DNA from: Prevotellaceae bacterium
Lineage (GTDB): Bacteria; Bacteroidota; Bacteroidia; Bacteroidales; UBA932
Length of the DNA: 61,055 bases
Reading direction: 5' to 3'
Assembly (NCBI GenBank): GCA_031278545.1
Contig: JAITKF010000065.1
Location: 1 to 61,055 of the forward strand
The notes under the pieces are model-generated. The model searched no databases and was not told the origin of the DNA. It worked only from the letters and a program-made list of their open reading frames with translations. The position numbers were made by a program, and so were the translations under genes. Below are positions 1-61,055 of this stretch, one piece after another. Numbering within the stretch: position 1 is the first letter of the stretch; each line of letters opens with the position of its first letter.

Positions 1-228
1 GAATTTTACCACCCCGCCACCAGCCGGTGGTATCTGTTGGGCTGGCGCGGCGACACATCCAAAGGCGTCAAAACAAATGCCACATTCTTCGTTTCTTCGT
101 CCGGAGGCGACGAAGACGAAATTGCCCTGAGCGCCTTTGAAGTGGTAGAAACCCATAACAGGCTCTATCATGCACAATTCAAGTCGGGCAATGTGTCGGG
201 CGAATTGGTCAGGCCGGTTGCGCCATAA
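1..228 (+). CDS. C-terminal end of an unrecognised protein (partial)
   Basis: An open frame runs from the first base of the window to a TAA at 226-228, giving at least 75 residues with no start codon required inside the window. The TTG at 37 is in frame but is preceded by equally good coding sequence, so the gene probably begins upstream. The piece is polar and has an Asp/Glu cluster (GGDEDE) and several aromatic residues, which could fit a beta-rich extracytoplasmic domain. No family was recognised. It is convergent with the rng gene and a strong hairpin lies between them. Confidence 0.6.
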   Translation, partial: EFYHPATSRWYLLGWRGDTSKGVKTNATFFVSSSGGDEDEIALSAFEVVETHNRLYHAQFKSGNVSGELVRPVAP

Positions 229-255
229 ATCCTTTTGTTGCGACACAATAACAAG

Positions 256-277
256 CCGCCCGCAATGTTGCGGGCGG
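256..277. terminator. Strong GC-rich hairpin between convergent genes
   Basis: CCGCCCGCAA and TTGCGGGCGG form a perfect 10-bp stem with a 2-nt loop. It lies between the end of the partial CDS and the end of rng, which fits a bidirectional terminator. No clean T-tract follows on either strand, so the termination role is inferred from position and stem strength. Confidence 0.6.
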
Positions 278-356
278 GTGCGGGGGATTCCTTTGAATTA
301 GTCTCTCCTTAAAGTCCTGTTATCAGCCTAATTATTAATAAAATTTTTCGGCACGA

Positions 357-1901
357 CTAAATAATAATTTTATCTCCGTTTTTATCAAACCATTGATGCT
401 CCAATAAGGCGTAGGAGTTCGTGGCTTTTATTCGCAGGCGGCAGCCGTTTTGCCATGCCCACCGACGGCGACGCGAAATAATGCCGCTATTGAGGTATAC
501 CGCCATATAGGGATGTAGTTTCAAGGTCAGGTGTTTGATTTTCTTTTCTTGTGTCAGGTAAACTAACTGGTTTTGCAGCATTTCATCGAACAGGATGGAA
601 GGTATTATTTTCCCTGTTCCCCGGCAGGCGGGACACTGTTCGTTATTATTGATTTGCGTAGCCGGCCGTACACGCTGACGGGTCATCTGCATCAACCCGA
701 ATTTCGATAATGGCAAGACATTATGCCTTGCGCGATCGTTCTCCATCAATGTGCGCATGTGGGTAAACAGTTTATTGCGGTTCTCCTGTTTATCCATATC
801 AATAAAATCAACGACGATGATGCCGCCGATGTCGCGTAAACGCAACTGCCGCGCCACTTCGGTTGCCGCTACCATATTGACTTCTATCGCTTGCTCTTCC
901 TGTGTTTTAACGCCGCGCGTACGGCCGCTGTTGACATCTATTACATGTAGCGCCTCGGTCTGCTCCATAATCATATATGCGCCATTCCGCAACGATACGT
1001 ATTTCCCAAACGAACCGCGAATTTGTTTCGATATATTAAAGCGCTCGAATATAGGGTCTTTACCGGTATAAAGTTTCACGATTTTTGCCTGTTCCGGCGC
1101 AATCGAACCGACGTATTCCTTTATCTCTTCATACAGCGAGGTGTCGTTTACATATATATTATTATAGGTAACGTTCAGCATATCGCGCAAAATAGCTGAG
1201 GTTCGGTTAATTTCGCTTACCAGTAACTGCGGAGGACGCGAGGAGCGGATTTTGTCGGCGCACGATTCCCAGCGTTTAATTAATGCATTGAGTTCCGGCG
1301 CCAGCGTAGCGGTCTTTTTTCCTTCGGCCACCGTGCGTACAATCACGCCAAAACCTTGCGGGATAATACTGCGCACCAAGCGCTCCATTCGTTTACGTTC
1401 TTCACGTTGTTCAATTTTTTGGGAGATGGATACTTTATCGGAAAACGGGAGCAGCACCAAATTACGGCCGGCAATTGAAATTTCGGCCGTCAGGCGTGGG
1501 CCTTTGGTCGAGATAGATTCTTTGACAATCTGTACTAAAATCGCTTGTCCTTGCGTAAGTACATCGGTAATTTTACCCCCTTTCGGCAGGATTTGGTCTC
1601 CGGATTTCGGCGCGGTTACAACCGGACGCTGATTCTGCTGCGCCTTTTTTACGTAACTGTTCAACAAATTAAAATGAAACCCCAAATCGAAGTAATGCAG
1701 GAATGCATCTTTCTCGTTACCTACGTCAATAAATGCGGCATTCAAGGCAGGCAAAATCCGTTTTACCTTACCCAAATATATATCGCCCACTGAGTAATTA
1801 CTGGATACATTTTCTTTTGTGAGCTCAACTAACCGTCTGTCCTCCAGTAATGCTATAGCTATTTCCGACGTCGTAACGTCTATAATCAGCTCTCTTTCCA
1901 T
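357..1901 (-). CDS. rng: Ribonuclease E/G family endoribonuclease (RNase G)
   Basis: 514 residues, close to the usual RNase G length and lacking the long C-terminal scaffold of RNase E. An S1-type RNA-binding domain occupies about residues 35-140. The catalytic metal aspartates are seen in IDVNSGR (D322) and VVDFIDMD (D365). The zinc-link motif CPACRGTG (C423, C426), which joins subunits in this family, is intact. The enzyme cuts single-stranded RNA in rRNA maturation and mRNA decay in the cytoplasm. The gene follows HU and a small basic ORF on the same strand, but a terminator-like hairpin separates them; no clear TAnnTTTG box was found directly upstream. Confidence 0.95.
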   Translation of the reverse strand: MERELIIDVTTSEIAIALLEDRRLVELTKENVSSNYSVGDIYLGKVKRILPALNAAFIDVGNEKDAFLHYFDLGFHFNLLNSYVKKAQQNQRPVVTAPKSGDQILPKGGKITDVLTQGQAILVQIVKESISTKGPRLTAEISIAGRNLVLLPFSDKVSISQKIEQREERKRMERLVRSIIPQGFGVIVRTVAEGKKTATLAPELNALIKRWESCADKIRSSRPPQLLVSEINRTSAILRDMLNVTYNNIYVNDTSLYEEIKEYVGSIAPEQAKIVKLYTGKDPIFERFNISKQIRGSFGKYVSLRNGAYMIMEQTEALHVIDVNSGRTRGVKTQEEQAIEVNMVAATEVARQLRLRDIGGIIVVDFIDMDKQENRNKLFTHMRTLMENDRARHNVLPLSKFGLMQMTRQRVRPATQINNNEQCPACRGTGKIIPSILFDEMLQNQLVYLTQEKKIKHLTLKLHPYMAVYLNSGIISRRRRWAWQNGCRLRIKATNSYALLEHQWFDKNGDKIII

Positions 1902-1954
1902 TCAATAATAAATGCACAAATTTTATGCGCAATAGACATATTATAACAAAAACC

Positions 1955-1990
1955 AACCCGAGAGAAACGAATTCTTCGGGTTGTTTTTGG
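1955..1990 (-). terminator. Hairpin plus T-tract after the HU/small-ORF unit
   Basis: Read on the minus strand, AACCCGA pairs with TCGGGTT around an AGAA/TTCT inner helix and a short TTCG loop, followed by GGTTTTTG. It lies between the 30-codon ORF and the rng start, so it probably ends the HU transcript. The plus strand also shows a TTTTT run after the stem. Confidence 0.65.
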
Positions 1991-2015
1991 TAACCACACA
2001 TATACGTCTTATACG

Positions 2016-2108
2016 TTATCTTTTCTTTTTATGGCGATTTTTACGAAGACGTTTTTTGCGCTTATGCGTAGACATTTTATGTCTTTTTCTTTTTTTTCCG
2101 CTCGGCAT
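2016..2108 (-). CDS. Very small basic protein, mS38/AURKAIP1-COX24-like
   Basis: A 30-codon ORF starting with ATG at 2108 and ending TAA at 2016. It begins MPSGKKRKRHKMSTHKRKK and is almost entirely Lys, Arg and His. This matches the short AURKAIP1/COX24-domain proteins annotated in Bacteroidota, which resemble the conserved tip of mitochondrial ribosomal protein mS38 and are likely ribosome-associated. It lies 20 bp downstream of the HU gene on the same strand and ahead of the terminator, so the two are probably co-transcribed. The ribosomal role is an inference from family resemblance. Confidence 0.8.
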   Translation of the reverse strand: MPSGKKRKRHKMSTHKRKKRLRKNRHKKKR

Positions 2109-2128
2109 AAATCTGTGTGTTCATTTAA

Positions 2129-2419
2129 TTATTTTACCTTTACATTCGTTTTCACCCGATTGCTAAACACTTTCGCCGGTTTGAACGCCGGGATGTTATG
2201 TTCGGGGATCACCAATGTAGTGTTTTTGGAAATATTACGCGCGGTTTTCTTCGCACGCTTTTTTACAATAAAACTTCCGAAGCCGCGCAAGTATACATTC
2301 TTGTTGCTCGACAACGAATTTTTTACTACTTCCATAAACGTTTCTACTGTTTTTTGAACGTTTACCTTTTCAATACCAGTACTTTTAGCAATTTCATTTA
2401 CAATGTCTGCTTTTGTCAT
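2129..2419 (-). CDS. hup: HU/IHF-family DNA-binding protein
   Basis: 96 residues, typical HU length. The N-terminal MTKADIVNEIAKSTGI helix-turn-helix dimerisation part is followed by the signature LRGFGSFIVKKRAKKTARN and the beta-arm with its conserved proline (NIPAFKPA). It bends and compacts DNA as a dimer in the nucleoid. A good promoter lies upstream. The mS38-like ORF follows 20 bp downstream, and rng lies beyond the terminator. Confidence 0.95.
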   Translation of the reverse strand: MTKADIVNEIAKSTGIEKVNVQKTVETFMEVVKNSLSSNKNVYLRGFGSFIVKKRAKKTARNISKNTTLVIPEHNIPAFKPAKVFSNRVKTNVKVK

Positions 2420-2469
2420 AATTTTTTTAATTTTAATTAGTTTATACTAAGCTCTAATAAATTTAGCTG

Positions 2470-2500
2470 CAAAAGTACAATATTTTTTTGAATTACAAAA
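2470..2500 (-). promoter_or_regulatory. Bacteroidota-type promoter of HU
   Basis: On the minus strand TTTTG at about -33 is followed by a 19-nt spacer and TACTTTTG (2477-2470), matching TTTG-N19-TAnnTTTG. It lies 50 nt upstream of the HU start codon. Confidence 0.75.
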
Positions 2501-2626
2501 ATAAATTGCTTCATATCGAAATTTTTTTTTTCCCGACTGTTTTTTCGTGTTCCCATTTCAGGGTATCTTCGGATATACTCCTATTTTATAATAGTGTCAT
2601 TTTCGAAAGTTCAGAAATCGAATGAA

Positions 2627-2735
2627 TGACAAATGTAATAAATTAAATATACAAATGTAATAAATAATATGGATGATTTATACGTATTACAAATGTAATG
2701 TAGTATGTTTCGTAAAGTTTATATGACATTTGTAA
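2627..2735. promoter_or_regulatory. Operator cluster 1 (four TTACAAATGTAA-like sites)
   Basis: Sites at 2627-2638 (TGACAAATGTAA), 2649-2660 (ATACAAATGTAA), 2687-2698 (perfect TTACAAATGTAA) and 2724-2735 (TGACATTTGTAA, opposite core). They lie about 150-260 bp upstream of the HU -7 box and about 360 bp upstream of the XRE gene. The sequence TACA-N2-TGTA is a known style of operator for small winged-helix and XRE repressors. The link to the neighbouring XRE protein is inferred from proximity and from sharing the motif with its promoter. Confidence 0.6.
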
Positions 2736-3012
2736 ATTCGTTTGAATTTTATAAATAATATACTTATATCCAGTTATTTTAGTATTTTATTTATTGTTCT
2801 GTTTTTAGTATTTTGAGCGAAGTTAGCATTCCTGTATGTAATGTATTGATAAAATTTCATTTTTATAATCGTTAACCGTTATAAACCTGTACTTTCAATA
2901 GGCCTATATAAAGAATGAATAGATTGTAACAGGTTATTTCATTAAATAAAATAGAAGTCTTCTTATTCAGTGTAATAATCATACATTGTACGAAATGGAT
3001 GTGCGCATAACG

Positions 3013-3094
3013 TTACAAATGTAAATAAAGAGCGTATTACAAATGTAAATAAATTTATGCTTACATTTGTATCTTTAAAAATTTACAAATATGA
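3013..3094. promoter_or_regulatory. Operator cluster 2 overlapping the XRE promoter
   Basis: Sites at 3013-3024 and 3037-3048 (both perfect TTACAAATGTAA), 3061-3072 (TTACATTTGTAT) and 3083-3094 (degenerate TTACAAATATGA, covering the start codon). Spacing is 24, 24 and 22 bp, close to regular. The third site contains TACATTTG (3062-3069), which is itself a good -7 element, so an occupied operator would block the promoter. This arrangement predicts negative autoregulation. Confidence 0.7.
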
Positions 3095-3537
3095 CAGAGC
3101 GATTAACCCAATTTTTAACGGCAGAACAACTCTCGCCGACCCGTTTTGCCGACCTGATAGGCGTACAACCTTCCGGTGTATCGCATATTTTGTCGGGACG
3201 CAATAAACCCGGATATGATTTCATGGAAAAATTTATTAAACGATTTCCGGCAGTCAATATTGAGTGGTTTATTACCGGCAAAGGGAAAATGTATAAGGAG
3301 CGAGTCATGCCGGATTTGTTTAATATACCAATAGCGACGCCGCCGGTAGAGGCGCCAACTCCTATTCTCAATACGGAGGAAAAACCGGTAGAGGCGCCAA
3401 TTCCTCTCCCACCCTATCCGACTGAAGCCGCCACACAGCTCTCAGGAAGGATTATGGAAAAAGATGTGGAAAAGGTAATTATCTTTTATACGGATAATAC
3501 GTTTAGCGCGTACTCCCCGAATAAAAGGAAAGAATAA
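3091..3537 (+). CDS. XRE-family helix-turn-helix regulator
   Basis: 148 residues. The N-terminal 65 residues form a Cro/CI-type HTH (RFADLIGVQPSGVSHILSGR) of the kind common in Bacteroidota, ending in the typical EWFITGKGKMYKE. A Pro/Glu-rich linker at about residues 85-125 contains a doubled PVEAP segment. The C-terminus VEKVIIFYTDNTFSAYSP resembles the short tail shared by many small Bacteroidota XRE proteins. It probably represses its own promoter through the operator array. No phage or toxin partner is adjacent, so its other targets are unknown; HU is the nearest candidate. Confidence 0.85.
   Translation: MTERLTQFLTAEQLSPTRFADLIGVQPSGVSHILSGRNKPGYDFMEKFIKRFPAVNIEWFITGKGKMYKERVMPDLFNIPIATPPVEAPTPILNTEEKPVEAPIPLPPYPTEAATQLSGRIMEKDVEKVIIFYTDNTFSAYSPNKRKE
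3343..3405 (+). repeat. 21-bp direct repeat in the XRE linker
   Basis: CCGGTAGAGGCGCCAACTCC at 3343-3362 recurs at 3385-3404 with one change; the repeat extends one further base in each copy (3343-3363 and 3385-3405). The 42-bp period keeps the reading frame and encodes two PVEAP(T/I)P segments. It looks like a slippage-prone, length-variable linker. Confidence 0.7.
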
Positions 3538-3613
3538 CGGGAAACAATGCCCACATAATAAGGAATCAATTTTGCGATTTGCATCGACGTGAGCCGTGTG
3601 CATTCTTTACGCC

Positions 3614-5380
3614 TTATGCTTCACTCTTTACACTCTTTAAATACAATTCTTTCATCTGTTCCTCGTCGATTTTCGAGGGAGCATCAAGCATGACGTCACG
3701 GCCGGTATTGTTCTTTGGAAATGCTATATAGTCGCGGATGGTTTCCTGTCCGCCGAACAAGGCACACCAACGGTCGAACCCAAAAGCAATGCCCCCGTGC
3801 GGCGGTGCGCCGTACCGAAATGCATTGATAATAAAACCGAATTTATAATTCGCTTCCTCCTCGCTAAATCCAAGTACTTCAAACATTCGCCGCTGTACGC
3901 CCGAATCATGGATGCGGATAGAGCCGCCGCCGATCTCAACGCCGTTCAGCACAAAGTCATAGGCATTGGCATTCACTTGTGTTATATCGTGGCGGTTCGC
4001 GGAGTAAAATTTTGGTAGATCTTCCGGTTTAGGCGAAGTAAACGGATGGTGCATCGCGTAAAAACGCTGTGTTTCGTCGTCCCATTCTAACAGCGGAAAG
4101 TCGTATACCCACAGCGGCGCATAAACATTGTTCGGGCGCAGTCCTAAGCGGTTGCCCATTTCGATACGTAGTGAGCCTATCATTTCCAGCGTTTTCTTTT
4201 TATCGCCCGACAGTAGTAAAATCAAATCGCCTTGTGTCGCGCGGCATTTGGCGGCTATGACAGACAACTCGTCGGTCGTATAGAATTTGTCGATGCTTGA
4301 TTTTATTCCATCAGCTGTCCAACGGATATACACCAGTCCTTTAGCGCCGATTTGCGGGCGTTTGACCCATTCGGTCAGTTCGTCGAGTTGCTTGCGCGTA
4401 TAGTCGGCGCAGCCTTTTATGCAAATGCCGCCAATGTATTCGGCGCTATCGAAGAGGATGAAATTTTTTCCTTTCACGGCGTCGGTGAGGTCATTGATAC
4501 GCATGTCGAAACGAATGTCGGGCTTGTCAGAGCCGTAGTTATTCATCGCGTCGGCGTAGCTTATGCGCGGAAAGTCCGCCACCCATTCAATCCCCAACAC
4601 CGACTTGAATAGATGCCGGGCGAGTCCTTCGAATGTTTGCAGTATGTCTTCGCGTTCTACGAAGGCCATTTCGCAGTCGATTTGCGTAAATTCCGGCTGC
4701 CTGTCGGCGCGTAAATCTTCGTCGCGGAAGCAGCGTACGATTTGAAAATAGCGGTCGTATCCCGCCACCATCAACAATTGTTTAAATGTTTGCGGGCTTT
4801 GCGGTAAGGCGTAAAATTCGCCGGGGTTCATCCGCGACGGCACTACAAAATCACGCGCGCCTTCGGGTGTCGATTTGATTAAAAACGGCGTTTCTATTTC
4901 TAAAAACCGTTGGCTATCTAAATATTTACGTACTTCTTGCGCCATCCGGTGGCGTAAATGAATAGCTTTTTGCAACGGGTTACGACGTAAGTCGAGGTAA
5001 CGGTATCTGGCGCGCAGTTCTTCGCCGCCATCGCTTTCATCTTCGATGGTGAACGGCGGCGTGTTGGCCACATTCAAAACGGTAATGCCGGTTACCCCTA
5101 TTTCGATGTCGCCGGTTGTGATTTTCGGGTTTTTGTTGCTGCGTTCGAGTACTGTGCCGGTAGTTTGCAGGACAAATTCACGCCCCAGCATCGCTGCCGT
5201 CTCCTTCACACCGGAGGGTGAATCGTCGTTGACGGTCAATTGCGTAATACCATAGCGGTCGCGCAGGTCGATAAATGTCATGCCGCCGAGGTTGCGGATA
5301 CGTTGTACCCATCCGGCCAGCGTTACTGGTTGTCCTTTGTGTTGCAGGCGCAATTCACCGCAGGTATGTGTTCTATACAT
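3614..5380 (-). CDS. aspS: Aspartyl-tRNA synthetase
   Basis: 588 residues, the usual bacterial AspRS length. The N-terminal OB-fold anticodon-binding domain begins [11 protein letters not shown] and [11 protein letters not shown]. Class II motif 2 is seen in [20 protein letters not shown] (about residues 215-235). A bacterial GAD insertion domain follows, and motif 3 is in [11 protein letters not shown] near the C-terminus. It charges tRNA-Asp with aspartate using ATP in the cytoplasm. It is a single-gene unit, convergent with the XRE gene, with its own promoter upstream. Confidence 0.97.
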
Positions 5381-5427
5381 AGTGTGTACGCTTTAAAGTT
5401 GCAGATTATACTTATTTTTTAAAGTTG

Positions 5428-5435
5428 CAAAGATA
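5428..5435 (-). promoter_or_regulatory. -7 element upstream of aspS
   Basis: CAAAGATA on the plus strand reads TATCTTTG on the minus strand, matching TAnnTTTG, about 48 nt before the aspS start codon. Confidence 0.65.
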
Positions 5436-5488
5436 GTAAATTGTAAAGAAACAATCGGTCTCACGCGACGTACATCACTTAAAAAACA

Positions 5489-5520
5489 TTTTGCACTGTA
5501 CATTAAAATAACTACATTTG
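5489..5520 (+). promoter_or_regulatory. Promoter of pyrD
   Basis: TTTTG at 5489-5493, a 19-nt spacer, then TACATTTG at 5513-5520. Transcription would start near 5524, which excludes the upstream in-frame GTG at 5523 and supports the ATG at 5541 as the start of PyrD. Confidence 0.75.
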
Positions 5521-5540
5521 TTGTGTTTTTCAATCTTATT

Positions 5541-6575
5541 ATGTACACACAACTTCGTCCGGTTTTGTTTTGGATAGCGCCGGAAACGGCGCATCGCTTA
5601 ACGATTGAATTGTTGCATCTTTTGCGCTATATTCCGCTATCGAAATGGATCATGCGGAGAAATCTCTCGTATGATGACCCTTCGTTGGCGTGCGAGGTAT
5701 TTGGTTTAAAATTTAAAAACCCTATCGGGCTGGCGGCCGGCTTTGATAAAAATGCCGAAGTGCTCAATGAGTTGAGTTGTATGGGCTTTGGCTTTATTGA
5801 AATCGGGTCGGTAACACCTCTGGCGCAGACGGGAAATCCGAAACCACGTGTGTTCCGCTTACCTAAAGATAAGGTTATTATCAATCACATGGGTATTAAT
5901 AATGCAGGCGCGGCGGCGGTGGCGAAGAATCTTAAACGGCACAGCCGGCGGCGGGTAATTGTGGGTGGTAATATCAGTAAAAATTCCACTACGTCCAATG
6001 CCGCCGCTGCTGCCGACTACGAGCGTGCGTTTGTGAAACTGTACGATTCCGTCGATTATTTTGTCATTAACGTCAGTTGTCCGAATGTCGAGAACCTGCG
6101 TGGATTACAGGATAGCGAACAGTTGCGCGGCATCGTGGAAACCATTACCGAGCAGCGCAAATACCACGATACGTATAAGCCGGTGTTGCTAAAACTCTCG
6201 CCCGACTTATCGGCAGTGCAAATTGAAGAGGTGCTGTCGCTGGTTTTCGAATACGGAATAGACGGTTTGGTCGTAGCCAATACAACGACCAAACGTGAAG
6301 GATTACGAACATCGCCCGCCATCCTGTCGCGCATTTCGAGCGGAGGCTTAAGTGGTGCACCGTTATTGTCAAATACGATTGATATGGTGCATTATATCGC
6401 AACACTCACCAAACGCCAACTACCCATCATTGCCAGCGGCGGCGTAATGAATGAGGACGACGCCCTGCAACTGCTGAATGCCGGCGCATCGCTGGTGCAA
6501 ATATATACCGGATTTATTTACAATGGCCCGGGCTTCGTAAAGCGGATACTGAAACGGATACTGAAAAGTGGATAA
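5541..6575 (+). CDS. pyrD: Dihydroorotate dehydrogenase (class 2-like)
   Basis: 344 residues from the ATG at 5541, chosen because the longer in-frame GTG lies at the promoter. It oxidises dihydroorotate to orotate in pyrimidine synthesis. Motifs include NPIGLAAGFDKNAEVL, NHMGINNAG, VLLKLSPDLS and the phosphate-binding IIASGGVMNEDDA. An N-terminal stretch of about 45 residues before the barrel fits the membrane-associating extension of quinone-linked class 2 enzymes. The catalytic-base position reads NVSCPN (Cys about 180), where the classical class 2 enzyme has serine. It stands alone between aspS (divergent) and cinA. Confidence 0.93.
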   Translation: MYTQLRPVLFWIAPETAHRLTIELLHLLRYIPLSKWIMRRNLSYDDPSLACEVFGLKFKNPIGLAAGFDKNAEVLNELSCMGFGFIEIGSVTPLAQTGNPKPRVFRLPKDKVIINHMGINNAGAAAVAKNLKRHSRRRVIVGGNISKNSTTSNAAAAADYERAFVKLYDSVDYFVINVSCPNVENLRGLQDSEQLRGIVETITEQRKYHDTYKPVLLKLSPDLSAVQIEEVLSLVFEYGIDGLVVANTTTKREGLRTSPAILSRISSGGLSGAPLLSNTIDMVHYIATLTKRQLPIIASGGVMNEDDALQLLNAGASLVQIYTGFIYNGPGFVKRILKRILKSG

Positions 6576-6641
6576 CATAATAAGGTGTATTTTGGTTGAG
6601 GATTATGAGAATGCCTTTAACTCTTTTAACTTCTTAACTAA

Positions 6642-6671
6642 ATGAAAGTATCAATTATCACTACTAAATGA
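6642..6671 (+). other. Nine-codon upstream ORF overlapping the cinA start
   Basis: ATG at 6642 opens a 9-codon frame (MKVSIITTK) ending with TGA at 6669-6671, which overlaps the cinA ATG at 6668 in an ATGA arrangement. The ORF is a near-copy of the first codons of cinA (MKASIITVG), produced by a 26-bp tandem duplication. Whether it is translated is unknown. Confidence 0.6.
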
Positions 6672-6693
6672 AAGCATCAATTATTACTGTTGG
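6642..6693 (+). repeat. 26-bp tandem duplication at the cinA 5' end
   Basis: ATGAAAGTATCAATTATCAC at 6642 is followed 26 bp later by ATGAAAGCATCAATTATTAC at 6668. The first 20 positions differ at two sites, both transitions; the last few bases of the unit diverge further. Confidence 0.75.
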
Positions 6694-7903
6694 GGATGAG
6701 ATTTTGATAGGGCAAATAGTGGACAGCAATTCCGCTTACATAGCCGAACAATTGAATTCAATTGGCGTACGGATTGTTGAAATGCAATCGGTAGGCGACG
6801 AGCGGAAAGCTATTATGGATGCGCTGGAACAGGCCAGTAATCGTGCTGATATTCTGTGCATTACTGGCGGTCTTGGCCCTACTAACGATGATATAACGAA
6901 AGAGGCGCTAGCCGAATATACGCATGCAACAGGTTGGCGCATTGATGAGCCGTCGCTGGAGATTATCCGGCAGATTACCGGACAGCGCGGCCTGCCGATG
7001 AATAAACAAAACCGCGATCAAGCGCTCGTACCCGCTAATTGCAAAACGCTGCTCAATCAAATAGGCACGGCTCCCGGCATGTGGTTCGATTACCGGTGCA
7101 AAATTATTATATCACTACCCGGCGTACCGTTCGAAATGCAGGCCATGATGAAAGACGTTGTGCAGAGACTGCAAACATCGCTCCACTTACCACCTATTTT
7201 CCATCGGACAATTACAACCTTTGGCATGCCCGAATCGCTGCTGGCCGAAAAAATTGCAGACTGGGAACACGCATTGCCGTCGTGCATCCGACTGGCCTAT
7301 TTGCCTAATCCGTTGACAGGTGTACGTCTGCGATTGTCTGTATACAACCCCGACACAACCACTGAGGTGCTCGTAGCAAAGGCCATATCCGATTTGCACG
7401 CGATACTTGGAAACGTTATTTACGGAGAAGGCGATGATACGCTGGTTTCTATCGTCGGACAGCTGTTGCGGCAACGCAATGCCTCAGTAGCCGTAGCCGA
7501 ATCGTGTACCGGCGGCAGAATAGCTTCGTTGCTGACATCGGTAGCCGGAAGTTCGGACTACTTCAAAGGCGGCGTAGTGGCCTACGACAATGCAGTGAAA
7601 ACCGATATCCTACAAGTATACGCCTCCGATATTCTTGTACATGGCGCTGTCAGCCTGCCAGTGGCGGAACAAATGGCGGAAGGTGTCAGGCGTCTGTTGA
7701 AAACCGATTATGCCGTGGCTACTTCGGGCGTGGCCGGACCCTGCGGCGGCTCCGCACAGAAACCTGTCGGAACAGTATGCATCGCCATTGCAACACCGCA
7801 AGCTATAACATCGCAGCGCTGGCAATTTACCAACGACCGGCTACGCAACATCGACCGTTCGGCCGCTACGGCGTTAAATATGCTACGTCTGTCTATAAAA
7901 TAA
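6668..7903 (+). CDS. cinA: CinA-like protein (nicotinamide-nucleotide amidase)
   Basis: 411 residues, full length for the two-domain family. The N-terminal MoaB/MogA-like domain (about 1-170) shows TVGDEILIGQIVDSNS and ITGGLGPTNDD. The C-terminal PncC amidase domain (about 255-411) shows the serine-containing VAVAESCTGGRIASLL and ATSGVAGP. The family deamidates NMN in pyridine-nucleotide salvage. The start at 6668 is the second copy of a tandem duplication, so the upstream ORF at 6642 could affect initiation. A terminator begins two bases after the stop codon. Confidence 0.93.
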   Translation: MKASIITVGDEILIGQIVDSNSAYIAEQLNSIGVRIVEMQSVGDERKAIMDALEQASNRADILCITGGLGPTNDDITKEALAEYTHATGWRIDEPSLEIIRQITGQRGLPMNKQNRDQALVPANCKTLLNQIGTAPGMWFDYRCKIIISLPGVPFEMQAMMKDVVQRLQTSLHLPPIFHRTITTFGMPESLLAEKIADWEHALPSCIRLAYLPNPLTGVRLRLSVYNPDTTTEVLVAKAISDLHAILGNVIYGEGDDTLVSIVGQLLRQRNASVAVAESCTGGRIASLLTSVAGSSDYFKGGVVAYDNAVKTDILQVYASDILVHGAVSLPVAEQMAEGVRRLLKTDYAVATSGVAGPCGGSAQKPVGTVCIAIATPQAITSQRWQFTNDRLRNIDRSAATALNMLRLSIK

Positions 7904-7905
7904 AA

Positions 7906-7933
7906 CATTTCAGGCAAGCCTGAAATGCTTATT
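7906..7933 (+). terminator. Intrinsic terminator of cinA
   Basis: CATTTCAGGC (7906-7915) and GCCTGAAATG (7918-7927) form a perfect 10-bp stem with an AA loop, followed by CTTATTTC. It lies immediately after the cinA stop codon, and A-runs on its left flank could also serve the convergent gene. Confidence 0.8.
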
Positions 7934-8007
7934 TCAACAAGAACCCTTTTAGACGTCCGGCCGGTGTTCTGTTCGTTTTACCGGCAAACGCGTCCGGCCA
8001 TCCTGCT

Positions 8008-8898
8008 TTACTTCGGAGAGGCTACCTCAAGCCGGAACGCGCTCAAAAAGCCATATATATCTTCCGGAAAATCAAGGGCATTCTCATTGAACGCCCCAAC
8101 GATATACCGGCCCTGCCAAACCATCGGAATATTTCCATTATAGCGATCTTCGACCAGAATATTGCCCGGAGTAAAATTGTCAGGCTGGCCGGTAAATTGG
8201 AAATAGTCTCGGAGTATTTGCCGGGCGGCGTCGGGCGCTTTACCGTCTATCACAAACGCCTGAAAAGAGATACCGTACCGGGTATAATGCGCCGCATATA
8301 CCGGTTTTAAGAACGCATGCCCGATATAATTTTGCGAAATATAGGCTTGAGTATACCTCATCAAACCCTCTTCGGGAAATACCTTGAATAATGGCGGGTA
8401 GCTTGCGCCTGCATCAATAGCATCCGCCAGCCCGGTGGCTATCTCCTTAAAAGCGCGGGTAACCGACTCGCCCTCACTGCTGGCCGACATTTTGACATAC
8501 AGGCTGCCTGCAAAGAAAAATAAACCATACTCATCTCCCTGCGCCTCCCCGCCAATACCCGGATAAAAGGTCATATCCGGCGAGCGTTCAGATGCGTACA
8601 TGCCGAATGCATCTTCCGGCGTAGCATGGCGGTAAGCCTGAATTGTAATATATTCATTGTGCTGCGTATAGACCATGCTGGTCATTTCCTCAAAGTTGTT
8701 TTCAAAAAACAGCGGCGCCGCGCCGTTGATACGTTCATATAAGTTATCGCGAGTAAATACTTCAATATCAGGTGAAATCGTCCACCCATCAACAGCCGGC
8801 AGCGCCGAGTATAATTCCCGGGGCGTTTGAGCCGGCGCCGTCCCTGCTATGCAAAGCAGAACCAGCAACAATAAAGAGTAACGGAAAATGTATTTCAT
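8008..8898 (-). CDS. Secreted DUF6599-like protein
   Basis: 296 residues with a clear Sec signal peptide (MKYIFRYSLLLLVLLCIAGTAPAQ, cleavage after about residue 24). The mature part contains RINGAAPLFFENNFEE and an Ala/Tyr-rich body; it resembles the family I know as DUF6599, which has no established function. It directly follows the Tat-exported aldo/keto reductase with no gap, so the two are co-transcribed and probably act together outside the cytoplasmic membrane. The family name is from memory and was not checked by search. Confidence 0.75.
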   Translation of the reverse strand: MKYIFRYSLLLLVLLCIAGTAPAQTPRELYSALPAVDGWTISPDIEVFTRDNLYERINGAAPLFFENNFEEMTSMVYTQHNEYITIQAYRHATPEDAFGMYASERSPDMTFYPGIGGEAQGDEYGLFFFAGSLYVKMSASSEGESVTRAFKEIATGLADAIDAGASYPPLFKVFPEEGLMRYTQAYISQNYIGHAFLKPVYAAHYTRYGISFQAFVIDGKAPDAARQILRDYFQFTGQPDNFTPGNILVEDRYNGNIPMVWQGRYIVGAFNENALDFPEDIYGFLSAFRLEVASPK

Positions 8899-10074
8899 TT
8901 ATGTCAAATAATAAGAGGGCACATTTACTATCGGCGTTATGGCGGCTATTTTTTCCGCAACCTTAAAGCCCGATGGGCAATTCACCGTACATGCCATACA
9001 GCCGGTGCATTCGTTACCGGTTACCGCCAGTTCCAGCAACGTTTCTTTCGACAGGGAAGGGTGCTTATAGCCGAAATTGTACATATAGGCGCGCATCATT
9101 GCCGGAATAGGTAAATGCCGCGTGCATTGGCTTACACAATTCCCGCAATGCTGGCAATAGAGCATTTCCTTGTTTTGCAGGCTTGCCAAATACTCGACGT
9201 CCGACGGGCTTATTTGAGGCGAATGGGCGGCTTGCAGGCAGTTGTCCAGCAAATCAAAGCTGGTAAATCCCGGGATGGCTGTCGTAATATCCGGATTCTG
9301 CCATACCCAACGCAGGCACGCTGCGCCGTTTACTCTTTTGTGGCCTTCGGCGTCTTCCGTTCCGCCGACCATCGTTTTCATCGCCACAAAGCCCATCCCG
9401 GCCTCTACGCCCCGACGGATAGCGGCATTCAGTTCGGGAAGAATATTCAGTTTGAAATTATAACTGATAAGGCAGACATCGAAGACGCCGGAAGATATGG
9501 CCGCGTCGATTTGCGCCGGTTTGTGGGCATGCGTCGAAAAGCCGATGTGCAGGGTTTTGCCTGCATCTTTAAACTTTTTAAGCATCGTCAGCAAACGGGG
9601 ATTCGTTAGTGTTTCGACATCGTCGGCCGCATGGAAATAGAAAATATCTACATAGTCCATCTTCAGGCGGCGAAGGCTGGTATTGAATAGCGCTTCATAA
9701 TCCTGTTCAAAATCGTCCGAACGGGGGTTAGCCTTCCCTTTGGTGGCCAAGGTAAACGTACTGCGGTCTTTGTCTTTAAAGAAAGCGCCCAGCATCTCCT
9801 CGTTTTTCCCGTTTTGATACCCGTGCGCCGTATCGAAATGGGTAAGACCGGCGTTGTACGCAGCCCGGACGACCGCCGGATTGTCGGCACGCATTACGCC
9901 CATGCTTAAAATCGGTATCTTCATCCCCGTACGACCCAATATACGGGTTGCGATGGGTTGGTTTGCGTTCCTTTCGGCCGTCCGGCTTTTTACCGCCGCC
10001 ATAGCCGTCTGTGGCGCTACTACCGCACCTGCTCCCGCCAGTGCGGAAAAACTTAAAAATTTACGTCGATTCAT
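8899..10074 (-). CDS. Tat-exported aldo/keto reductase with ferredoxin-type C-terminus
   Basis: 391 residues. The N-terminus MNRRKFLSFSALAGAGAVV is a twin-arginine signal. An AKR barrel occupies about residues 40-300 with the expected Asp/Tyr (FDTAHGY), Lys (ATKGK) and His (FYFHAAD) of the catalytic tetrad. The C-terminal 80 residues carry two cysteine clusters, CQHCGNCVSQC and CTGCMACTVNC, that fit a pair of [4Fe-4S] centres. The family acts on unknown carbonyl substrates, and a folded cofactor would explain Tat export. The DUF6599-like protein follows immediately. Confidence 0.9.
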   Translation of the reverse strand: MNRRKFLSFSALAGAGAVVAPQTAMAAVKSRTAERNANQPIATRILGRTGMKIPILSMGVMRADNPAVVRAAYNAGLTHFDTAHGYQNGKNEEMLGAFFKDKDRSTFTLATKGKANPRSDDFEQDYEALFNTSLRRLKMDYVDIFYFHAADDVETLTNPRLLTMLKKFKDAGKTLHIGFSTHAHKPAQIDAAISSGVFDVCLISYNFKLNILPELNAAIRRGVEAGMGFVAMKTMVGGTEDAEGHKRVNGAACLRWVWQNPDITTAIPGFTSFDLLDNCLQAAHSPQISPSDVEYLASLQNKEMLYCQHCGNCVSQCTRHLPIPAMMRAYMYNFGYKHPSLSKETLLELAVTGNECTGCMACTVNCPSGFKVAEKIAAITPIVNVPSYYLT

Positions 10075-10106
10075 ACGCTTTTTATTTTAATTGGTTACTT
10101 TGCGCG

Positions 10107-10114
10107 CAAAGGTA
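10107..10114 (-). promoter_or_regulatory. -7 element of the AKR operon inside a palindrome
   Basis: CAAAGGTA reads TACCTTTG on the minus strand, about 35 nt upstream of the AKR start. It overlaps the perfect 12-bp palindrome TTTGCGCGCAAA (10099-10110), which is flanked by TTAC on the left and GTAA on the right, so a dimeric regulator could bind on the promoter. Confidence 0.6.
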
Positions 10115-10426
10115 ATCATTTTAATTGAATGTTGAATATTGGGATATTGAATGGAATATTGCGCGGCGAAGGTTCAAGTATCGAATGCAATGGAATTATT
10201 CAAGTATAGCGGGCGTGAGGGCATTTTATGTATTTAGAAATACTGAAACGAATTTCGGAGGTTTTCAAGTCAATAGGAGAACTCTCCAGAATAACTAAAA
10301 ACTTCAAAAGATAAATTGAAACAATTAAATATTTAAATTAAAAGGATTATGTCAATAGAAAAAAGCGACGACGTGGAATAATCCGGCGGCAGCCGGCGAC
10401 CGAATCGGTGCCTCTAAACTTTTTTG
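10115..10426. other. Intergenic region between the AKR operon and pfkA
   Basis: Holds short direct repeats of GAATATTG and similar words (10125-10165). A 28-codon ORF at 10228-10314 encodes a basic amphipathic peptide (MYLEILKRISEVFKSIGELS...). A second tiny ORF starts at 10350 (MSIEKSDDVE). Neither is supported by a recognised family. A GGCGGCAGCCGGCG stretch precedes the pfkA promoter. Confidence 0.4.
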
Positions 10427-10434
10427 TACCTTTG
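10427..10434 (+). promoter_or_regulatory. -7 element of pfkA-queE
   Basis: TACCTTTG matches TAnnTTTG and lies 31 nt before the pfkA ATG, leaving a short A-rich leader. Confidence 0.7.
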
Positions 10435-10465
10435 TCATCTCATTATAAAACAAAAAAAAGAATAG

Positions 10466-11563
10466 ATGAAAAAGAGAGTTTTAATAGCTACTGGAGGCGG
10501 CGATTGTCCCGGATTGAACGCCGTAATTCGGGGATTTGTCAAACGGGCGCATCAGGAGCGCGAGTGGGAAGTGTTGGGAAGTATTCAATCGTTCAACGGT
10601 CTGCTGGAAGAGCCGACAAATATTCGGGTGTTGGATCCTAAAAGCGTGTCGGGTATTCATGTGCGCGGGGGTACGATTATCGGGACTACAAATAAGGGAG
10701 GTCCTTTTGCGTGGCCTGTCCGCAATGTTGACGGTACGTGGGAAGCCGTCGATCGCTCTGATGAAATGATTCGTAAATGCCGCTTGATGGGGATTGACGC
10801 CGTGGTGAATATCGGCGGCGACGGTTCGCAACGTATTTCTCAAAAATTATTCGAAAAAGGCCTGCCTGTCATCGGTGTTCCGAAGACTATTGACAACGAT
10901 TTGGAGGCTACCGACTATACTTTCGGTTTCCATACGGCTGTGCAGATAGCTACCGATGCGCTCGATAAATTGGTTACGACCGCCGAGAGCCATAATCGTA
11001 TCCTGATTATGGAAGTGATGGGGCGCGATGCCGGTTGGATTGCCCTCAATGCTTCGATTGCCGGCGGCGCCGAAGTGTGCCTGATTCCCGAAATTCCATA
11101 CAGCATCAAATCTATTATGAATTGTCTGGAAGAGCGTTTCCAGCGTGGCAAGTACTTTGCGGTGATTGTTATTTCCGAAGGGGCGAAACCGGTTGATGGC
11201 GCGGCGTCGGGCTTTGCCGGCAATGAAGTGGGGTATGAGAACTTCCGGCTTTTCGGCGCGGCGGCCCGTTTGTCGGCTGAATTGAAATCGGCCGGTCTGG
11301 AGTTGGATATTCGAGAAACTGTTTTAGGGCACGTCCAGCGCGGTGGCACACCGGTCGCTTACGACCGGATACTGGCCGCCCAATTCGGGGTTAAAGCCTT
11401 TGAAATGGTGCGCAACGGAGAATGGGGACACATGGTCGCATACCGGCATCCTCACATGGTGGCTGTTCCGTTGAGCGAAGCTATCAATCGAATGAAATTC
11501 GTGGACGGGGATTGTAATTTAATCCGTACTGCCCGCGGCATCAATATTTGCTTGGGCGATTGA
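10466..11563 (+). CDS. pfkA: 6-phosphofructokinase (PfkA superfamily, PPi-PFK-like clade)
   Basis: 365 residues. It phosphorylates fructose 6-phosphate in glycolysis. The N-terminal loop ATGGGDCPGLNAVIRG and PKTIDND (catalytic Asp about 143) are of the pyrophosphate-enzyme style, but the donor-site motif is GGDGS (Gly about 120), the ATP-type residue, rather than GGDD. Gly together with Lys at these two positions is the combination seen in ATP-using members of the PPi-like clade. ATP use is therefore favoured but not certain. MGRDAGWIAL and GHVQRGGTP are intact. queE follows after one base. Confidence 0.92.
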   Translation: MKKRVLIATGGGDCPGLNAVIRGFVKRAHQEREWEVLGSIQSFNGLLEEPTNIRVLDPKSVSGIHVRGGTIIGTTNKGGPFAWPVRNVDGTWEAVDRSDEMIRKCRLMGIDAVVNIGGDGSQRISQKLFEKGLPVIGVPKTIDNDLEATDYTFGFHTAVQIATDALDKLVTTAESHNRILIMEVMGRDAGWIALNASIAGGAEVCLIPEIPYSIKSIMNCLEERFQRGKYFAVIVISEGAKPVDGAASGFAGNEVGYENFRLFGAAARLSAELKSAGLELDIRETVLGHVQRGGTPVAYDRILAAQFGVKAFEMVRNGEWGHMVAYRHPHMVAVPLSEAINRMKFVDGDCNLIRTARGINICLGD

Positions 11564-11564
11564 A

Positions 11565-12158
11565 GTGCTCTCCGTTGTCGAGATATTTTATTCATTGCAG
11601 GGCGAGGGGCGGTTTACCGGTGTGCCGGCGGTTTTTATCCGATTGGCTGGTTGTGTAAACGCCTGTCCTTGGTGCGATTCGAAAGAATCGTGGCCGGTCG
11701 ATAAATACCCGTTAATGTCGGTTGATACGATTGCGACGGAAGCCTCTTTGTTTCCGGCGCGGATGGCGGTTGTAACCGGTGGCGAACCGTTGCTGCATCC
11801 GTTGGATGCGTTGTGTGATGCGCTGAAGCGGCATCATTTCCGTCTTCATTTGGAGACGTCGGGTACTGCCGTATTGTCCGGCGCATGGGACTGGGTCTGT
11901 CTTTCGCCGAAGCGTCATCGCCCGCCGCTTCCTGCCATTTATTCACAAGCCGACGGACTGAAAGTAGTGATAGAAAAGGCCGCCGATTTCACATGGGCCG
12001 AAACCGTCGCCGCGCAAGTGTCGCCGGATTGCCTGCTGTTTATGCAACCGGAATGGAGTCGTCGGCAAACAGTCCTCCCGCTCTTGATAGAGTACATTAA
12101 GCAGTACCCGCAGTGGCAGCTATCGCTGCAGACACACAAATGGCTGGGGATTTGTTGA
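11565..12158 (+). CDS. queE: 7-carboxy-7-deazaguanine synthase
   Basis: 197 residues, starting with GTG one base after the pfkA stop (TGA-A-GTG), which suggests translational coupling. The radical-SAM cysteine motif is CxxxCxxC in AGCVNACPWCD (about residues 29-38), as in QueE. SAM-binding VTGGEPLLHP and the C-terminal THKWLGI are also family-typical. It converts 6-carboxytetrahydropterin to 7-carboxy-7-deazaguanine in queuosine precursor synthesis. No queC, queD or queF is in the window. Confidence 0.9.
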   Translation: MLSVVEIFYSLQGEGRFTGVPAVFIRLAGCVNACPWCDSKESWPVDKYPLMSVDTIATEASLFPARMAVVTGGEPLLHPLDALCDALKRHHFRLHLETSGTAVLSGAWDWVCLSPKRHRPPLPAIYSQADGLKVVIEKAADFTWAETVAAQVSPDCLLFMQPEWSRRQTVLPLLIEYIKQYPQWQLSLQTHKWLGIC

Positions 12159-12190
12159 TTTATGGATGGATTATTTTCTCTGCGTTATTT

Positions 12191-13654
12191 TCACAACAGC
12201 GGGCTGCACAGGCGTGCCAGCGCTTCTTTGCTTTTCGAGAGCCAACTGCGCTTGTTCCACCAACGGAGACGTACCAGACGGCTGAAGCCGATGTCTTCGA
12301 TAAATTGGGTTTCCAGTTTTTGCGTAATTTGTTCGTCGTAAATCAGGGAAATAATTTCAAAGTTGTGCTCAAAGCTGCGGATGTCCATGTTAGCCGAGCC
12401 GACTGCGGCAAAGTTGCCGTCAATGGTCATCAGTTTCGAGTGGATAAAACCTTTTTGGAAAAGATAAATCTTTACGTCGGCTTCGAGCAACTCGGTCAGG
12501 TAGGAAAGCGTACTGAAGTAGACCATTTTCGAGTCGGAATGGGCTGGTATAATCAGCCGCACGTCTACGCCGCTTAATGAGGCGACTTTGACGGCCGAGA
12601 GGATGCTTTCGTTGGGCGTAAAATAAGGCGTGGCAATATAAATATGGTCTTTTGCCTGCGCGATAGCTGAAAAATAAGTTTGCATTATGCTCGCCCAGTC
12701 GCTGTCGGGACCCGACGAGGCGATTTGCATCGGGCAAATGTCCGCGACCTTGTGTGTCGGGTAGTAGCGGAGGCGCTGCCCGAGTTGTTTTTTCGATACA
12801 AAATACCAGTCGAGCAGGAAAATGGTTTGCAGGGAATGTACGGCTTCGCCTTCAATGCGCATGTGCGTATCGCGCCATGTGCCGAATTTTCCGCCGGTCA
12901 GGTAGCGGTCGGCAATGTTGATACCGCCTAAGAAGCCGACGCGCCCGTCAACGACCAATATTTTCCGGTGGTTGCGGTAATTGACTTTGGTGCTTAGCCA
13001 CAGGATGCGCACTTCGGCAAACGGGTATATTTCGACGCCGCTGTCTTTCAGCGTCTGAATATACTTTTTCGGCAGGCTCCAACTGCCTACATCGTCATAA
13101 ATGACACGCACTTCTACGCCTTCGCGCGCTTTGCGTATCAGCAGGTTCTTAAATTCATTGCCTATCGTATCGTCTTCGATGATGTAGGACTCGAGGTGAA
13201 TGCTGTCCGTCGCCTGCGCGATGGCCGCTTTCATAGCCGCAAATGTCGCCTTGCCGGTCGTATAGATGTCGACTTTATTGTTATCGGTATAGATGGCCTT
13301 GCTGTTGTTGAGCAGTAGCGTGATGATTCGTTTGTAGCGTGACACCGAGTCGGTCGTATCTTCGTAAGCCTTGCGGAAGAGGGCTACCTGCCGCTTGCTC
13401 AACTGGTCGATGACGACCAAATCGTGTATTTCTTTCCGGTTAAAGATTTTTTCTTTCCGGTAATTGCGCCCTAAGAAAAGGTAGAGAATCATGCCGGCAA
13501 ACGGCACAGCAATCAATACGACACACCACGAAATGGTTTTGATGGGGTCTAATTTCTTGCCTACCATAAAAAAAATAATCACCACAGCGGCGATGAAATT
13601 ACATACCGTCAGCAATTCGTACCAATAGGTTTGTATCGTTTGCCAAAGTGTCAT
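12191..13654 (-). CDS. cls: Cardiolipin synthase (phospholipase D family)
   Basis: 487 residues. Two transmembrane helices lie within the first 65 residues, followed by two PLD HKD motifs: HRKILVVDGRVGFLGG (about 230) and HSKLMTIDGNFAAVGS (about 405). The length and layout fit ClsA-type enzymes, which join two phosphatidylglycerols into cardiolipin at the inner membrane. It is convergent with queE with only 32 bp between stops. It has its own promoter, divergent from the FAH-family gene. Confidence 0.94.
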   Translation of the reverse strand: MTLWQTIQTYWYELLTVCNFIAAVVIIFFMVGKKLDPIKTISWCVVLIAVPFAGMILYLFLGRNYRKEKIFNRKEIHDLVVIDQLSKRQVALFRKAYEDTTDSVSRYKRIITLLLNNSKAIYTDNNKVDIYTTGKATFAAMKAAIAQATDSIHLESYIIEDDTIGNEFKNLLIRKAREGVEVRVIYDDVGSWSLPKKYIQTLKDSGVEIYPFAEVRILWLSTKVNYRNHRKILVVDGRVGFLGGINIADRYLTGGKFGTWRDTHMRIEGEAVHSLQTIFLLDWYFVSKKQLGQRLRYYPTHKVADICPMQIASSGPDSDWASIMQTYFSAIAQAKDHIYIATPYFTPNESILSAVKVASLSGVDVRLIIPAHSDSKMVYFSTLSYLTELLEADVKIYLFQKGFIHSKLMTIDGNFAAVGSANMDIRSFEHNFEIISLIYDEQITQKLETQFIEDIGFSRLVRLRWWNKRSWLSKSKEALARLCSPLL

Positions 13655-13674
13655 TGATAGAGAAAATCTGAAAA

Positions 13675-13682
13675 CAAAAATA
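13675..13682 (-). promoter_or_regulatory. -7 element of cls
   Basis: CAAAAATA reads TATTTTTG on the minus strand, 20 nt before the cls start codon. Confidence 0.55.
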
Positions 13683-13728
13683 CAAAATTAATTGTGAATC
13701 GTAAATGTCGGGTGGCTGATAAAATTTA

Positions 13729-13736
13729 TACCTTTG
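13729..13736 (+). promoter_or_regulatory. -7 element of the FAH-family gene
   Basis: TACCTTTG, 29 nt upstream of the ATG at 13766. Confidence 0.7.
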
Positions 13737-13765
13737 CAGGCATCGAAAATAGAAAGTAAGAAATA

Positions 13766-14344
13766 ATGAAATTGATTTTTACAACGTATACAGATACGCC
13801 GACGCCGGTGTTTTATCTTAAGCCCGATACGGCGTTGTTGCGAAACCATTCTCCGTTTTTTTATCCTGATTTTACGGACGACGTACGTGCCGAGCTTGCG
13901 CTCGTGCTTCGTATATGCCGGTTAGGCCGTAGCATCAACGTTGCGTTTGCCACCCGCTATTTCGATGCCGTCGGTATCGGCTTGTCGCTGACGGCCTGCG
14001 ATATCCTCGCACAGTGTGTCCGGCAGGGATTACCGCAGGATTGTGCCCGCGCATTCGACTTTGCTGCTCCCATCGGCACGGAATTTATGTCCATAGCGGA
14101 GATAGGCGACATTGGACAGTGCCGGTTCGGGTTGTCGCTAAACGGGGAATTCCTCCACGCCGACGCTCCCCGCTTCCGTTATTCCGTCGGCGCGACGATT
14201 GCACACGTCTCGCAGTTCCTCACCCTGCGCACGGGCGATTACCTCTTCCTTAATACCTCCCTCGTTACTGGCACCCTGCATGTCGGCGACGAACTCCGGG
14301 CATCGCTCAACGGAGCGGAACAGCTGAAGATGCGGATTCATTAA
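13766..14344 (+). CDS. Fumarylacetoacetate hydrolase (FAH) family protein
   Basis: 192 residues, close to the compact FAH-fold proteins found throughout Bacteroidota. The core shows LVLRICRLGRSINVAFATRYFDAVGIGLSLTA-like segments, a metal-site acidic cluster (RAELALVLRI, FDAVGIG) and TGDYLFLNTS. FAH-fold enzymes hydrolyse or decarboxylate 2-oxo diacids, including oxaloacetate. The true substrate is unknown, and no aromatic catabolic genes are nearby. It precedes priA, which has its own promoter. Confidence 0.75.
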   Translation: MKLIFTTYTDTPTPVFYLKPDTALLRNHSPFFYPDFTDDVRAELALVLRICRLGRSINVAFATRYFDAVGIGLSLTACDILAQCVRQGLPQDCARAFDFAAPIGTEFMSIAEIGDIGQCRFGLSLNGEFLHADAPRFRYSVGATIAHVSQFLTLRTGDYLFLNTSLVTGTLHVGDELRASLNGAEQLKMRIH

Positions 14345-14370
14345 ATGATCAACAATGCACAAAAAAAACG

Positions 14371-14378
14371 TACTTTTG
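14371..14378 (+). promoter_or_regulatory. -7 element of priA
   Basis: TACTTTTG, 21 nt before the ATG at 14400. Confidence 0.7.
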
Positions 14379-14399
14379 TGCTCTCAGAACGAAATGTAG

Positions 14400-16634
14400 A
14401 TGCTTTTTGCTGATGTTATATTGCCGTTGCCGCTGCCGAAACTGCTGACGTATGCCGTGCCCGATGAATGGGCGGGGAGGATGACAGCGGGAATACGTGT
14501 GGAAGTTACGGTAGGGAAAAAAAACTATACGGGGCTGACGCGGCGGGTACACGACCATGTGCCGGAAGGCTATGCGGTAAAACCGATAGTGGCGCTGCTC
14601 GACGAGCGTCCGACGGTCAACGAAAAGCAGCTGCAATATTGGGAACAACTGGCCGACTATTACCTGTGCAGCGTCGGCGAGGTGATGAAGGCCGCCTTGC
14701 CGACAGGATTGCGCACGTCGTTTACGCCACTGGTCGAGACCCGTGTGCGCCTGCATCCCTCTATTACGTCCGAAGCGCAGTTACACGACCGTCTGGATAC
14801 GTTGAAGCGCGCGGTGAATCAGGAGGCATTGCTTGTCCGTTACCTTTCACTGGCCGACGGGATTCGCTTCGACCGTCCGCACGAGGCGCCAAAAAAATGG
14901 CTGGCGCGCGACGCTTCGGAAACGGCAGCGCTGGCGGCTTGCATTAAAAGGAACATCTTTGAACAGGTTACCTGCGAAGTGGGGCGGCTCGATTTGTCGG
15001 CGACAGCCACTCGGGAACTGCCGGCGCTGTCGGACGCGCAGCAGCAGGCGCACAACGAAATCGCCGCGCTGTTCGACGCCCGAAAAGTGGCGTTGTTGCA
15101 CGGCGTTACGGCATCGGGGAAAACGGAGATTTATATTCATCTGATAGCCGAGCAGCTGCGACGGGGACGGCAGGCGCTCTATCTCCTGCCCGAAATAGCG
15201 CTGACGACTCAGATCATCGAGCGCCTGCAAAGTGTCTTCGGCGCGGCGGTAGGCGTATATCATTCCAAATATAACGACAACGAGCGGGCGGAAATCTACC
15301 GTGCCGTGCCATCGCTCTACCGTGTGATTTTGGGTGTGCGTTCAGCGTTGTTCCTGCCCTTCGATAATCTGGGACTCATTTTGGTGGACGAGGAGCACGA
15401 AACGACCTACAAGCAGTTTGACCCCGCCCCGCGTTACCATGCCCGCGACGCCGCCACCATGCTTGCGCAACAGCATGACGCCGCCGTGCTGCTCGGCACG
15501 GCCACCCCGTCGATAGAGAGCTTTTACAATGCCTGCACCGGCAAATACGGACTGGTCACGCTGACGGAACGCTACCACCGTGCGCCATTGCCGAAAACGG
15601 AAGTGGTCGACATGCTGCATGCCCGCAAAAAACAACGGACAGACGGCGTCTTCTCGCAACATCTGCTGGAAGCGATAAGCGGTGCGCTGATACGCGGTGA
15701 ACAGGTCATTCTCTTCCAGAACCGGCGCGGGTACTCGCCCTACGTACAATGCGCCGACTGCGGCCATATCCCGCATTGCCGGCAGTGCAGCGTAAGCCTG
15801 ACATGCCACCGGCAGGGACAGGCGCTGGTGTGCCACTATTGCGGCGCATCGCAGCCGTTAGCCGCCGCATGCCCCGAATGCCACAGCCCGCAGATGCAGA
15901 CCAAAGGCTTCGGCACGGAAAAAGCCGAAGACATGCTGCAAATACATTTCCCGCAGGCGCGGATAACCCGGCTCGACCTCGACGCCGCCCGCACCAAACA
16001 AGCCTATACCCGCATCCTTGGCGACTTTGCACAACGGCGGATAGACATACTCGTCGGCACGCAAATGCTTACCAAAGGGCTGGATTTCGACAATGTCACT
16101 CTGGTAGGCATCCTCGACGCCGATACACTGCTCAATTTCCCCGATTTCCGGGCGCACGAGCGCAGCTTCCAACTAATGACCCAGGTGAGCGGTCGCGCCG
16201 GACGCCAGCAGCAACAAGGCCGGGTGATTATCCAAACGGCGCAATCGGGCAGCCGGATTATCCAACTCGTGCGACGGAACGACTACCGGGCGCTATTTGA
16301 ATCGCAGTTAATCGAACGCCGCGAATTTCATTTCCCCCCGTACTCGCGCCTTATCAGCATCACATTAAAACATCCGTCGAACGATGTACTCAAACAAGCC
16401 GCCCGACAGCTCCGGACACTACTCATTCCCGCCATGGGCGCGCGCCTCACAGGGCCGTTCCAACCCTCCGTACAATATATTCAGGGACGTCATTTGCTTT
16501 GTTTCTGGCTGCGTCTGGAACGCAACGCCAAAGCCGCCGGCTTAAAAAAACACTTAGCCGAGCAAATCCGAGCTGTGGGCAAGCAAAAAGGCCTTTCAGG
16601 TGTGGAAATAACAATAGACGTCGATCCAGCCTAA
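14400..16634 (+). CDS. priA: Primosomal protein N' (replication restart helicase)
   Basis: 744 residues. The N-terminal DNA 3'-end-binding domain (about 1-100) is followed by a superfamily 2 helicase with Walker A GVTASGKTEIY (about 235) and the DEEH box in LVDEEHETTYKQ. A zinc-binding insertion carries four paired cysteines (CADCGH, CRQC, CHYCG, CPECH). PriA reloads the replisome at collapsed forks. Base composition drifts within the gene: the 5' third is G-rich on the coding strand and the 3' half is C-rich. Confidence 0.95.
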   Translation: MLFADVILPLPLPKLLTYAVPDEWAGRMTAGIRVEVTVGKKNYTGLTRRVHDHVPEGYAVKPIVALLDERPTVNEKQLQYWEQLADYYLCSVGEVMKAALPTGLRTSFTPLVETRVRLHPSITSEAQLHDRLDTLKRAVNQEALLVRYLSLADGIRFDRPHEAPKKWLARDASETAALAACIKRNIFEQVTCEVGRLDLSATATRELPALSDAQQQAHNEIAALFDARKVALLHGVTASGKTEIYIHLIAEQLRRGRQALYLLPEIALTTQIIERLQSVFGAAVGVYHSKYNDNERAEIYRAVPSLYRVILGVRSALFLPFDNLGLILVDEEHETTYKQFDPAPRYHARDAATMLAQQHDAAVLLGTATPSIESFYNACTGKYGLVTLTERYHRAPLPKTEVVDMLHARKKQRTDGVFSQHLLEAISGALIRGEQVILFQNRRGYSPYVQCADCGHIPHCRQCSVSLTCHRQGQALVCHYCGASQPLAAACPECHSPQMQTKGFGTEKAEDMLQIHFPQARITRLDLDAARTKQAYTRILGDFAQRRIDILVGTQMLTKGLDFDNVTLVGILDADTLLNFPDFRAHERSFQLMTQVSGRAGRQQQQGRVIIQTAQSGSRIIQLVRRNDYRALFESQLIERREFHFPPYSRLISITLKHPSNDVLKQAARQLRTLLIPAMGARLTGPFQPSVQYIQGRHLLCFWLRLERNAKAAGLKKHLAEQIRAVGKQKGLSGVEITIDVDPA

Positions 16635-16655
16635 ACAAACAAGCCTTCACAAATT

Positions 16656-16709
16656 ATTGCCCTTATCCCCCGCGTTAGCGGCAGGTGGACAGTTCCCCCT
16701 AAGGGCAAT
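16656..16709 (+). terminator. Hairpin after priA
   Basis: ATTGCCCTTA (16656-16665) pairs perfectly with TAAGGGCAAT (16700-16709) across a 34-nt loop that is itself GC-rich, followed by GCATTTTAATTTT. It sits 21 bp after the priA stop codon. Confidence 0.55.
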
Positions 16710-17210
16710 GCATTTTAATTTTACGTAGTTTGATAAGAGGGAATATTTGCTCCAAAGGGTTAACGCCCCTACAATCGTAAGCTAAAGCATACAGTTAATA
16801 GAGTATAGTCCCTGCGGAACTTCATCCCTCAAAAAATTTCCTCTTTAGCGCTGTCCGTGTCCGCCGCCCTGTTCGGCACACAGCACAGCAACTCTACCCC
16901 CAAAGGTTGGACAGTATGGTAAGCACAACGAACATGAGCAATGCCCATAAAAAATAGCGCGAAGCAAGCAACTCGGGCGCCCTACAAACTTACAGCATGT
17001 GGGAGTATCAAAAGTATTTTTAACATTATTTTGTTCGGACACCTATCTGAGATTGATTTCAAATATTCAATTCTCAAGGACGAATAAACGACTTTTGAGA
17101 CAGCCTCATAAACTGGAAAAAATGGCAGGCTATCAAATCAAAAATAAGACAGGATGGCAGGATTTAGCTCCGGTCGCGTTCGTTTTTTTGAGGGGAGCCC
17201 GACGGTGACG

Positions 17211-17261
17211 GCCTGCGTAGCTCGCCCCTACTGGCGTAGGTGCCCGTAGGGCGGGGGTGGA
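17211..17261 (+). repeat. Dispersed repeat module 1, copy A
   Basis: 51 bp beginning GCCTGCGTAGCTC and ending GCCCGTAGGGCGGGGGTGGA. It matches 60886-60936 in the same orientation with 43 of 51 identical positions. It contains the perfect small hairpin GCCC-GTA-GGGC. Confidence 0.85.
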
Positions 17262-17345
17262 CGAACAACTAATTCCGAAAAAGAATGGAAAAAATCTTGA
17301 AAGCATGATAAAGATAACGTCAATCTGTGAATTTGCAATCAAAAC

Positions 17346-17412
17346 GCCTGAAAGCTGCTTGGAACAAAGATTCCCTTATCAAACGGCTCAAAATTTAAAT
17401 GCGTCGACCCTG
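17346..17412 (+). repeat. Dispersed repeat module 2, copy A
   Basis: 67 bp beginning GCCTGAAAGC, with the central CAAAGATTCCCTTATC and ending AAAATTTAAATGCGTCGACC plus CTG. The reverse complement of 60799-60865 matches over the same length with about 57 identical positions. The strongest identity is in the last 22 bases. Confidence 0.85.
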
Positions 17413-17449
17413 CATTCCCCCTATGCGGGTACGCTTCAAATTTAATCAC

Positions 17450-17475
17450 TATCTTTGCAGGAAATCGTATCTTTG
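17450..17475 (+). promoter_or_regulatory. Tandem -7 elements ahead of the thiolase gene
   Basis: TATCTTTG occurs at 17450-17457 and again at 17468-17475, 18 bp apart. Both match TAnnTTTG and both precede the ATG at 17497, so two start points or a recent duplication are possible. Confidence 0.65.
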
Positions 17476-17496
17476 AATCATTAAAAATAAATTACC

Positions 17497-18681
17497 ATGG
17501 AAAAAGAAATAGTCATCGTATCGGCCGCGCGTACGGCCATCGGAAGTTTTAACGGGAAATTGAGCGGCTTCTCGGCCGTTGATTTGGGCGTTATTGCGGC
17601 GAAGGAAGCCATCCGCAGGGCCGGCGTAGCGGCGTCGGAAGTAAACGAAACCGTTGCAGGTAACGTATTGTCGGCCGGGCTGGGACAAAATGTAGTCCGA
17701 CAGATAGCCCTTCATGCCGGCGTACCGGCGAGCAGTCCGGCGACCGCTATCAACATACTGTGCGGTTCGGGGCTGCGAGCTGTATCGCTGGCGGCGCAGA
17801 TGATACAGACCGGACAGTCGGACGTCGTACTTGCCGGCGGCGTCGAAAGCATGACCAACGCCCCGTATATCCTCCCGCTAGCCCGCAACGGCTACCGTAT
17901 GGGACACGGACAGATTATCGACACGATGATTATCGACGGCCTCACTGACGCATTCAGCGGAATACACATGGGACTGACCGCCGAAAATATCGCCGAACAA
18001 TGGCACATCAGCCGCGCCGAGCAGGACGAATTTGCCTGCCGAAGCCAGCAAAAATGTGAAGCAGCACAAAAAGCCGGCCGCTTTACCGCCGAAATCGTAC
18101 CGGTAGCCATACCCCAACGCAAAGGCGACGCCGTCATTTTCGATGCCGACGAATTTCCCAAACAAGGCGTAACCATCGAGCAATTAGCCAAACTCAAACC
18201 CGCCTTTAAAAAAGACGGCACGGTTACAGCAGGCAACGCATCGGGCATCAACGACGGCGCCGCCATGCTCCTCCTGATGTCGAAAACCAAAGCCGACACA
18301 CTCGGGATAAAACCGCTGGCGCGCATCAAAGCCCACGCCACAATCGGCCTCGACCCGCAAATCATGGGTTACGGACCAGTCTACGCCACACAAAAAGCCC
18401 TCCGGCAAGCAGGAATGACCATCGCAGACGTCGAACTGGTAGAAGCAAACGAAGCCTTTGCCGCGCAATCGGTCGCCGTAGTACACGACCTAAAACTCAA
18501 CCCGGAAATCGTCAATGTCAACGGAGGCGCCATTGCCTTGGGGCATCCCATCGGCGCATCCGGCGCACGCATCCTCACCACACTGATTTACGAAATGAAA
18601 CGCCGGCAAGCCGCCACCGGACTCGCCACCCTCTGCATCGGCGGCGGACAAGGAGCGGCCCTGATAATTGAAAATTTATAA
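17497..18681 (+). CDS. atoB: Acetyl-CoA C-acetyltransferase (thiolase)
   Basis: 394 residues, typical thiolase II length. The nucleophilic cysteine is in [10 protein letters not shown] (about 88). The catalytic His is in [11 protein letters not shown] (about 350) and the second Cys in [10 protein letters not shown] (about 380). It condenses two acetyl-CoA to acetoacetyl-CoA, or runs the reverse reaction. The following gene is a FabG/PhaB-type reductase 39 bp downstream, so the pair could make 3-hydroxybutyryl-CoA. No PHA synthase or crotonase is nearby, so the end product is open. Confidence 0.94.
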
Positions 18682-18720
18682 CCACTTAAAACAATCACTC
18701 CTTTTTTAAAAGAACATCAC

Positions 18721-19464
18721 ATGCAAAGATTAGCCAACAAAATCGCCATCATCACCGGCGCCGCCGATGGTATCGGTAAAGCTACCGCCATCCGCTTTGC
18801 CGCCGAAGGAGCCGTAGTCATTCTGTGGGACTTGAACAAAGAAAAAGGCGAAGCCACGGCAGCCGAAATTACGACCGCCGGCAGAGAAGCCCTGTTCATG
18901 AAAGTCAACACAGCAATCTATGCCGAGGTAGAAGCTGCCACGAAACAGGTCGTAGCACGTTATGGTAAAGTAGAAATCCTGATAAACAACGCCGGCATCA
19001 CGCGCGACGCCACCATTAAGAAAATGACCCCCGAATGCTGGCAACAAGTCATTGACGTAAACCTTACCGGCGTATTCAACTGCGCTAAATGCGCCGCCGA
19101 AGCGATGATAGAAAACGGATGGGGACGAATCGTGAATGCCTCCTCGGTAGTAGCGCTATACGGCAATTTTGGACAAACCAACTACGTAGCCGCCAAAGCC
19201 GGATTAATCGGCATGACCAAAACACTGGCCAAAGAACTCGGACGCAAAGGCATTACAGTAAATGCCGTCGCCCCCGGATTCATCGCCACCGAGATGGTAA
19301 AAAAAATGCCTCCCGAAGTCTTGAAAACGATGGAAGACAAAGTACCGGTCAAACGCCTCGGCCGGCCCGAAGAAGTCGCCGCCCTCTATGCTTTCCTCGC
19401 CGGCGAGGAAGCCGCCTACATCAACGGCGCGACGCTAAGCATCGACGGGGGAATCACGATTTAA
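18721..19464 (+). CDS. SDR reductase, FabG/PhaB-like (3-oxoacyl-ACP or acetoacetyl-CoA reductase)
   Basis: 247 residues, a classical SDR. The cofactor loop is ITGAADGIGKA (about 12-22), followed by NNAGITRD, and the catalytic Ser/Tyr/Lys lie in NASSVVALYGNFGQTNYVAAKAG. Length and motifs fit both FabG and PhaB. The tight link to a thiolase favours reduction of acetoacetyl-CoA, but ACP-linked fatty acid synthesis cannot be excluded. It is convergent with rnr. Confidence 0.85.
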   Translation: MQRLANKIAIITGAADGIGKATAIRFAAEGAVVILWDLNKEKGEATAAEITTAGREALFMKVNTAIYAEVEAATKQVVARYGKVEILINNAGITRDATIKKMTPECWQQVIDVNLTGVFNCAKCAAEAMIENGWGRIVNASSVVALYGNFGQTNYVAAKAGLIGMTKTLAKELGRKGITVNAVAPGFIATEMVKKMPPEVLKTMEDKVPVKRLGRPEEVAALYAFLAGEEAAYINGATLSIDGGITI

Positions 19465-19533
19465 CAGGAAACGGCATAAGATACCTGCCTAACGGGCAAC
19501 CTTACGCCTGCATCCCCGCAGACAATTCGATTC

Positions 19534-21681
19534 CTACGTGGAAGCCGCTACCAACGAATAATCCAGTTGTTTCTGCTCCAGATTGGCGCGTTTAACCTTA
19601 ATGCGCACCGCATCGCCTAATTGATAACGGCGACCGGTATGCCGACCGACGAGTTGATATAATTTTTCATCGAACACATAATAATCGTCGCGAAGACTGC
19701 GGGTCGAGACCATACCCTCGATATGATGCTCGTCAATTTCGACGTACAACCCCCATTCGGTTACGCCCGACACCGTACCGGCAAACTCCTGCCCCTCCTT
19801 GTCGAGCATAAATTCCACCATCTTATATTTAATACTGGCGCGTTCGGCTTCGGTCGCCGCCTGTTCCCGCGACGAGCAATATTTACAAAGATATTCATAA
19901 TCGTCCCGATTGGCCGGTGCGCCGTCGGACAGGTAATGCGCCAGCAGGCGATGCACCAACATGTCGGGATACCGGCGGATAGGCGAAGTAAAATGCGTAT
20001 AATACTCAAACGCCAGTCCGAAGTGCCCGACATTATCCGTCGTATACTGCGCACGCGCCATTGAGCGTAAAGCCATCCCCTCGATAACAGTTCCTTCGGG
20101 CGTATCCTTCACCTTCTCCAACAACTTATTAAGTTCCACGGCGGCTTCGAGCGACGATTTGGTTTGTCGGAGCGAATAGCCGAAATGATGAATAAAATCG
20201 CGGAAGACCTTCAACTTTTCGGGCGTCGGCTCGTCGTGGATACGATATACAAAGGTCGGACGCGGACGGCGATGTCCGATGAACTCCGCCACACTGCGAT
20301 TGGCCAGCAACATAAATTCCTCGATAAGAAAATTAGAGTCCTTCGGCTCTTTAAAATACACACGCAACGGCTTCCCATTTTCATCCACTTCCACCTTCGG
20401 CTCGGGACGCTCAAAAAGAATAGAACCATGCTCGAAACGCCCTTTCCTCATCGCCTGCGCCAATTTATGTAACGTGCCCAATTCGTCTGCCAACGGCCCC
20501 GCGCCTCGCTCGATAATCTCCTGTGCCTCGTCGTAATCGAAACGTCGGTTGGAACGAATGATAGTTCTGCCAAACCACGTATTGACAACCTGCGCCGCCC
20601 CGTCCATCTCGAACACCGCCGAAAAGCACAGCTTATCCTCATCAGGGCGCAGCGAACACAAGTTATTTGACAACTTCTCCGGCAACATCGAAACCGTGCG
20701 GTCGACCAGATAGACGGATGTGGCGCGTGCCGCCGCCTCCTTTTCGAGCAATGTACCCGGACGGACATAATGCGTTACGTCGGCAATATGCACGCCGACC
20801 TCGTAATGCCCGTTTGCAAGGGGACGGAACGACAGCGCATCGTCATAATCCTTCGCATCGGCAGGGTCGATAGTAAAAGTAACCGTTCCGCGAAAGTCGC
20901 GGCGTTCGGCCACATCGTTCGCCGAAATAGCTGTCGGTATTTCGTCTGCCTCGCGCTCAATCTCTGCCGAAAAACGATAAGGCAGGTTAAACTCCGCGAG
21001 AATAGCATGCATTTCCGTATCATTCTCACCCGGAACGCCCATCACATCGACAATCCGACCGAGCGGCTCATGATGTTTCGCATCCCACTCAAGCGCCAGC
21101 GCCGCCACCTTTTGTCCATTCTCTGCGCCATGCAGCTCGTGCGGCTGGATTCTAATATCATACGGCATATTCCGGTTCTCGGTAATCACATACGCACGCT
21201 GTTGTATCCTTTGCAAAATCCCGATATACGGACGCTTCGAGCGCTCGACGATAGCCGCCACCGCGCCCTCCAGCCGTCTATTCTTCCGCGCCCGGTTGAG
21301 TGTATAACGGACACGTACCGTATCGCCGTGTAATGCGCCGTGCATGGCGCGCTGCGGGATAAACACATCCTCCTCTTCGCCTTCGACTCTGATAAACCCG
21401 TAACCTTGCCCGGCCATCATCAACGTCCCTGTAACCTCTTCATCGGTATTTTTAACCGGCGCGCCGGCGCGCGGACGAAATTTCGCGCCTTGCATCTCCA
21501 GCGCCTTTTCATCCACCATCTTCTGTAACATTGCGTGCGCCGACGCTCGCTCGCTCGGCGCAACATTCAATTCATGCACCAGTTGTCGCAACGCAAATGC
21601 CTTTGCTTGTTTCGCCACCCATCGACGGATAGCGGTCGCCAACTCTTCCGGCGTTTCTTTTTTCTTTTTCTTTTTACTCAT
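19534..21681 (-). CDS. rnr: Ribonuclease R
   Basis: 715 residues. Lys-rich N-terminus and winged-helix region (about 1-75), cold-shock domains (about 80-240), RNB catalytic domain with TIDPADAKDYDDALS (about 260-275) holding the metal-binding aspartates, and a C-terminal S1 domain (about 630-710). It is a processive 3'-5' exoribonuclease that degrades structured RNA. Its promoter lies 18 nt before the start codon. Although the gene is on the minus strand, the plus strand here is C-rich, as it is in the plus-strand neighbours. Confidence 0.95.
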   Translation of the reverse strand: MSKKKKKKETPEELATAIRRWVAKQAKAFALRQLVHELNVAPSERASAHAMLQKMVDEKALEMQGAKFRPRAGAPVKNTDEEVTGTLMMAGQGYGFIRVEGEEEDVFIPQRAMHGALHGDTVRVRYTLNRARKNRRLEGAVAAIVERSKRPYIGILQRIQQRAYVITENRNMPYDIRIQPHELHGAENGQKVAALALEWDAKHHEPLGRIVDVMGVPGENDTEMHAILAEFNLPYRFSAEIEREADEIPTAISANDVAERRDFRGTVTFTIDPADAKDYDDALSFRPLANGHYEVGVHIADVTHYVRPGTLLEKEAAARATSVYLVDRTVSMLPEKLSNNLCSLRPDEDKLCFSAVFEMDGAAQVVNTWFGRTIIRSNRRFDYDEAQEIIERGAGPLADELGTLHKLAQAMRKGRFEHGSILFERPEPKVEVDENGKPLRVYFKEPKDSNFLIEEFMLLANRSVAEFIGHRRPRPTFVYRIHDEPTPEKLKVFRDFIHHFGYSLRQTKSSLEAAVELNKLLEKVKDTPEGTVIEGMALRSMARAQYTTDNVGHFGLAFEYYTHFTSPIRRYPDMLVHRLLAHYLSDGAPANRDDYEYLCKYCSSREQAATEAERASIKYKMVEFMLDKEGQEFAGTVSGVTEWGLYVEIDEHHIEGMVSTRSLRDDYYVFDEKLYQLVGRHTGRRYQLGDAVRIKVKRANLEQKQLDYSLVAAST

Positions 21682-21698
21682 ATTTATTTTTGAAGCTG

Positions 21699-21706
21699 CA
21701 AAGATA
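21699..21706 (-). promoter_or_regulatory. -7 element of rnr
   Basis: CAAAGATA reads TATCTTTG on the minus strand, 17 nt upstream of the rnr start codon. Confidence 0.65.
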
Positions 21707-21861
21707 CGGTTTTTTGTGGAGTTACAGAAGAAACCCGCCCGCCCCTTTGTGGTATCATAAAAAATAAAAAAAATTATACCCGGAAGCCGCTTGCATTTAC
21801 TACTTGAATCTACGCGCGCTCTTTTCCTCCTTTTTCCCTCGCATCATTCAATATAAATTAC

Positions 21862-21869
21862 TACCTTTG
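21862..21869 (+). promoter_or_regulatory. -7 element of the glsA-glsB-addB unit
   Basis: TACCTTTG, 22 nt before the ATG at 21892. Confidence 0.7.
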
Positions 21870-21891
21870 TGCCCTCCAAATTAAAAACAGC

Positions 21892-22761
21892 ATGAGTGCA
21901 TCCAACCGAGAATTATTTACTCTAAAATCTTCCGAAGCCATCCATAAGATGGTTGATATTGAACATATTATCGCTTCCAAGAATCCGAAACTCTTGAAGT
22001 GGACACCCCGTTTTGTTATCAACTACATCAAACGTTTTATCCACGAGGACGAAGTAAACTATGTCCTGCATACTTACGGACACTTGCACGGGTTGGAATT
22101 TAACGACGCCATTATCAAGGAACATTGGCATTCGTGGTATCAGCCCCACGGGCTGGAGCGCATCCCGACCGACCGCCGTTATATTTTTGCCTCCAACCAC
22201 CCGTTGGGCGCTTTCGACGGGCTGATACTGATGAGCGCCATCGGAAAACGCTTTCCCGAACTGCGTTTTATTGTGAACGACCTGCTGTTATATCTGAAAC
22301 CCTTCGACCCACTGTTCATCCCCATCAATAAGCATGGCCGCCAGTCGGCCGACTACGCCCGACGAATTGACGCCACATATGCGTCGGATAGGCTGCAGGT
22401 ACTGTATTTTCCGGCCGGCCTCTGCTCGCGACGCTACAACGGCCAAATTTCCGACCCGCCGTGGCAACCGGCGTTTATCCGCAAAGCCATACAATATAAA
22501 CGCGACATCATACCGGTATTTTTCGAAGGGCGCAATTCAAACCGCTTCTACCGCATAGAAAGTATTCGCAAACGTTTGGGAATAAAATTGAACATCGGAA
22601 TGTTTTACCTCCCCGATGAATTTTTCAGACAAAAAAACCGTACCTTTAATTTATATTTCGGCGACCCTATCCCCTACTCTACCTTCGACAGCAGCCGCAC
22701 CCCCGCCCAATGGACGCAATGTGTCAGGGAAACGGTATACGGACTGAAAAAAGGATTTTAA
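21892..22761 (+). CDS. glsA: Glycine lipid O-acyltransferase (GlsA-like)
   Basis: 289 residues of the PlsC-like acyltransferase fold. The catalytic His/Asp pair is in SNHPLGAFDG (H103, D109), which spaces them five residues apart instead of the usual four. YFPAGLCSR at about 175 corresponds to the glycerol-phosphate-binding block. Followed by a GlsB-like GNAT protein, it matches the Bacteroides gls pair that makes N-acyl-3-acyloxy glycine lipids. GlsA adds the second acyl chain to the hydroxyl of the first. The assignment rests on gene pairing and motif reading. Confidence 0.85.
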   Translation: MSASNRELFTLKSSEAIHKMVDIEHIIASKNPKLLKWTPRFVINYIKRFIHEDEVNYVLHTYGHLHGLEFNDAIIKEHWHSWYQPHGLERIPTDRRYIFASNHPLGAFDGLILMSAIGKRFPELRFIVNDLLLYLKPFDPLFIPINKHGRQSADYARRIDATYASDRLQVLYFPAGLCSRRYNGQISDPPWQPAFIRKAIQYKRDIIPVFFEGRNSNRFYRIESIRKRLGIKLNIGMFYLPDEFFRQKNRTFNLYFGDPIPYSTFDSSRTPAQWTQCVRETVYGLKKGF

Positions 22762-22810
22762 ATTGAAATATATATGAATCTTAGAATTTAAAAAATAAAA
22801 ATGAAACAAC

Positions 22811-23764
22811 ATGGAATCTGTAATCCAACCTGTACCGCGAGAAATTCTGAAAGCAGAATTAACCAACGAAAAATTTGTTCGTTACACGAATAATGGAGGC
22901 AATAAACTATACGTAGTTACGGCCCACGATTCGCCGAATGTCATGCAGGAAATAGGTCGCTTACGCGAAATTTCGTTCCGGGCGGCCGGCGGCGGAACAG
23001 GCCTACGCGTCGATATCGACGAGTTCGACGTCAGCCACACGCATCCTTACAAACAACTGATAGTGTGGGACTCGAAAGCAAAAGAAATACTGGGCGGCTA
23101 TCGTTATATCCACGGAGCGCTGGCCGAAATAAAAGATTTGGCGACATCCGAATTATTTTCATTCTCAGAAGCATTTATTAATAAATACCTGCCGCGCACC
23201 ATCGAATTGGGCCGCTCGTTTGTGCAACCGAATTACCAAAGTACCCGCCTGCGCAGCAAAGGACTCTATGCCCTCGACAACCTCTGGGACGGTTTGGGCG
23301 CACTGGTATTGCGCTACCCCGAAGTCAATTACTTTTTCGGCAAAGTTACCATGTATCTTTCCTACAATCAGGAAGCGCGCAATATGCTACTTTATTTCCT
23401 GCACAAGCATTTTGAAGATAAAGACAAATTGGTACGACCCTACAAATCACTAAACATCAATATCAATGAATCGCAAATGAAAGCGCTCTTTACCGGTAGC
23501 AACTATAAAGAAGACTACCGCATTCTCTCGAAAGAAGTGCGCGGCTTAGGCGAAAATATTCCTCCGTTAATTAATTCCTACATGAACCTCTCGCCCTCGA
23601 TGCGCGTCTTCGGCACAGCCATCAACGAAGGATTCGGCAGTGTAGAAGAAACAGGTATCCTAATTAAAATCAGTGATATCTATGCCGAAAAAATCGAACG
23701 GTACACCGCCCCCTTACGCCGGATGGCACAGCGATTAAAAGTTCGATGGTGGACGCAGAGATAA
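22811..23764 (+). CDS. glsB: Glycine N-acyltransferase (GlsB-like, GNAT/hemolysin family)
   Basis: 317 residues. The GNAT-type segment LGGYRYIHG followed by ELGRSFVQPNYQ is characteristic of the OlsB-like hemolysin family. In Bacteroides, GlsB transfers a 3-hydroxyacyl chain from ACP to the amino group of glycine, giving the lipid that GlsA then O-acylates. It lies 49 bp after glsA and 38 bp before addB on the same strand. Products are membrane lipids linked to stress survival and host signalling in related species. Confidence 0.85.
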   Translation: MESVIQPVPREILKAELTNEKFVRYTNNGGNKLYVVTAHDSPNVMQEIGRLREISFRAAGGGTGLRVDIDEFDVSHTHPYKQLIVWDSKAKEILGGYRYIHGALAEIKDLATSELFSFSEAFINKYLPRTIELGRSFVQPNYQSTRLRSKGLYALDNLWDGLGALVLRYPEVNYFFGKVTMYLSYNQEARNMLLYFLHKHFEDKDKLVRPYKSLNININESQMKALFTGSNYKEDYRILSKEVRGLGENIPPLINSYMNLSPSMRVFGTAINEGFGSVEETGILIKISDIYAEKIERYTAPLRRMAQRLKVRWWTQR

Positions 23765-23802
23765 TAATGAAGAAAAAGAACAATTCCTGATTCTTAATTA
23801 AA

Positions 23803-26649
23803 ATGACATTCCTCTCTGACGTTACCTCTGATTTATATGCCCGATACAAGGAAAATATCTCGGAATTGTATCTTATCTTCCCCAATAAGCGGGCGCATTT
23901 GTTTTTTTCAAACAATTTGGCGCGCGTTATTGATAAACCATTGTGGCAGCCAACGTATAAAAGCATCGAAGAATTAATCGGGGATGTTTCGCCGTGGCAG
24001 GTAACCGATAATTATACGCTGCTGATAGAATTATACACTATCTATTGCACCAAACACAAAACAGGCGAACCTTTCGACCATTTTTACTACTGGGGCGAAG
24101 CATTACTTCGGGATTTCGACCAAATAGACAAATATCTTGTCGATGCGTCCGTCCTTTTTACAAACCTGCGTGAAGGCAAGGCGTTGGAGGGCGATTTTTC
24201 CTTTCTTACGCCGGAACAGATTGCGTATATCCGTCAATTTTGGCAGCATTTCTCAGCCACCGACGAAACAACTTTGCAGCGCGATTTTGAGGCCTTGTGG
24301 AGCGTGCTTTATCCCATTTACCAATGCTTCCGCGAAACATTAACCGGTAGGCAAATAGCTTACGAGGGAATGATTTACCGCCATGTAGCTGAAGCCATTA
24401 CCACAGGCGAGGCCAATGATTGGTTCCCGTATCACTATGTATTTATTGGATTTAACAACTTGAACGAATGCGAAAAAATACTTTTCCGTTTCTTGCAAAC
24501 GCAGCAAAAAGCTGATTTTTACTGGGATTACGATGCCTACTATCTGAACGACACACAACAGGAAGCTGGATTATTTTTGCGCGAGAATGTAAAAAATTTT
24601 CCATCTCCGCTATTCGACCCCACGTTGTCGCCGTTCTCCGAAGAAAAGAAAATCACGATTATAGCGACTCCGTCCAATATAGCGCAAGCCAAAGCCGTCC
24701 CGCAATTGCTCGACGAGTTAGCGGCAACCCCCGATGAGCGGACGGCGGTTGTGCTGGCCGATAAACTATTACTCATACCGGTACTGCATGCACTCCCGGC
24801 AGTTAGTCAACAAATTAATATTTCAATGGGCTACCCGTTGCGGCAAACAGGCATCTACTCGCTCGTCGACCTTTTGCTTTCGCTTTTCAGCAGCCAAAAC
24901 TACTACTACAAGGATATTTTGGCTTTATTGGCTCATTCATATATTAAACGCTTGGAAAACAAAAATATTAATCAAATAAATAACAAATTAGTTTTTTACA
25001 ATAACATTTATGTTTCAAATTTATTTTTCTCAGATTCACAGCTACTTCACGACTTATTAAAGCCGGTCGCTCATTATCGCGAAATAGCCGACCGACTTCT
25101 GTTTTTGATGGACAACATAAGCGAGAATACCGCCTTAACAAACGACGAACCCTTCCTTCGTGGATACATACAACACATCGTGCGATTGCTAAATAAACTG
25201 ACTGACGCCTTGCAAAAAAGCCAGTTAGATATCTCCATAAATTTATACATTAAATTATTACGCACGATATTACAGCAGGAAAGCATCCCATTTACCGGCG
25301 AACCGCTGGCCGGCATTCAAGTTTTGGGACTGTTTGAAACTATTGCCATTGATTTTGATAATGTCGTGATTCTGTCGGCTAACGAAGGTATCTTACCGCA
25401 TACGACACACCATATATCATTCATTCCCTATAATTTACGCTACGGGTTCGGCCTTCCTGCACCGGAACAGCAGGAAGCGGCACTGGCCTATTATTTCTAT
25501 CGGTTATTGCAACGCGCAAAAAAAATTACATTAGTTTACAGTACGAAAAGTGATGATATACGTACCGGCGAAGTCAGCCGCTATCTCTGGCAATTGAAAC
25601 TGGAAAGCGGCCACCCGATTATTGAAAAAACGCTTGCCTTCGACATCGAAATTCCCGACAACGAACCGATTGTTATCGAAAAAACAGACACGATGATGCA
25701 TACATTGTCCTCCTATTACGACGATACCCGGAGCAACGACGCGGAAAGGCGCAAGGGAGCATTATCGCCCAGTGCAATCAACACCTATTTATCTTGTTCC
25801 CTGCAGTTTTATTTCCGTTATATAGCGCATATCAAAGAGCCGGACGAAGTGTCGGAACAGGTAGATACGCGACTGTTCGGTACGTTGTTGCATAAATCTA
25901 TGGAGTTGATATACGAACCCTTGTTAGGAAATGAGATAACCGAAGCACAGCTAAACTGTTGGTATAACGACGTGGAATTTATACAAAAGACCGTGCAACA
26001 GGCCGTAGCGGTAGCATTTTATAAAAGCGATTCGCTGCCGCCCGATTTTTGGGAAAACGGCGATTTAATGATAGCTTACGATATTATTTGCCAATACATC
26101 CGACAATTGTTAGCGATAGACAAAAAGCAAGCGCCATTCGTTCCCGAAGGGCTCGAATGGAAAGTGAACCAAACGTTTTCGTTTACGGCTAACAGCTGTC
26201 CCTACCACGTTTGTATCGGCGGCGTTATCGACCGGCTACATAAAAAAGGCGATAACTGGTATATTGTGGATTATAAAACTGGAAAGACTGACAATGAGTT
26301 TGAAAGCATCGCCGACCTCTTTGGCGGTAACCCTACCAAACGACACGACGGCATTTTGCAGACATTATTGTATTCGCTCATGCTTCAAAATGATAAAAAA
26401 CAAAAAGTAACCCCCCTACTCTATTTTCTCCGCGAAAGTTACAGCGATACGGTCGATGTAGCTATTCATAATAAAAGCACAAAGGAAAAGGTATTGGATA
26501 TAGCCGTTTATGCGGAAGAATTACAAGCCTTTCTCCTGAATAAACTAAGCGAGCTGTTCGACCTCTCTAACCCCTTCACACAGACAAAAGATACGGATAC
26601 TTGTAAGTATTGCCCATACGCCCCTATTTGCGGAAAACGAATAAATTAA
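23803..26649 (+). CDS. addB: AddB-like PD-(D/E)XK nuclease / inactivated helicase
   Basis: 948 residues. The N-terminal UvrD-like region (FPNKRAHLFF...) lacks a Walker A, as in AddB proteins of Bacteroidetes. The C-terminal nuclease domain contains the core VDYKTGK. A cysteine in YLSCSLQFYF (about 665) together with CKYCPYAPICG at the end fits the AddB-type [4Fe-4S] clamp. It would process DNA double-strand ends with AddA for recombination. No addA is next to it in this window, which is unusual because the two are commonly adjacent. Confidence 0.85.
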   Translation: MTFLSDVTSDLYARYKENISELYLIFPNKRAHLFFSNNLARVIDKPLWQPTYKSIEELIGDVSPWQVTDNYTLLIELYTIYCTKHKTGEPFDHFYYWGEALLRDFDQIDKYLVDASVLFTNLREGKALEGDFSFLTPEQIAYIRQFWQHFSATDETTLQRDFEALWSVLYPIYQCFRETLTGRQIAYEGMIYRHVAEAITTGEANDWFPYHYVFIGFNNLNECEKILFRFLQTQQKADFYWDYDAYYLNDTQQEAGLFLRENVKNFPSPLFDPTLSPFSEEKKITIIATPSNIAQAKAVPQLLDELAATPDERTAVVLADKLLLIPVLHALPAVSQQINISMGYPLRQTGIYSLVDLLLSLFSSQNYYYKDILALLAHSYIKRLENKNINQINNKLVFYNNIYVSNLFFSDSQLLHDLLKPVAHYREIADRLLFLMDNISENTALTNDEPFLRGYIQHIVRLLNKLTDALQKSQLDISINLYIKLLRTILQQESIPFTGEPLAGIQVLGLFETIAIDFDNVVILSANEGILPHTTHHISFIPYNLRYGFGLPAPEQQEAALAYYFYRLLQRAKKITLVYSTKSDDIRTGEVSRYLWQLKLESGHPIIEKTLAFDIEIPDNEPIVIEKTDTMMHTLSSYYDDTRSNDAERRKGALSPSAINTYLSCSLQFYFRYIAHIKEPDEVSEQVDTRLFGTLLHKSMELIYEPLLGNEITEAQLNCWYNDVEFIQKTVQQAVAVAFYKSDSLPPDFWENGDLMIAYDIICQYIRQLLAIDKKQAPFVPEGLEWKVNQTFSFTANSCPYHVCIGGVIDRLHKKGDNWYIVDYKTGKTDNEFESIADLFGGNPTKRHDGILQTLLYSLMLQNDKKQKVTPLLYFLRESYSDTVDVAIHNKSTKEKVLDIAVYAEELQAFLLNKLSELFDLSNPFTQTKDTDTCKYCPYAPICGKRIN

Positions 26650-26953
26650 ACGCCGGTTTAATCTATAAAATCAGGTGTAAACTCCTTACTTTTTAACAAT
26701 GTAACACATTATTTTCACCATTTCAACCGGCTATAAATTAACCTATTTTTTCATTATCAACAAAGCATTAACCGCCATTATTAACCATATGTTGAAAAGT
26801 TTATCTTACAGATGTTTTTTTAATAGCGAAAAAGAGTTTATCTTTGCCTTTGTTGAAAGATAAAGAAAAATTAGGAGTCCGATACCTAAATCAAAAAACG
26901 GGGCGTAACCGAAAAGCCATACGAGTAGGAATAAACTAAAAAACTATTTTTTT
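26650..26953. other. Intergenic region with a promoter and long leader
   Basis: No gene. CGCCGGTTTA near 26651 and TCAACCGGCT near 26724 form a loose inverted repeat after addB. TATCTTTG at 26839-26846 is a good -7 element, leaving an approximately 100-nt leader before the DUF805 gene with a GGGGCG...CGAGTAGG stretch that might fold. No known riboswitch was recognised. Confidence 0.5.
26839..26846 (+). promoter_or_regulatory. -7 element of the DUF805 gene
   Basis: TATCTTTG, 107 nt upstream of the ATG at 26954, so the transcript would have an unusually long leader for this window. Confidence 0.6.
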
Positions 26954-27328
26954 ATGATCAACAATTACACAAATGTTCTGAAGAAGTACACAAAATTTTC
27001 CGGCCGCGCACGCCGGAGAGAGTACTGGTTATTTTTTTTGGCCAACTTTTTAATAGGTTTAGGCGTGGGGATATTAATCCTTATTTTATCTGCATTGGGG
27101 GCAGCGGGACTGGCCGTTGTTTTGTATGGGCTTAGTGTCTTGTACTCATTAGCTATAATACTGCCGAACTTAGCGCTTACTGTAAGAAGATTGCACGACA
27201 CAGGAAGAAACTGGCCATGGATCTTTATTAATTTTGTTCCTGTGGTAGGCGGTATCTGGTTTTTTGTGCTGACAGTACTCGCAGGCGACGTGGGCGATAA
27301 TAAATACGGTCCTGATCCGAAAAAATAA
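26954..27328 (+). CDS. DUF805 family small membrane protein
   Basis: 124 residues with the family pattern: an N-terminal KYTKFSGRARRREYWLFFL, three hydrophobic helices (about 25-48, 52-74, 90-108), a conserved RRLHDTGRNW loop between helices 2 and 3, and a C-terminal KYGPDPK. DUF805 proteins are integral inner-membrane proteins of unknown function. It is a single-gene unit with a terminator downstream. Confidence 0.9.
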   Translation: MINNYTNVLKKYTKFSGRARRREYWLFFLANFLIGLGVGILILILSALGAAGLAVVLYGLSVLYSLAIILPNLALTVRRLHDTGRNWPWIFINFVPVVGGIWFFVLTVLAGDVGDNKYGPDPKK

Positions 27329-27354
27329 CCTGAAGCAATTTTATATTGTAAGAG

Positions 27355-27388
27355 AACCTGATGTAAGTTATAAACATCAGGTTTTTTT
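27355..27388 (+). terminator. Intrinsic terminator of the DUF805 gene
   Basis: AACCTGATG (27355-27363) and CATCAGGTT (27375-27383) form a 9-bp stem followed directly by a run of T residues. Confidence 0.9.
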
Positions 27389-27434
27389 ATGCATATTTGA
27401 CAAAAGAAAATTTGGATAATTTAAATTAATCATT

Positions 27435-27442
27435 TAATTTTG
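27435..27442 (+). promoter_or_regulatory. -7 element of the T9SS cargo gene
   Basis: TAATTTTG, with TTTGG near 27413 as a possible -33. It lies 30 nt before the ATG at 27473 and excludes the in-frame TTG at 27440. Confidence 0.6.
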
Positions 27443-27472
27443 CAATTCATTTATCAAAAAACTACAAGTGAT

Positions 27473-28501
27473 ATGAAAAAAGTACTATTCTCAATGTTAT
27501 TGTTTGCGCCGGCAGTATTAGCGGCGCAACCTGTCCTGACCTATCAGACACACGGGTTGAGGGCCGGCGAAAGCCATGGAATGCAAAAAGTGGAATACCT
27601 GTCGCCGGGCAATGCCGAAGCAAAACAGGTGTGGGATTTCCGCAGTGTGTCGCCAATAGATCCACAACGTATAGAAACAATCGACAACGGGGAAGCAGGG
27701 AAGCTGAAAGTAACATCGGCCGACGGCAGTAAGTTTACCTATACTTGCAATGAGTACGCGAACGTATATGAAGGCTACGTCAGTACGGGACGTACGATCG
27801 AATTTGAAAAGCCGATTACTAAAATTAAATACCCGTTTGGTTATGGGAGCCGGTTGGCCGGCGACTTTAACGGGCATTGCTATTATGGCGCCAACTTGTC
27901 CCATGCGGGAACGATTGCAGGTAGCTTTTCATCCGAAGCCGACGCTTACGGCGTGTTGCGGTTGCCGAACGACGTAACGCTCCATAATGTACTCCGTGTG
28001 AAAACGCGCGAAAGCTATGTGGAGTCGCTTTGTAGCCACGTGCATATCGAAACGGTGAAATACCTCTGGTATGCGCCGGAATACCGTTATCCGGTACTTG
28101 TTACGTGGGAAATTTCTTATTCGTACGAGAACGGGGAAACTAAGACCGTTACCGAATCGTTCTACACCACCGAAAAGCTGGTGAGCAACACGGCCACGCC
28201 GGTGATTGCCGATACACCCAAACCCGCGCAGGAAGATCCGGTAGATATCAAATACACCGTCTACCCAAATCCCTACAATTCGTATTTCCATTTGACTTAT
28301 ACACTGGAAAAAGAAACGATGGTGAATATTGCGCTGTACACGGCGTCGGGACAATTTGTAACCTTCCTGGTTAAAAATCAAAAACAAAACGGCGTGCAGC
28401 ACGTTACCTATAATCCGATTTCGGCTGACTTTGCAGGGATGTATGTGGTACGACTACTATTTGATGACAAAGTCTATACGAAGACTCTTATTAAGGATTG
28501 A
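27473..28501 (+). CDS. Secreted protein with T9SS type A sorting domain
   Basis: 342 residues. The Sec signal peptide is MKKVLFSMLLFAPAVLAAQ. The middle part (about 20-255) was not recognised. The last 80 residues carry the type IX secretion C-terminal domain: VYPNPYNSYFHL, the GQFVTFLVKNQ region and the final YTKTLIKD. The product should cross the outer membrane through the type IX system and be surface-attached or released. No T9SS machinery gene is in the window. The start at 27473 gives a clean signal peptide and follows the promoter. Confidence 0.88.
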   Translation: MKKVLFSMLLFAPAVLAAQPVLTYQTHGLRAGESHGMQKVEYLSPGNAEAKQVWDFRSVSPIDPQRIETIDNGEAGKLKVTSADGSKFTYTCNEYANVYEGYVSTGRTIEFEKPITKIKYPFGYGSRLAGDFNGHCYYGANLSHAGTIAGSFSSEADAYGVLRLPNDVTLHNVLRVKTRESYVESLCSHVHIETVKYLWYAPEYRYPVLVTWEISYSYENGETKTVTESFYTTEKLVSNTATPVIADTPKPAQEDPVDIKYTVYPNPYNSYFHLTYTLEKETMVNIALYTASGQFVTFLVKNQKQNGVQHVTYNPISADFAGMYVVRLLFDDKVYTKTLIKD

Positions 28502-28548
28502 TTGGGTTCTTTGTTTTTCATAATATTTGTATTTAAAAGTTTGTCAGG

Positions 28549-28573
28549 AATGCCGGTTAGACCGGCATTTTTG
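28549..28573 (+). terminator. Intrinsic terminator after the T9SS cargo gene
   Basis: AATGCCGGT (28549-28557), loop TAG, ACCGGCATT (28561-28569), followed by TTTGC. The stem is a perfect 9 bp. Confidence 0.85.
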
Positions 28574-28584
28574 CATAAAGAATT

Positions 28585-29343
28585 ATGGATTTCCCTGTTT
28601 GGCAATACGCAATGGTATTAATCAGCGGCATCCTATGCGGCATTATCAACACGCTGGCCGGCGGCGGCTCGCTGATTACTTTGCCGGTGCTGATGATAGT
28701 CATGCCCGATAATGAAGCGAATGTAACCAACCGCTTAGGGTTCCTTTTTCAAAGTATTGTCGCTTCGTGGCAGTTTAAGAAAAAGAAAGCGTTCGAGTGG
28801 TCGTGGGGTTTGCGTCCGGCCATACCGTTGGTTATCGGTACTATCGTCGGTGCGCTGATGGCAGTACATGTCGAGGTAGGGATTATCCGGCAGGCGACAG
28901 GCGTATTGCTGGCGCTGATGCTGCCGGTAGTGTTCTTACAACCCGAAAAATGGTTAAAAAACAAAGTAACCGCCATGCCGCGGATGAAATGGTGGATGTA
29001 TATTGTATATTTATTGCTGGGTGTCTATGCCGGATTCCTGCAGGCCGGTATCGGTTATTTTTTGCTGATTCTGCTAATCCTTGGGACAGGTTATGATTTA
29101 CTTACGGCTAATGCTATTAAAGTGTTCGTCGTGCTGTTTACGACGGTAGCGGCGCTACTTATTTTCGTGCTGTTTGCCGATAAAGTCAAACTTCATTACG
29201 ACATAGGACTTTTACAGGCCGCAGGACAGGCTTTTGGAGCTTACCTTGGCGTTAAATTCGCCGTGAGCTGGAAACCGCAAGTCATCCGCTGGCTGCTGAT
29301 GTCGCTGCTCGGTGCATTTGCCGTAAAGCTGCTATTTATTTAA
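28585..29343 (+). CDS. TSUP (TauE/SafE) family permease
   Basis: 252 residues with about eight hydrophobic segments. The N-terminal GILCGIINTLAGGGSLITLPVL and the mid-protein GVYAGFLQAGIGYFLL are the two repeated TSUP signatures. TSUP proteins export or import small anions such as sulfite, sulfoacetate or formate-type compounds; the substrate here is unknown. lnt follows after 19 bp on the same strand, although no functional link is known. Confidence 0.9.
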   Translation: MDFPVWQYAMVLISGILCGIINTLAGGGSLITLPVLMIVMPDNEANVTNRLGFLFQSIVASWQFKKKKAFEWSWGLRPAIPLVIGTIVGALMAVHVEVGIIRQATGVLLALMLPVVFLQPEKWLKNKVTAMPRMKWWMYIVYLLLGVYAGFLQAGIGYFLLILLILGTGYDLLTANAIKVFVVLFTTVAALLIFVLFADKVKLHYDIGLLQAAGQAFGAYLGVKFAVSWKPQVIRWLLMSLLGAFAVKLLFI

Positions 29344-29362
29344 TTTATAACTAATTATTATT

Positions 29363-30940
29363 ATGCGTCGTCATTTACTTCTTTCGCTATTGAGCGCCGT
29401 ACTGCTCGCTTTTCCTTGGTATACGCCGTTTTCGGGTATCTTGCTATGGGTGGCTTTTGTGCCGCTGTTAGTGCTGGAACACGATTTTGCACTACGGCGT
29501 GCACGCGGCTGCTGGAAATATTATGCGTTGACGTTCATCGTATGGAATGCTATTGATACGTATTGGATTTCACATGCTACAATGGCCGGCGCAGTGGGTG
29601 CAATCGCCGGTAATGCGTTGCAGATGTTTCTGGTGTTTGCTTTGTTTCGCCGGGTAAAGCAGAAGACTAATAATACGGTTGGCCATGCTTTCTTAGTGGC
29701 GCTGTGGCTGGCATGGGAGTATTTTTATTTCGATGCCGAAATTTCGTGGCCGTGGCTGACACTGGGTAATGGCCTTGCTAAAGACATTCATCTGGTGCAA
29801 TGGTACGAATATACGGGCGTTCTCGGCGGGTCGCTGTGGGTGTGGTTGGTTAATTTGACGCTGTTTCATATTATTATCGCGCACCGCATGGCCTCCAAAA
29901 AACACCGGGCGTTGACGCTGACCCTCGCTGGATTGCTGGTGATGATACCTATCGTTGCGTCGCTTATCCGGTTTTATACGTATAGGGAGGTCGTGAATCC
30001 CTGCCGTGTGGCACTTCTGCAACCAAATATTGATCCTTATCATGAGAAATTTAGCGGGATGAGCGGCGGGGAGCAATTGGAGATTCTGCTTTCGCTGGCC
30101 GAAACGACTACCGATTCGTTGACCGACTATGTGATTGCGCCAGAAACGGCTATCGACGGAGTTATGGAGAATACTATCGGACAAAATGGGGCGGTGCAGG
30201 CTATCGAACGTTTTGTGGCGCGCTATCCGTCGGTGAATTTTATTACCGGTATGACGAGCGTTTATTTTTATTTGCCGGACGAGCCGCGCCCGGTTACCGC
30301 CCGCGAGGCCAACGGCAGCGCATACGATGTGTTCAACGCGTCAATGCAAATTAACTGCACCGGCAACATTCCCGTTTATCATAAATCGAAGTTGGTGATA
30401 TTGGTTGAGAAAACGCCTTATCCACAGTTTTTTTCGTTCTTGAAGTCGCTTTCGCTCGACTTAGGCGGCTATGTAGGCAATTACGGCACGCAGGAAGAAC
30501 GTGAGGCGTTTTCGTCGGCCGATGGGCGTTTCCGTATCGGCACGGCGATTTGCTACGAGTCGGTGTATGGCCGCTATTATACGGAGTATATCCGCAAGGG
30601 CGCTAATGTGATGAGTATTATTACCAACGACGGCTGGTGGGACAATACACCCGGCTATCGGCAGCATCTGAGCTATGCGTCGCTACGTGCAATCGAAACG
30701 CGGCGAAGTATCGCCCGTAGCGCCAATACGGGGATTTCGGCTATCATCAATCAGCGCGGCGAAATCGACACTGCTACCGGATGGTGGGAACGTACGACAT
30801 TGTCCGGTACACTCAATGCCAATGACTATCTTACATTCTATGTCCGCCACGGCGATTTTATCGGTCGTGTCGCGTGCTTCGTCGCGCTACTGATTGGGCT
30901 ATATGCTGTGGCCGTGGGCCGTGGCCAGCATGTAATTTAA
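29363..30940 (+). CDS. lnt: Apolipoprotein N-acyltransferase
   Basis: 525 residues. Six or more hydrophobic helices in the first 215 residues are followed by a periplasmic nitrilase domain. The expected catalytic triad is visible: Glu in IAPETAIDG, Lys in YHKSKLVILVEK and Cys in GTAICYESVYG. A last helix lies near the C-terminus. It transfers an acyl chain from phospholipid to the N-terminal cysteine of outer-membrane lipoproteins. Confidence 0.95.
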   Translation: MRRHLLLSLLSAVLLAFPWYTPFSGILLWVAFVPLLVLEHDFALRRARGCWKYYALTFIVWNAIDTYWISHATMAGAVGAIAGNALQMFLVFALFRRVKQKTNNTVGHAFLVALWLAWEYFYFDAEISWPWLTLGNGLAKDIHLVQWYEYTGVLGGSLWVWLVNLTLFHIIIAHRMASKKHRALTLTLAGLLVMIPIVASLIRFYTYREVVNPCRVALLQPNIDPYHEKFSGMSGGEQLEILLSLAETTTDSLTDYVIAPETAIDGVMENTIGQNGAVQAIERFVARYPSVNFITGMTSVYFYLPDEPRPVTAREANGSAYDVFNASMQINCTGNIPVYHKSKLVILVEKTPYPQFFSFLKSLSLDLGGYVGNYGTQEEREAFSSADGRFRIGTAICYESVYGRYYTEYIRKGANVMSIITNDGWWDNTPGYRQHLSYASLRAIETRRSIARSANTGISAIINQRGEIDTATGWWERTTLSGTLNANDYLTFYVRHGDFIGRVACFVALLIGLYAVAVGRGQHVI

Positions 30941-30971
30941 TGTAAGTGTACGCGGGAGGCTATGTGGGCGA

Positions 30972-31000
30972 GCGCCGGCGTTTGCCGGACGCCATTGTCG
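30972..31000 (+). terminator. Possible terminator of lnt
   Basis: GCGCCGGC, loop GTTT, GCCGGACGC forms a GC-rich stem with one bulged A. A T-run follows about 7 nt later (CATTGTCGTTTTT), a slightly loose arrangement. Confidence 0.5.
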
Positions 31001-31029
31001 TTTTTATGTGCAGAAGCAAGGGGTTCATC

Positions 31030-31093
31030 GCTCATAGTTAAAACAGTTCATAGTTAAAACAGTTCATCGCTAAAACAGTTCATCGTTAAAATT
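31030..31093 (+). repeat. Four 16-bp tandem repeats
   Basis: Units starting at 31030, 31046, 31062 and 31078 follow GTTCATAGTTAAAACA with small variation; a partial unit precedes at 31023. They lie between lnt and the end of the FISUMP pseudogene. Confidence 0.85.
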
Positions 31094-31097
31094 GTGA

Positions 31098-33147
31098 TTA
31101 CTTTGCTACGCAGCGAATGCTGAATCCATAGGCGCGGTCATTTTGTACGGAGTGCATGTTTACATTGTTGATTATCATTACATAAAAGGACGTATTGTAC
31201 GTACGGTTAGACGTAACGCTCCAATAGTATCCCCTTACGCTGGTCCCTGCAATCCCGCCACTATTGGAGTATCGGTACCCTGCGACAGGGAGGAACATGA
31301 GAGGCTCGGGAGCGGAGTTGTCGTGAAGAGATTTATTAGCAAAGACGGTGAAAACAGAGTTCAAATCGGTTAATCCCTCATAAATGCCACCGCTGCCTAT
31401 GGCTGTATTCCATACTTCTGCCTTGTACACAGCATAGCCGGTAGGAAAATAGTCATACCAATCGCGTTATATGGAGCGCACTTTTGTTCATCGTAAAGGC
31501 AGGCTACAGGCACCCATGTTAAGCCATGATCGTCAGCAGTGCCAAGTAAAAATATAGGTGTAGAGAGGCCGTCGATATAACCAGGAACGCAGTCGTAATA
31601 GCCAGTCCGTTCCCATTCGTCCTGTGTGGGGACGCGGTAGCCTTCGGGACAAGGGTCGTTGGAGGGAATTACCTGATTAGTGCTCTGGTAATAACCGTTA
31701 ACCGTCGACACGGTTGCCACCACTATGATCCTCATAGTAAACGCCACCGTTGTTTATATTTCCAAAGTTATAGTTAATTTTCTCGCCGTTTCCCAAAAGG
31801 TCGCTTTTTTGCTTGGCATAACTACCGCGCCAGTCAAATGGAGCATTGTCTGGATAAATATGCATTCCGGCGACGCTGTTTGTGCCGTCGTAAGTGAGTA
31901 CTTGTCCGGTAGCAGAGTCATAAGTGGCGTGGGCAAAAGCGGTGTGGGCAAATTTTACAGCATGAATTGAGTCGCCGTCGTAACGACGGTAAGTACCGTC
32001 GACACTGACGGGATAGGATGTGGCGTTACTTGTTTTGTTCCATTCGCACCCCCACTGGAAGAGGCCGCCGTAGACACGGGTGTCGCATTGCATTTGTCGA
32101 AAGGATGGGTGGCCAGATATTCTAATTGTTTTTTCGGGGTATTCAGCGTTGAGTCGGCACCGAGGTTGTAGGGGATAAAGCTGACAGTGGGAATCGTCAT
32201 ACCGGCACATTCGGGAATGGGCATCGCATTGCACTCATCGCCGGTCTTTACGGCTACCGACACTGTTACTTCGGCGCTTTCGCAACTTGCCGCCGAGCGG
32301 ACTTTGACCGAGTAGGTCGTGTTGGCGGTAACGGTAACGTCGTGGCTGTAATAAACGTAGCATCAGGCGGCGTTGCGAACAACGAGCGAATAAGTGGTAG
32401 TCGTTGTCGGGGCTATGTTGGTGTCGGAGGCCGTCGTCCACGACCCTCCTCCGTCGTAGCTGTACGATGTAGCACCGATGGCCGTGACGCTATCGCCGAC
32501 GCATAGGGTATTGGTCGAGGCGGCGAAGCCTGTGATGGCGGGCTTTTCAGGAACGATCTATCCCCGGGCAGCCGGTGAAAGTCGGTCAGGTTGTTGATGC
32601 AGCCGGTATAGGTACGCACGCCGTCGCCCGGCGTATCGCCGTTGACGACAAACGGCGGTGTGCCGTGCAGGTCGTAGACGCCGGCGCCGATGGTGGCATT
32701 GGGCGGATAGTCGGTGGCATATATGCATCCGTTGAATTTTGTACCCCCAAGGTCGGGACTCAATGTAACGGCGACGGTCGCGCGGAATGGGACGGCGCCA
32801 TGCCCGTTAAGAAAGAAGCCACGAGCATTAGTAATTCCGGGAGGGTCGACGATATTGCTGCTGCCGGTGGTAATCGTGACGGCGGCATCGGTAATCGCAG
32901 CCGGTCGCAATCTGCCGACAACGTTATTGTTTATCGGCGCATAGTCGACAAATATCCATGCCGTATCAAGGTGACGCTCGGCAGAGTTGAGCTGCGTTGT
33001 CCAAAAGGCTTCAAAAGTAACGGTGAGCGACATGGCAGTGTAGTGGGTAGCGATGTTTTGGATTTCGACTACCCTGCCCTGTCCGAAAACAAAGCCTCCC
33101 ATCCTCTAAAGAAGGAGAGAGAAGAGAGGTTATTAAATTTTTTTCAT
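31098..33147 (-). pseudogene. Decayed secreted FISUMP-domain protein
   Basis: Pieces in all three minus-strand frames line up as one ancestral protein. From the 5' end: ATG at 33147 with stop codons (TAA, TAA, TAG) inside a signal-peptide-like stretch. A beta-rich part ends with a frameshift near 32555. A segment follows with an in-frame TGA at 32363-32365. The FISUMP domain is then broken by frameshifts near 32085, 31705 and 31430. FISUMP landmarks are DTRVYGGLFQWG, SNDPCPEGYRVPTQDEWE, MFLPVAGYRYSNSG, RGYYWSVTSN and the C-terminal YGFSIRCV. No intact product is possible. A TATTTTTG box remains at 33282-33275. Confidence 0.85.
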
Positions 33148-33274
33148 TGTTGTTGAGTTGTTATCTGAACGGTAATTGATATTGTTTTTATGATTTCCAC
33201 TGCCGTGTTTAAAGGCAGAGACGCGGGGTTTGTAATTCGTATTGTTTCATTTTTATTTAAAAGTAATGCAAAGG

Positions 33275-33282
33275 CAAAAATA
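33275..33282 (-). promoter_or_regulatory. Relic -7 element of the FISUMP pseudogene
   Basis: CAAAAATA reads TATTTTTG on the minus strand, about 128 nt upstream of the pseudogene ATG. The leader contains the inverted repeat CTGCCTTTAAACACGGCAG. Confidence 0.45.
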
Positions 33283-33333
33283 AATATGGAATTATAAAAG
33301 TGGCGGTTCATCCCTCCGCAGGCACGTTTCACG

Positions 33334-34068
33334 TCAATACTCAATTGTCACCAGAAACAGTCCTTTTGCGGGGACGGAGTTGCCGGCAGCGCATCGGTTT
33401 TTTTGTTCGATGATGCAGCGCATGTCATCGCGGGTGATTTTACCGCGTCCGACGTCTATCAGCGTGCCGACGATGGCGCGTACCATGTTGCGGAGAAAAC
33501 GGTCGGCCGAAATGGTAAATACGAGTCCGTTGTCGGTCGTCGTCCAGAGGGCTTGCGTAATGCGGCAGCAGTTGGTTTTGGTCTGCGCGTGCAGTTTGGC
33601 AAAGCTTGTGAAGTCGGTGTAATCGAAGAGCGTTTGCGCGGCTTCGTTCATAGCCTGCCAGTCGAGAGGAAAAGGGATGTAGGCTGAAAATTCGGTATTG
33701 AAGGGGTTTTTGCGGACGTGTATGTAATATTCATAGGTGCGGCTACGGGCGTCGAAGCGGGCATGGGCGTCGGCGGCTACCGGATGGATGTCGGCAATGC
33801 AGATATCGTCGGGCAGGATGCAGTTTAGTTTATATACGAGGTTCGTCGCGGTCGACAGGCAGGCATAGCGGTCGCTGTCGAAGTGTGCGGTAAAGCGCGT
33901 GGCATGAACGCCGGTGTCAGTGCGTCCGGCACCGGTAGTCCGAATTGTCTCGTTCAACAGCGCCGACAGGGCACGGTTCAATTCGCCCTGTACCGTATGC
34001 GCGTTGGCCTGCACCTGCCAGCCGTGATAGTTCGTGCCTTTGTAGGATAAATGTATAAAGTAACGCAT
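33334..34068 (-). CDS. truA: tRNA pseudouridine synthase A
   Basis: 244 residues, standard TruA length. The start MRYFIHLSYKGTNYHGWQ and the catalytic aspartate block TTGAGRTDTGVHA (about residues 47-58) are diagnostic; SADRFLRNMVRAIVGTLIDVG near residue 190 is the conserved second block. It converts U38-U40 of tRNA anticodon arms to pseudouridine. It is the last gene of the minus-strand run from acd, 56 bp after aroE. Confidence 0.96.
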   Translation of the reverse strand: MRYFIHLSYKGTNYHGWQVQANAHTVQGELNRALSALLNETIRTTGAGRTDTGVHATRFTAHFDSDRYACLSTATNLVYKLNCILPDDICIADIHPVAADAHARFDARSRTYEYYIHVRKNPFNTEFSAYIPFPLDWQAMNEAAQTLFDYTDFTSFAKLHAQTKTNCCRITQALWTTTDNGLVFTISADRFLRNMVRAIVGTLIDVGRGKITRDDMRCIIEQKNRCAAGNSVPAKGLFLVTIEY

Positions 34069-34124
34069 TGTTGATTGAATATTGTATCATATCTCTTTCT
34101 ACCCTTCTCCTGCGAGGCGAAGCG

Positions 34125-34919
34125 TCATTTCATCGTTTCATCCGTTTTATTGTTTTGGAATAGCACCTTTTTCATTGCCGGTATATCGGGCATGACGCCG
34201 GTGAAATAGAAGAAGGCCGGTACCGCCTGCCATAGCAGCCACGACAGTCCGCTGATGTAGCGTGCGTGTCTTTCGGCGGAAAGCTGTTGCAGAGGATTAT
34301 GTTCGTAGTCGGCGTCGAGTACGACGTGCGATTCGTTTAGGGGCAGGGTTCTCAGGATGTCGGCCGTACGTGGCAGGGTGTTTACAATCAAATCCGCTTG
34401 GGCGACGTGCGTGGGCGTTTCCTGCAAGGGTATGTAGTTGACTTTATACCGTTGCGCCACTTGTTTCATGCCGGTTATTGTACGGTTTGCTAAAAATATG
34501 CGGGCGCCACCCTGTTTTAAGGCGTATACCGCCGACAGTCCCGCTCCGCCAGCGCCTAATACGATTGCCCGTTTGCCGCGTACCGATACGCCATTCTGAA
34601 TAAAAGCGTCCGTGATGCCGATGATGTCGGTGTTACGGGCAAGTAGTTTATCGCCATGGCGAACGATAACGTTAGCCGTGCCTGTATATTCGATCTCTTC
34701 ACTAAACAGGTCGACGTATAGCAATACTTTCTGTTTAAAGGGTGCGGTTACGTTCATGCCCTGTAATGGAATGGAGTGAAAGGACGCCATTGCTTTTCCA
34801 ATGCTTGTGGTTGTTAGCAACTCGTAGGAGTATCGTCGGCTGTTGTGATAGGCTGCTGCAAATAGTCTCGGGCTTTTGCTGTGTAGAATGTTTAATCCGG
34901 TTAATGCAAATTTTATCAT
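34125..34919 (-). CDS. aroE: Shikimate dehydrogenase
   Basis: 264 residues. The substrate-binding SKSP (about 15-18) and NVTAPFKQK (about 56-64, with the catalytic Lys), NTDIIG and the NADP loop VLGAGGAGLSAVYAL (about 120) are all present. It reduces 3-dehydroshikimate to shikimate. It lies 30 bp downstream of aroD and in the same direction, so three consecutive pathway genes are clustered here. Confidence 0.94.
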   Translation of the reverse strand: MIKFALTGLNILHSKSPRLFAAAYHNSRRYSYELLTTTSIGKAMASFHSIPLQGMNVTAPFKQKVLLYVDLFSEEIEYTGTANVIVRHGDKLLARNTDIIGITDAFIQNGVSVRGKRAIVLGAGGAGLSAVYALKQGGARIFLANRTITGMKQVAQRYKVNYIPLQETPTHVAQADLIVNTLPRTADILRTLPLNESHVVLDADYEHNPLQQLSAERHARYISGLSWLLWQAVPAFFYFTGVMPDIPAMKKVLFQNNKTDETMK

Positions 34920-34949
34920 TGTTGTTTGTTTATTTGTGAAGCGTTTGTT

Positions 34950-35738
34950 TTACGTATTACGCATCACGTTTTTTAGGCTTGCTACGGTGAACTGGCCATC
35001 GGCGGTAGGGGGGCCGTCGTTGGGCGCGGCGTACATGAACGGAGCGCCAGTCAGTCCGGAGAAGACGCGCGATGATTGACTGTTGAGGCCTGTGCAGAAG
35101 CTTATCAGATTCGGCTCTATCTCGTAGAGACTCCACAGTTGCATGTGGTCGTAAGGCCGCAGGCCATGTGTTACGATTTTCAGGATGTCCGGCCGGTATG
35201 CCTGCATCTTCCGCACGATACGTTTCAATGCTCTGAGGCCCGGCGTGCGAGTGGAATCGTGATACGAGAGGATCACTTTGCAATTGTGCATTTGGGCTTC
35301 CTGCATGAGGCGGCTCAGGTAGGGCGCATCCAGTTCGATGTCAACATAAGCGGCGCCGGCGTGTATGGCGGTGCGCAGATGTTCCTCGCGCAATGCGTCG
35401 GAGGCATCGCCCGGACGAAAGGTAGCGATAAGCGGCACGGTTGCCGAGCGGAACAGGTTTTTCGTTTGCTCGGCGGTCAGGTTCATCGTGTCCAGGCGGA
35501 TTTCAGCCATGTCGCCCTGTTTCGCGGCCTCCAAGCAATCCTTATATTTATAGTTTGCCAGCGACACACAGATGGGCAAAGTATAAAGCGTGGTGAGCGA
35601 CTGGTACGGCACATGGTGTGGAACGTATGACATGAAACGGAATGGATAAAACAGGAAACGGACTATGCAACGCGCGAGGTTCAATGCGTAACGCTTAAGT
35701 AGCAAAGGGTCATTCATAATTTGTAACTCATCCTTCAT
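34950..35738 (-). CDS. aroD: 3-dehydroquinate dehydratase, type I
   Basis: 262 residues when started at the ATG that overlaps the aroB stop (ATGA). The barrel begins near residue 55 (LPICVSLANYKYK). The conserved DMAEIRLDTMN, SYHDSTRTP (catalytic His) and DILKIVTHG (Schiff-base Lys) are present. It removes water from 3-dehydroquinate. Compared with compact type I enzymes it has about 50 extra, partly hydrophobic residues at the N-terminus; an internal start is possible, but the four-base overlap favours the long form. Confidence 0.9.
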   Translation of the reverse strand: MKDELQIMNDPLLLKRYALNLARCIVRFLFYPFRFMSYVPHHVPYQSLTTLYTLPICVSLANYKYKDCLEAAKQGDMAEIRLDTMNLTAEQTKNLFRSATVPLIATFRPGDASDALREEHLRTAIHAGAAYVDIELDAPYLSRLMQEAQMHNCKVILSYHDSTRTPGLRALKRIVRKMQAYRPDILKIVTHGLRPYDHMQLWSLYEIEPNLISFCTGLNSQSSRVFSGLTGAPFMYAAPNDGPPTADGQFTVASLKNVMRNT

Positions 35739-36766
35739 ACATCGTATAGCTCATACTTCATAATGTCGACGTCCGTTTCGACGGCTTTACCGATTTCCGA
35801 CAAGGCGATGTAGTGGAGGAGCACGCCGCTTTTTTTCTTATCGTGCAAGATGGCATTGTGCAGGTCGGCGGTGGGGATGGCGCAGGTGGTCGGCAGGTGA
35901 AAGTATTGCAGGAGCGCGGTGATGCGCTCGCAGTCGCCGGCAGCGAGCCATCCTTGCCGGAGCGAAAACCGGGCGACACAGGCCAGCCCGATGCTGACCG
36001 CCTCGCCATGCAGGATATCGTCGGCTGTGCGTTCGATGGCGTGTCCTACGGTATGTCCCAAATTGAGTTTACGGCGTTCGCCTTTTTCTTTTTCGTCGCG
36101 TTCGACAATGGCGATTTTCAGGCTGACGGCGCGGCGGATGATTTCGTTGAGCACGTCGTCGCGGCGGATGGCGATGGCGTGGGCATGTTGTTCGATGAAG
36201 GTAAACAGCTCGGCGTCGGCGGCCAGGGCAATTTTGATGACTTCGGCCAGACCGGCGCAATACAGGCGGTCGTTTAGTGTAGCGAGAGCGTCGGTGCAGC
36301 AGAGCACAAATTCGGGTTGCGTAAATGTACCTAACATATTTTTATAGCCTTGTACATTGACGCCGTTCTTCCCGCCTAACGCCGCATCTACTTGTGCCAG
36401 CAAGGTGGTCGGCACAAAGCCGAAGGGGATGCCGCGCATGTAGGTAGATGCCAAGAAGCCGGTTACGTCGCACACCAGTCCGCCGCCGACGCCCATGAGA
36501 AATGTATCGCGGTCGGCGCCCGATTCGAGCAGGCCAACCGTCAGCTGCTCGATGGTATCGAGGGTCTTTAGCGACTCCCCGGCGACCATCGTGCTGTAGG
36601 GAACGCCCTCGAAGTAGCGCCCGAACCAGCCTTCCACTTGCTTATCGACAATGGCGATGACAGTGCCGGGCGACGGGATGTACTCCGCCAGTTCGTCGGC
36701 AATAAGCCCGGTAACTATCGGGACTGTTTTTCCTTCCGTTACATTTAATGATATAATTGTTTTCAT
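35735..36766 (-). CDS. aroB: 3-dehydroquinate synthase
   Basis: 343 residues. NAD-binding GVGGGLVCDVTGFLASTYMRG (split here as GVGGGLVCDVTGF and STYMRG), the metal-binding GHTVGHAIE and the KNGVN loop are present. It cyclises DAHP to 3-dehydroquinate, the second step of the shikimate pathway. It overlaps aroD by four bases and follows acd after 30 bp, so the genes are co-transcribed. Confidence 0.96.
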   Translation of the reverse strand: MKTIISLNVTEGKTVPIVTGLIADELAEYIPSPGTVIAIVDKQVEGWFGRYFEGVPYSTMVAGESLKTLDTIEQLTVGLLESGADRDTFLMGVGGGLVCDVTGFLASTYMRGIPFGFVPTTLLAQVDAALGGKNGVNVQGYKNMLGTFTQPEFVLCCTDALATLNDRLYCAGLAEVIKIALAADAELFTFIEQHAHAIAIRRDDVLNEIIRRAVSLKIAIVERDEKEKGERRKLNLGHTVGHAIERTADDILHGEAVSIGLACVARFSLRQGWLAAGDCERITALLQYFHLPTTCAIPTADLHNAILHDKKKSGVLLHYIALSEIGKAVETDVDIMKYELYDV

Positions 36767-36796
36767 TATTCTGCGTTGTATTTCGTCCCGCGGGCT

Positions 36797-38869
36797 TCAC
36801 GCGTGCTCGATTCTTATGCGTGCATCTACTGCTATTATTCTCTTCGTGTCGCCCAGTAAGGGATTCAGGTCTATTTCGGCGATTTCGGGGGCGGTTTCGC
36901 AGAGGGCGGAGACGCGTGTTACGATTTCGGCAAGGAGTGCGATGTGGATGGGTTTTTTTCCGCGCAGGCCTTGCAGGATTTTGTATCCGCGCAGCCGGCG
37001 TATCATGTCTTCCGCTTCGTCGAGGAAGATGGGGGACAGGCCGGCGCTTACGTCATGCAGGGCTTCGACGAAGATGCCGCCCATGCCGCAGAGGATTGTA
37101 TGGCCAAAGGGTGTTTCGCGTTTGGCTCCGATAAATAGTTGCAGCCCGTTTAACATCGGTTGTAGCAACACAGCGGTAGCGCCGGGGATGCGTATCATCC
37201 GGTTAAATTCGTTGCGGACGACGATTTTGCTGAAGATATCCAGCGTTACGCCGCCTACGTCGGATTTATGAACGGGGCCTACGACTTTCATTGCTATGGG
37301 GAATTTCAGGCGGTCGATGGCTTTTACTGCTTCGTCCGGCGACGTTACGATGATTTCGTCGACGCGCGGGATGCCTGCCGCGTCGAGCAATATCATGGTC
37401 TTTTCGGGGGAGAGGTAGCCGTTGCCGGCGTGTTCGATGATGGTACGGATGGCATGGCGGTCGATAAATTCTTCTTGTTTATTCCCTTTGGTGTCTTCGC
37501 ACTGGTATCCTTTTGTGTTGATGACTTTGGCCAGTGCGTGGGCGAAGATGACTTCGTCGGGGAAGCATACATGGCCTTTGTTGATAAAGGCGGTGATTTC
37601 TTCGCGTGAATTAATGACTGTCGGCATGATGGCGTATATCGGTTTAGCGGAAAGGCGCGTGTGTTTGTCGATGACGTCGTAGACGTCGAACACGCGTGCC
37701 AGGCCGGGGTTGCCGAAGATGACGGCTGTGGCGTCGATGTTCTTAAAATCATTGCGGCAGGCGTCGAGGATGGCATCTAACTGTTCGGCGGTGCCGGTGG
37801 CCAGGAAGTCTATCGGGTTGGTGACCGATGAGCCCGGATGGAGTTTTGCGAGTAGTTCCTGCGCTTTGTTGTCCTCGATGGGCGGTACGTTGATGCCATC
37901 ATAGGATAACATGTCGGTCATCATTACGGCCGGACCGCCGGCGTGTGTTATGATGGCTATGTTTTTGCCTGTCGGCAGGGGGTGCATCAGTACGCTGGCG
38001 ACGTTTATTAATTCCGTCCGACTGTAGCAACGGATGATTCCCGCTTTGCGGAATAATGCTTTGACTGCCATGTCGGGGCTGGCCATTGCACCTGTGTGCG
38101 ATGAGGCGGCACGGCTGCCTGCTTCGCTGCTGCCGGCTTTTATTGCCGCAATCCGGGCTCCTTTGCGGAGAAGCGACGAGGCGTGTTTTAAGAGTTTTTT
38201 TGGGTTACCGATGTGTTCGATGTAGAGCATTTTTACGCGGGCGCTTTTGCCTTCGCGGTAGGTGAGGTCAAGATATTCCAAGACGTCTTCTACGCCTGTT
38301 TGTGCGCTATTGCCGACCGAGTAGACGCTTGAGAAGCGTAGGCCGTTCTGTATGGCCGCGTCGAGGATAAAGACCGCCGTTGCGCCCGAGCCTGTAATAA
38401 AATCCACGCCATCGGGTGATAGCGTGGGGACGGGCGTGGTGAAGATACCGGCGTAGTGCGTCGTGAGCATGCCGATGCAGTTTGGGCCTATCAGGCATGC
38501 GCCGGCGTCGTTAGCCGCCTGTACGAGTTGCTCTTCTAAGGCTGCGCCGGACGCGCCGATTTCGTGGAATCCGGCTGAGAGTACGATGAATGCTTTGGTT
38601 GCTTTCCGCTTTGCCAGCACGGTTATCGCTGCCGGACAGACGACCGCCGGAATGGCCAGTATCGCCAGATCGACCGGCGGCAATGCGTCGACCGTCCGGA
38701 ACGTCTGCACTCCCTGTACCCGGTTGGATTTTGAATTGACCACATATAAGTCGCCTTTGAAACCATGATCCAGTAGGTTTTTCAGTACCTTACCGCCGGG
38801 CTTTTGTATATCTTTTGAGCCTCCTACTACGACTATACTCGCGGGCGTCAATAGTTCTTGTGTTATCAT
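36797..38869 (-). CDS. acd: Acetate--CoA ligase (ADP-forming), fused alpha-beta
   Basis: 690 residues. The CoA-binding Rossmann domain (about 1-130), the succinyl-CoA-ligase-like domain with the phospho-His segment SSHTGAMA (about 255) and the ATP-grasp beta part (about 470-690, AMKVVGPVHKSDVGGV) occur in one chain. It converts acyl-CoA, ADP and phosphate to the acid, CoA and ATP, a substrate-level step in fermentation. It heads the run containing aroB, aroD, aroE and truA. Its promoter lies about 16 nt upstream. Confidence 0.92.
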   Translation of the reverse strand: MITQELLTPASIVVVGGSKDIQKPGGKVLKNLLDHGFKGDLYVVNSKSNRVQGVQTFRTVDALPPVDLAILAIPAVVCPAAITVLAKRKATKAFIVLSAGFHEIGASGAALEEQLVQAANDAGACLIGPNCIGMLTTHYAGIFTTPVPTLSPDGVDFITGSGATAVFILDAAIQNGLRFSSVYSVGNSAQTGVEDVLEYLDLTYREGKSARVKMLYIEHIGNPKKLLKHASSLLRKGARIAAIKAGSSEAGSRAASSHTGAMASPDMAVKALFRKAGIIRCYSRTELINVASVLMHPLPTGKNIAIITHAGGPAVMMTDMLSYDGINVPPIEDNKAQELLAKLHPGSSVTNPIDFLATGTAEQLDAILDACRNDFKNIDATAVIFGNPGLARVFDVYDVIDKHTRLSAKPIYAIMPTVINSREEITAFINKGHVCFPDEVIFAHALAKVINTKGYQCEDTKGNKQEEFIDRHAIRTIIEHAGNGYLSPEKTMILLDAAGIPRVDEIIVTSPDEAVKAIDRLKFPIAMKVVGPVHKSDVGGVTLDIFSKIVVRNEFNRMIRIPGATAVLLQPMLNGLQLFIGAKRETPFGHTILCGMGGIFVEALHDVSAGLSPIFLDEAEDMIRRLRGYKILQGLRGKKPIHIALLAEIVTRVSALCETAPEIAEIDLNPLLGDTKRIIAVDARIRIEHA

Positions 38870-38885
38870 ATTATTGAATTTTGTG

Positions 38886-38893
38886 CAAAGATA
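38886..38893 (-). promoter_or_regulatory. -7 element of the acd-aro-truA run
   Basis: CAAAGATA reads TATCTTTG on the minus strand, 16 nt upstream of the acd start codon. Confidence 0.65.
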
Positions 38894-39124
38894 AGGATTT
38901 TTGCTGATTTATCAATAACCTTCGGGAAGTCGTAAGGGGCAGGGTGCACTTGTACGAGAAGGCAGGGCGAGATGCAAGGGGCGGGGTGATTACATGGAAT
39001 GGTGGTGCCGTGTTAATATGTACAAGCGTGTTATATATCATGTGTAAATAGTATATTATAAATGAAAAGTATTATTTTATGATTTATGATGATGTCTTTA
39101 ATTGTTTAAATACTCATCAAAATA

Positions 39125-39245
39125 TTGGGACGGCGTGTCGCTGCGAGCGACGACTCGTCCCAATGTTGGGACGGCGTGTCGCTGTGAGCGACGACTCGTC
39201 CCAATGTTGGGACGGCATGTCGCTGTGAGCAACGGCTCGTCCCAA
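39125..39245. repeat. Three 41-bp tandem units, each a palindrome
   Basis: Units at 39125-39163, 39166-39204 and 39207-39245. Each has TTGGGACG pairing with CGTCCCAA, and most have an inner GTCGCT/AGCGAC stem around a GTG or GCG loop. The third unit has CAACGG in place of CGACGA. A degraded fourth unit starts near 39248. The array is flanked by ACTCATCA (39112-39119) and TGATGAGT (39292-39299), an outer inverted repeat. Confidence 0.9.
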
Positions 39246-39276
39246 TGTTGTGACGGTGTTATAAGATATTCAATAG

Positions 39277-39304
39277 CTCATCATAATGTTGTGATGAGTT
39301 TTTT
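39277..39304 (+). terminator. Terminator-like hairpin at the right end of the array
   Basis: CTCATCA (39277-39283) and TGATGAG (39292-39298) form a 7-bp stem followed by TTTTTT. Confidence 0.65.
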
Positions 39305-39485
39305 ACTATTTTAATATTCTATACTAATAATCAGGAATGTATGTTATAATAGTGAAATAAATGTATGCCGGTATGTAATTCTTCATTGCGGCGGGAAAGG
39401 TTCTATCTTTTTATGTCCAATGGCCATATGCCTGTTGCCTCCTTCCCCTTGCAAGCAGGTTTTACATGGAATCAACAAAAAACAG

Positions 39486-39493
39486 TATCTTTG
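39486..39493 (+). promoter_or_regulatory. -7 element of the ABC permease unit
   Basis: TATCTTTG, 54 nt upstream of the ATG at 39548. Confidence 0.65.
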
Positions 39494-39547
39494 TGCATCG
39501 TTTTTAATGAACCGTATTAAAATTTAACGAATCAATAAATAAACAGG

Positions 39548-40858
39548 ATGAAAAAAATCTTTTTAATTATCGAACGTGAGTTTACTACACGTGTAAAGAA
39601 AAAATCATTTATCATTACGACCATTCTTGTTCCTGTGCTGATGGCCGCTTTGATGGTCGTGCCTTTCCTGATGCAGTCGTTTTTGAAGGATACGGAGAAG
39701 AAGACTATTGCCGTCCTTGACTGCTCCGGGCTGGCGGCAGGGGCGTTGATGAATACCGATGAATTGACGTTTGTTTTTTTCCCCGATGCCTCGCTCGATT
39801 CCCTGAAACAGGTTTTCCGGTCGCAGTCGTGGTATGCTATTGTGGACATCGGCGCGATGGACGACGAGCGTAATGTGCCGATAGGCCTGTACTCGTTTAA
39901 GCAAACCAACCTCGATGTGCAGAAGTATGTCGAGGCAAGTATGGAGAAGGCCGTCGAGCGTTATAAATTGGAGGGGTATAATATTCCCGGTCTTGATGCT
40001 ATTATGGATTCGATTAGGACGCAACTTAGCCTCAAAACTTATTTGTGGGACGATGATGGTAAGGAAAAGGCCAGTTTCACCTTCCTTTATATGGGGGTTT
40101 CTTATCTTTTCAGTTTTTTGATATATATATTTATCGTGATGTTCGGCAGCATGGTCATCCGTGGAGTGATAGAAGAGAAGGCGAGCCGGATAGTCGAAGT
40201 GATAGTTTCCTCAGTAAAACCGTTCCAGTTGATGATGGGTAAGATCCTCGGCGTTGCCTCCGTCGGGCTGCTTCAGTTTATTATATGGGTCGTGCTGACC
40301 TTTGTTATTTACGTAGTCGTGCTGCAGACGTTGCTCGATCCGTCGGGCGCCGCGCCGGCGGCCGGGATGTCAGCCGGGGGGTCGCCGCTGCCGCTGTCTG
40401 CAACGACGGATATTCGCGCGATGCTTGAGAGTATAGATTTCGTGTCGATCATCGGGGCGTTTATTCTATATTTCCTTTTCGGGTATTTGCTTTATGCATC
40501 GCTGTATGCCGCCATCGGGTCGGCGGTCGAGAACGAAGCCGATACGCAGCAGCTTGTCCTCCCTGTAACGATTCCGTTGTGCATAGGCTTGTTTATTATG
40601 CTGCATACGTTTCAGTACCCGAACAGCGCCCTGTCGTTCTGGTGTTCGATTATTCCCTTCACGTCGCCGATGGTGATGATGGCGCGCATCCCCTTCGGCG
40701 TTCCGTTATGGGAAGTCGCCCTGTCGCTGTCGTTGCTGCTGGTTACGTTTGTCGGTATGGCATGGATAGCCGGTAAAATCTACCGCGTCGGTATTCTGAT
40801 GTATGGCAAGAAAGCAAGTTTTATGCAAATATGGCAATGGCTGGTGCGTAAAGGGTAA
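39548..40858 (+). CDS. ABC-2 type transporter permease (NatB-like)
   Basis: 436 residues. One N-terminal helix (about 20-42), a large extracytoplasmic segment (about 45-180) and five further helices (about 185-420). The cytoplasmic motif GVIEEKASRIVEVIVSSVKP is typical of the ABC-2/NatB family. Such permeases pair with an ATPase to export sodium, drugs or lipids. The usual ATPase partner is not adjacent: a non-coding array precedes the gene and a flippase-like protein follows after 49 bp. Confidence 0.88.
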   Translation: MKKIFLIIEREFTTRVKKKSFIITTILVPVLMAALMVVPFLMQSFLKDTEKKTIAVLDCSGLAAGALMNTDELTFVFFPDASLDSLKQVFRSQSWYAIVDIGAMDDERNVPIGLYSFKQTNLDVQKYVEASMEKAVERYKLEGYNIPGLDAIMDSIRTQLSLKTYLWDDDGKEKASFTFLYMGVSYLFSFLIYIFIVMFGSMVIRGVIEEKASRIVEVIVSSVKPFQLMMGKILGVASVGLLQFIIWVVLTFVIYVVVLQTLLDPSGAAPAAGMSAGGSPLPLSATTDIRAMLESIDFVSIIGAFILYFLFGYLLYASLYAAIGSAVENEADTQQLVLPVTIPLCIGLFIMLHTFQYPNSALSFWCSIIPFTSPMVMMARIPFGVPLWEVALSLSLLLVTFVGMAWIAGKIYRVGILMYGKKASFMQIWQWLVRKG

Positions 40859-40907
40859 AGCGTGGACGTTACCTGTGCAAGATAATCATCCGAAATGAAT
40901 CATCAAT

Positions 40908-41924
40908 ATGAAAAAACTTTTACAGTATCTTTTATTTTTATCGCTGACGGCGGTGTTATTATATTTTGCATTCAGGGGGGTGTCGTGGCATGATATGCTG
41001 GATGGCGTCAAGGAGGCGAATGCGTGGTGGATAGGTGCGTCGATGGTCATTGGGTATGCGGCGTTCCTTATCAGGGCGCGCCGGTGGCAGTTTATTATTC
41101 ATCCGCTGGGCTATCGTCCGTCGTTTAAACACACTTATGATGCGGTGATGTTGACTTATCTGGCCAACTTTGCGATGCCCCGTATGGGCGAGGTCGTGCG
41201 ATGCGGCGCCCTGCGGAAGAGCGATAAAATCCCCTTCGAGTCGCTGCTCGGCACGGTGGTTATGGAGCGGGCGTTTGATCTCATTTGTTTGCTGGTGATT
41301 TCCGTCAGCGTTCTCTTCCTGCGTTTCGATACTTTTCGCGCTTTCTGGACGAATGTGCAGGCGGAACAGGGCGCGCCCGACGTTGCTACGCCTGCCGGTG
41401 AATATCGGCTATATATATATGTAGGCGCCGGATTGCTTGTGGCGATGGCGGGGCTGTTTTGTGTCTTCCGCCGCAGGATCCGCCAGTGGTCGTTGATAAG
41501 TAAGGTCAAAGGATTGTGGCGGGGTTTGCTCGACGGCCTGAAGGCGGGATTCCGTCTGCAACGCCGGGGTGCGTTTTTTATGTATACTATCCTGTTGTGG
41601 GTGGCCTACTGGTTGCAGGCTTACACGGTGATGCTGGCGATGCCCGAGACGTTACACCTCAGCGCCGTCGATGCGCTGTTTTTGATGGTTGTCGGCGGGT
41701 TGGGCTGGGTTGCGCCTGTCAACGCCGGCATTGGCGCTTATCATTTCCTTATCAAATGCGCGCTGTTGATTTACGGCATTGATAATGGCGTTGTCTTTGC
41801 GACTATCTCGCACGAAACCCAATCGCTGATGATGATTGTTTTCGGACTCTTTTCGTGGGTGGCGGTGGTCGTCGGTCGTCGGCCGACGACCGTTGAAAAA
41901 GCCCCTACATCTTCGTTCAATTAA
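40908..41924 (+). CDS. Flippase-like membrane protein (LPG synthase TM / YbhN family)
   Basis: 338 residues with about eight transmembrane helices. The pattern RARRWQFIIHPLG followed by MLTYLANFAMPRMGEVVRCG matches the lysylphosphatidylglycerol synthase TM-domain family, as does WVAPVNAGIGAYHFLI near residue 265. The catalytic synthase domain is absent, so this is the stand-alone form, of uncertain function and possibly lipid-translocating. Its 3' end overlaps the convergent relA stop by 8 bp. Confidence 0.85.
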   Translation: MKKLLQYLLFLSLTAVLLYFAFRGVSWHDMLDGVKEANAWWIGASMVIGYAAFLIRARRWQFIIHPLGYRPSFKHTYDAVMLTYLANFAMPRMGEVVRCGALRKSDKIPFESLLGTVVMERAFDLICLLVISVSVLFLRFDTFRAFWTNVQAEQGAPDVATPAGEYRLYIYVGAGLLVAMAGLFCVFRRRIRQWSLISKVKGLWRGLLDGLKAGFRLQRRGAFFMYTILLWVAYWLQAYTVMLAMPETLHLSAVDALFLMVVGGLGWVAPVNAGIGAYHFLIKCALLIYGIDNGVVFATISHETQSLMMIVFGLFSWVAVVVGRRPTTVEKAPTSSFN

Positions 41925-44115
41925 TTCTTCCTACTTTTTCGACGCCTCGCACTTGTCGCAGGTGATGGATAAGCATGTCGAGTTGTTTATTGTCTTTGAC
42001 CATGACTTGTACTTGTCCGCTGAATGCGCCGTTGCCGTTGTCGGCAAGGTTAATTGACCGGAGGAGGCAGTGGAGTTTGGTGATGGTTTCGGTGATGGTG
42101 GTGACGAGGCCTGTTTCGGCGTCGCCGGTGATGCGCAGCTTAACGGGGAAGTTGGTGGCCAGCGTTGCCTCGCGCCATTTTGCACGGAGAATGCGGTAGG
42201 GGTATTTTTCGAGTAGCCGCGCGGCATTGGGGCAAGAGTGGCGGTGGATTTTAATGCCGTCGGATACGGATACAAAACCAAAGACGTCGTCGCCGTAAAT
42301 GGGATTGCAGCATTTAGCCAGTTTGTAGTCGGCGCTGCGTAGTTTTTCGTCAATGATCAGGTAGTCGCTCGGAGCCGTCGGCTGTGACTGCCGGTCGTCG
42401 GCAGTAGTGGTAGTAGCGACGGTAGCGGCAGTAGCCATCGGGTCGTGGGCGGTGATGAGTTCTTTGACCTGTGCGATGTCGATCTTTTCGCCGGCTAATC
42501 CGGCGTAGAGGTCGGAGATGGTTTTCAGTTTAAAATGTTTCAGCAGCTTGTTCAACGCTTCGTCGGAGGGCGTGATTTTCCAGTTTTTTAGTCGTCGTTC
42601 GAGCAGTTCTCGGCCTTCCTGTACTCGTTTGGTTTCTTCTTCGCGCAAGCGTTGTTTGATTTTTGCGCGGGCTTTGGAGGTAACGACGTGATTCAGCCAG
42701 TCGGCGGCCGGTTGCTGGTTTTTGGCGGTGGCGATTTCGACCATGTCGCCGGTATGTAATACTTCTTTGATGGAGGTCATCCGTCCATTGATTTTGGCGC
42801 TGACGGTGTGCAGGCCGACGTTGGTGTGCAAGTCGAAGGCAAAGTCGAGCGCGGTAGCGCCTGCCGGCAAACGGCGGAGATCGCCGGCAGGCGTGAAGAC
42901 GATGATCTCATTGAGCGTAATGTTCGTCAATTGCTGTACGTCGGCTTCGCTGGGCGATTCGAGCAGTCGCCGTACATGGTCGAGCCATGTTTGCATGTTT
43001 CCTAAATCTTGAATGCCCTTGTATCTCCAATGCGCCGCCACGCCGCGCTCGGCGGCGGCGTCCATGGCGACGGTGCGGATTTGTACTTCGAGGGCATGTC
43101 CTTCGCGGGTTTTGACGGTGGTGTGCAAGGAGCGGTATCCGCTGCTTTTGGGTTTGCTAATCCAGTTGCGCAGGCGGCTGATGTCGGTGTCGTAGCATTT
43201 TTCAACTAAGGAGTAGACCTTCCAGCAGGCAGCTTCTTCGGCTTCGCGGTGCGGCGGTGTGTCGAGGATGATGCGGATGGCAAAGACGTCATAGACTTTT
43301 TCGAAATCTATTTTCTGCACCTGCATTTTTTTCCAGATGGAATAGACGGATTTCGTCCGGCTCTTTATTTCATACCGCAGTTGTTCCTGCTGCAGCGCCT
43401 GCTCGATGGGACGGATGATTTCCTGCAAAAACTTTTCGCGCTCGCCCGACGTGCTTTTGAGTTTGTTTGTGATATGACGCCATGCTTCGGGTTCGGTGAA
43501 TTTCAGGGCCAGGTCTTCCATTTCCGATTTGATGTTGTAAAGTCCTAACTGATGTGCTAGCGGCGCGTAGAGCAATAAGGTTTCGGTCGCTTTTTTATGT
43601 TGTTTTGATTTGGGGAAGAAATCAAGCGAGCGCATCACTTCAAGACGGTCGATGAGTTTGATGATCGCTACGCGCGGGTCGGTAGAGTAAGAGACGATGA
43701 GTTTGCGGAAATTGTCGGCCTGCAAGCTCGTTTGCTTGATGTCGATAGCTGCAATCCGGTTGAGTCCGGCGACGATGTCGGCGATTTCGTCGCCGTAGGT
43801 TTTGCGTATGCCTGCGTCGCGGTTCTTTTGCAGCAGGGCAATTTCTTTTGGCGTTTTGTCGTTCCATCTTTTTTCTTCCTGCCACGTGGCTTCGTGCAGC
43901 AGCACGGCTATGGCCGGCGCGGCCATCAGCCCCATATCTTCGACCGTCATACGCGCGACCGTCAGGGCATGATAGAGCAGCGGGTCGCCGTTTTCGCGCC
44001 GAGCATCGGTCATAACCGTCGCTGCTTCGCGGCAGGCGCGGTCAATCAACGCACGCTCTTCGTTCGTAAAATGTGTGCAGGCTTCTAATAGCCATTGTTC
44101 GTTTCGTATTGTCAT
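41917..44115 (-). CDS. relA: RelA-type (p)ppGpp synthetase with degenerate hydrolase domain
   Basis: 732 residues of the long RSH family. The N-terminal hydrolase fold is recognisable (YHALTVARMTVEDMG), but the metal-site HDxxED motif reads HEATWQ (residues 74-79), so hydrolysis is probably lost. The synthetase domain is intact (YDVFAIRIILD, KSSGYRSLHTTV, EVQIRT, AAHWRYKG). TGS, the zinc-finger CC motif (KCCNPIYGDDV) and a C-terminal ACT domain follow. It makes the stringent alarmone on amino-acid starvation. It sits 14 bp after mltG. Confidence 0.92.
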   Translation of the reverse strand: MTIRNEQWLLEACTHFTNEERALIDRACREAATVMTDARRENGDPLLYHALTVARMTVEDMGLMAAPAIAVLLHEATWQEEKRWNDKTPKEIALLQKNRDAGIRKTYGDEIADIVAGLNRIAAIDIKQTSLQADNFRKLIVSYSTDPRVAIIKLIDRLEVMRSLDFFPKSKQHKKATETLLLYAPLAHQLGLYNIKSEMEDLALKFTEPEAWRHITNKLKSTSGEREKFLQEIIRPIEQALQQEQLRYEIKSRTKSVYSIWKKMQVQKIDFEKVYDVFAIRIILDTPPHREAEEAACWKVYSLVEKCYDTDISRLRNWISKPKSSGYRSLHTTVKTREGHALEVQIRTVAMDAAAERGVAAHWRYKGIQDLGNMQTWLDHVRRLLESPSEADVQQLTNITLNEIIVFTPAGDLRRLPAGATALDFAFDLHTNVGLHTVSAKINGRMTSIKEVLHTGDMVEIATAKNQQPAADWLNHVVTSKARAKIKQRLREEETKRVQEGRELLERRLKNWKITPSDEALNKLLKHFKLKTISDLYAGLAGEKIDIAQVKELITAHDPMATAATVATTTTADDRQSQPTAPSDYLIIDEKLRSADYKLAKCCNPIYGDDVFGFVSVSDGIKIHRHSCPNAARLLEKYPYRILRAKWREATLATNFPVKLRITGDAETGLVTTITETITKLHCLLRSINLADNGNGAFSGQVQVMVKDNKQLDMLIHHLRQVRGVEKVGRIN

Positions 44116-44129
44116 TTTGTTGAGGCGTT

Positions 44130-45176
44130 TTATGTATTATGCTTTACGCGGTTTAGCGCCCGGTGGTAGCGCTCGGCATTTTGGTTGTGTTGTGCAAGAG
44201 TGATGGCAAATACATGGTAGCCGCTAAAGTCGTCGCGGGCGCAAAAGTAGAGGTAGTTGTGGCGTTCGTATTGCAGGACGGCGTCGATGGCGGCGATAGA
44301 GGGGATGCATATAGGTCCCGGCGGCAGGCCGGTATGTTTGTAGGTGTTGTAGGGCGATTCGATGTTTTTATGCCGGTCAAGTACCCGCTTAATAGTAAAA
44401 TCGCGGCAGGCGTATTTCAGCGTAGGGTCGGCTTGCAGGGGCATGCCCCGTTGCAGGCGATTGATGTAGACGCCTGCGATGCACGCCATTTCATCGGTTT
44501 TGTTGGTTTCCTCATTGACGATAGCGGCCAGTGTCGCTACCTCGTCGCGAGTCAGTCCGACGGTGGTGGCCTGACGGGTGCGGGTGTTGTTCCAGAATGC
44601 CTGCGACTCCCGGTGCAAGCGCTGCAATAGTTGTTCAGCAGAAATTGTCCAATAGACCTCGTAGGTATTGGGGATAATCATCGCGGGGACGGTGGCCGGC
44701 GTGTAGCCGAGGCCGGCGAGCAGGTGCGTGTCGGCGAGTGCGTGCCGGAGGGTGGCGGAGTCGGCCTCAATCGTGCGCGAAAGTATGGCTGCCAGTCGTC
44801 CGTTGTCGCGGATATGCCCTGCGACAACGATATTGACAGCATCTTGTGCGCCGGTTTTTAGTTTACGTATAAGTTGCTTATTGCTCATGCCGGCGACGAG
44901 TTTGTAGCGTCCTGGGCGCACTTTCTGCGTATAGTTTTCGTCCTGCGCAGCACGGATAAAGGTATTTTCATCGAGTAGCGCACGGGACGTCCGCAGACTG
45001 TCAAGCACATGGTTGAATCCGGCGCCGGCGGGGACAAGTAATACCACGTCGAACGCTACGTTGCGGGCATGAAAAGTGGTATATATCCTGATAATTCCTT
45101 CGGCAATATAACCAACGCACAGTAGGGATACCAGCAAGATTATCCATAATAAATAACGTTTAACTTTGTAACTCAT
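44130..45176 (-). CDS. mltG: Endolytic murein transglycosylase MltG
   Basis: 348 residues from the ATG at 45176. A membrane anchor (about 8-30) is followed by a LysM-like region and the YceG catalytic domain. The catalytic-glutamate region is AAIVNEETNKTDE (about 218-229), with IAGVYINRLQRGMPLQADPT next to it and GLPPGPICIPS near the end. It cleaves nascent glycan strands and ends peptidoglycan polymerisation. Two upstream in-frame starts exist, but the promoter box at 45208-45201 leaves only a 2-3-nt leader for the one at 45194 and excludes longer forms. Confidence 0.9.
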   Translation of the reverse strand: MSYKVKRYLLWIILLVSLLCVGYIAEGIIRIYTTFHARNVAFDVVLLVPAGAGFNHVLDSLRTSRALLDENTFIRAAQDENYTQKVRPGRYKLVAGMSNKQLIRKLKTGAQDAVNIVVAGHIRDNGRLAAILSRTIEADSATLRHALADTHLLAGLGYTPATVPAMIIPNTYEVYWTISAEQLLQRLHRESQAFWNNTRTRQATTVGLTRDEVATLAAIVNEETNKTDEMACIAGVYINRLQRGMPLQADPTLKYACRDFTIKRVLDRHKNIESPYNTYKHTGLPPGPICIPSIAAIDAVLQYERHNYLYFCARDDFSGYHVFAITLAQHNQNAERYHRALNRVKHNT

Positions 45177-45200
45177 TGGATGTCCGTTTAACATTTTTTG

Positions 45201-45208
45201 CAAAGGTA
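45201..45208 (-). promoter_or_regulatory. -7 element of mltG-relA
   Basis: CAAAGGTA reads TACCTTTG on the minus strand. Start near 45196 gives a leader of about 20 nt to the ATG at 45176. Confidence 0.7.
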
Positions 45209-45224
45209 AGTAAAAATAATTTTG

Positions 45225-45232
45225 TACTTTTG
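45225..45232 (+). promoter_or_regulatory. -7 element of the OsmC gene
   Basis: TACTTTTG, 25 nt before the ATG at 45258 and divergent from the mltG box, with 16 bp between them. Confidence 0.7.
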
Positions 45233-45257
45233 TTTTTATCATTTTATTACATTTAGT

Positions 45258-45662
45258 ATGACAACAATCCACACCACTTACGCCGGCCGGTTGCGTACCG
45301 AAATCCGGCACGCCGCGTCGGGGCAAACTATTATGACCGACGCGCCGACTGACAACCACGGTCAAGGCACGTTCATCTCGCCGACCGATATTTTTACGGC
45401 GTCTTACGCCAGTTGTATTTTCACGATTATGGGGATGGCTGCCGAAACGCACGGTTTCTCCATTGACGGCATGAGCGCCGAAACGACGAAAGAGATGGCC
45501 GATAGTCCGCGCCGTGTGGCGAAGGTCAGTATCGTCATCACTATGCCGCCCCGTAACTATTCCAAACGCGAACGACGCATCATCGAGGCCGTACCTCATA
45601 ATTGCCCCGTCGGACATAGTCTACATCCGGATATTGAAAAAGAGATTACGTTTAAATGGTGA
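45258..45662 (+). CDS. OsmC/Ohr family peroxide-scavenging protein
   Basis: 134 residues from the ATG at 45258; the longer frame from 45222 overlaps the promoter. Both redox cysteines of the family are present: TASYASCIFTIMG (about 53) and EAVPHNCPVGHSL (about 117). It probably reduces organic hydroperoxides in the cytoplasm with a thiol partner. The fold also contains family members of unknown function, so the exact substrate is not fixed. The SDR gene follows 74 bp downstream. Confidence 0.88.
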   Translation: MTTIHTTYAGRLRTEIRHAASGQTIMTDAPTDNHGQGTFISPTDIFTASYASCIFTIMGMAAETHGFSIDGMSAETTKEMADSPRRVAKVSIVITMPPRNYSKRERRIIEAVPHNCPVGHSLHPDIEKEITFKW

Positions 45663-45736
45663 TGCGTGCGTAAGGCGTTATTCGGCTTCCGGCAGCCGCA
45701 CCCAGCATCCAAAATCGAACACGATATCTGTCAATT

Positions 45737-46501
45737 ATGCGTAAAATAGCTTTCATCACCGGCGCTACGTCGGGCATTGGCGACGCCGTCGCACAGCGGC
45801 TGGCTGCCGAGTATTTTGATTTAATTATTACCGGTCGTCGCGGCGATCGTCTGACTGCACTGGCGGAGCGACTGACTGCTGAATGCGGCGTGGATATCCT
45901 GCCGTTATGCTTCGACGTGCGCAATCCGCAGCAGGTCGAAGCATATATCGGCGACTTGCCTGAACGCTGGCAGGCTGTTGATGTGCTGGTGAATAATGCC
46001 GGATTAGCTGTCGGACTTAAACTCGTACACGAAGGTCTGCTCGAAGACTGGGAACGGATGATCAACACAAATCTCAAAGGGCTGCTTTATGTAACGCGCC
46101 TCGTAGCGTCCTACATGATTGCCCGCCAGCGGGGACACATTATTAATATCGGCTCGATTGCCGGCCGCGAGGTGTACGCCGGTGGGAATGTCTATTGTGC
46201 TACAAAGTACGCCGTCGACGCTCTCACGAAGGGCTTGCGGATGGAACTGCTGCCGTATGGTATCAAGGTGTCGCAGGTCGCGCCGGGGGCGGTGGAGACG
46301 GATTTTTCACTCGTGCGATTCAAGGGCGACCGTCGCCGCGCCGATAATGTATACAAAGGCTTTGAGCCGTTGCGCGCCGTTGATATTGCCGACGTCATCG
46401 CGTACATGGTTAGTTGTCCGCCGCACGTCAATATAGCGGATGTACTGGTATTACCGGCGGCTCAGGCGTCGGCATCGCTATTTGAGAGAAGGGATGAGTG
46501 A
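45737..46501 (+). CDS. SDR family NAD(P)-dependent oxidoreductase (YdfG-like)
   Basis: 254 residues. Cofactor loop ITGATSGIGDAVA (about 7-19), NNAGLAVG (about 85), and the catalytic Ser/Tyr/Lys in IGSIAGREVYAGGNVYCATKYAV. The pattern VAPGAVETDFSLVRF is typical of the YdfG group, which oxidises 3-hydroxy acids such as serine or 3-hydroxypropionate. The substrate is inferred from the subgroup only. Its last 40 bp overlap the convergent mnmD. Confidence 0.88.
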   Translation: MRKIAFITGATSGIGDAVAQRLAAEYFDLIITGRRGDRLTALAERLTAECGVDILPLCFDVRNPQQVEAYIGDLPERWQAVDVLVNNAGLAVGLKLVHEGLLEDWERMINTNLKGLLYVTRLVASYMIARQRGHIINIGSIAGREVYAGGNVYCATKYAVDALTKGLRMELLPYGIKVSQVAPGAVETDFSLVRFKGDRRRADNVYKGFEPLRAVDIADVIAYMVSCPPHVNIADVLVLPAAQASASLFERRDE

Positions 46502-47220
46502 GGTTTTACAGCACGCAGCATATGCCGTTTTCCTGCCGCGCCGGGCAGTCGTTGGAGTTCAAATCCGGCTTGCCGCAAGGCTGTTTTGACGGCGCCTTTG
46601 GCGGAATAAGTAACCAGCGCTCCGCCGTCGGAGAGACTGTTGTATAGTTTACGGAAGATAGTTGCTGTCCACAGTTCTGGTTGGACGCTTGGGGCGAAGG
46701 CGTCGAAGTATATCCCGTCGAATAGTCCGTCGGGCTCATAGGCGCACAAGTCGACGCGGCGTTTACAGAGCGAGAAATGCGGCGAGAGCCGTTGTTCCTG
46801 CTCCCATGCGAGATTGTGCAGGTGCATAAATCGGCAGCTGTCGGGCAGGCGCAATGTCTCGGCATAATTCAAAGATGTGACGATTTCCAGCGGAAGCGGG
46901 TACTTTTCAATGGCTTCGTAGTATATGTCCGTGCGGCTGTGTTCCGCTTCGAGCATTGTGAGCAATGCATTCAATCCTGTCCCGAAGCCTGCTTCGAGTA
47001 TTCGTCGCGACGTGTGCGGCGCGTCTTTACAGATGTAGCGTAATCCCGCCTCAATATATACGTGCAGCGATTCCTGCACCGCTCCGTTTACCGAATGGTA
47101 ATGTTCGTTCAATGCCGGCAGGTAGAGAGTATACGAGCCATCGGCGGTGGAGACTATCCGGCAGCGGGGATGGCCGTCGGCGGCGGGTGTCTGTGAAGCA
47201 TTCCACGGGGAGTTATTCAT
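46462..47220 (-). CDS. mnmD: tRNA mnm5s2U34 methyltransferase MnmD
   Basis: 252 residues of the DUF752-type methyltransferase. SAM-binding EAGFGTGLNALLTMLEAE (about 77-94) and YFDAFAPSVQPELWT (about 170-185) are the diagnostic blocks. It methylates 5-aminomethyl-2-thiouridine at the wobble position and is the stand-alone form of the MnmC N-terminal domain. Its start overlaps the miaB stop by 8 bp, so translation is probably coupled. It overlaps the SDR gene at its 3' end. Confidence 0.9.
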   Translation of the reverse strand: MNNSPWNASQTPAADGHPRCRIVSTADGSYTLYLPALNEHYHSVNGAVQESLHVYIEAGLRYICKDAPHTSRRILEAGFGTGLNALLTMLEAEHSRTDIYYEAIEKYPLPLEIVTSLNYAETLRLPDSCRFMHLHNLAWEQEQRLSPHFSLCKRRVDLCAYEPDGLFDGIYFDAFAPSVQPELWTATIFRKLYNSLSDGGALVTYSAKGAVKTALRQAGFELQRLPGAAGKRHMLRAVKPHSSLLSNSDADA

Positions 47221-48604
47221 TATTCATTCCGGTTACTTCGCCTATCAATGTGGCCGACGTGCATGTTGTTATTTTTACGGGGACATAATCTCCCGCTTTA
47301 AATTTAGCTTTGGGAAATACAGTGACTTTATTGTGCGACGTCCGTCCAAAGAGGAAGGCGTCCGAGCGTTTGGAGTTTCCTTCGGCTAATACGATAAATA
47401 TTTTGCCGACATCACGGCGGTTGCTTTCGAGCGACAGTTGGTTTTGGAGGGCGATAATTTCATTGAGGCGGCGGGTTTTGATTTCCGTCGGCACGTCGTC
47501 GGGATAATGGCGGGCGGCTTTGGTACCGGGGCGTTCGGAATAGCGGAACATAAATGCGGCGTCGTATTCTGCCTCGCGCATTAGCGAGAGGGTTTGTGCG
47601 TGGTCATCGTCGGTTTCGCTGCAGAAGCCGGCGATGATATCGGTTGTAATGGCGCATTCGGGGATGATTTCGCGGATTTTGGCGAGGCGTTCCATGTAGT
47701 GTTCCCGCGAGTATCCGCGGCGCATTTTTTCCAATATCCGGCTACTGCCCGACTGTACTGGCAGGTGGATATGATTGCAGATATTCGGGTACATGGCGAT
47801 GGTGTAGAGCACGTCGTTGTGCATGTCCTTCGGGTGTGATGTAGAGAAGCGCACGCGTAGCGACGGGTCTTCGAGGGCGACTCGTTCGAGCAGTCGTGCA
47901 AAGGTGATTGTTTTACTTTCGGCAGCGGCGGGTTCGCAGTAGGAGTTGACGTTTTGACCTAAGAGGGTTACTTCGCGGTAGCCATTTTGCAAGAGTGTGC
48001 GCACCTCGCGGAGGATGGTTTCGGAGGGGCGGCTGCGTTCGGCGCCGCGCGTGTAGGGGACTACGCAGTATGCGCATACGTTGTTGCATCCGCGCATGAT
48101 TGATACGAAAGCCGTAACGCCGTTTTTGTCTGTTCGCACGGGCGAGATGTCGGCGTATGTTTCTTCGCGCGAGAGGAGGGTATTGACGCCTTGTTGCCCG
48201 CTTTCGGCGTTATGCACTAATTGGGGGAGTGTGCGGTAGGCGTCGGGGCCTGCGACGAGGTCGACCGTACCGTTTTCGAGCAGTTGTTCTTTGAGTCGTT
48301 CGGCCATGCAGCCCAGCACGCCTACGATGAGTCCGGGCATGCGTTGTTTTTGCAGGCGGAAGAGGTCGAGTCGTCCTCGGACACGCTGTTCGGCGTTGTC
48401 GCGCACCGAGCAGGTGTTGATAAGGACGACGTCGGCGTCGGCCATGTGGTCGGTTATCGTAAATCCTGCCTGCTGCATAATGGCGGCGACCACTTCGCTA
48501 TCGCTGACGTTCATTTGGCAGCCGTAAGTTTCGATATAAAGGCGCCGGGAACGATTGGGGGTTACGGGGGAGTTAAAGCGCGTATAGTCAATTTCTTTTT
48601 TCAT
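47213..48604 (-). CDS. miaB: tRNA-2-methylthio-N6-dimethylallyladenosine synthase
   Basis: 463 residues. The N-terminal UPF0004 domain carries ETYGCQMNVSDSE and the further cysteines of the auxiliary cluster. The radical-SAM CxxxCxxC is in MRGCNNVCAYCVVPYTRG (about 160), and a TRAM domain forms the last 65 residues. It methylthiolates i6A37 of tRNAs reading UNN codons. It abuts yggS with no gap and overlaps mnmD, in a tRNA-modification-rich operon. Confidence 0.96.
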   Translation of the reverse strand: MKKEIDYTRFNSPVTPNRSRRLYIETYGCQMNVSDSEVVAAIMQQAGFTITDHMADADVVLINTCSVRDNAEQRVRGRLDLFRLQKQRMPGLIVGVLGCMAERLKEQLLENGTVDLVAGPDAYRTLPQLVHNAESGQQGVNTLLSREETYADISPVRTDKNGVTAFVSIMRGCNNVCAYCVVPYTRGAERSRPSETILREVRTLLQNGYREVTLLGQNVNSYCEPAAAESKTITFARLLERVALEDPSLRVRFSTSHPKDMHNDVLYTIAMYPNICNHIHLPVQSGSSRILEKMRRGYSREHYMERLAKIREIIPECAITTDIIAGFCSETDDDHAQTLSLMREAEYDAAFMFRYSERPGTKAARHYPDDVPTEIKTRRLNEIIALQNQLSLESNRRDVGKIFIVLAEGNSKRSDAFLFGRTSHNKVTVFPKAKFKAGDYVPVKITTCTSATLIGEVTGMNNE

Positions 48605-49267
48605 TTAGTGTGTAAATAATAGTGTCCCGATTCGGATCATTGTACTGCCTTCCTCGATGGCGATTGTGTAGTCGCCGGACATTCCCATTGAGCGTTCGCA
48701 GAAGGCGGGGTTGTCGAGGAATGCCGTTTGTTTCATTTCTGCGAACAGTTGGCGCAGGGTACGAAATTCCGCCCGTATTTGCGCCGTATTGTCCGTAAGC
48801 GTGGCCATACCCATCAGGCCGGCGATTTGGAGGTGTGGCAGGGTGGTAAAGAAGCCTTCGGCGGACAGTTGGCGCAGGTGGTCGGGCATGAAGCCAAATT
48901 TCGTCGGTTCTTGCGCGATGCGCACTTGCAGGAGGCAACGTTGTACACATTGGCGACGTTGCGCTTCGTCGTTCAGTGTACGCAGGAGGGCGGGGCTGTC
49001 GCCCGAATGGATGGTATGCGCCAGTCCGCAGACGAGTTTCACTTTATTTGATTGCAGGTGACCGATGAAATGCCATTCGATATCGGCGGGCAGTTGTGCC
49101 GCTTTTTCGCGCAACGCTTGCGGACGGCTTTCGCCGAACGCCCGCTGTCCGGCCGCGTATGCTTCGCGAATGGCTGCGAGAGGCTGTGTTTTCGACACGG
49201 CGATCAGCGTCACATTCGCCGGCGAGGTTGTCTGCCTGATATCCTTCAACCGTTCTCTGATAGTCAT
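48605..49267 (-). CDS. yggS: YggS/PLPBP family pyridoxal-phosphate-binding protein
   Basis: 220 residues. The PLP-lysine block TLIAVSKTQPLAAI (about 20-33) and FGESRPQALREK, FIGHLQSNKVK and SMGMSGDYTIAIEEGSTMIR (given in part: SMGMSGDY, EEGSTMIRIG) are the family signatures. It is a PLP homeostasis protein without known catalysis. It lies 14 bp after the SPOR gene and directly before miaB. Confidence 0.94.
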   Translation of the reverse strand: MTIRERLKDIRQTTSPANVTLIAVSKTQPLAAIREAYAAGQRAFGESRPQALREKAAQLPADIEWHFIGHLQSNKVKLVCGLAHTIHSGDSPALLRTLNDEAQRRQCVQRCLLQVRIAQEPTKFGFMPDHLRQLSAEGFFTTLPHLQIAGLMGMATLTDNTAQIRAEFRTLRQLFAEMKQTAFLDNPAFCERSMGMSGDYTIAIEEGSTMIRIGTLLFTH

Positions 49268-49281
49268 GATTTGCGTACCGG

Positions 49282-49767
49282 TTATTCGACGTCTTGCGGC
49301 CCGGCGTTGTCGATAATGACCCGTTCGCGGTCGCGTTGTGCGGACAAGCTGTTGACAGGGCAGGTGATGATAAACGCCAGCGGGTAGTCGGCTTTGATGG
49401 ACTCCAGAAAACGCATGGCCTCCGAGCGCGTCCGGAAATCGCCGACGGCTACGCGGAAATATAAGTCCTCGAAGCTATAGTATACCGCCACCTCCGGATG
49501 CGCCGCGGCGAAGGCCATCGCGATGGTCGACGACTGTTGGCGCGCATGCTGCCCGTTATCGAAGAACAGCCGGACGCGGTAGCCTTTTGTTTTCCGGAAT
49601 TGACGTTGCTCGATACCGGTGCGCATGGCGTCTTCAATCGATCGTTCTTGCAGGATAGTAATCGCCGCACCGGCACGCAACGTTGCAAATATCGACGTGT
49701 CGACCGCTTGTGCCGATGCGGTATTCGCCGCGGCGAAGCACCATAATAAAAATATATTGTATTTCAT
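49282..49767 (-). CDS. Secreted SPOR-like domain protein
   Basis: 161 residues from the ATG at 49767, which gives a clean signal peptide (MKYNIFLLWCFAAANTASAQ). The C-terminal part (about 85-150) shows the SPOR-type pattern GYRVRLFFDNG, then LYFRVAVGDFRTRSEAMRFL. SPOR domains bind denuded glycan strands at division sites. An alternative start at 49806 overlaps the previous stop as ATGA and would add 13 residues; it cannot be ruled out. Confidence 0.75.
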   Translation of the reverse strand: MKYNIFLLWCFAAANTASAQAVDTSIFATLRAGAAITILQERSIEDAMRTGIEQRQFRKTKGYRVRLFFDNGQHARQQSSTIAMAFAAAHPEVAVYYSFEDLYFRVAVGDFRTRSEAMRFLESIKADYPLAFIITCPVNSLSAQRDRERVIIDNAGPQDVE

Positions 49768-49802
49768 ATTCTCACTACATAATTTGATTATTCGACGGCG
49801 GC

Positions 49803-50282
49803 TCATAGCCCGTCGTCCACCAATTGCTTCAACGTCCGGTTTTGCACCTGCAACGTCCGGTTCCAGCAGCCCGCCTTAACCCGCAGGCTTCCGTTGAGCA
49901 GCAGGCGATCCAGCTCCGCCTCAATCGTACGGACATTGACGCTGCCGATGAGCGCCAGCCAGTCGGTGATCTGCAACTCAAGCGGGACGGACAACACCGC
50001 CACCGTCTGCGCCGGCGCCGACGCCTCCTCCCTCAAACGCAGGCGGGCAAACACCACGCTGTCGGCCGACACGTCAAAATCCGCCGCCCGGAGGCGAATC
50101 GCCTGCCGCGTCGGGTTCGTTATCTTCAGCGACGCACTGATGTAGATTTTCGACGTACCGACCATCCTCAGACTGTCAATCTGGAAATCGTCAAAGTGAA
50201 CCTCCCTGAAATCTGTCGTACAACCGGCAGCGGCGGCCGCCACCCACGACAGGAAAAAACCGATGCGAATCATTCTTTTCAT
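49803..50282 (-). CDS. Lipoprotein with LEA type 2-like domain
   Basis: 159 residues from the ATG at 50282. The signal peptide ends AAAAAGC, a good lipobox with Cys at 21. The rest has the LEA-2/WHy-like pattern of alternating strands with LKITNPTRQAIRLRAADFDV, a fold seen in desiccation and envelope proteins. The exact role is unknown. It heads the five-gene minus-strand run that ends with mnmD. The longer frame to 50435 passes through the promoter and is rejected. Confidence 0.75.
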   Translation of the reverse strand: MKRMIRIGFFLSWVAAAAAGCTTDFREVHFDDFQIDSLRMVGTSKIYISASLKITNPTRQAIRLRAADFDVSADSVVFARLRLREEASAPAQTVAVLSVPLELQITDWLALIGSVNVRTIEAELDRLLLNGSLRVKAGCWNRTLQVQNRTLKQLVDDGL

Positions 50283-50305
50283 ATCCTCTTCTTTATAACA
50301 GGAAA

Positions 50306-50313
50306 CAAAAGTA
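50306..50313 (-). promoter_or_regulatory. -7 element of the LEA2-SPOR-yggS-miaB-mnmD run
   Basis: CAAAAGTA reads TACTTTTG on the minus strand, 23 nt before the ATG at 50282. Confidence 0.7.
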
Positions 50314-50520
50314 CGAAAATAATTTTGAACAACCTCCGGCATGTTACCGGAATGCCGCATGCGTTTCCCGACATCCACCGTGCCACGCCGGCGCGCACGC
50401 CACATCGCCGGACGAGGCGGTCCCCAGCGCCGCATTCCCGCAGGGAAACAGCGGCCAATACCCCTCTCAACCCCCGAAATGAAAATAAGTAAAAAAATAG
50501 TATTTCTTTAAAAAAACTAC

Positions 50521-50528
50521 TATCTTTG
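50521..50528 (+). promoter_or_regulatory. -7 element upstream of the prolyl oligopeptidase
   Basis: TATCTTTG, about 285 nt before the chosen ATG at 50814, so the leader would be long. Confidence 0.5.
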
Positions 50529-50613
50529 TCGTACTTTTTAAAACAGACACCCGCGATGCAAACGAAACAAACGAACGATGGCCAGCAAAACGCCCCCGGA
50601 ATCTTGAAAAAGA

Positions 50614-50683
50614 TTTCGTCAGTCAACGGACATCTGCCCCATTTTTGGGAAAACGTTTCGTCAGCCAACGAACAACCGTCCCA
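50614..50683 (+). repeat. Two-copy repeat with 42-bp period
   Basis: TTTCGTCAGTCAACGGACAT at 50614 and TTTCGTCAGCCAACGAACAA at 50656 begin two 28-bp units with 23 identical positions. On the minus strand each period encodes a 14-residue CPLTDE/CSLADE-type unit. Confidence 0.7.
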
Positions 50684-50813
50684 CAGCACGATATGCATAT
50701 TATTTACATCAAGTATTCTTTTATTAATTCGTTCAAAGTTTATCAGCCGGTCTTCTTCTTTTATCCCACCGGTAACTCGCAAAAAAAATATACACAAACC
50801 ATCCCCCCCTGTC

Positions 50814-52970
50814 ATGAATAAAAAAAACCGCTACACCACCCGCATTCCCCGTCACGCTTTCTACATTATCCTTTACGCCTCCTCGCTAATGTTACTCAAC
50901 TGCGCACAACAACCAGCCCTCACCTACCCCGACACCGCAACAGTCGACCACATTGATACCTACTTCGGCATCGACGTGCCCGACCCCTACCGCTGGCTCG
51001 AAGACGACCGCTCGGAAGCCACCGCCGCATGGATACAAGCCGAAAACAATATCACATTCGACTACCTCGCACGCATCCCCTTTCGCGAATCCATTCGCAA
51101 AGCCCTGACGGAAATATGGAACTACCCGAAACAAAGCCTGCCGGCAAAACACGGTACAAAATACTTCCAAACTAAAAACGACGGCCTGCAAAACCAATCC
51201 GTACTCTATATCATTGACAGCCTCACAGGCCCGCCACGCGTATTCCTCGACCCTAACACCCTCTCGGACGAAGGAACAACCCGACTGGGTAACATCAGCG
51301 TATCGAACAACCACCGCTACGTAGCCTACACCCTCTCGACCGCCGGCTCAGACTGGCGGGAAATACATGTGAAAGACATTGAGGGGCACGACCTGTCCGA
51401 CGTTATCCGGTGGGTAAAATTCACCGGCGTCTCATGGCACGGCGACGGCTTCTACTATAGCGGCTACGATGCACCCAAAGGCAGCGCGCTCTCAGAACAA
51501 AACCAATTCAACAAAATATACTACCACCGCCTGGGCACTCCACAATCCGACGACAAAATCATCTACAGCGATACCAAAAACCCGCTACGCTACAACACCG
51601 TCTTCACAACCGACGACGAACGGTTTCTCATCCTCAGCATATCGGCCGGAACCGACGGCAACACCCTCGCCATACGTCCCGCAAATACTCCGAAAGCCGC
51701 CTTCATCCCAATCACGCCGGCACGATTCGACTACGAGTTTAACGTGATCGACAACTTCGACGACGCCATTTACATCCACACCAACCACAACGCTCCACGC
51801 TACAAACTGATGAAAGTAACCCTCCGCGCCGGACAACCGGTATGGGAAACCGTCATCCCCGAAAACGCCGACGTACTGGAATGGGTACGTATCGCCGGCA
51901 ATAAAATCATTGCCGGATACCTGCACAACGCCTATTCGCAACTATTCATCCTCGACAAAGACGGACAAGCAAAAACCGAACTGGCGCTCCCCGGCATCGG
52001 CAGCATCGGCGGACTGACCGGCACGAAAAACAATAACGAAGTATTCTACTCATTCTCGTCGTACGCCACGCCCCCGACCACCTTCCGCATTGCCGACATC
52101 CGCACGCCAACACCCGAACTATACCATGAAACACAACTGAACATCAAACCGAGTAAATATATAACAGAACAGGCATGGTTTGAAAGCAAAGACGGCACAC
52201 AAGTCCCAATGTTTATCGTCTACAAGGACGGCATACGGCGTAACGGAAAAAATCCGACGCTACTGTACGGCTACGGCGGATTCAACCAGAGCCTGACACC
52301 CGGATTCAGCATCTCCAACATGTTATTTCTGGAAAACGGCGGAATATATGCTGTAGCGAACCTCCGCGGCGGTGGAGAATTCGGCAGCGAATGGCACAAG
52401 GCCGGCACACGACTGCAAAAACAAAATGTATTCGACGATTTTATCGCTGCCGCCGAATATCTGATTCGAGAAAAATATACCTCATCCAACCGGCTGGCCA
52501 TCCGCGGCGGCTCGAACGGCGGACTGCTCGTAGGCGCGTGCATGACGCAACGCCCCGAACTGTTTAAAGTAGCCTTACCGGCGGTAGGCGTCATGGACAT
52601 GCTACGCTTCCACAAATTTACCGTCGGCTGGGGATGGGTCGACGACTACGGCTCGATCGAAGAAAGCGAAGAACAGTTTACCTGCCTGCTGGGCTACTCA
52701 CCACTGCACAACATCCGCGCGGGCGTATGCTATCCGGCCACGCTGATCACCACTGCCGACCACGACGACCGCGTCGTACCCGCACACTCATTCAAGTTTG
52801 CCGCCACCCTGCAAGCCGCGCAGACCTGCCTCAACCCGACATTAATCCGCATCCAAACCATGTCGGGACATGGCGCCTCCTCTACCAGCAAAGCCATCGA
52901 AGAATATACGGATATGTGGGCCTTTACATTCTATAACTTGGGAATAACATTCGAGGGGCCAAAGCAGTAA
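50814..52970 (+). CDS. Prolyl oligopeptidase family (S9A) serine peptidase
   Basis: 718 residues from the ATG at 50814. The N-terminus has a signal sequence ending LMLLNC, a weak lipobox because Asn precedes the Cys. The propeller domain starts DPYRWLEDDRSEAT. The catalytic domain has Ser in RGGSNGGLLVGA (about 565), Asp in DHDDRVVPAHSF and His in SGHGASSTSK. It cleaves after proline in short peptides, probably in the periplasm. Codon use is strongly A/C-rich compared with the genes to the left. Confidence 0.92.
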   Translation: MNKKNRYTTRIPRHAFYIILYASSLMLLNCAQQPALTYPDTATVDHIDTYFGIDVPDPYRWLEDDRSEATAAWIQAENNITFDYLARIPFRESIRKALTEIWNYPKQSLPAKHGTKYFQTKNDGLQNQSVLYIIDSLTGPPRVFLDPNTLSDEGTTRLGNISVSNNHRYVAYTLSTAGSDWREIHVKDIEGHDLSDVIRWVKFTGVSWHGDGFYYSGYDAPKGSALSEQNQFNKIYYHRLGTPQSDDKIIYSDTKNPLRYNTVFTTDDERFLILSISAGTDGNTLAIRPANTPKAAFIPITPARFDYEFNVIDNFDDAIYIHTNHNAPRYKLMKVTLRAGQPVWETVIPENADVLEWVRIAGNKIIAGYLHNAYSQLFILDKDGQAKTELALPGIGSIGGLTGTKNNNEVFYSFSSYATPPTTFRIADIRTPTPELYHETQLNIKPSKYITEQAWFESKDGTQVPMFIVYKDGIRRNGKNPTLLYGYGGFNQSLTPGFSISNMLFLENGGIYAVANLRGGGEFGSEWHKAGTRLQKQNVFDDFIAAAEYLIREKYTSSNRLAIRGGSNGGLLVGACMTQRPELFKVALPAVGVMDMLRFHKFTVGWGWVDDYGSIEESEEQFTCLLGYSPLHNIRAGVCYPATLITTADHDDRVVPAHSFKFAATLQAAQTCLNPTLIRIQTMSGHGASSTSKAIEEYTDMWAFTFYNLGITFEGPKQ

Positions 52971-53022
52971 AAAAAGAAGTTAGCAAAACATATCGATTTT
53001 GTGCATCATAATGAAGACGTCT

Positions 53023-53058
53023 CCCGATGAGCAGTTACACTCATCGGGGGATGCTGAT
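53023..53058 (+). terminator. Probable terminator of the peptidase gene
   Basis: CCCGATGAG (53023-53031) and CTCATCGGG (53040-53048) form a perfect 9-bp stem with an 8-nt loop; the following GGATGCTGATTTT has only a short T-run. Confidence 0.65.
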
Positions 53059-53111
53059 TTTATAAACTGCCTGCGCCGGATGTTGACCATTCCCAATTCA
53101 AAAAAAAATAC

Positions 53112-53119
53112 TACCTTTG
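53112..53119 (+). promoter_or_regulatory. -7 element of tRNA-Val
   Basis: TACCTTTG ends 7 nt before the first base of the mature tRNA. Confidence 0.75.
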
Positions 53120-53126
53120 CATCCCC

Positions 53127-53201
53127 GAACTGTTAGCTCAGTTGGTTTAGAGCGCTGCCTTGACAGGGCAGAGGTCGCCGGTTCGACCCCGGCACAGTTC
53201 A
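53127..53201 (+). tRNA. tRNA-Val, anticodon GAC
   Basis: 75 nt with all arms complete: acceptor GAACTGT/ACAGTTC, D-stem GCTC/GAGC, anticodon stem CTGCC/GGCAG around the loop TTGACAG (anticodon GAC) and T-stem GCCGG/CCGGC with loop TTCGACC. Discriminator A at 53201. CCA is not encoded (ACTA follows). Confidence 0.96.
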
Positions 53202-53219
53202 CTAACCCCCTACCCTTTT

Positions 53220-53930
53220 ATGCACTCCCCCATTCTCACTGCGATACGCGAAGCGCTCAACGCCCACGCCGATGCCCATACCGCCGCATCTATCCAACGT
53301 TTATTTAAAGAAGAAGTGAAAACCTGCGGCATTCCGACGCCTGTTGTCCGTAATATCGCCCGTGCGCATTTCCGGATGATACGTGATACGCCTAAAGCCG
53401 ATATTTTTGCGCTGTGCGAAGTCCTATGGCAATCGGGATACATGGAAGAAATTACAGTCGCGTGTGACTGGTGCTATGCGGTGCGCCGTCAGTTTACGAC
53501 GGACGACCATCATATATTTGCACAGTGGATAGACCGCTATGTAGACAATTGGGCGGCGTGCGATACGTTATGTACGACGTCGGTCGGGACGCTGATAGAA
53601 ATGTATACCGACACAGCGCAGGAACTATACCGCTGGACGCAATCAGACAACCGCTGGATGAAGCGGGCGGCGGCCGTCGCACTCATCACACCCGCCCGCA
53701 AAGGTCTCTTGCTCAATATAGTCTTTGACATTGTCGACCGGCTGCTAACCGACCCCGACGATATGGTACAGAAAGGCTATGGCTGGCTGCTAAAAGTCGC
53801 CGGCCAAAGGCATGAACAGGAAGTCGCCCGCTATGTACTCTCCCACAAAGCCCGCATGCCACGCACCGCCTACCGGTATGCCATTGAAAAATGGCCGCCG
53901 GCACTACGGACGGAAGCAATGAAAAAATAA
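53220..53930 (+). CDS. DNA alkylation repair protein (AlkD-like)
   Basis: 236 residues from the ATG at 53220; the longer frame would start inside the tRNA. It consists of HEAT-like helical repeats with the family blocks ARAHFRMIRDTPKAD, WVDNWAACDTLC-like DRYVDNWAACDTL (about 110) and SDNRWMKRAAAVALI (about 150). AlkD-type glycosylases remove N3- and N7-alkylated purines without flipping the base. It lies 18 bp after the tRNA and could be read from the same promoter. Confidence 0.88.
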   Translation: MHSPILTAIREALNAHADAHTAASIQRLFKEEVKTCGIPTPVVRNIARAHFRMIRDTPKADIFALCEVLWQSGYMEEITVACDWCYAVRRQFTTDDHHIFAQWIDRYVDNWAACDTLCTTSVGTLIEMYTDTAQELYRWTQSDNRWMKRAAAVALITPARKGLLLNIVFDIVDRLLTDPDDMVQKGYGWLLKVAGQRHEQEVARYVLSHKARMPRTAYRYAIEKWPPALRTEAMKK

Positions 53931-53932
53931 AT

Positions 53933-54409
53933 TTACCTTTCTCTTTGCAGCTCTAACGGTCGCGACAGGTATTCCGAAAAATCCTTAATAATCGGTTTAT
54001 AATCGGGATTGGTGAACAGCGGCGACGAAATCAGGTAATCGGCCGTCGAACGGTTGCAGGCAGTAGGCACATTGTAGAGGCTTGAGATGCGTAACAGCGC
54101 CTTCACGTCTACATCGTGCGGCTGCGGCTGCATGGGATCCCAAAGAAAAATTATCAAGTCTATTTTCCTTTCGGCTATCAACGCACCGAGCTGCTGGTCG
54201 CCGCCGAGCGGGCCGGATTTCAGCAAGGTGATATGCAGATGGTCGGCATCTTGTCCCGCCTTATCGTGCAGGGTTTTTTCGATAAGCCGTCCGGTAGTGC
54301 CAGTGCACACCAGATGATATTTGCGTAGTACGTCGTGGTTGAACGCAGCCCACTCCATCAGGTCGCGTTTACGGTTGTCGTGCGCTACAAGCGCGATTGT
54401 TTTTTTCAT
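53933..54409 (-). CDS. mgsA: Methylglyoxal synthase
   Basis: 158 residues, standard length. The N-terminal ALVAHDNRKRDL, the phosphate-binding CTGTTGRLI, the catalytic-Asp block SGPLGGDQQLGA (about 68-79) and the His in DPMQPQPHDVDVKAL (about 105) are all present. It converts dihydroxyacetone phosphate to methylglyoxal as a bypass when sugar phosphates build up. It is convergent with the AlkD-like gene (2 bp between stops) and divergent from the ABC ATPase. Confidence 0.96.
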   Translation of the reverse strand: MKKTIALVAHDNRKRDLMEWAAFNHDVLRKYHLVCTGTTGRLIEKTLHDKAGQDADHLHITLLKSGPLGGDQQLGALIAERKIDLIIFLWDPMQPQPHDVDVKALLRISSLYNVPTACNRSTADYLISSPLFTNPDYKPIIKDFSEYLSRPLELQRER

Positions 54410-54437
54410 TTTTTTATTGTGTCAAAATGTTTTTTTA

Positions 54438-54445
54438 CAAATTTA
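54438..54445 (-). promoter_or_regulatory. -7 element of mgsA
   Basis: CAAATTTA reads TAAATTTG on the minus strand, 28 nt before the mgsA start. Confidence 0.5.
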
Positions 54446-54519
54446 CACTAAAAAATTAGACTACTCCACTTTTTTTTTGCAACTTTGCCAGCACATTTTA
54501 AATTTTTATATCATCCACT

Positions 54520-55206
54520 ATGAACGATGTATTGATAGCGATTAACGATCTCAAAAAGATTTATCAGGTAGGGACGCAGGAAGTGCGGGCGCTGAACGGT
54601 GTTTCGCTGACGATTTCAAAAAATGAATATGTAGCAATTATGGGGCCGTCGGGCTCAGGCAAATCGACGCTGATGAATATTCTGGGATGTCTCGACACGC
54701 CGACGTCTGGTAACTACATCCTCAATGGTACAGACGTAAGTCATATGGATGACGACGCGCTAGCCGAAATCCGTAACAAGGAAATCGGCTTCGTATTTCA
54801 ATCATTCAACCTGCTGCCGCGCTATTCGGCCTTACACAATGTGGGATTACCACTGATTTATGCCGGTGTGCCGAAGACCGAACGCGAAGAACGTTCGCTG
54901 ATGGCGTTGCGTAGCGTCGATTTGGAGAACCGCATGGATCATAAACCTAATGAACTTTCTGGCGGCCAGCGGCAGCGGGTAGCTGTAGCACGCGCATTGG
55001 TGAATAACCCCTCCATCATCCTTGCCGACGAGCCTACCGGCAATCTTGACAGCCGTACCTCCGTTGATATTATGAATGTCTTTGAAGAAATCCACCGCCG
55101 CGGCAACACGATTATCGTCGTTACGCACGAAGAAGATATCGCCCGCCATGCCCGTCGCATCATCCGCCTCCGCGACGGACTTATCGAAAGCGACGGAGAT
55201 AATTAA
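54520..55206 (+). CDS. ABC transporter ATP-binding protein (LolD/MacB type)
   Basis: 228 residues. Walker [10 protein letters not shown] (about 43-51), signature [15 protein letters not shown] (about 146) and Walker [13 protein letters not shown] (about 167) are complete, and the subfamily pattern fits LolD, MacB and FtsE-like ATPases acting on envelope substrates. No permease gene is adjacent on either side. It may be co-transcribed with the adenosyltransferase 42 bp downstream. Confidence 0.92.
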
Positions 55207-55248
55207 AAATTAGGAATTGCCTGCAGGGGCGCCAACAAATCAACAATA

Positions 55249-55788
55249 ATGAAAGTCTACACCAAAAAAGGGGATGCCGGCGAGACGTCGCTCGTTGGCG
55301 GTACGCGGACAGCGAAGAACGCTCCGCGGGTCGAAGCATACGGTACGGTCGACGAACTGATTTCGTGGATAGGTCTGCTACGCTGCGACGTCGTCGCCGA
55401 ACCGTACACTCCTCTGCTGCGCCGCATTCAGGAATGCCTGATGACCTGCGCCGCTCTCTTAGCCGCCGACGAACAGGCGCACAAAAAACTCCCTGCTATC
55501 ACGTCTGCCGACATCACGGCATTGGAAACCGCCATCGACGGCATGCAAGGCCGCCTTGTGCCACTACGCGCATTCGTTCTTCCTGCCGCGCCGCGGGTGG
55601 CTGCCGTATGCCACATAGCGCGTACCATCTGCCGCCGCGCCGAACGTTGCGCCGTCGGCGTAGCCCGACAGGCATCCCTCGACGATAACGTGTTGCGCTA
55701 CCTGAATCGTCTTTCCGATTATCTCTTTACCCTCGCGCGCCAACTTACTGCCGATAGCAGGATGGACGATGATTATTGGAATTCCTAA
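55249..55788 (+). CDS. Cob(I)alamin adenosyltransferase (PduO type)
   Basis: 179 residues. N-terminal KVYTKKGDAGETSLVGG and EAYGTVDELISWIG form the ATP-binding signature, and the C-terminal CRRAERCAVG and LNRLSDYLFTLAR blocks match the PduO family. It makes adenosylcobalamin from reduced cobalamin and ATP, probably for methylmalonyl-CoA mutase in propionate formation, although that enzyme is not in the window. Its last four bases overlap the convergent DUF3108 gene. Confidence 0.93.
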   Translation: MKVYTKKGDAGETSLVGGTRTAKNAPRVEAYGTVDELISWIGLLRCDVVAEPYTPLLRRIQECLMTCAALLAADEQAHKKLPAITSADITALETAIDGMQGRLVPLRAFVLPAAPRVAAVCHIARTICRRAERCAVGVARQASLDDNVLRYLNRLSDYLFTLARQLTADSRMDDDYWNS

Positions 55789-56621
55789 TTTTTAATTCTG
55801 CTCGTCAGCGGGTATTTCAGGCCGCGGTATTTGCCCATGCGTGCCGATATTTTTCCTACGATGATGGGGGTTTCTATCAGTAGGGGGATATGATTTGCGT
55901 CGTCGGATATCCAAATATGGATTTCGTTTTGGCCGTCGAAGACCTGTCCGGCGACCGGTTTGGCGGCAATCTTAAGGCAGTTGAACGTTCCTAACCCGCT
56001 TATTTTTTTGGTCTCTTTGCCGAGGTAACGGTAATAGATGTTGTAAACCGCTTCGTCGACCGCAAAGGATATAGGAATAATTTGGTCTTTGACGATGTGC
56101 TCGAAATCGAGATTGCGGGAGTTATAGAATAGACTGATGAAATCGAAGGTGCATGACCGGCCTTGCAGGACAGTATCTTTTTGCGGATTGGTTTTGCGCT
56201 GTACCGATGCCCGGATGATATAACGACTGTCGTCGAAGATGAAGGTGTTCTTCATCAAGTATCCGCCCTCGTTGATGCTGCGGTGGAAATAGATGGGGCG
56301 CAGGTTGCGGCTGAAGAAACGCGCTTCGTAGACGTCGCGCACCATGAAGAAGTTGTCGTAAAACTTATAGGTTTTGGCATAGGCGCGGGCGTAGAAGTAG
56401 GTGGTATCGTGAAAGCATTCCTGCGAAAGCGACAGAGTCGCCTCACCTACGTCGGTGTTGATGAGCCCCCATTTGTAGTTAGCTACGATGGTCAGTTGTT
56501 CGCCGTCGGCAAATGCCAGTTCATCAGGCCGCAGGTCGCGTACAGGCATGCAGGTTGTGTCGTTTTGCGCTGTCGCTATGCAGGACAGCAGCAGGAAGTA
56601 AAAAAGGAGTAGTTGTTTCAT
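55785..56621 (-). CDS. DUF3108 family secreted protein
   Basis: 278 residues with a Sec signal peptide (MKQLLLFYFLLLSCIATAQ). The mature part matches the DUF3108 pattern: FADGEQLTIVANYKWGLINTDVGEATL at the start (given in part), FISLFYNSRNL in the middle and HIWISDDANHIPLLIE near the end. Function is unknown; the fold is probably a periplasmic beta structure. It follows recG on the same strand after 35 bp and may be the last gene of the dusB-recG unit. Confidence 0.88.
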   Translation of the reverse strand: MKQLLLFYFLLLSCIATAQNDTTCMPVRDLRPDELAFADGEQLTIVANYKWGLINTDVGEATLSLSQECFHDTTYFYARAYAKTYKFYDNFFMVRDVYEARFFSRNLRPIYFHRSINEGGYLMKNTFIFDDSRYIIRASVQRKTNPQKDTVLQGRSCTFDFISLFYNSRNLDFEHIVKDQIIPISFAVDEAVYNIYYRYLGKETKKISGLGTFNCLKIAAKPVAGQVFDGQNEIHIWISDDANHIPLLIETPIIVGKISARMGKYRGLKYPLTSRIKN

Positions 56622-56656
56622 TTTCGTTGGTATGTTTAGTTGTTTAGCGCTCGGCT

Positions 56657-58762
56657 TCAGCTGATGTCTTTGTAGTTTTTCGTTTTGTTTTTCAGTTGAT
56701 TGAGGCGTGTTCGGAGGAGGATATTTTGGGTATCGGTCAGGGTGGGGTCGTTGGCGAGGATATCGTCGGCAATTTGACGGACGTATTCGAGTAATTGGCC
56801 GTCGCGCCCTAAATCGGCAATGCGCAGATCGAACGCTTGCCCGCTTTGCAATGTGCCTTCGAGGTCCCCTGGCCCACGGAGGGTCAGGTCGGCGTCGGCA
56901 ATTTCAAAGCCGTTATTTGTGGCTACCATCAGTTCCATTCGCTTGCGCGCTTCGATACTTAGCTTGTAGCCGGTCATCAGGATACAGTACGATTGTTCTG
57001 CGCCGCGCCCTACACGTCCGCGAAGCTGGTGCAGTTGCGAGAGTCCGAACCGTTCGGCGCTCTCGATGACCATCACCGTCGCATTCGGCACGTTGACGCC
57101 GACCTCAATGACCGACGTGGCAACCATAATATGCGCCTGTCCGCGGATGAACCGTTGCATGTAGAACTGCTTGTCATCGGACGACATTTTCCCGTGTACA
57201 ATGGCCGTGTCAAAGGTGGGGGGTGGGAATGCGTCGGATATGATTTCATATCCTTCTTCCAGATTTTTGTAATCCATTTTTTCGGACTCTTTAATTAAAG
57301 GGTATACAACGTATATTTGCCGTCCGGCTTGAATTTGCTTATGCATGAATTCGAATACGCGCAGACGCTGGTTGTCGTTGAAGTGCAGGGTTCGTATCGG
57401 TTGGCGTCCGGGCGGCAGTTCGTCGATGACCGATACGTCAAGGTCGCCGTAGACGGTCATTGCCAGTGTGCGGGGGATGGGTGTGGCGGTCATCACGAGG
57501 ACGTGTGGCGGCTGTTCGCTTTTGCTCCATAGGCGTGCGCGCTGCTCGACGCCGAAGCGGTGCTGTTCATCTATCACTGCAAAGCCGAGTTGTCGGAATT
57601 GCACTGTGTCTTCAATCAGGGCGTGCGTGCCGATGAGTATGTGCAACGAGCCGTCTATCAGTTGTTCCTGCAACACTCGCCGGTCTTTCTTTTTCGTCGA
57701 TCCGGTGAGAAGCCCGACACGGATGCCGCTATCGCGAATAAATTCCTGTATGCTGTCGAAGTGCTGCTGCGCGAGGATTTCTGTTGGCGCCATGATGCAG
57801 GACTGGTATCCGTTGTCGGCGGTAATCAACATGCACAGCAGAGCGACGAGCGTTTTGCCGCTGCCTACGTCGCCTTGCAGCAGACGGTTCATTTGTTTGC
57901 CGCTGCCCATGTCACGCCGGATTTCTTTAATGACGCGCTTTTGCGCATCGGTCAAGCCGAATGGCAGACGGTTGTAACAAGCGCTGAAATAATCACCTAT
58001 TCTGGGAAAAATAAATCCACGGGCAACGCTTTTCCTTTCGTTGCGTTGGCGGAGCAGGTTTAGCTGAATATAGAACAGCTCCTCGAATTTCAGGCGGTAT
58101 TGTGCTTGCTGCAGTCGTTCGGCGTTCTGCGGGAAATGAATATTGGATAAGGCTTCATACAGCGGCATCAGGCGGTATTGTTGGAGGAGGCAGGTGGGCA
58201 ACGTTTCTTCAATCTGCCCTTGAATGACGTTAAGCGCGTTGGCCTGCAAACGGAGGAAGGCGCGTTGCCCCAGCCCGTTATTTTGCAGGATTTCAGAGCT
58301 CCGGTAAACGCCCTGCATGGCCGATTGCAGCAGATTCCTGTCGGCGTTCGGCTCGTCTACTTCGGGATGCACAAGATTCAATTTATGATTAAATACTGTT
58401 GGTTTACCGAAGACAATATATTCGACGCCGGTTTTCAGGCGTTCCTGAATCCATTTTAATCCTTGGAAAAAGACAAGTTCGATAAGTCCGGTATCGTCGG
58501 CAAAGTGTGCGATATAGCGTTTTTGTCGTTTTCCGTAGGTGATTTCCTGAAAGCGGACGATTTTTCCGCGTAGTTGAATGTACGGTAAATCGGCATTCAC
58601 TTCGTTGATTTTGTAAAAGCGGGTGCGGTCGATGTAACGGAATGGGATGGTGTAGAGCAGATCTTCGTATGTGGTAATACCTAATTCTTTATATAGGATT
58701 TCGGCGCGGCGGCTGCCTACGCCCGGGAGGAATTTAATGTCGTTTCGTAGTCGTTCGTTCAT
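56657..58762 (-). CDS. recG: ATP-dependent DNA helicase RecG
   Basis: 701 residues. N-terminal wedge/OB region (about 1-160), helicase motif I GDVGSGKT (about 295), DEQHRFGVEQR (about 395) and TATPIPRTLAM, and the C-terminal RGRVGRG (about 590). RecG reverses stalled forks and processes R-loops and Holliday structures. Its ATG overlaps the dusB stop by four bases (ATGA), indicating coupled translation. Confidence 0.97.
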   Translation of the reverse strand: MNERLRNDIKFLPGVGSRRAEILYKELGITTYEDLLYTIPFRYIDRTRFYKINEVNADLPYIQLRGKIVRFQEITYGKRQKRYIAHFADDTGLIELVFFQGLKWIQERLKTGVEYIVFGKPTVFNHKLNLVHPEVDEPNADRNLLQSAMQGVYRSSEILQNNGLGQRAFLRLQANALNVIQGQIEETLPTCLLQQYRLMPLYEALSNIHFPQNAERLQQAQYRLKFEELFYIQLNLLRQRNERKSVARGFIFPRIGDYFSACYNRLPFGLTDAQKRVIKEIRRDMGSGKQMNRLLQGDVGSGKTLVALLCMLITADNGYQSCIMAPTEILAQQHFDSIQEFIRDSGIRVGLLTGSTKKKDRRVLQEQLIDGSLHILIGTHALIEDTVQFRQLGFAVIDEQHRFGVEQRARLWSKSEQPPHVLVMTATPIPRTLAMTVYGDLDVSVIDELPPGRQPIRTLHFNDNQRLRVFEFMHKQIQAGRQIYVVYPLIKESEKMDYKNLEEGYEIISDAFPPPTFDTAIVHGKMSSDDKQFYMQRFIRGQAHIMVATSVIEVGVNVPNATVMVIESAERFGLSQLHQLRGRVGRGAEQSYCILMTGYKLSIEARKRMELMVATNNGFEIADADLTLRGPGDLEGTLQSGQAFDLRIADLGRDGQLLEYVRQIADDILANDPTLTDTQNILLRTRLNQLKNKTKNYKDIS

Positions 58763-59772
58763 TGTAATGTCGTAACGGGTTGTGGCGTGTGGGGGACGTC
58801 ACCCCAGCGCATTTGTACGTAGTCGAGCAGGGCGTGGAGGTCGGCGAGGTCGTTGGAGGTGAGTAGTCGCAGCCGCGTTTCTTTAAAGTTGTCGAGTGAT
58901 TTAAAATAGTGGCTCAGGTGCCGGCGAAATTCGAGGATACCCACCCGCTCGCCTTTGTGTTCGATAGATTTTTGCAGGTGCAGTTTAGCCAGTGCGACCT
59001 TTTCGGGCACGGGCATGTCGGGCAGGATGTTGCCCGTAGTCAGGTAATACGTTATTTCTCGGAAGAGCCACGGGCGACCGATGGCGGCACGGCCGATCAT
59101 GACGCCGTCGACGCCATAGCGGTCGAAGGCGGTTAGAGCGTCTTGCGGCGTTTTAATGTCGCCGTTGCCGATGACCGGAATGTGCATGCGCGGGTTGTTT
59201 TTTACAGCGCCGATAAGTGTCCAGTCGGCATCGCCCTTATACATTTGGGCGCGCGTGCGTCCGTGGATGGTGATGGCGGCAATACCCACGTCTTGTAGCC
59301 GCTCGGCCAATTCGACGATGATTTTCGAATCGTCGTCCCATCCCAAACGTGTTTTGACAGTTACGGGCATCGGCACGGCGCGTACAATGAGGCGCGTCAT
59401 TTCGATCATTTTCTCCGGTTCGCGCATCATGCCCGACCCTGCGCCGCGATTGGCGATTTTTTTCATCGGGCATCCGAAATTGATGTCTATGACGTCGGGA
59501 TGCGCTTCCGCCGCCCGCCGCGCCGACTCAACCATGGCGTCTATCAGATGACCGTATAGCTGAATGCCGACAGGTCGTTCGCTGTCGTAGATAGCCAACT
59601 TTTGCCGCGTCTTCTCCACGTCGCGTACCAGCCCGTCGGACGACACAAATTCCGTGTACATCATCGCCGCTCCATACATTTTGCAAACGTACCGGAACGA
59701 CGGGTCGGTGATTTCATCCATTGGTGCCAGCAATAACGGACGCACGCCTAAATCTATTTTGGAGATTACCAT
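58759..59772 (-). CDS. dusB: tRNA-dihydrouridine synthase (DusB-like)
   Basis: 337 residues. FMN-binding LLAPMDEITDPSFR (about 13-26), catalytic-Cys block INFGCPMKKIANRGAG (about 98-113), TIHGRTRAQMYKG and GNGDIKTPQDAL. It reduces uridines in tRNA D-loops using NADPH. The start at 59772 aligns with other DusB proteins; the promoter is so close that the mRNA appears leaderless. recG follows with a four-base overlap. Confidence 0.94.
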   Translation of the reverse strand: MVISKIDLGVRPLLLAPMDEITDPSFRYVCKMYGAAMMYTEFVSSDGLVRDVEKTRQKLAIYDSERPVGIQLYGHLIDAMVESARRAAEAHPDVIDINFGCPMKKIANRGAGSGMMREPEKMIEMTRLIVRAVPMPVTVKTRLGWDDDSKIIVELAERLQDVGIAAITIHGRTRAQMYKGDADWTLIGAVKNNPRMHIPVIGNGDIKTPQDALTAFDRYGVDGVMIGRAAIGRPWLFREITYYLTTGNILPDMPVPEKVALAKLHLQKSIEHKGERVGILEFRRHLSHYFKSLDNFKETRLRLLTSNDLADLHALLDYVQMRWGDVPHTPQPVTTLQ

Positions 59773-59776
59773 AATG

Positions 59777-59784
59777 CAAAGATA
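59777..59784 (-). promoter_or_regulatory. -7 element of dusB-recG, 4 nt from the ATG
   Basis: CAAAGATA reads TATCTTTG on the minus strand. Only CATT separates it from the dusB ATG, so with the usual spacing transcription starts at or within a base or two of the initiation codon. Confidence 0.65.
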
Positions 59785-59838
59785 CGTTTTTTATTCATTG
59801 TTGAGGGGGATGAAAATAGAGGAAATGGCGATAGTCCT

Positions 59839-59936
59839 CTGTGGCTCTCAGTGTCGCTGTGGCTCTCAGTGTCGTTTGGGAAGGTTTTGGGAAAGTTTGA
59901 GGTAATGTTACACAGAAGAAGTACAGAGAGCCACAG
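59839..59936. repeat. Two 18-bp direct repeats with an inverted partner
   Basis: CTGTGGCTCTCAGTGTCG occurs twice head-to-tail (59839-59856 and 59857-59874). GAGAGCCACAG at 59926-59936 is the reverse complement of the first 11 bases of each unit. Confidence 0.85.
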
Positions 59937-60010
59937 GATAGAATTATAAATTACTTTAATTACAGCCCGGACAATGGACGCTTCACGCCTTACGCCTCAC
60001 GATTTTTTCG

Positions 60011-60018
60011 TACCTTTG
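60011..60018 (+). promoter_or_regulatory. -7 element of the MarC-family gene
   Basis: TACCTTTG, 19 nt before the ATG at 60038. Confidence 0.7.
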
Positions 60019-60037
60019 CCGCCTCTAAGTAAAAAAT

Positions 60038-60631
60038 ATGGGACTACATTTGAATATACAGGAAATTTTGACGGCGTTCATGGTGCTTTTTGCAGTGATT
60101 GATGTAACAGGTTCGATTCCGGTGTTTATAAATTTATCCGGTTCGGGGAAAAGTATTCATGCCGGACGCGCTACCGCCCTTTCGTTAGCGGTCATCGTAT
60201 TGTTTCTCTTTGCGGGCGAGGGGTTGTTGCGGTTATTCGGCACTGACGTGGCGTCATTTGCTGTCGCCGGCTCGCTGATTCTGTTTACACTGGCGGTTGA
60301 GATGACGCTCGACGTCGAAATCTTTCGTAATACTGCGCCAGCAGGCTACACTACGTTGATTCCTGTCGTATTCCCGCTGGTTGCCGGCCCCGGCACATTG
60401 ACTACGACCCTCTCATTGCGGTCGGAATGTTATCCGGCCAATATTATTATTGCTATCGTCCTCAATATGGCCATTCTTTATTTTGTGCTGCGCAAAACAC
60501 ATGTCGTAGAAAAAATAATTGGTAAAGGCGGTATCTATGTCCTGCGGAAATTCTTTGGAATTATTTTAATTGCCATGTCTGTACGGCTGTTTGCGGCGAA
60601 TATTAGCGTGCTGATACAGGGCGCAGGGTAG
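60038..60631 (+). CDS. MarC family (UPF0056) membrane protein
   Basis: 197 residues with about six transmembrane helices. The family patterns AVIDVTGSIPVFINLSG-like near the N-terminus (about 18-34), GEGLLRLFG and VFPLVAGPGTLTTTL (about 110-125) are present. MarC proteins are inner-membrane proteins whose transport role is not settled; the historical link to multiple antibiotic resistance was withdrawn. It is a single-gene unit. Confidence 0.92.
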   Translation: MGLHLNIQEILTAFMVLFAVIDVTGSIPVFINLSGSGKSIHAGRATALSLAVIVLFLFAGEGLLRLFGTDVASFAVAGSLILFTLAVEMTLDVEIFRNTAPAGYTTLIPVVFPLVAGPGTLTTTLSLRSECYPANIIIAIVLNMAILYFVLRKTHVVEKIIGKGGIYVLRKFFGIILIAMSVRLFAANISVLIQGAG

Positions 60632-60798
60632 CAGGCTACCTTCGGGGAGGGCGTGAAACGCAAAATGGTAGGCAACTCTATTCATTAATCATGTTCGCCT
60701 GCGTTATCCTCAAAAAGCGGGGATGCATGTTCGCCGTCAGGATGGAACAATTCCCTTTGACTTTTGTCGGGTAATATACCTGTCATCGTTTTATTCTT

Positions 60799-60865
60799 CA
60801 GGGTCGACGCATTTAAATTTTGGATAGGTAGATAAGGGAATCTTTGCGCCATGCTGCTTTCAGGC
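60799..60865 (-). repeat. Dispersed repeat module 2, copy B (inverted)
   Basis: Reverse complement of the 67-bp module at 17346-17412, same length, with the differences concentrated in the middle third. Confidence 0.85.
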
Positions 60866-60885
60866 AGAACCCTTTGCGTAGCGTG

Positions 60886-60936
60886 GCCTGCGTAGCTCTC
60901 CCCCGCTGGCCGGAGCGCCCGTAGGGCGGGGGTGGA
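60886..60936 (+). repeat. Dispersed repeat module 1, copy B
   Basis: 51 bp in the same orientation as 17211-17261, with identical ends (GCCTGCGTAGCTC and GCCCGTAGGGCGGGGGTGGA). It lies 20 bp from module 2 here, compared with 84 bp in copy A. Confidence 0.85.
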
Positions 60937-60986
60937 ATAGTTCACAGTTCATAGTTCAAAAAAATTTACCTCTTTTTTTAACTTTT

Positions 60987-61018
60987 TTTGGCTGATTTTA
61001 AAAAAAGTCATACCTTTG
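60987..61018 (+). promoter_or_regulatory. Promoter directed out of the window
   Basis: TTTG at 60987-60990, a 20-nt spacer, and TACCTTTG at 61011-61018. No start codon for its gene is visible before the end of the window. Confidence 0.65.
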
Positions 61019-61055
61019 CCGCCGATACCGTTTTTTTTGATTAAATTTCTTGTTT

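Follow-up and report, generated by a model that had tools for sequence, protein, structure and literature searches.

The question raised by this locus is what kind of element places a regular series of small hairpins in a gap between two genes that are read away from each other. The window, by which we mean all of the DNA analysed (61,055 nucleotides, contig JAITKF010000065.1 of the Prevotellaceae bacterium assembly GCA_031278545.1), belongs to a draft genome of 2.08 Mb that is 79% complete, and the gene-free gap in it is 678 bp long (Table 1). The best match of the permease bordering the gap, at 63% identity, is in the metagenome-assembled genome Bacteroidales bacterium UBA932.

Table 1. Positions of the array, its parts and the flanking genes in the window.
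Feature	Position	Strand	Remark
Flanking gene, CoA-binding / succinyl-CoA ligase-like / ATP-grasp protein (ADP-forming acyl-CoA synthetase type)	36797..38869	-	divergent from array
AT-rich leader	39030..39111	+	the other two copies have a similarly AT-rich stretch ahead of the array
Palindrome P1, CATCAAAATATTGGGACG	39115..39132	.	decayed 5' border, like left border of the other two copies
Unit 1, 41-bp hairpin, TTGGGACG-GCGT-GTCGCT-GCG-AGCGAC-GACT-CGTCCCAA-TG	39125..39165	+	
Inner hairpin H1, GTCGCTGCGAGCGAC	39137..39151	.	
Palindrome P2, CGTCCCA-ATGT-TGGGACG	39156..39173	.	core common to RAYT-linked repeats of the same family
Unit 2, 41 bp	39166..39206	+	loop C>T relative to unit 1
Inner hairpin H2	39178..39192		
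Palindrome P3, CGTCCCA-ATGT-TGGGACG	39197..39214	.	
Unit 3, 41 bp	39207..39247	+	inner-stem G>A (AGCAAC), 5' arm uncompensated
Inner hairpin H3	39219..39233		contains GAGCAAC
Palindrome P4, CGTCCCAATGTTGTGACG	39238..39255	.	half decayed
Degenerate fourth unit	39248..39288	+	41-bp register kept
Terminator-like hairpin	39275..39300	+	11 pairs, 3 of them GC, then T-run
Palindrome P5, CATCATAATGTTGTGATG	39279..39296	.	3' border; terminal palindrome type found in 3/3 copies
Flanking gene, ABC-2 family transporter permease	39548..40858	+	

Tandem Repeats Finder (TRF) placed an array at 39121-39256, with a period of 41 bp, 3.3 copies and a score of 230. Each unit carries the outer arms TTGGGACG/CGTCCCAA around an inner hairpin GTCGCT-GYG-AGCGAC, and the letters that span the unit joints make up a palindrome, CGTCCCA-ATGT-TGGGACG. 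Its series runs through the array as five members (P1 to P5), spaced at exactly 41 bp. With up to three mismatches allowed, CRTCAYAAYGTTGTGAYG has 10 matches in the window, on both strands and all within the array, against an expectation of 0.54, and the series is therefore not a product of chance. The DNA folds of units 1, 2 and 3 have energies of -14.2, -14.2 and -10.0 kcal/mol (z of -4.6, -5.1 and -2.5). The initial annotation, which had described three 41-bp hairpin units lying head to tail, is thus borne out by TRF, by the sequence and by the fold z-scores. It had also read the substitution in unit 3 as a paired change; AGCGAC>AGCAAC stands opposite an unchanged GTCGCT, so that a pair is lost and the unit folds more weakly. 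The proposed outer inverted repeat is present as such, in the form of ACTCATCA (39112-39119), TGATGAGT (39292-39299) and a terminator-like hairpin, but the two sequences belong to the 41-bp palindrome series itself, as its opening and closing members, both decayed, rather than to a separate frame that encloses it; the predicted fold joins TGATGAGT to the neighbouring CTCATCA and not to the distant ACTCATCA.

Searching for the unit elsewhere uncovered two further copies in the same genome. The three copies (3 units in the window, 6 on contig C8 and 4 on contig C86) hold 13 full units, all intergenic. They have in common a left border of the type yRTCAAAATwTTGGGACG and a degenerate last unit followed by a terminal palindrome of the CRTCAYAAYGTTGTGAYG type, whereas their flanks are not shared; in all three, the array points away from the 5' end of a divergent gene beside it. 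The terminal palindrome of the C86 copy lacks a following T-run. A distinct version of the unit occupies each locus, and the units are homogenised within loci, with a mean identity of 0.950 within a locus against 0.912 between loci, a difference that none of 5000 label permutations reached. Shared borders combined with locus-specific units indicate an element that was dispersed and later amplified or homogenised locally. Slippage or unequal exchange, put forward earlier in the form of a replication-slippage hot spot, is the present mode of change that the within-locus likeness and the differing unit numbers support, but simple slippage alone fails as an explanation, because two other copies have the same border types. 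A second palindromic array with a 41-bp period, GGAATCCGACGCGTCGGGAAACGTCCTGCGCTGTTCGGGAA in five copies and of unrelated sequence, lies elsewhere in the genome (C86:23548-23751, L044 3548-3751); a DUF6261 gene adjoins it, as one also adjoins the C86 copy of the window element.

Comparison of the 13 known units shows 10 variable columns, of which 8 are among the 13 unpaired positions and 2 among the 28 paired positions (Fisher p 4.5e-4). This distribution fits maintenance of the hairpin, either by selection or by template-switch correction of quasi-palindromes, and is compatible with either.

The exact unit pattern had no match in viral contigs or in 84,980 species genomes, a collection from which records very near the host genome may be missing, and blastn of the element returned nothing in phages, plasmids or 8 congeners. 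One weak blastn match in a genome of another genus of the same family (G115) falls inside a palindromic repeat array (L009). The window array aligns with this array over 32 nt with a score of 37, where 300 dinucleotide shuffles gave at most 28. Scores at shuffle level were obtained with RAYT hairpins of unrelated sequence and with further phased arrays from the host genus, and the array directly beside the G115 RAYT gene aligns less well (score 28, equalled by 1 of 300 shuffles).

Of 399 genomes of the family, 39 (from 5 of 26 genera) contain the core of the joint palindrome, CGTCCCAN{1,7}TGGGACG, at up to 32 copies each (the maximum being in G115), while a control with the pattern written backwards gave scattered matches, at most 3 per genome. 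The loop is almost always 5 nt across the family and 4 nt in the window. The arms flanking the core vary in their letters but keep their pairing: in the family-wide set 46 double-changed cells were counted against 19.2 ± 3.9 in shuffles (0 of 500 reached this number), and the covariation of the arms was 0.298 against a maximum of 0.139 when they were slid against each other. Since the arms lie outside the search pattern, their covariation is independent evidence for a conserved hairpin. The compensatory stem change belongs to the family-wide set; in the window array itself the change in unit 3 is uncompensated.

In three genomes of related genera the core is linked to genes for RAYT-type enzymes. 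Palindromes stand on both sides of the gene in G323 (at 23-101 bp, with more at 306-357 bp) and in G270 (at 236-515 bp), and in G115 a series of 8 palindromes with a spacing of 52 bp starts 40 bp past the stop codon. For all three proteins the only NCBIfam match is NF047646, REP-associated tyrosine transposase, with values of 1e-6 to 2.5e-11 that are below its cut-off, and the only Pfam match is PF01797 (Y1_Tnp); the scores of both are low but significant. The HxH motif and the AYxxxN tyrosine motif are invariant in five RAYT-like proteins of the relatives. Two of the three RAYTs are 55% and 44% identical to the first, and two RAYT-like proteins with different hairpins are 17% identical to it. 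Judged from gene and palindrome positions, the layout in the three genomes is a REPtron arrangement. Y1_Tnp matches were found in 19 of the 22 genomes sampled from the neighbouring genera, namely in all 11 carriers of the core and in 8 of 11 non-carriers; RAYTs are thus common with or without the core, so that it is the flanking arrangement and not mere presence that counts as evidence. Other RAYT-like genes of the family (at L315, L318, L324, L325, L326 and L328) have different hairpins of their own nearby, several of them on both sides, and apparently form several further enzyme-repeat pairs.

We favour, with moderate confidence, the reading that the feature in the window is an orphan REP/BIME-type array of an atypical Bacteroidetes kind, which has no detectable RAYT and is now being amplified locally. 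RAYTs (TnpA-REP), which are Y1 HUH enzymes, would have cut and rejoined single-stranded hairpins and so seeded copies in several intergenic gaps, after which the enzyme would have been lost from the host species. Both the past mobilisation and the loss are steps that we infer, the loss because the draft genome is incomplete. The 41-bp unit with its two palindromes would then have been amplified in tandem and homogenised at each locus, presumably by slippage, unequal exchange or conversion, and the last palindrome of the window copy may double as an intrinsic terminator.

The likeness to REP/RAYT systems lies in intergenic palindromes, in covarying arms and in the occurrence of the same core at Y1 HUH genes within the family. 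The differences are a host species in which no RAYT was found, the small number of loci and the head-to-tail 41-bp units, which stand in place of palindromes that are single, paired or spaced at 51-52 bp. No Y1_Tnp was detected in the host genome (79% complete), the eight congeners have only two, both short (about 160 aa) and IS200-sized, and tblastn with the three RAYTs found none in 1.11 Mb of sequence from the genus. Against the orphan REP reading, besides this absence, stand the three loci, which are far below a typical REP copy number, the lack of an unpaired GTAG or CGTC tag, the loop of 4 nt in place of 5, and the extent of the RAYT-linked likeness, which covers 14-32 nt of GC-rich palindrome. 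The architecture of the array needs no REP origin either, because arrays of the same architecture and unrelated sequence are common in the genus. The array is ordinary in kind, being REP/BIME-like, and unusual in form, being RAYT-less and built of head-to-tail 41-bp units.

Enterobacterial BIMEs resemble the window array in that palindromes follow one another regularly between genes; they differ from it in the alternating orientation of their palindromes and in their GTAG tags. As read from the sequence, no unpaired GT[AG]G tag is present at the window palindromes, which are thus not GTAG-tagged REPs. The closest known kind for the three RAYTs, likened by the description of its hairpins, is TnpA-Y1 subclass 2.6 (PMC6006769), which is centred on Bacteroidetes and whose atypical flanking hairpins lack GT[AG]G and recur at other places in the genome. 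The super-family of CGTC-tagged REPs was also considered. In these, CGTC is unpaired and followed by a stem of 8-9 bp and a CCA tail, and most form head-to-head dimers (PMC3733652). The window palindromes resemble them in having CGTC at the palindrome edge, but here CGTC lies within the stem, paired with GACG, and there is neither an unpaired CGTC tag nor a CCA tail; this assignment was rejected.

A different origin is suggested by the other repeats of the genus, in which intergenic arrays are both dense and regular in period. Counting arrays with a period of 15-100 and a TRF score of at least 100, we found 75 intergenic arrays (6.6 per 100 kb) in the host genome and seven congeners (1.13 Mb), of which 55 have a period no more than 1 bp away from a multiple of 21, as compared with 12 (0.7 per 100 kb), 2 of them near such a multiple, in 1.75 Mb from other families, a roughly tenfold difference in density; these figures are estimates, because genes were called by a simple ORF rule and heptamer arrays (7, 14) feed the 21-bp class. 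With TRF arrays masked, 8-mer repeats in the congeners still peak at lags of 21, 42 and 63 (100, 53 and 40 counts). Palindromic cores are significant (p<0.05) in 33 of 103 arrays with periods of 18-90, about one third. Most arrays have unique sequences, with a few families within a genome, and the class has no preference for gene orientation (28 of 196 co-directional, 10 of 57 divergent and 10 of 51 convergent gaps). A coding origin of the 21- and 42-bp periods is disfavoured, as other multiples of 3 (24, 27, 30, 36 and 39) show no enrichment and a period of 41 occurs often in the host genome.

Several individual arrays were also recorded. Arrays of 21- or 63-bp period and unrelated sequence lie in intergenic gaps of the host genome (L047 6082-6280; L045 17955-18031; L053 7105-7327; L057 10973-11166). 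Five 42-bp arrays of one congener, G005 (L089, L092, L093, L096 and L097), share a 21-bp half, GCTCTCYCGCACSGTGCGGGG, sometimes in opposite orientation, and differ in the other half. Heptamer arrays in congener gaps, AAGAGTT/AACTCTT (L024 780-1092) and AATTACG/CGTAATT (L033 1253-1455), form long inverted repeats around other palindromes. The window itself has a 16-bp tandem repeat, TCATAGTTAAAACAGT in 3.8 copies, outside the called genes at 31032-31091; among the intergenic arrays of the host genome this period is the other one to recur (7 arrays). A tandem array lies within 300 bp of 24 of the 144 contig ends sampled in the host genome and congeners, against 2.2% of 300-bp segments drawn at random from contig interiors, a sign that assemblies may break at long or variable arrays.

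The window array could accordingly be a phased intergenic satellite with no tie to REPs, the genus making local arrays whose units measure about two helical turns or a multiple of that (21, 41-43, 63) and the CGTCCCA match being a convergence. The clustering near multiples of 21, the masked 8-mer lags and the mostly unique array sequences all fit this explanation, which we nevertheless judge rather unlikely: copies of the window element are dispersed and have border types in common, and, unlike the other phased arrays, its unit matches a REP array of a different genus better than any shuffle does. The phased satellite and the orphan REP array can both hold.

Orthologous positions were compared as well. 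In the sister species G004, the gaps beside the orthologous genes contain different arrays, one of 21 bp that lies upstream of the permease and one of 23 bp that follows the alcohol dehydrogenase. In a further congener (G002), the orthologous gap upstream of the ABC permease (L025) holds a palindromic array with a spacing of about 21-22 bp, which shares TGTCGCTsCGAGCGAC with the inner hairpin of the window (score 27, reached by 0 of 200 shuffles) and is the only exact match of this core outside the host genome among the congeners searched. A shared core at an orthologous place is suggestive of an ancestral site; it is not used as main support for the argument, because it covers 16 nt and was first noticed by eye.

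A minisatellite-bearing MITE that a DDE transposase mobilises at its outer inverted repeats would account for the layout of leader, array and tail, for the outer inverted repeat and for three intergenic copies of variable unit number. It has a precedent in Porphyromonas gingivalis, where MITE464/PgRS and BrickBuilt are dispersed intergenic elements with a tandem repeat of 41 nt (PgRS) or 23 nt (BrickBuilt) and border sequences; long stem-loops are predicted for BrickBuilt, and the terminal inverted repeats (TIRs) of both match IS5-family elements (PMC4596501). These elements share with the window array an internal tandem minisatellite with leader and tail, the likeness to PgRS being one of layout and unit length, but they have IS5-like TIRs and none was seen at the window array borders. 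We regard a MITE as improbable, since the outer repeats form part of the internal palindrome series with its 41-bp spacing and differ between copies, no target-site duplication is visible by eye, the borders TCATCAAAATATT / CATCATAATGTTGTGATG are unlike the reported TIR GAGACTGTTGCA or GAGACCTTTGCA, and no parent IS came to light in an incidental look.

The initial annotation had also offered a protein-binding array. In an iteron-like or nucleoid-protein version, dyads at 20.5 bp would put a dimer on one face of the helix, and the dyad spacing of the window, the clustering of periods across the genus and the concentration of variable columns in unpaired positions would agree with it. Half-period dyads are, however, automatic in any palindromic tandem repeat, and since they are a mathematical consequence of such arrays their spacing was not used as evidence. 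The unrelated sequences of the arrays are ill-suited to one sequence-specific protein, no candidate binder was found, and we consider such a lattice very unlikely here. The suggestion of a bound protein would be nearest the mark with a REP transposase as the binder, acting on hairpins in single-stranded DNA, a candidate favoured by the presence of the core palindrome beside such genes in related genera. A small structured regulatory RNA, the third proposal, running from the AT-rich leader to the terminator-like hairpin, which is the sole such site in the gap, is scarcely credible: the RNA fold of the whole stretch (-102.6 against -58.8 ± 4.2 in shuffles, z -10.5) and the direction of the array away from the divergent neighbour in all three copies speak for it, but beyond the fold it has no positive support, as promoter-like sites in the gap are at shuffle level (5 against 3.5 ± 2.0), the four weak Rfam matches are all far below the gathering score, the C86 copy ends without its T-run and the array class shows no preference for gene orientation.

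On a wider scale, we tentatively propose that the genus has an undescribed class of satellites, intergenic palindromic arrays with sequences of their own that are quickly replaced and have units of multiples of about two helical turns, and that the window array is a dispersed member of it. Archaeal Borg genomes, in the portion of the report drawn on here (PMC9879509), likewise have many tandem-repeat arrays with sequences of their own, rapid turnover and a partly intergenic location; those repeats are A-rich and perfect, about half lie within genes, and, unlike for the arrays of the genus, a clustering at multiples of 21 bp is not reported in that portion. A limited literature search found no description of the period rule. 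The rule is measured and is more surprising than the array itself, any cause for it being conjectural.

For this uncultured Bacteroidales lineage, the orphan REP reading would tie an unexplained intergenic array to REP/RAYT biology, and it would show a possible fate of REP repeats once their enzyme is no longer detectable. The three related genomes offer concrete enzyme-repeat pairs that are open to in vitro testing. The periods of the genus raise the question of how bacterial minisatellites acquire their unit length, and the proposed satellite class, if real, would mean that DNA is gauged by helical turns, whether by a duplication machinery or by a bound protein lattice.
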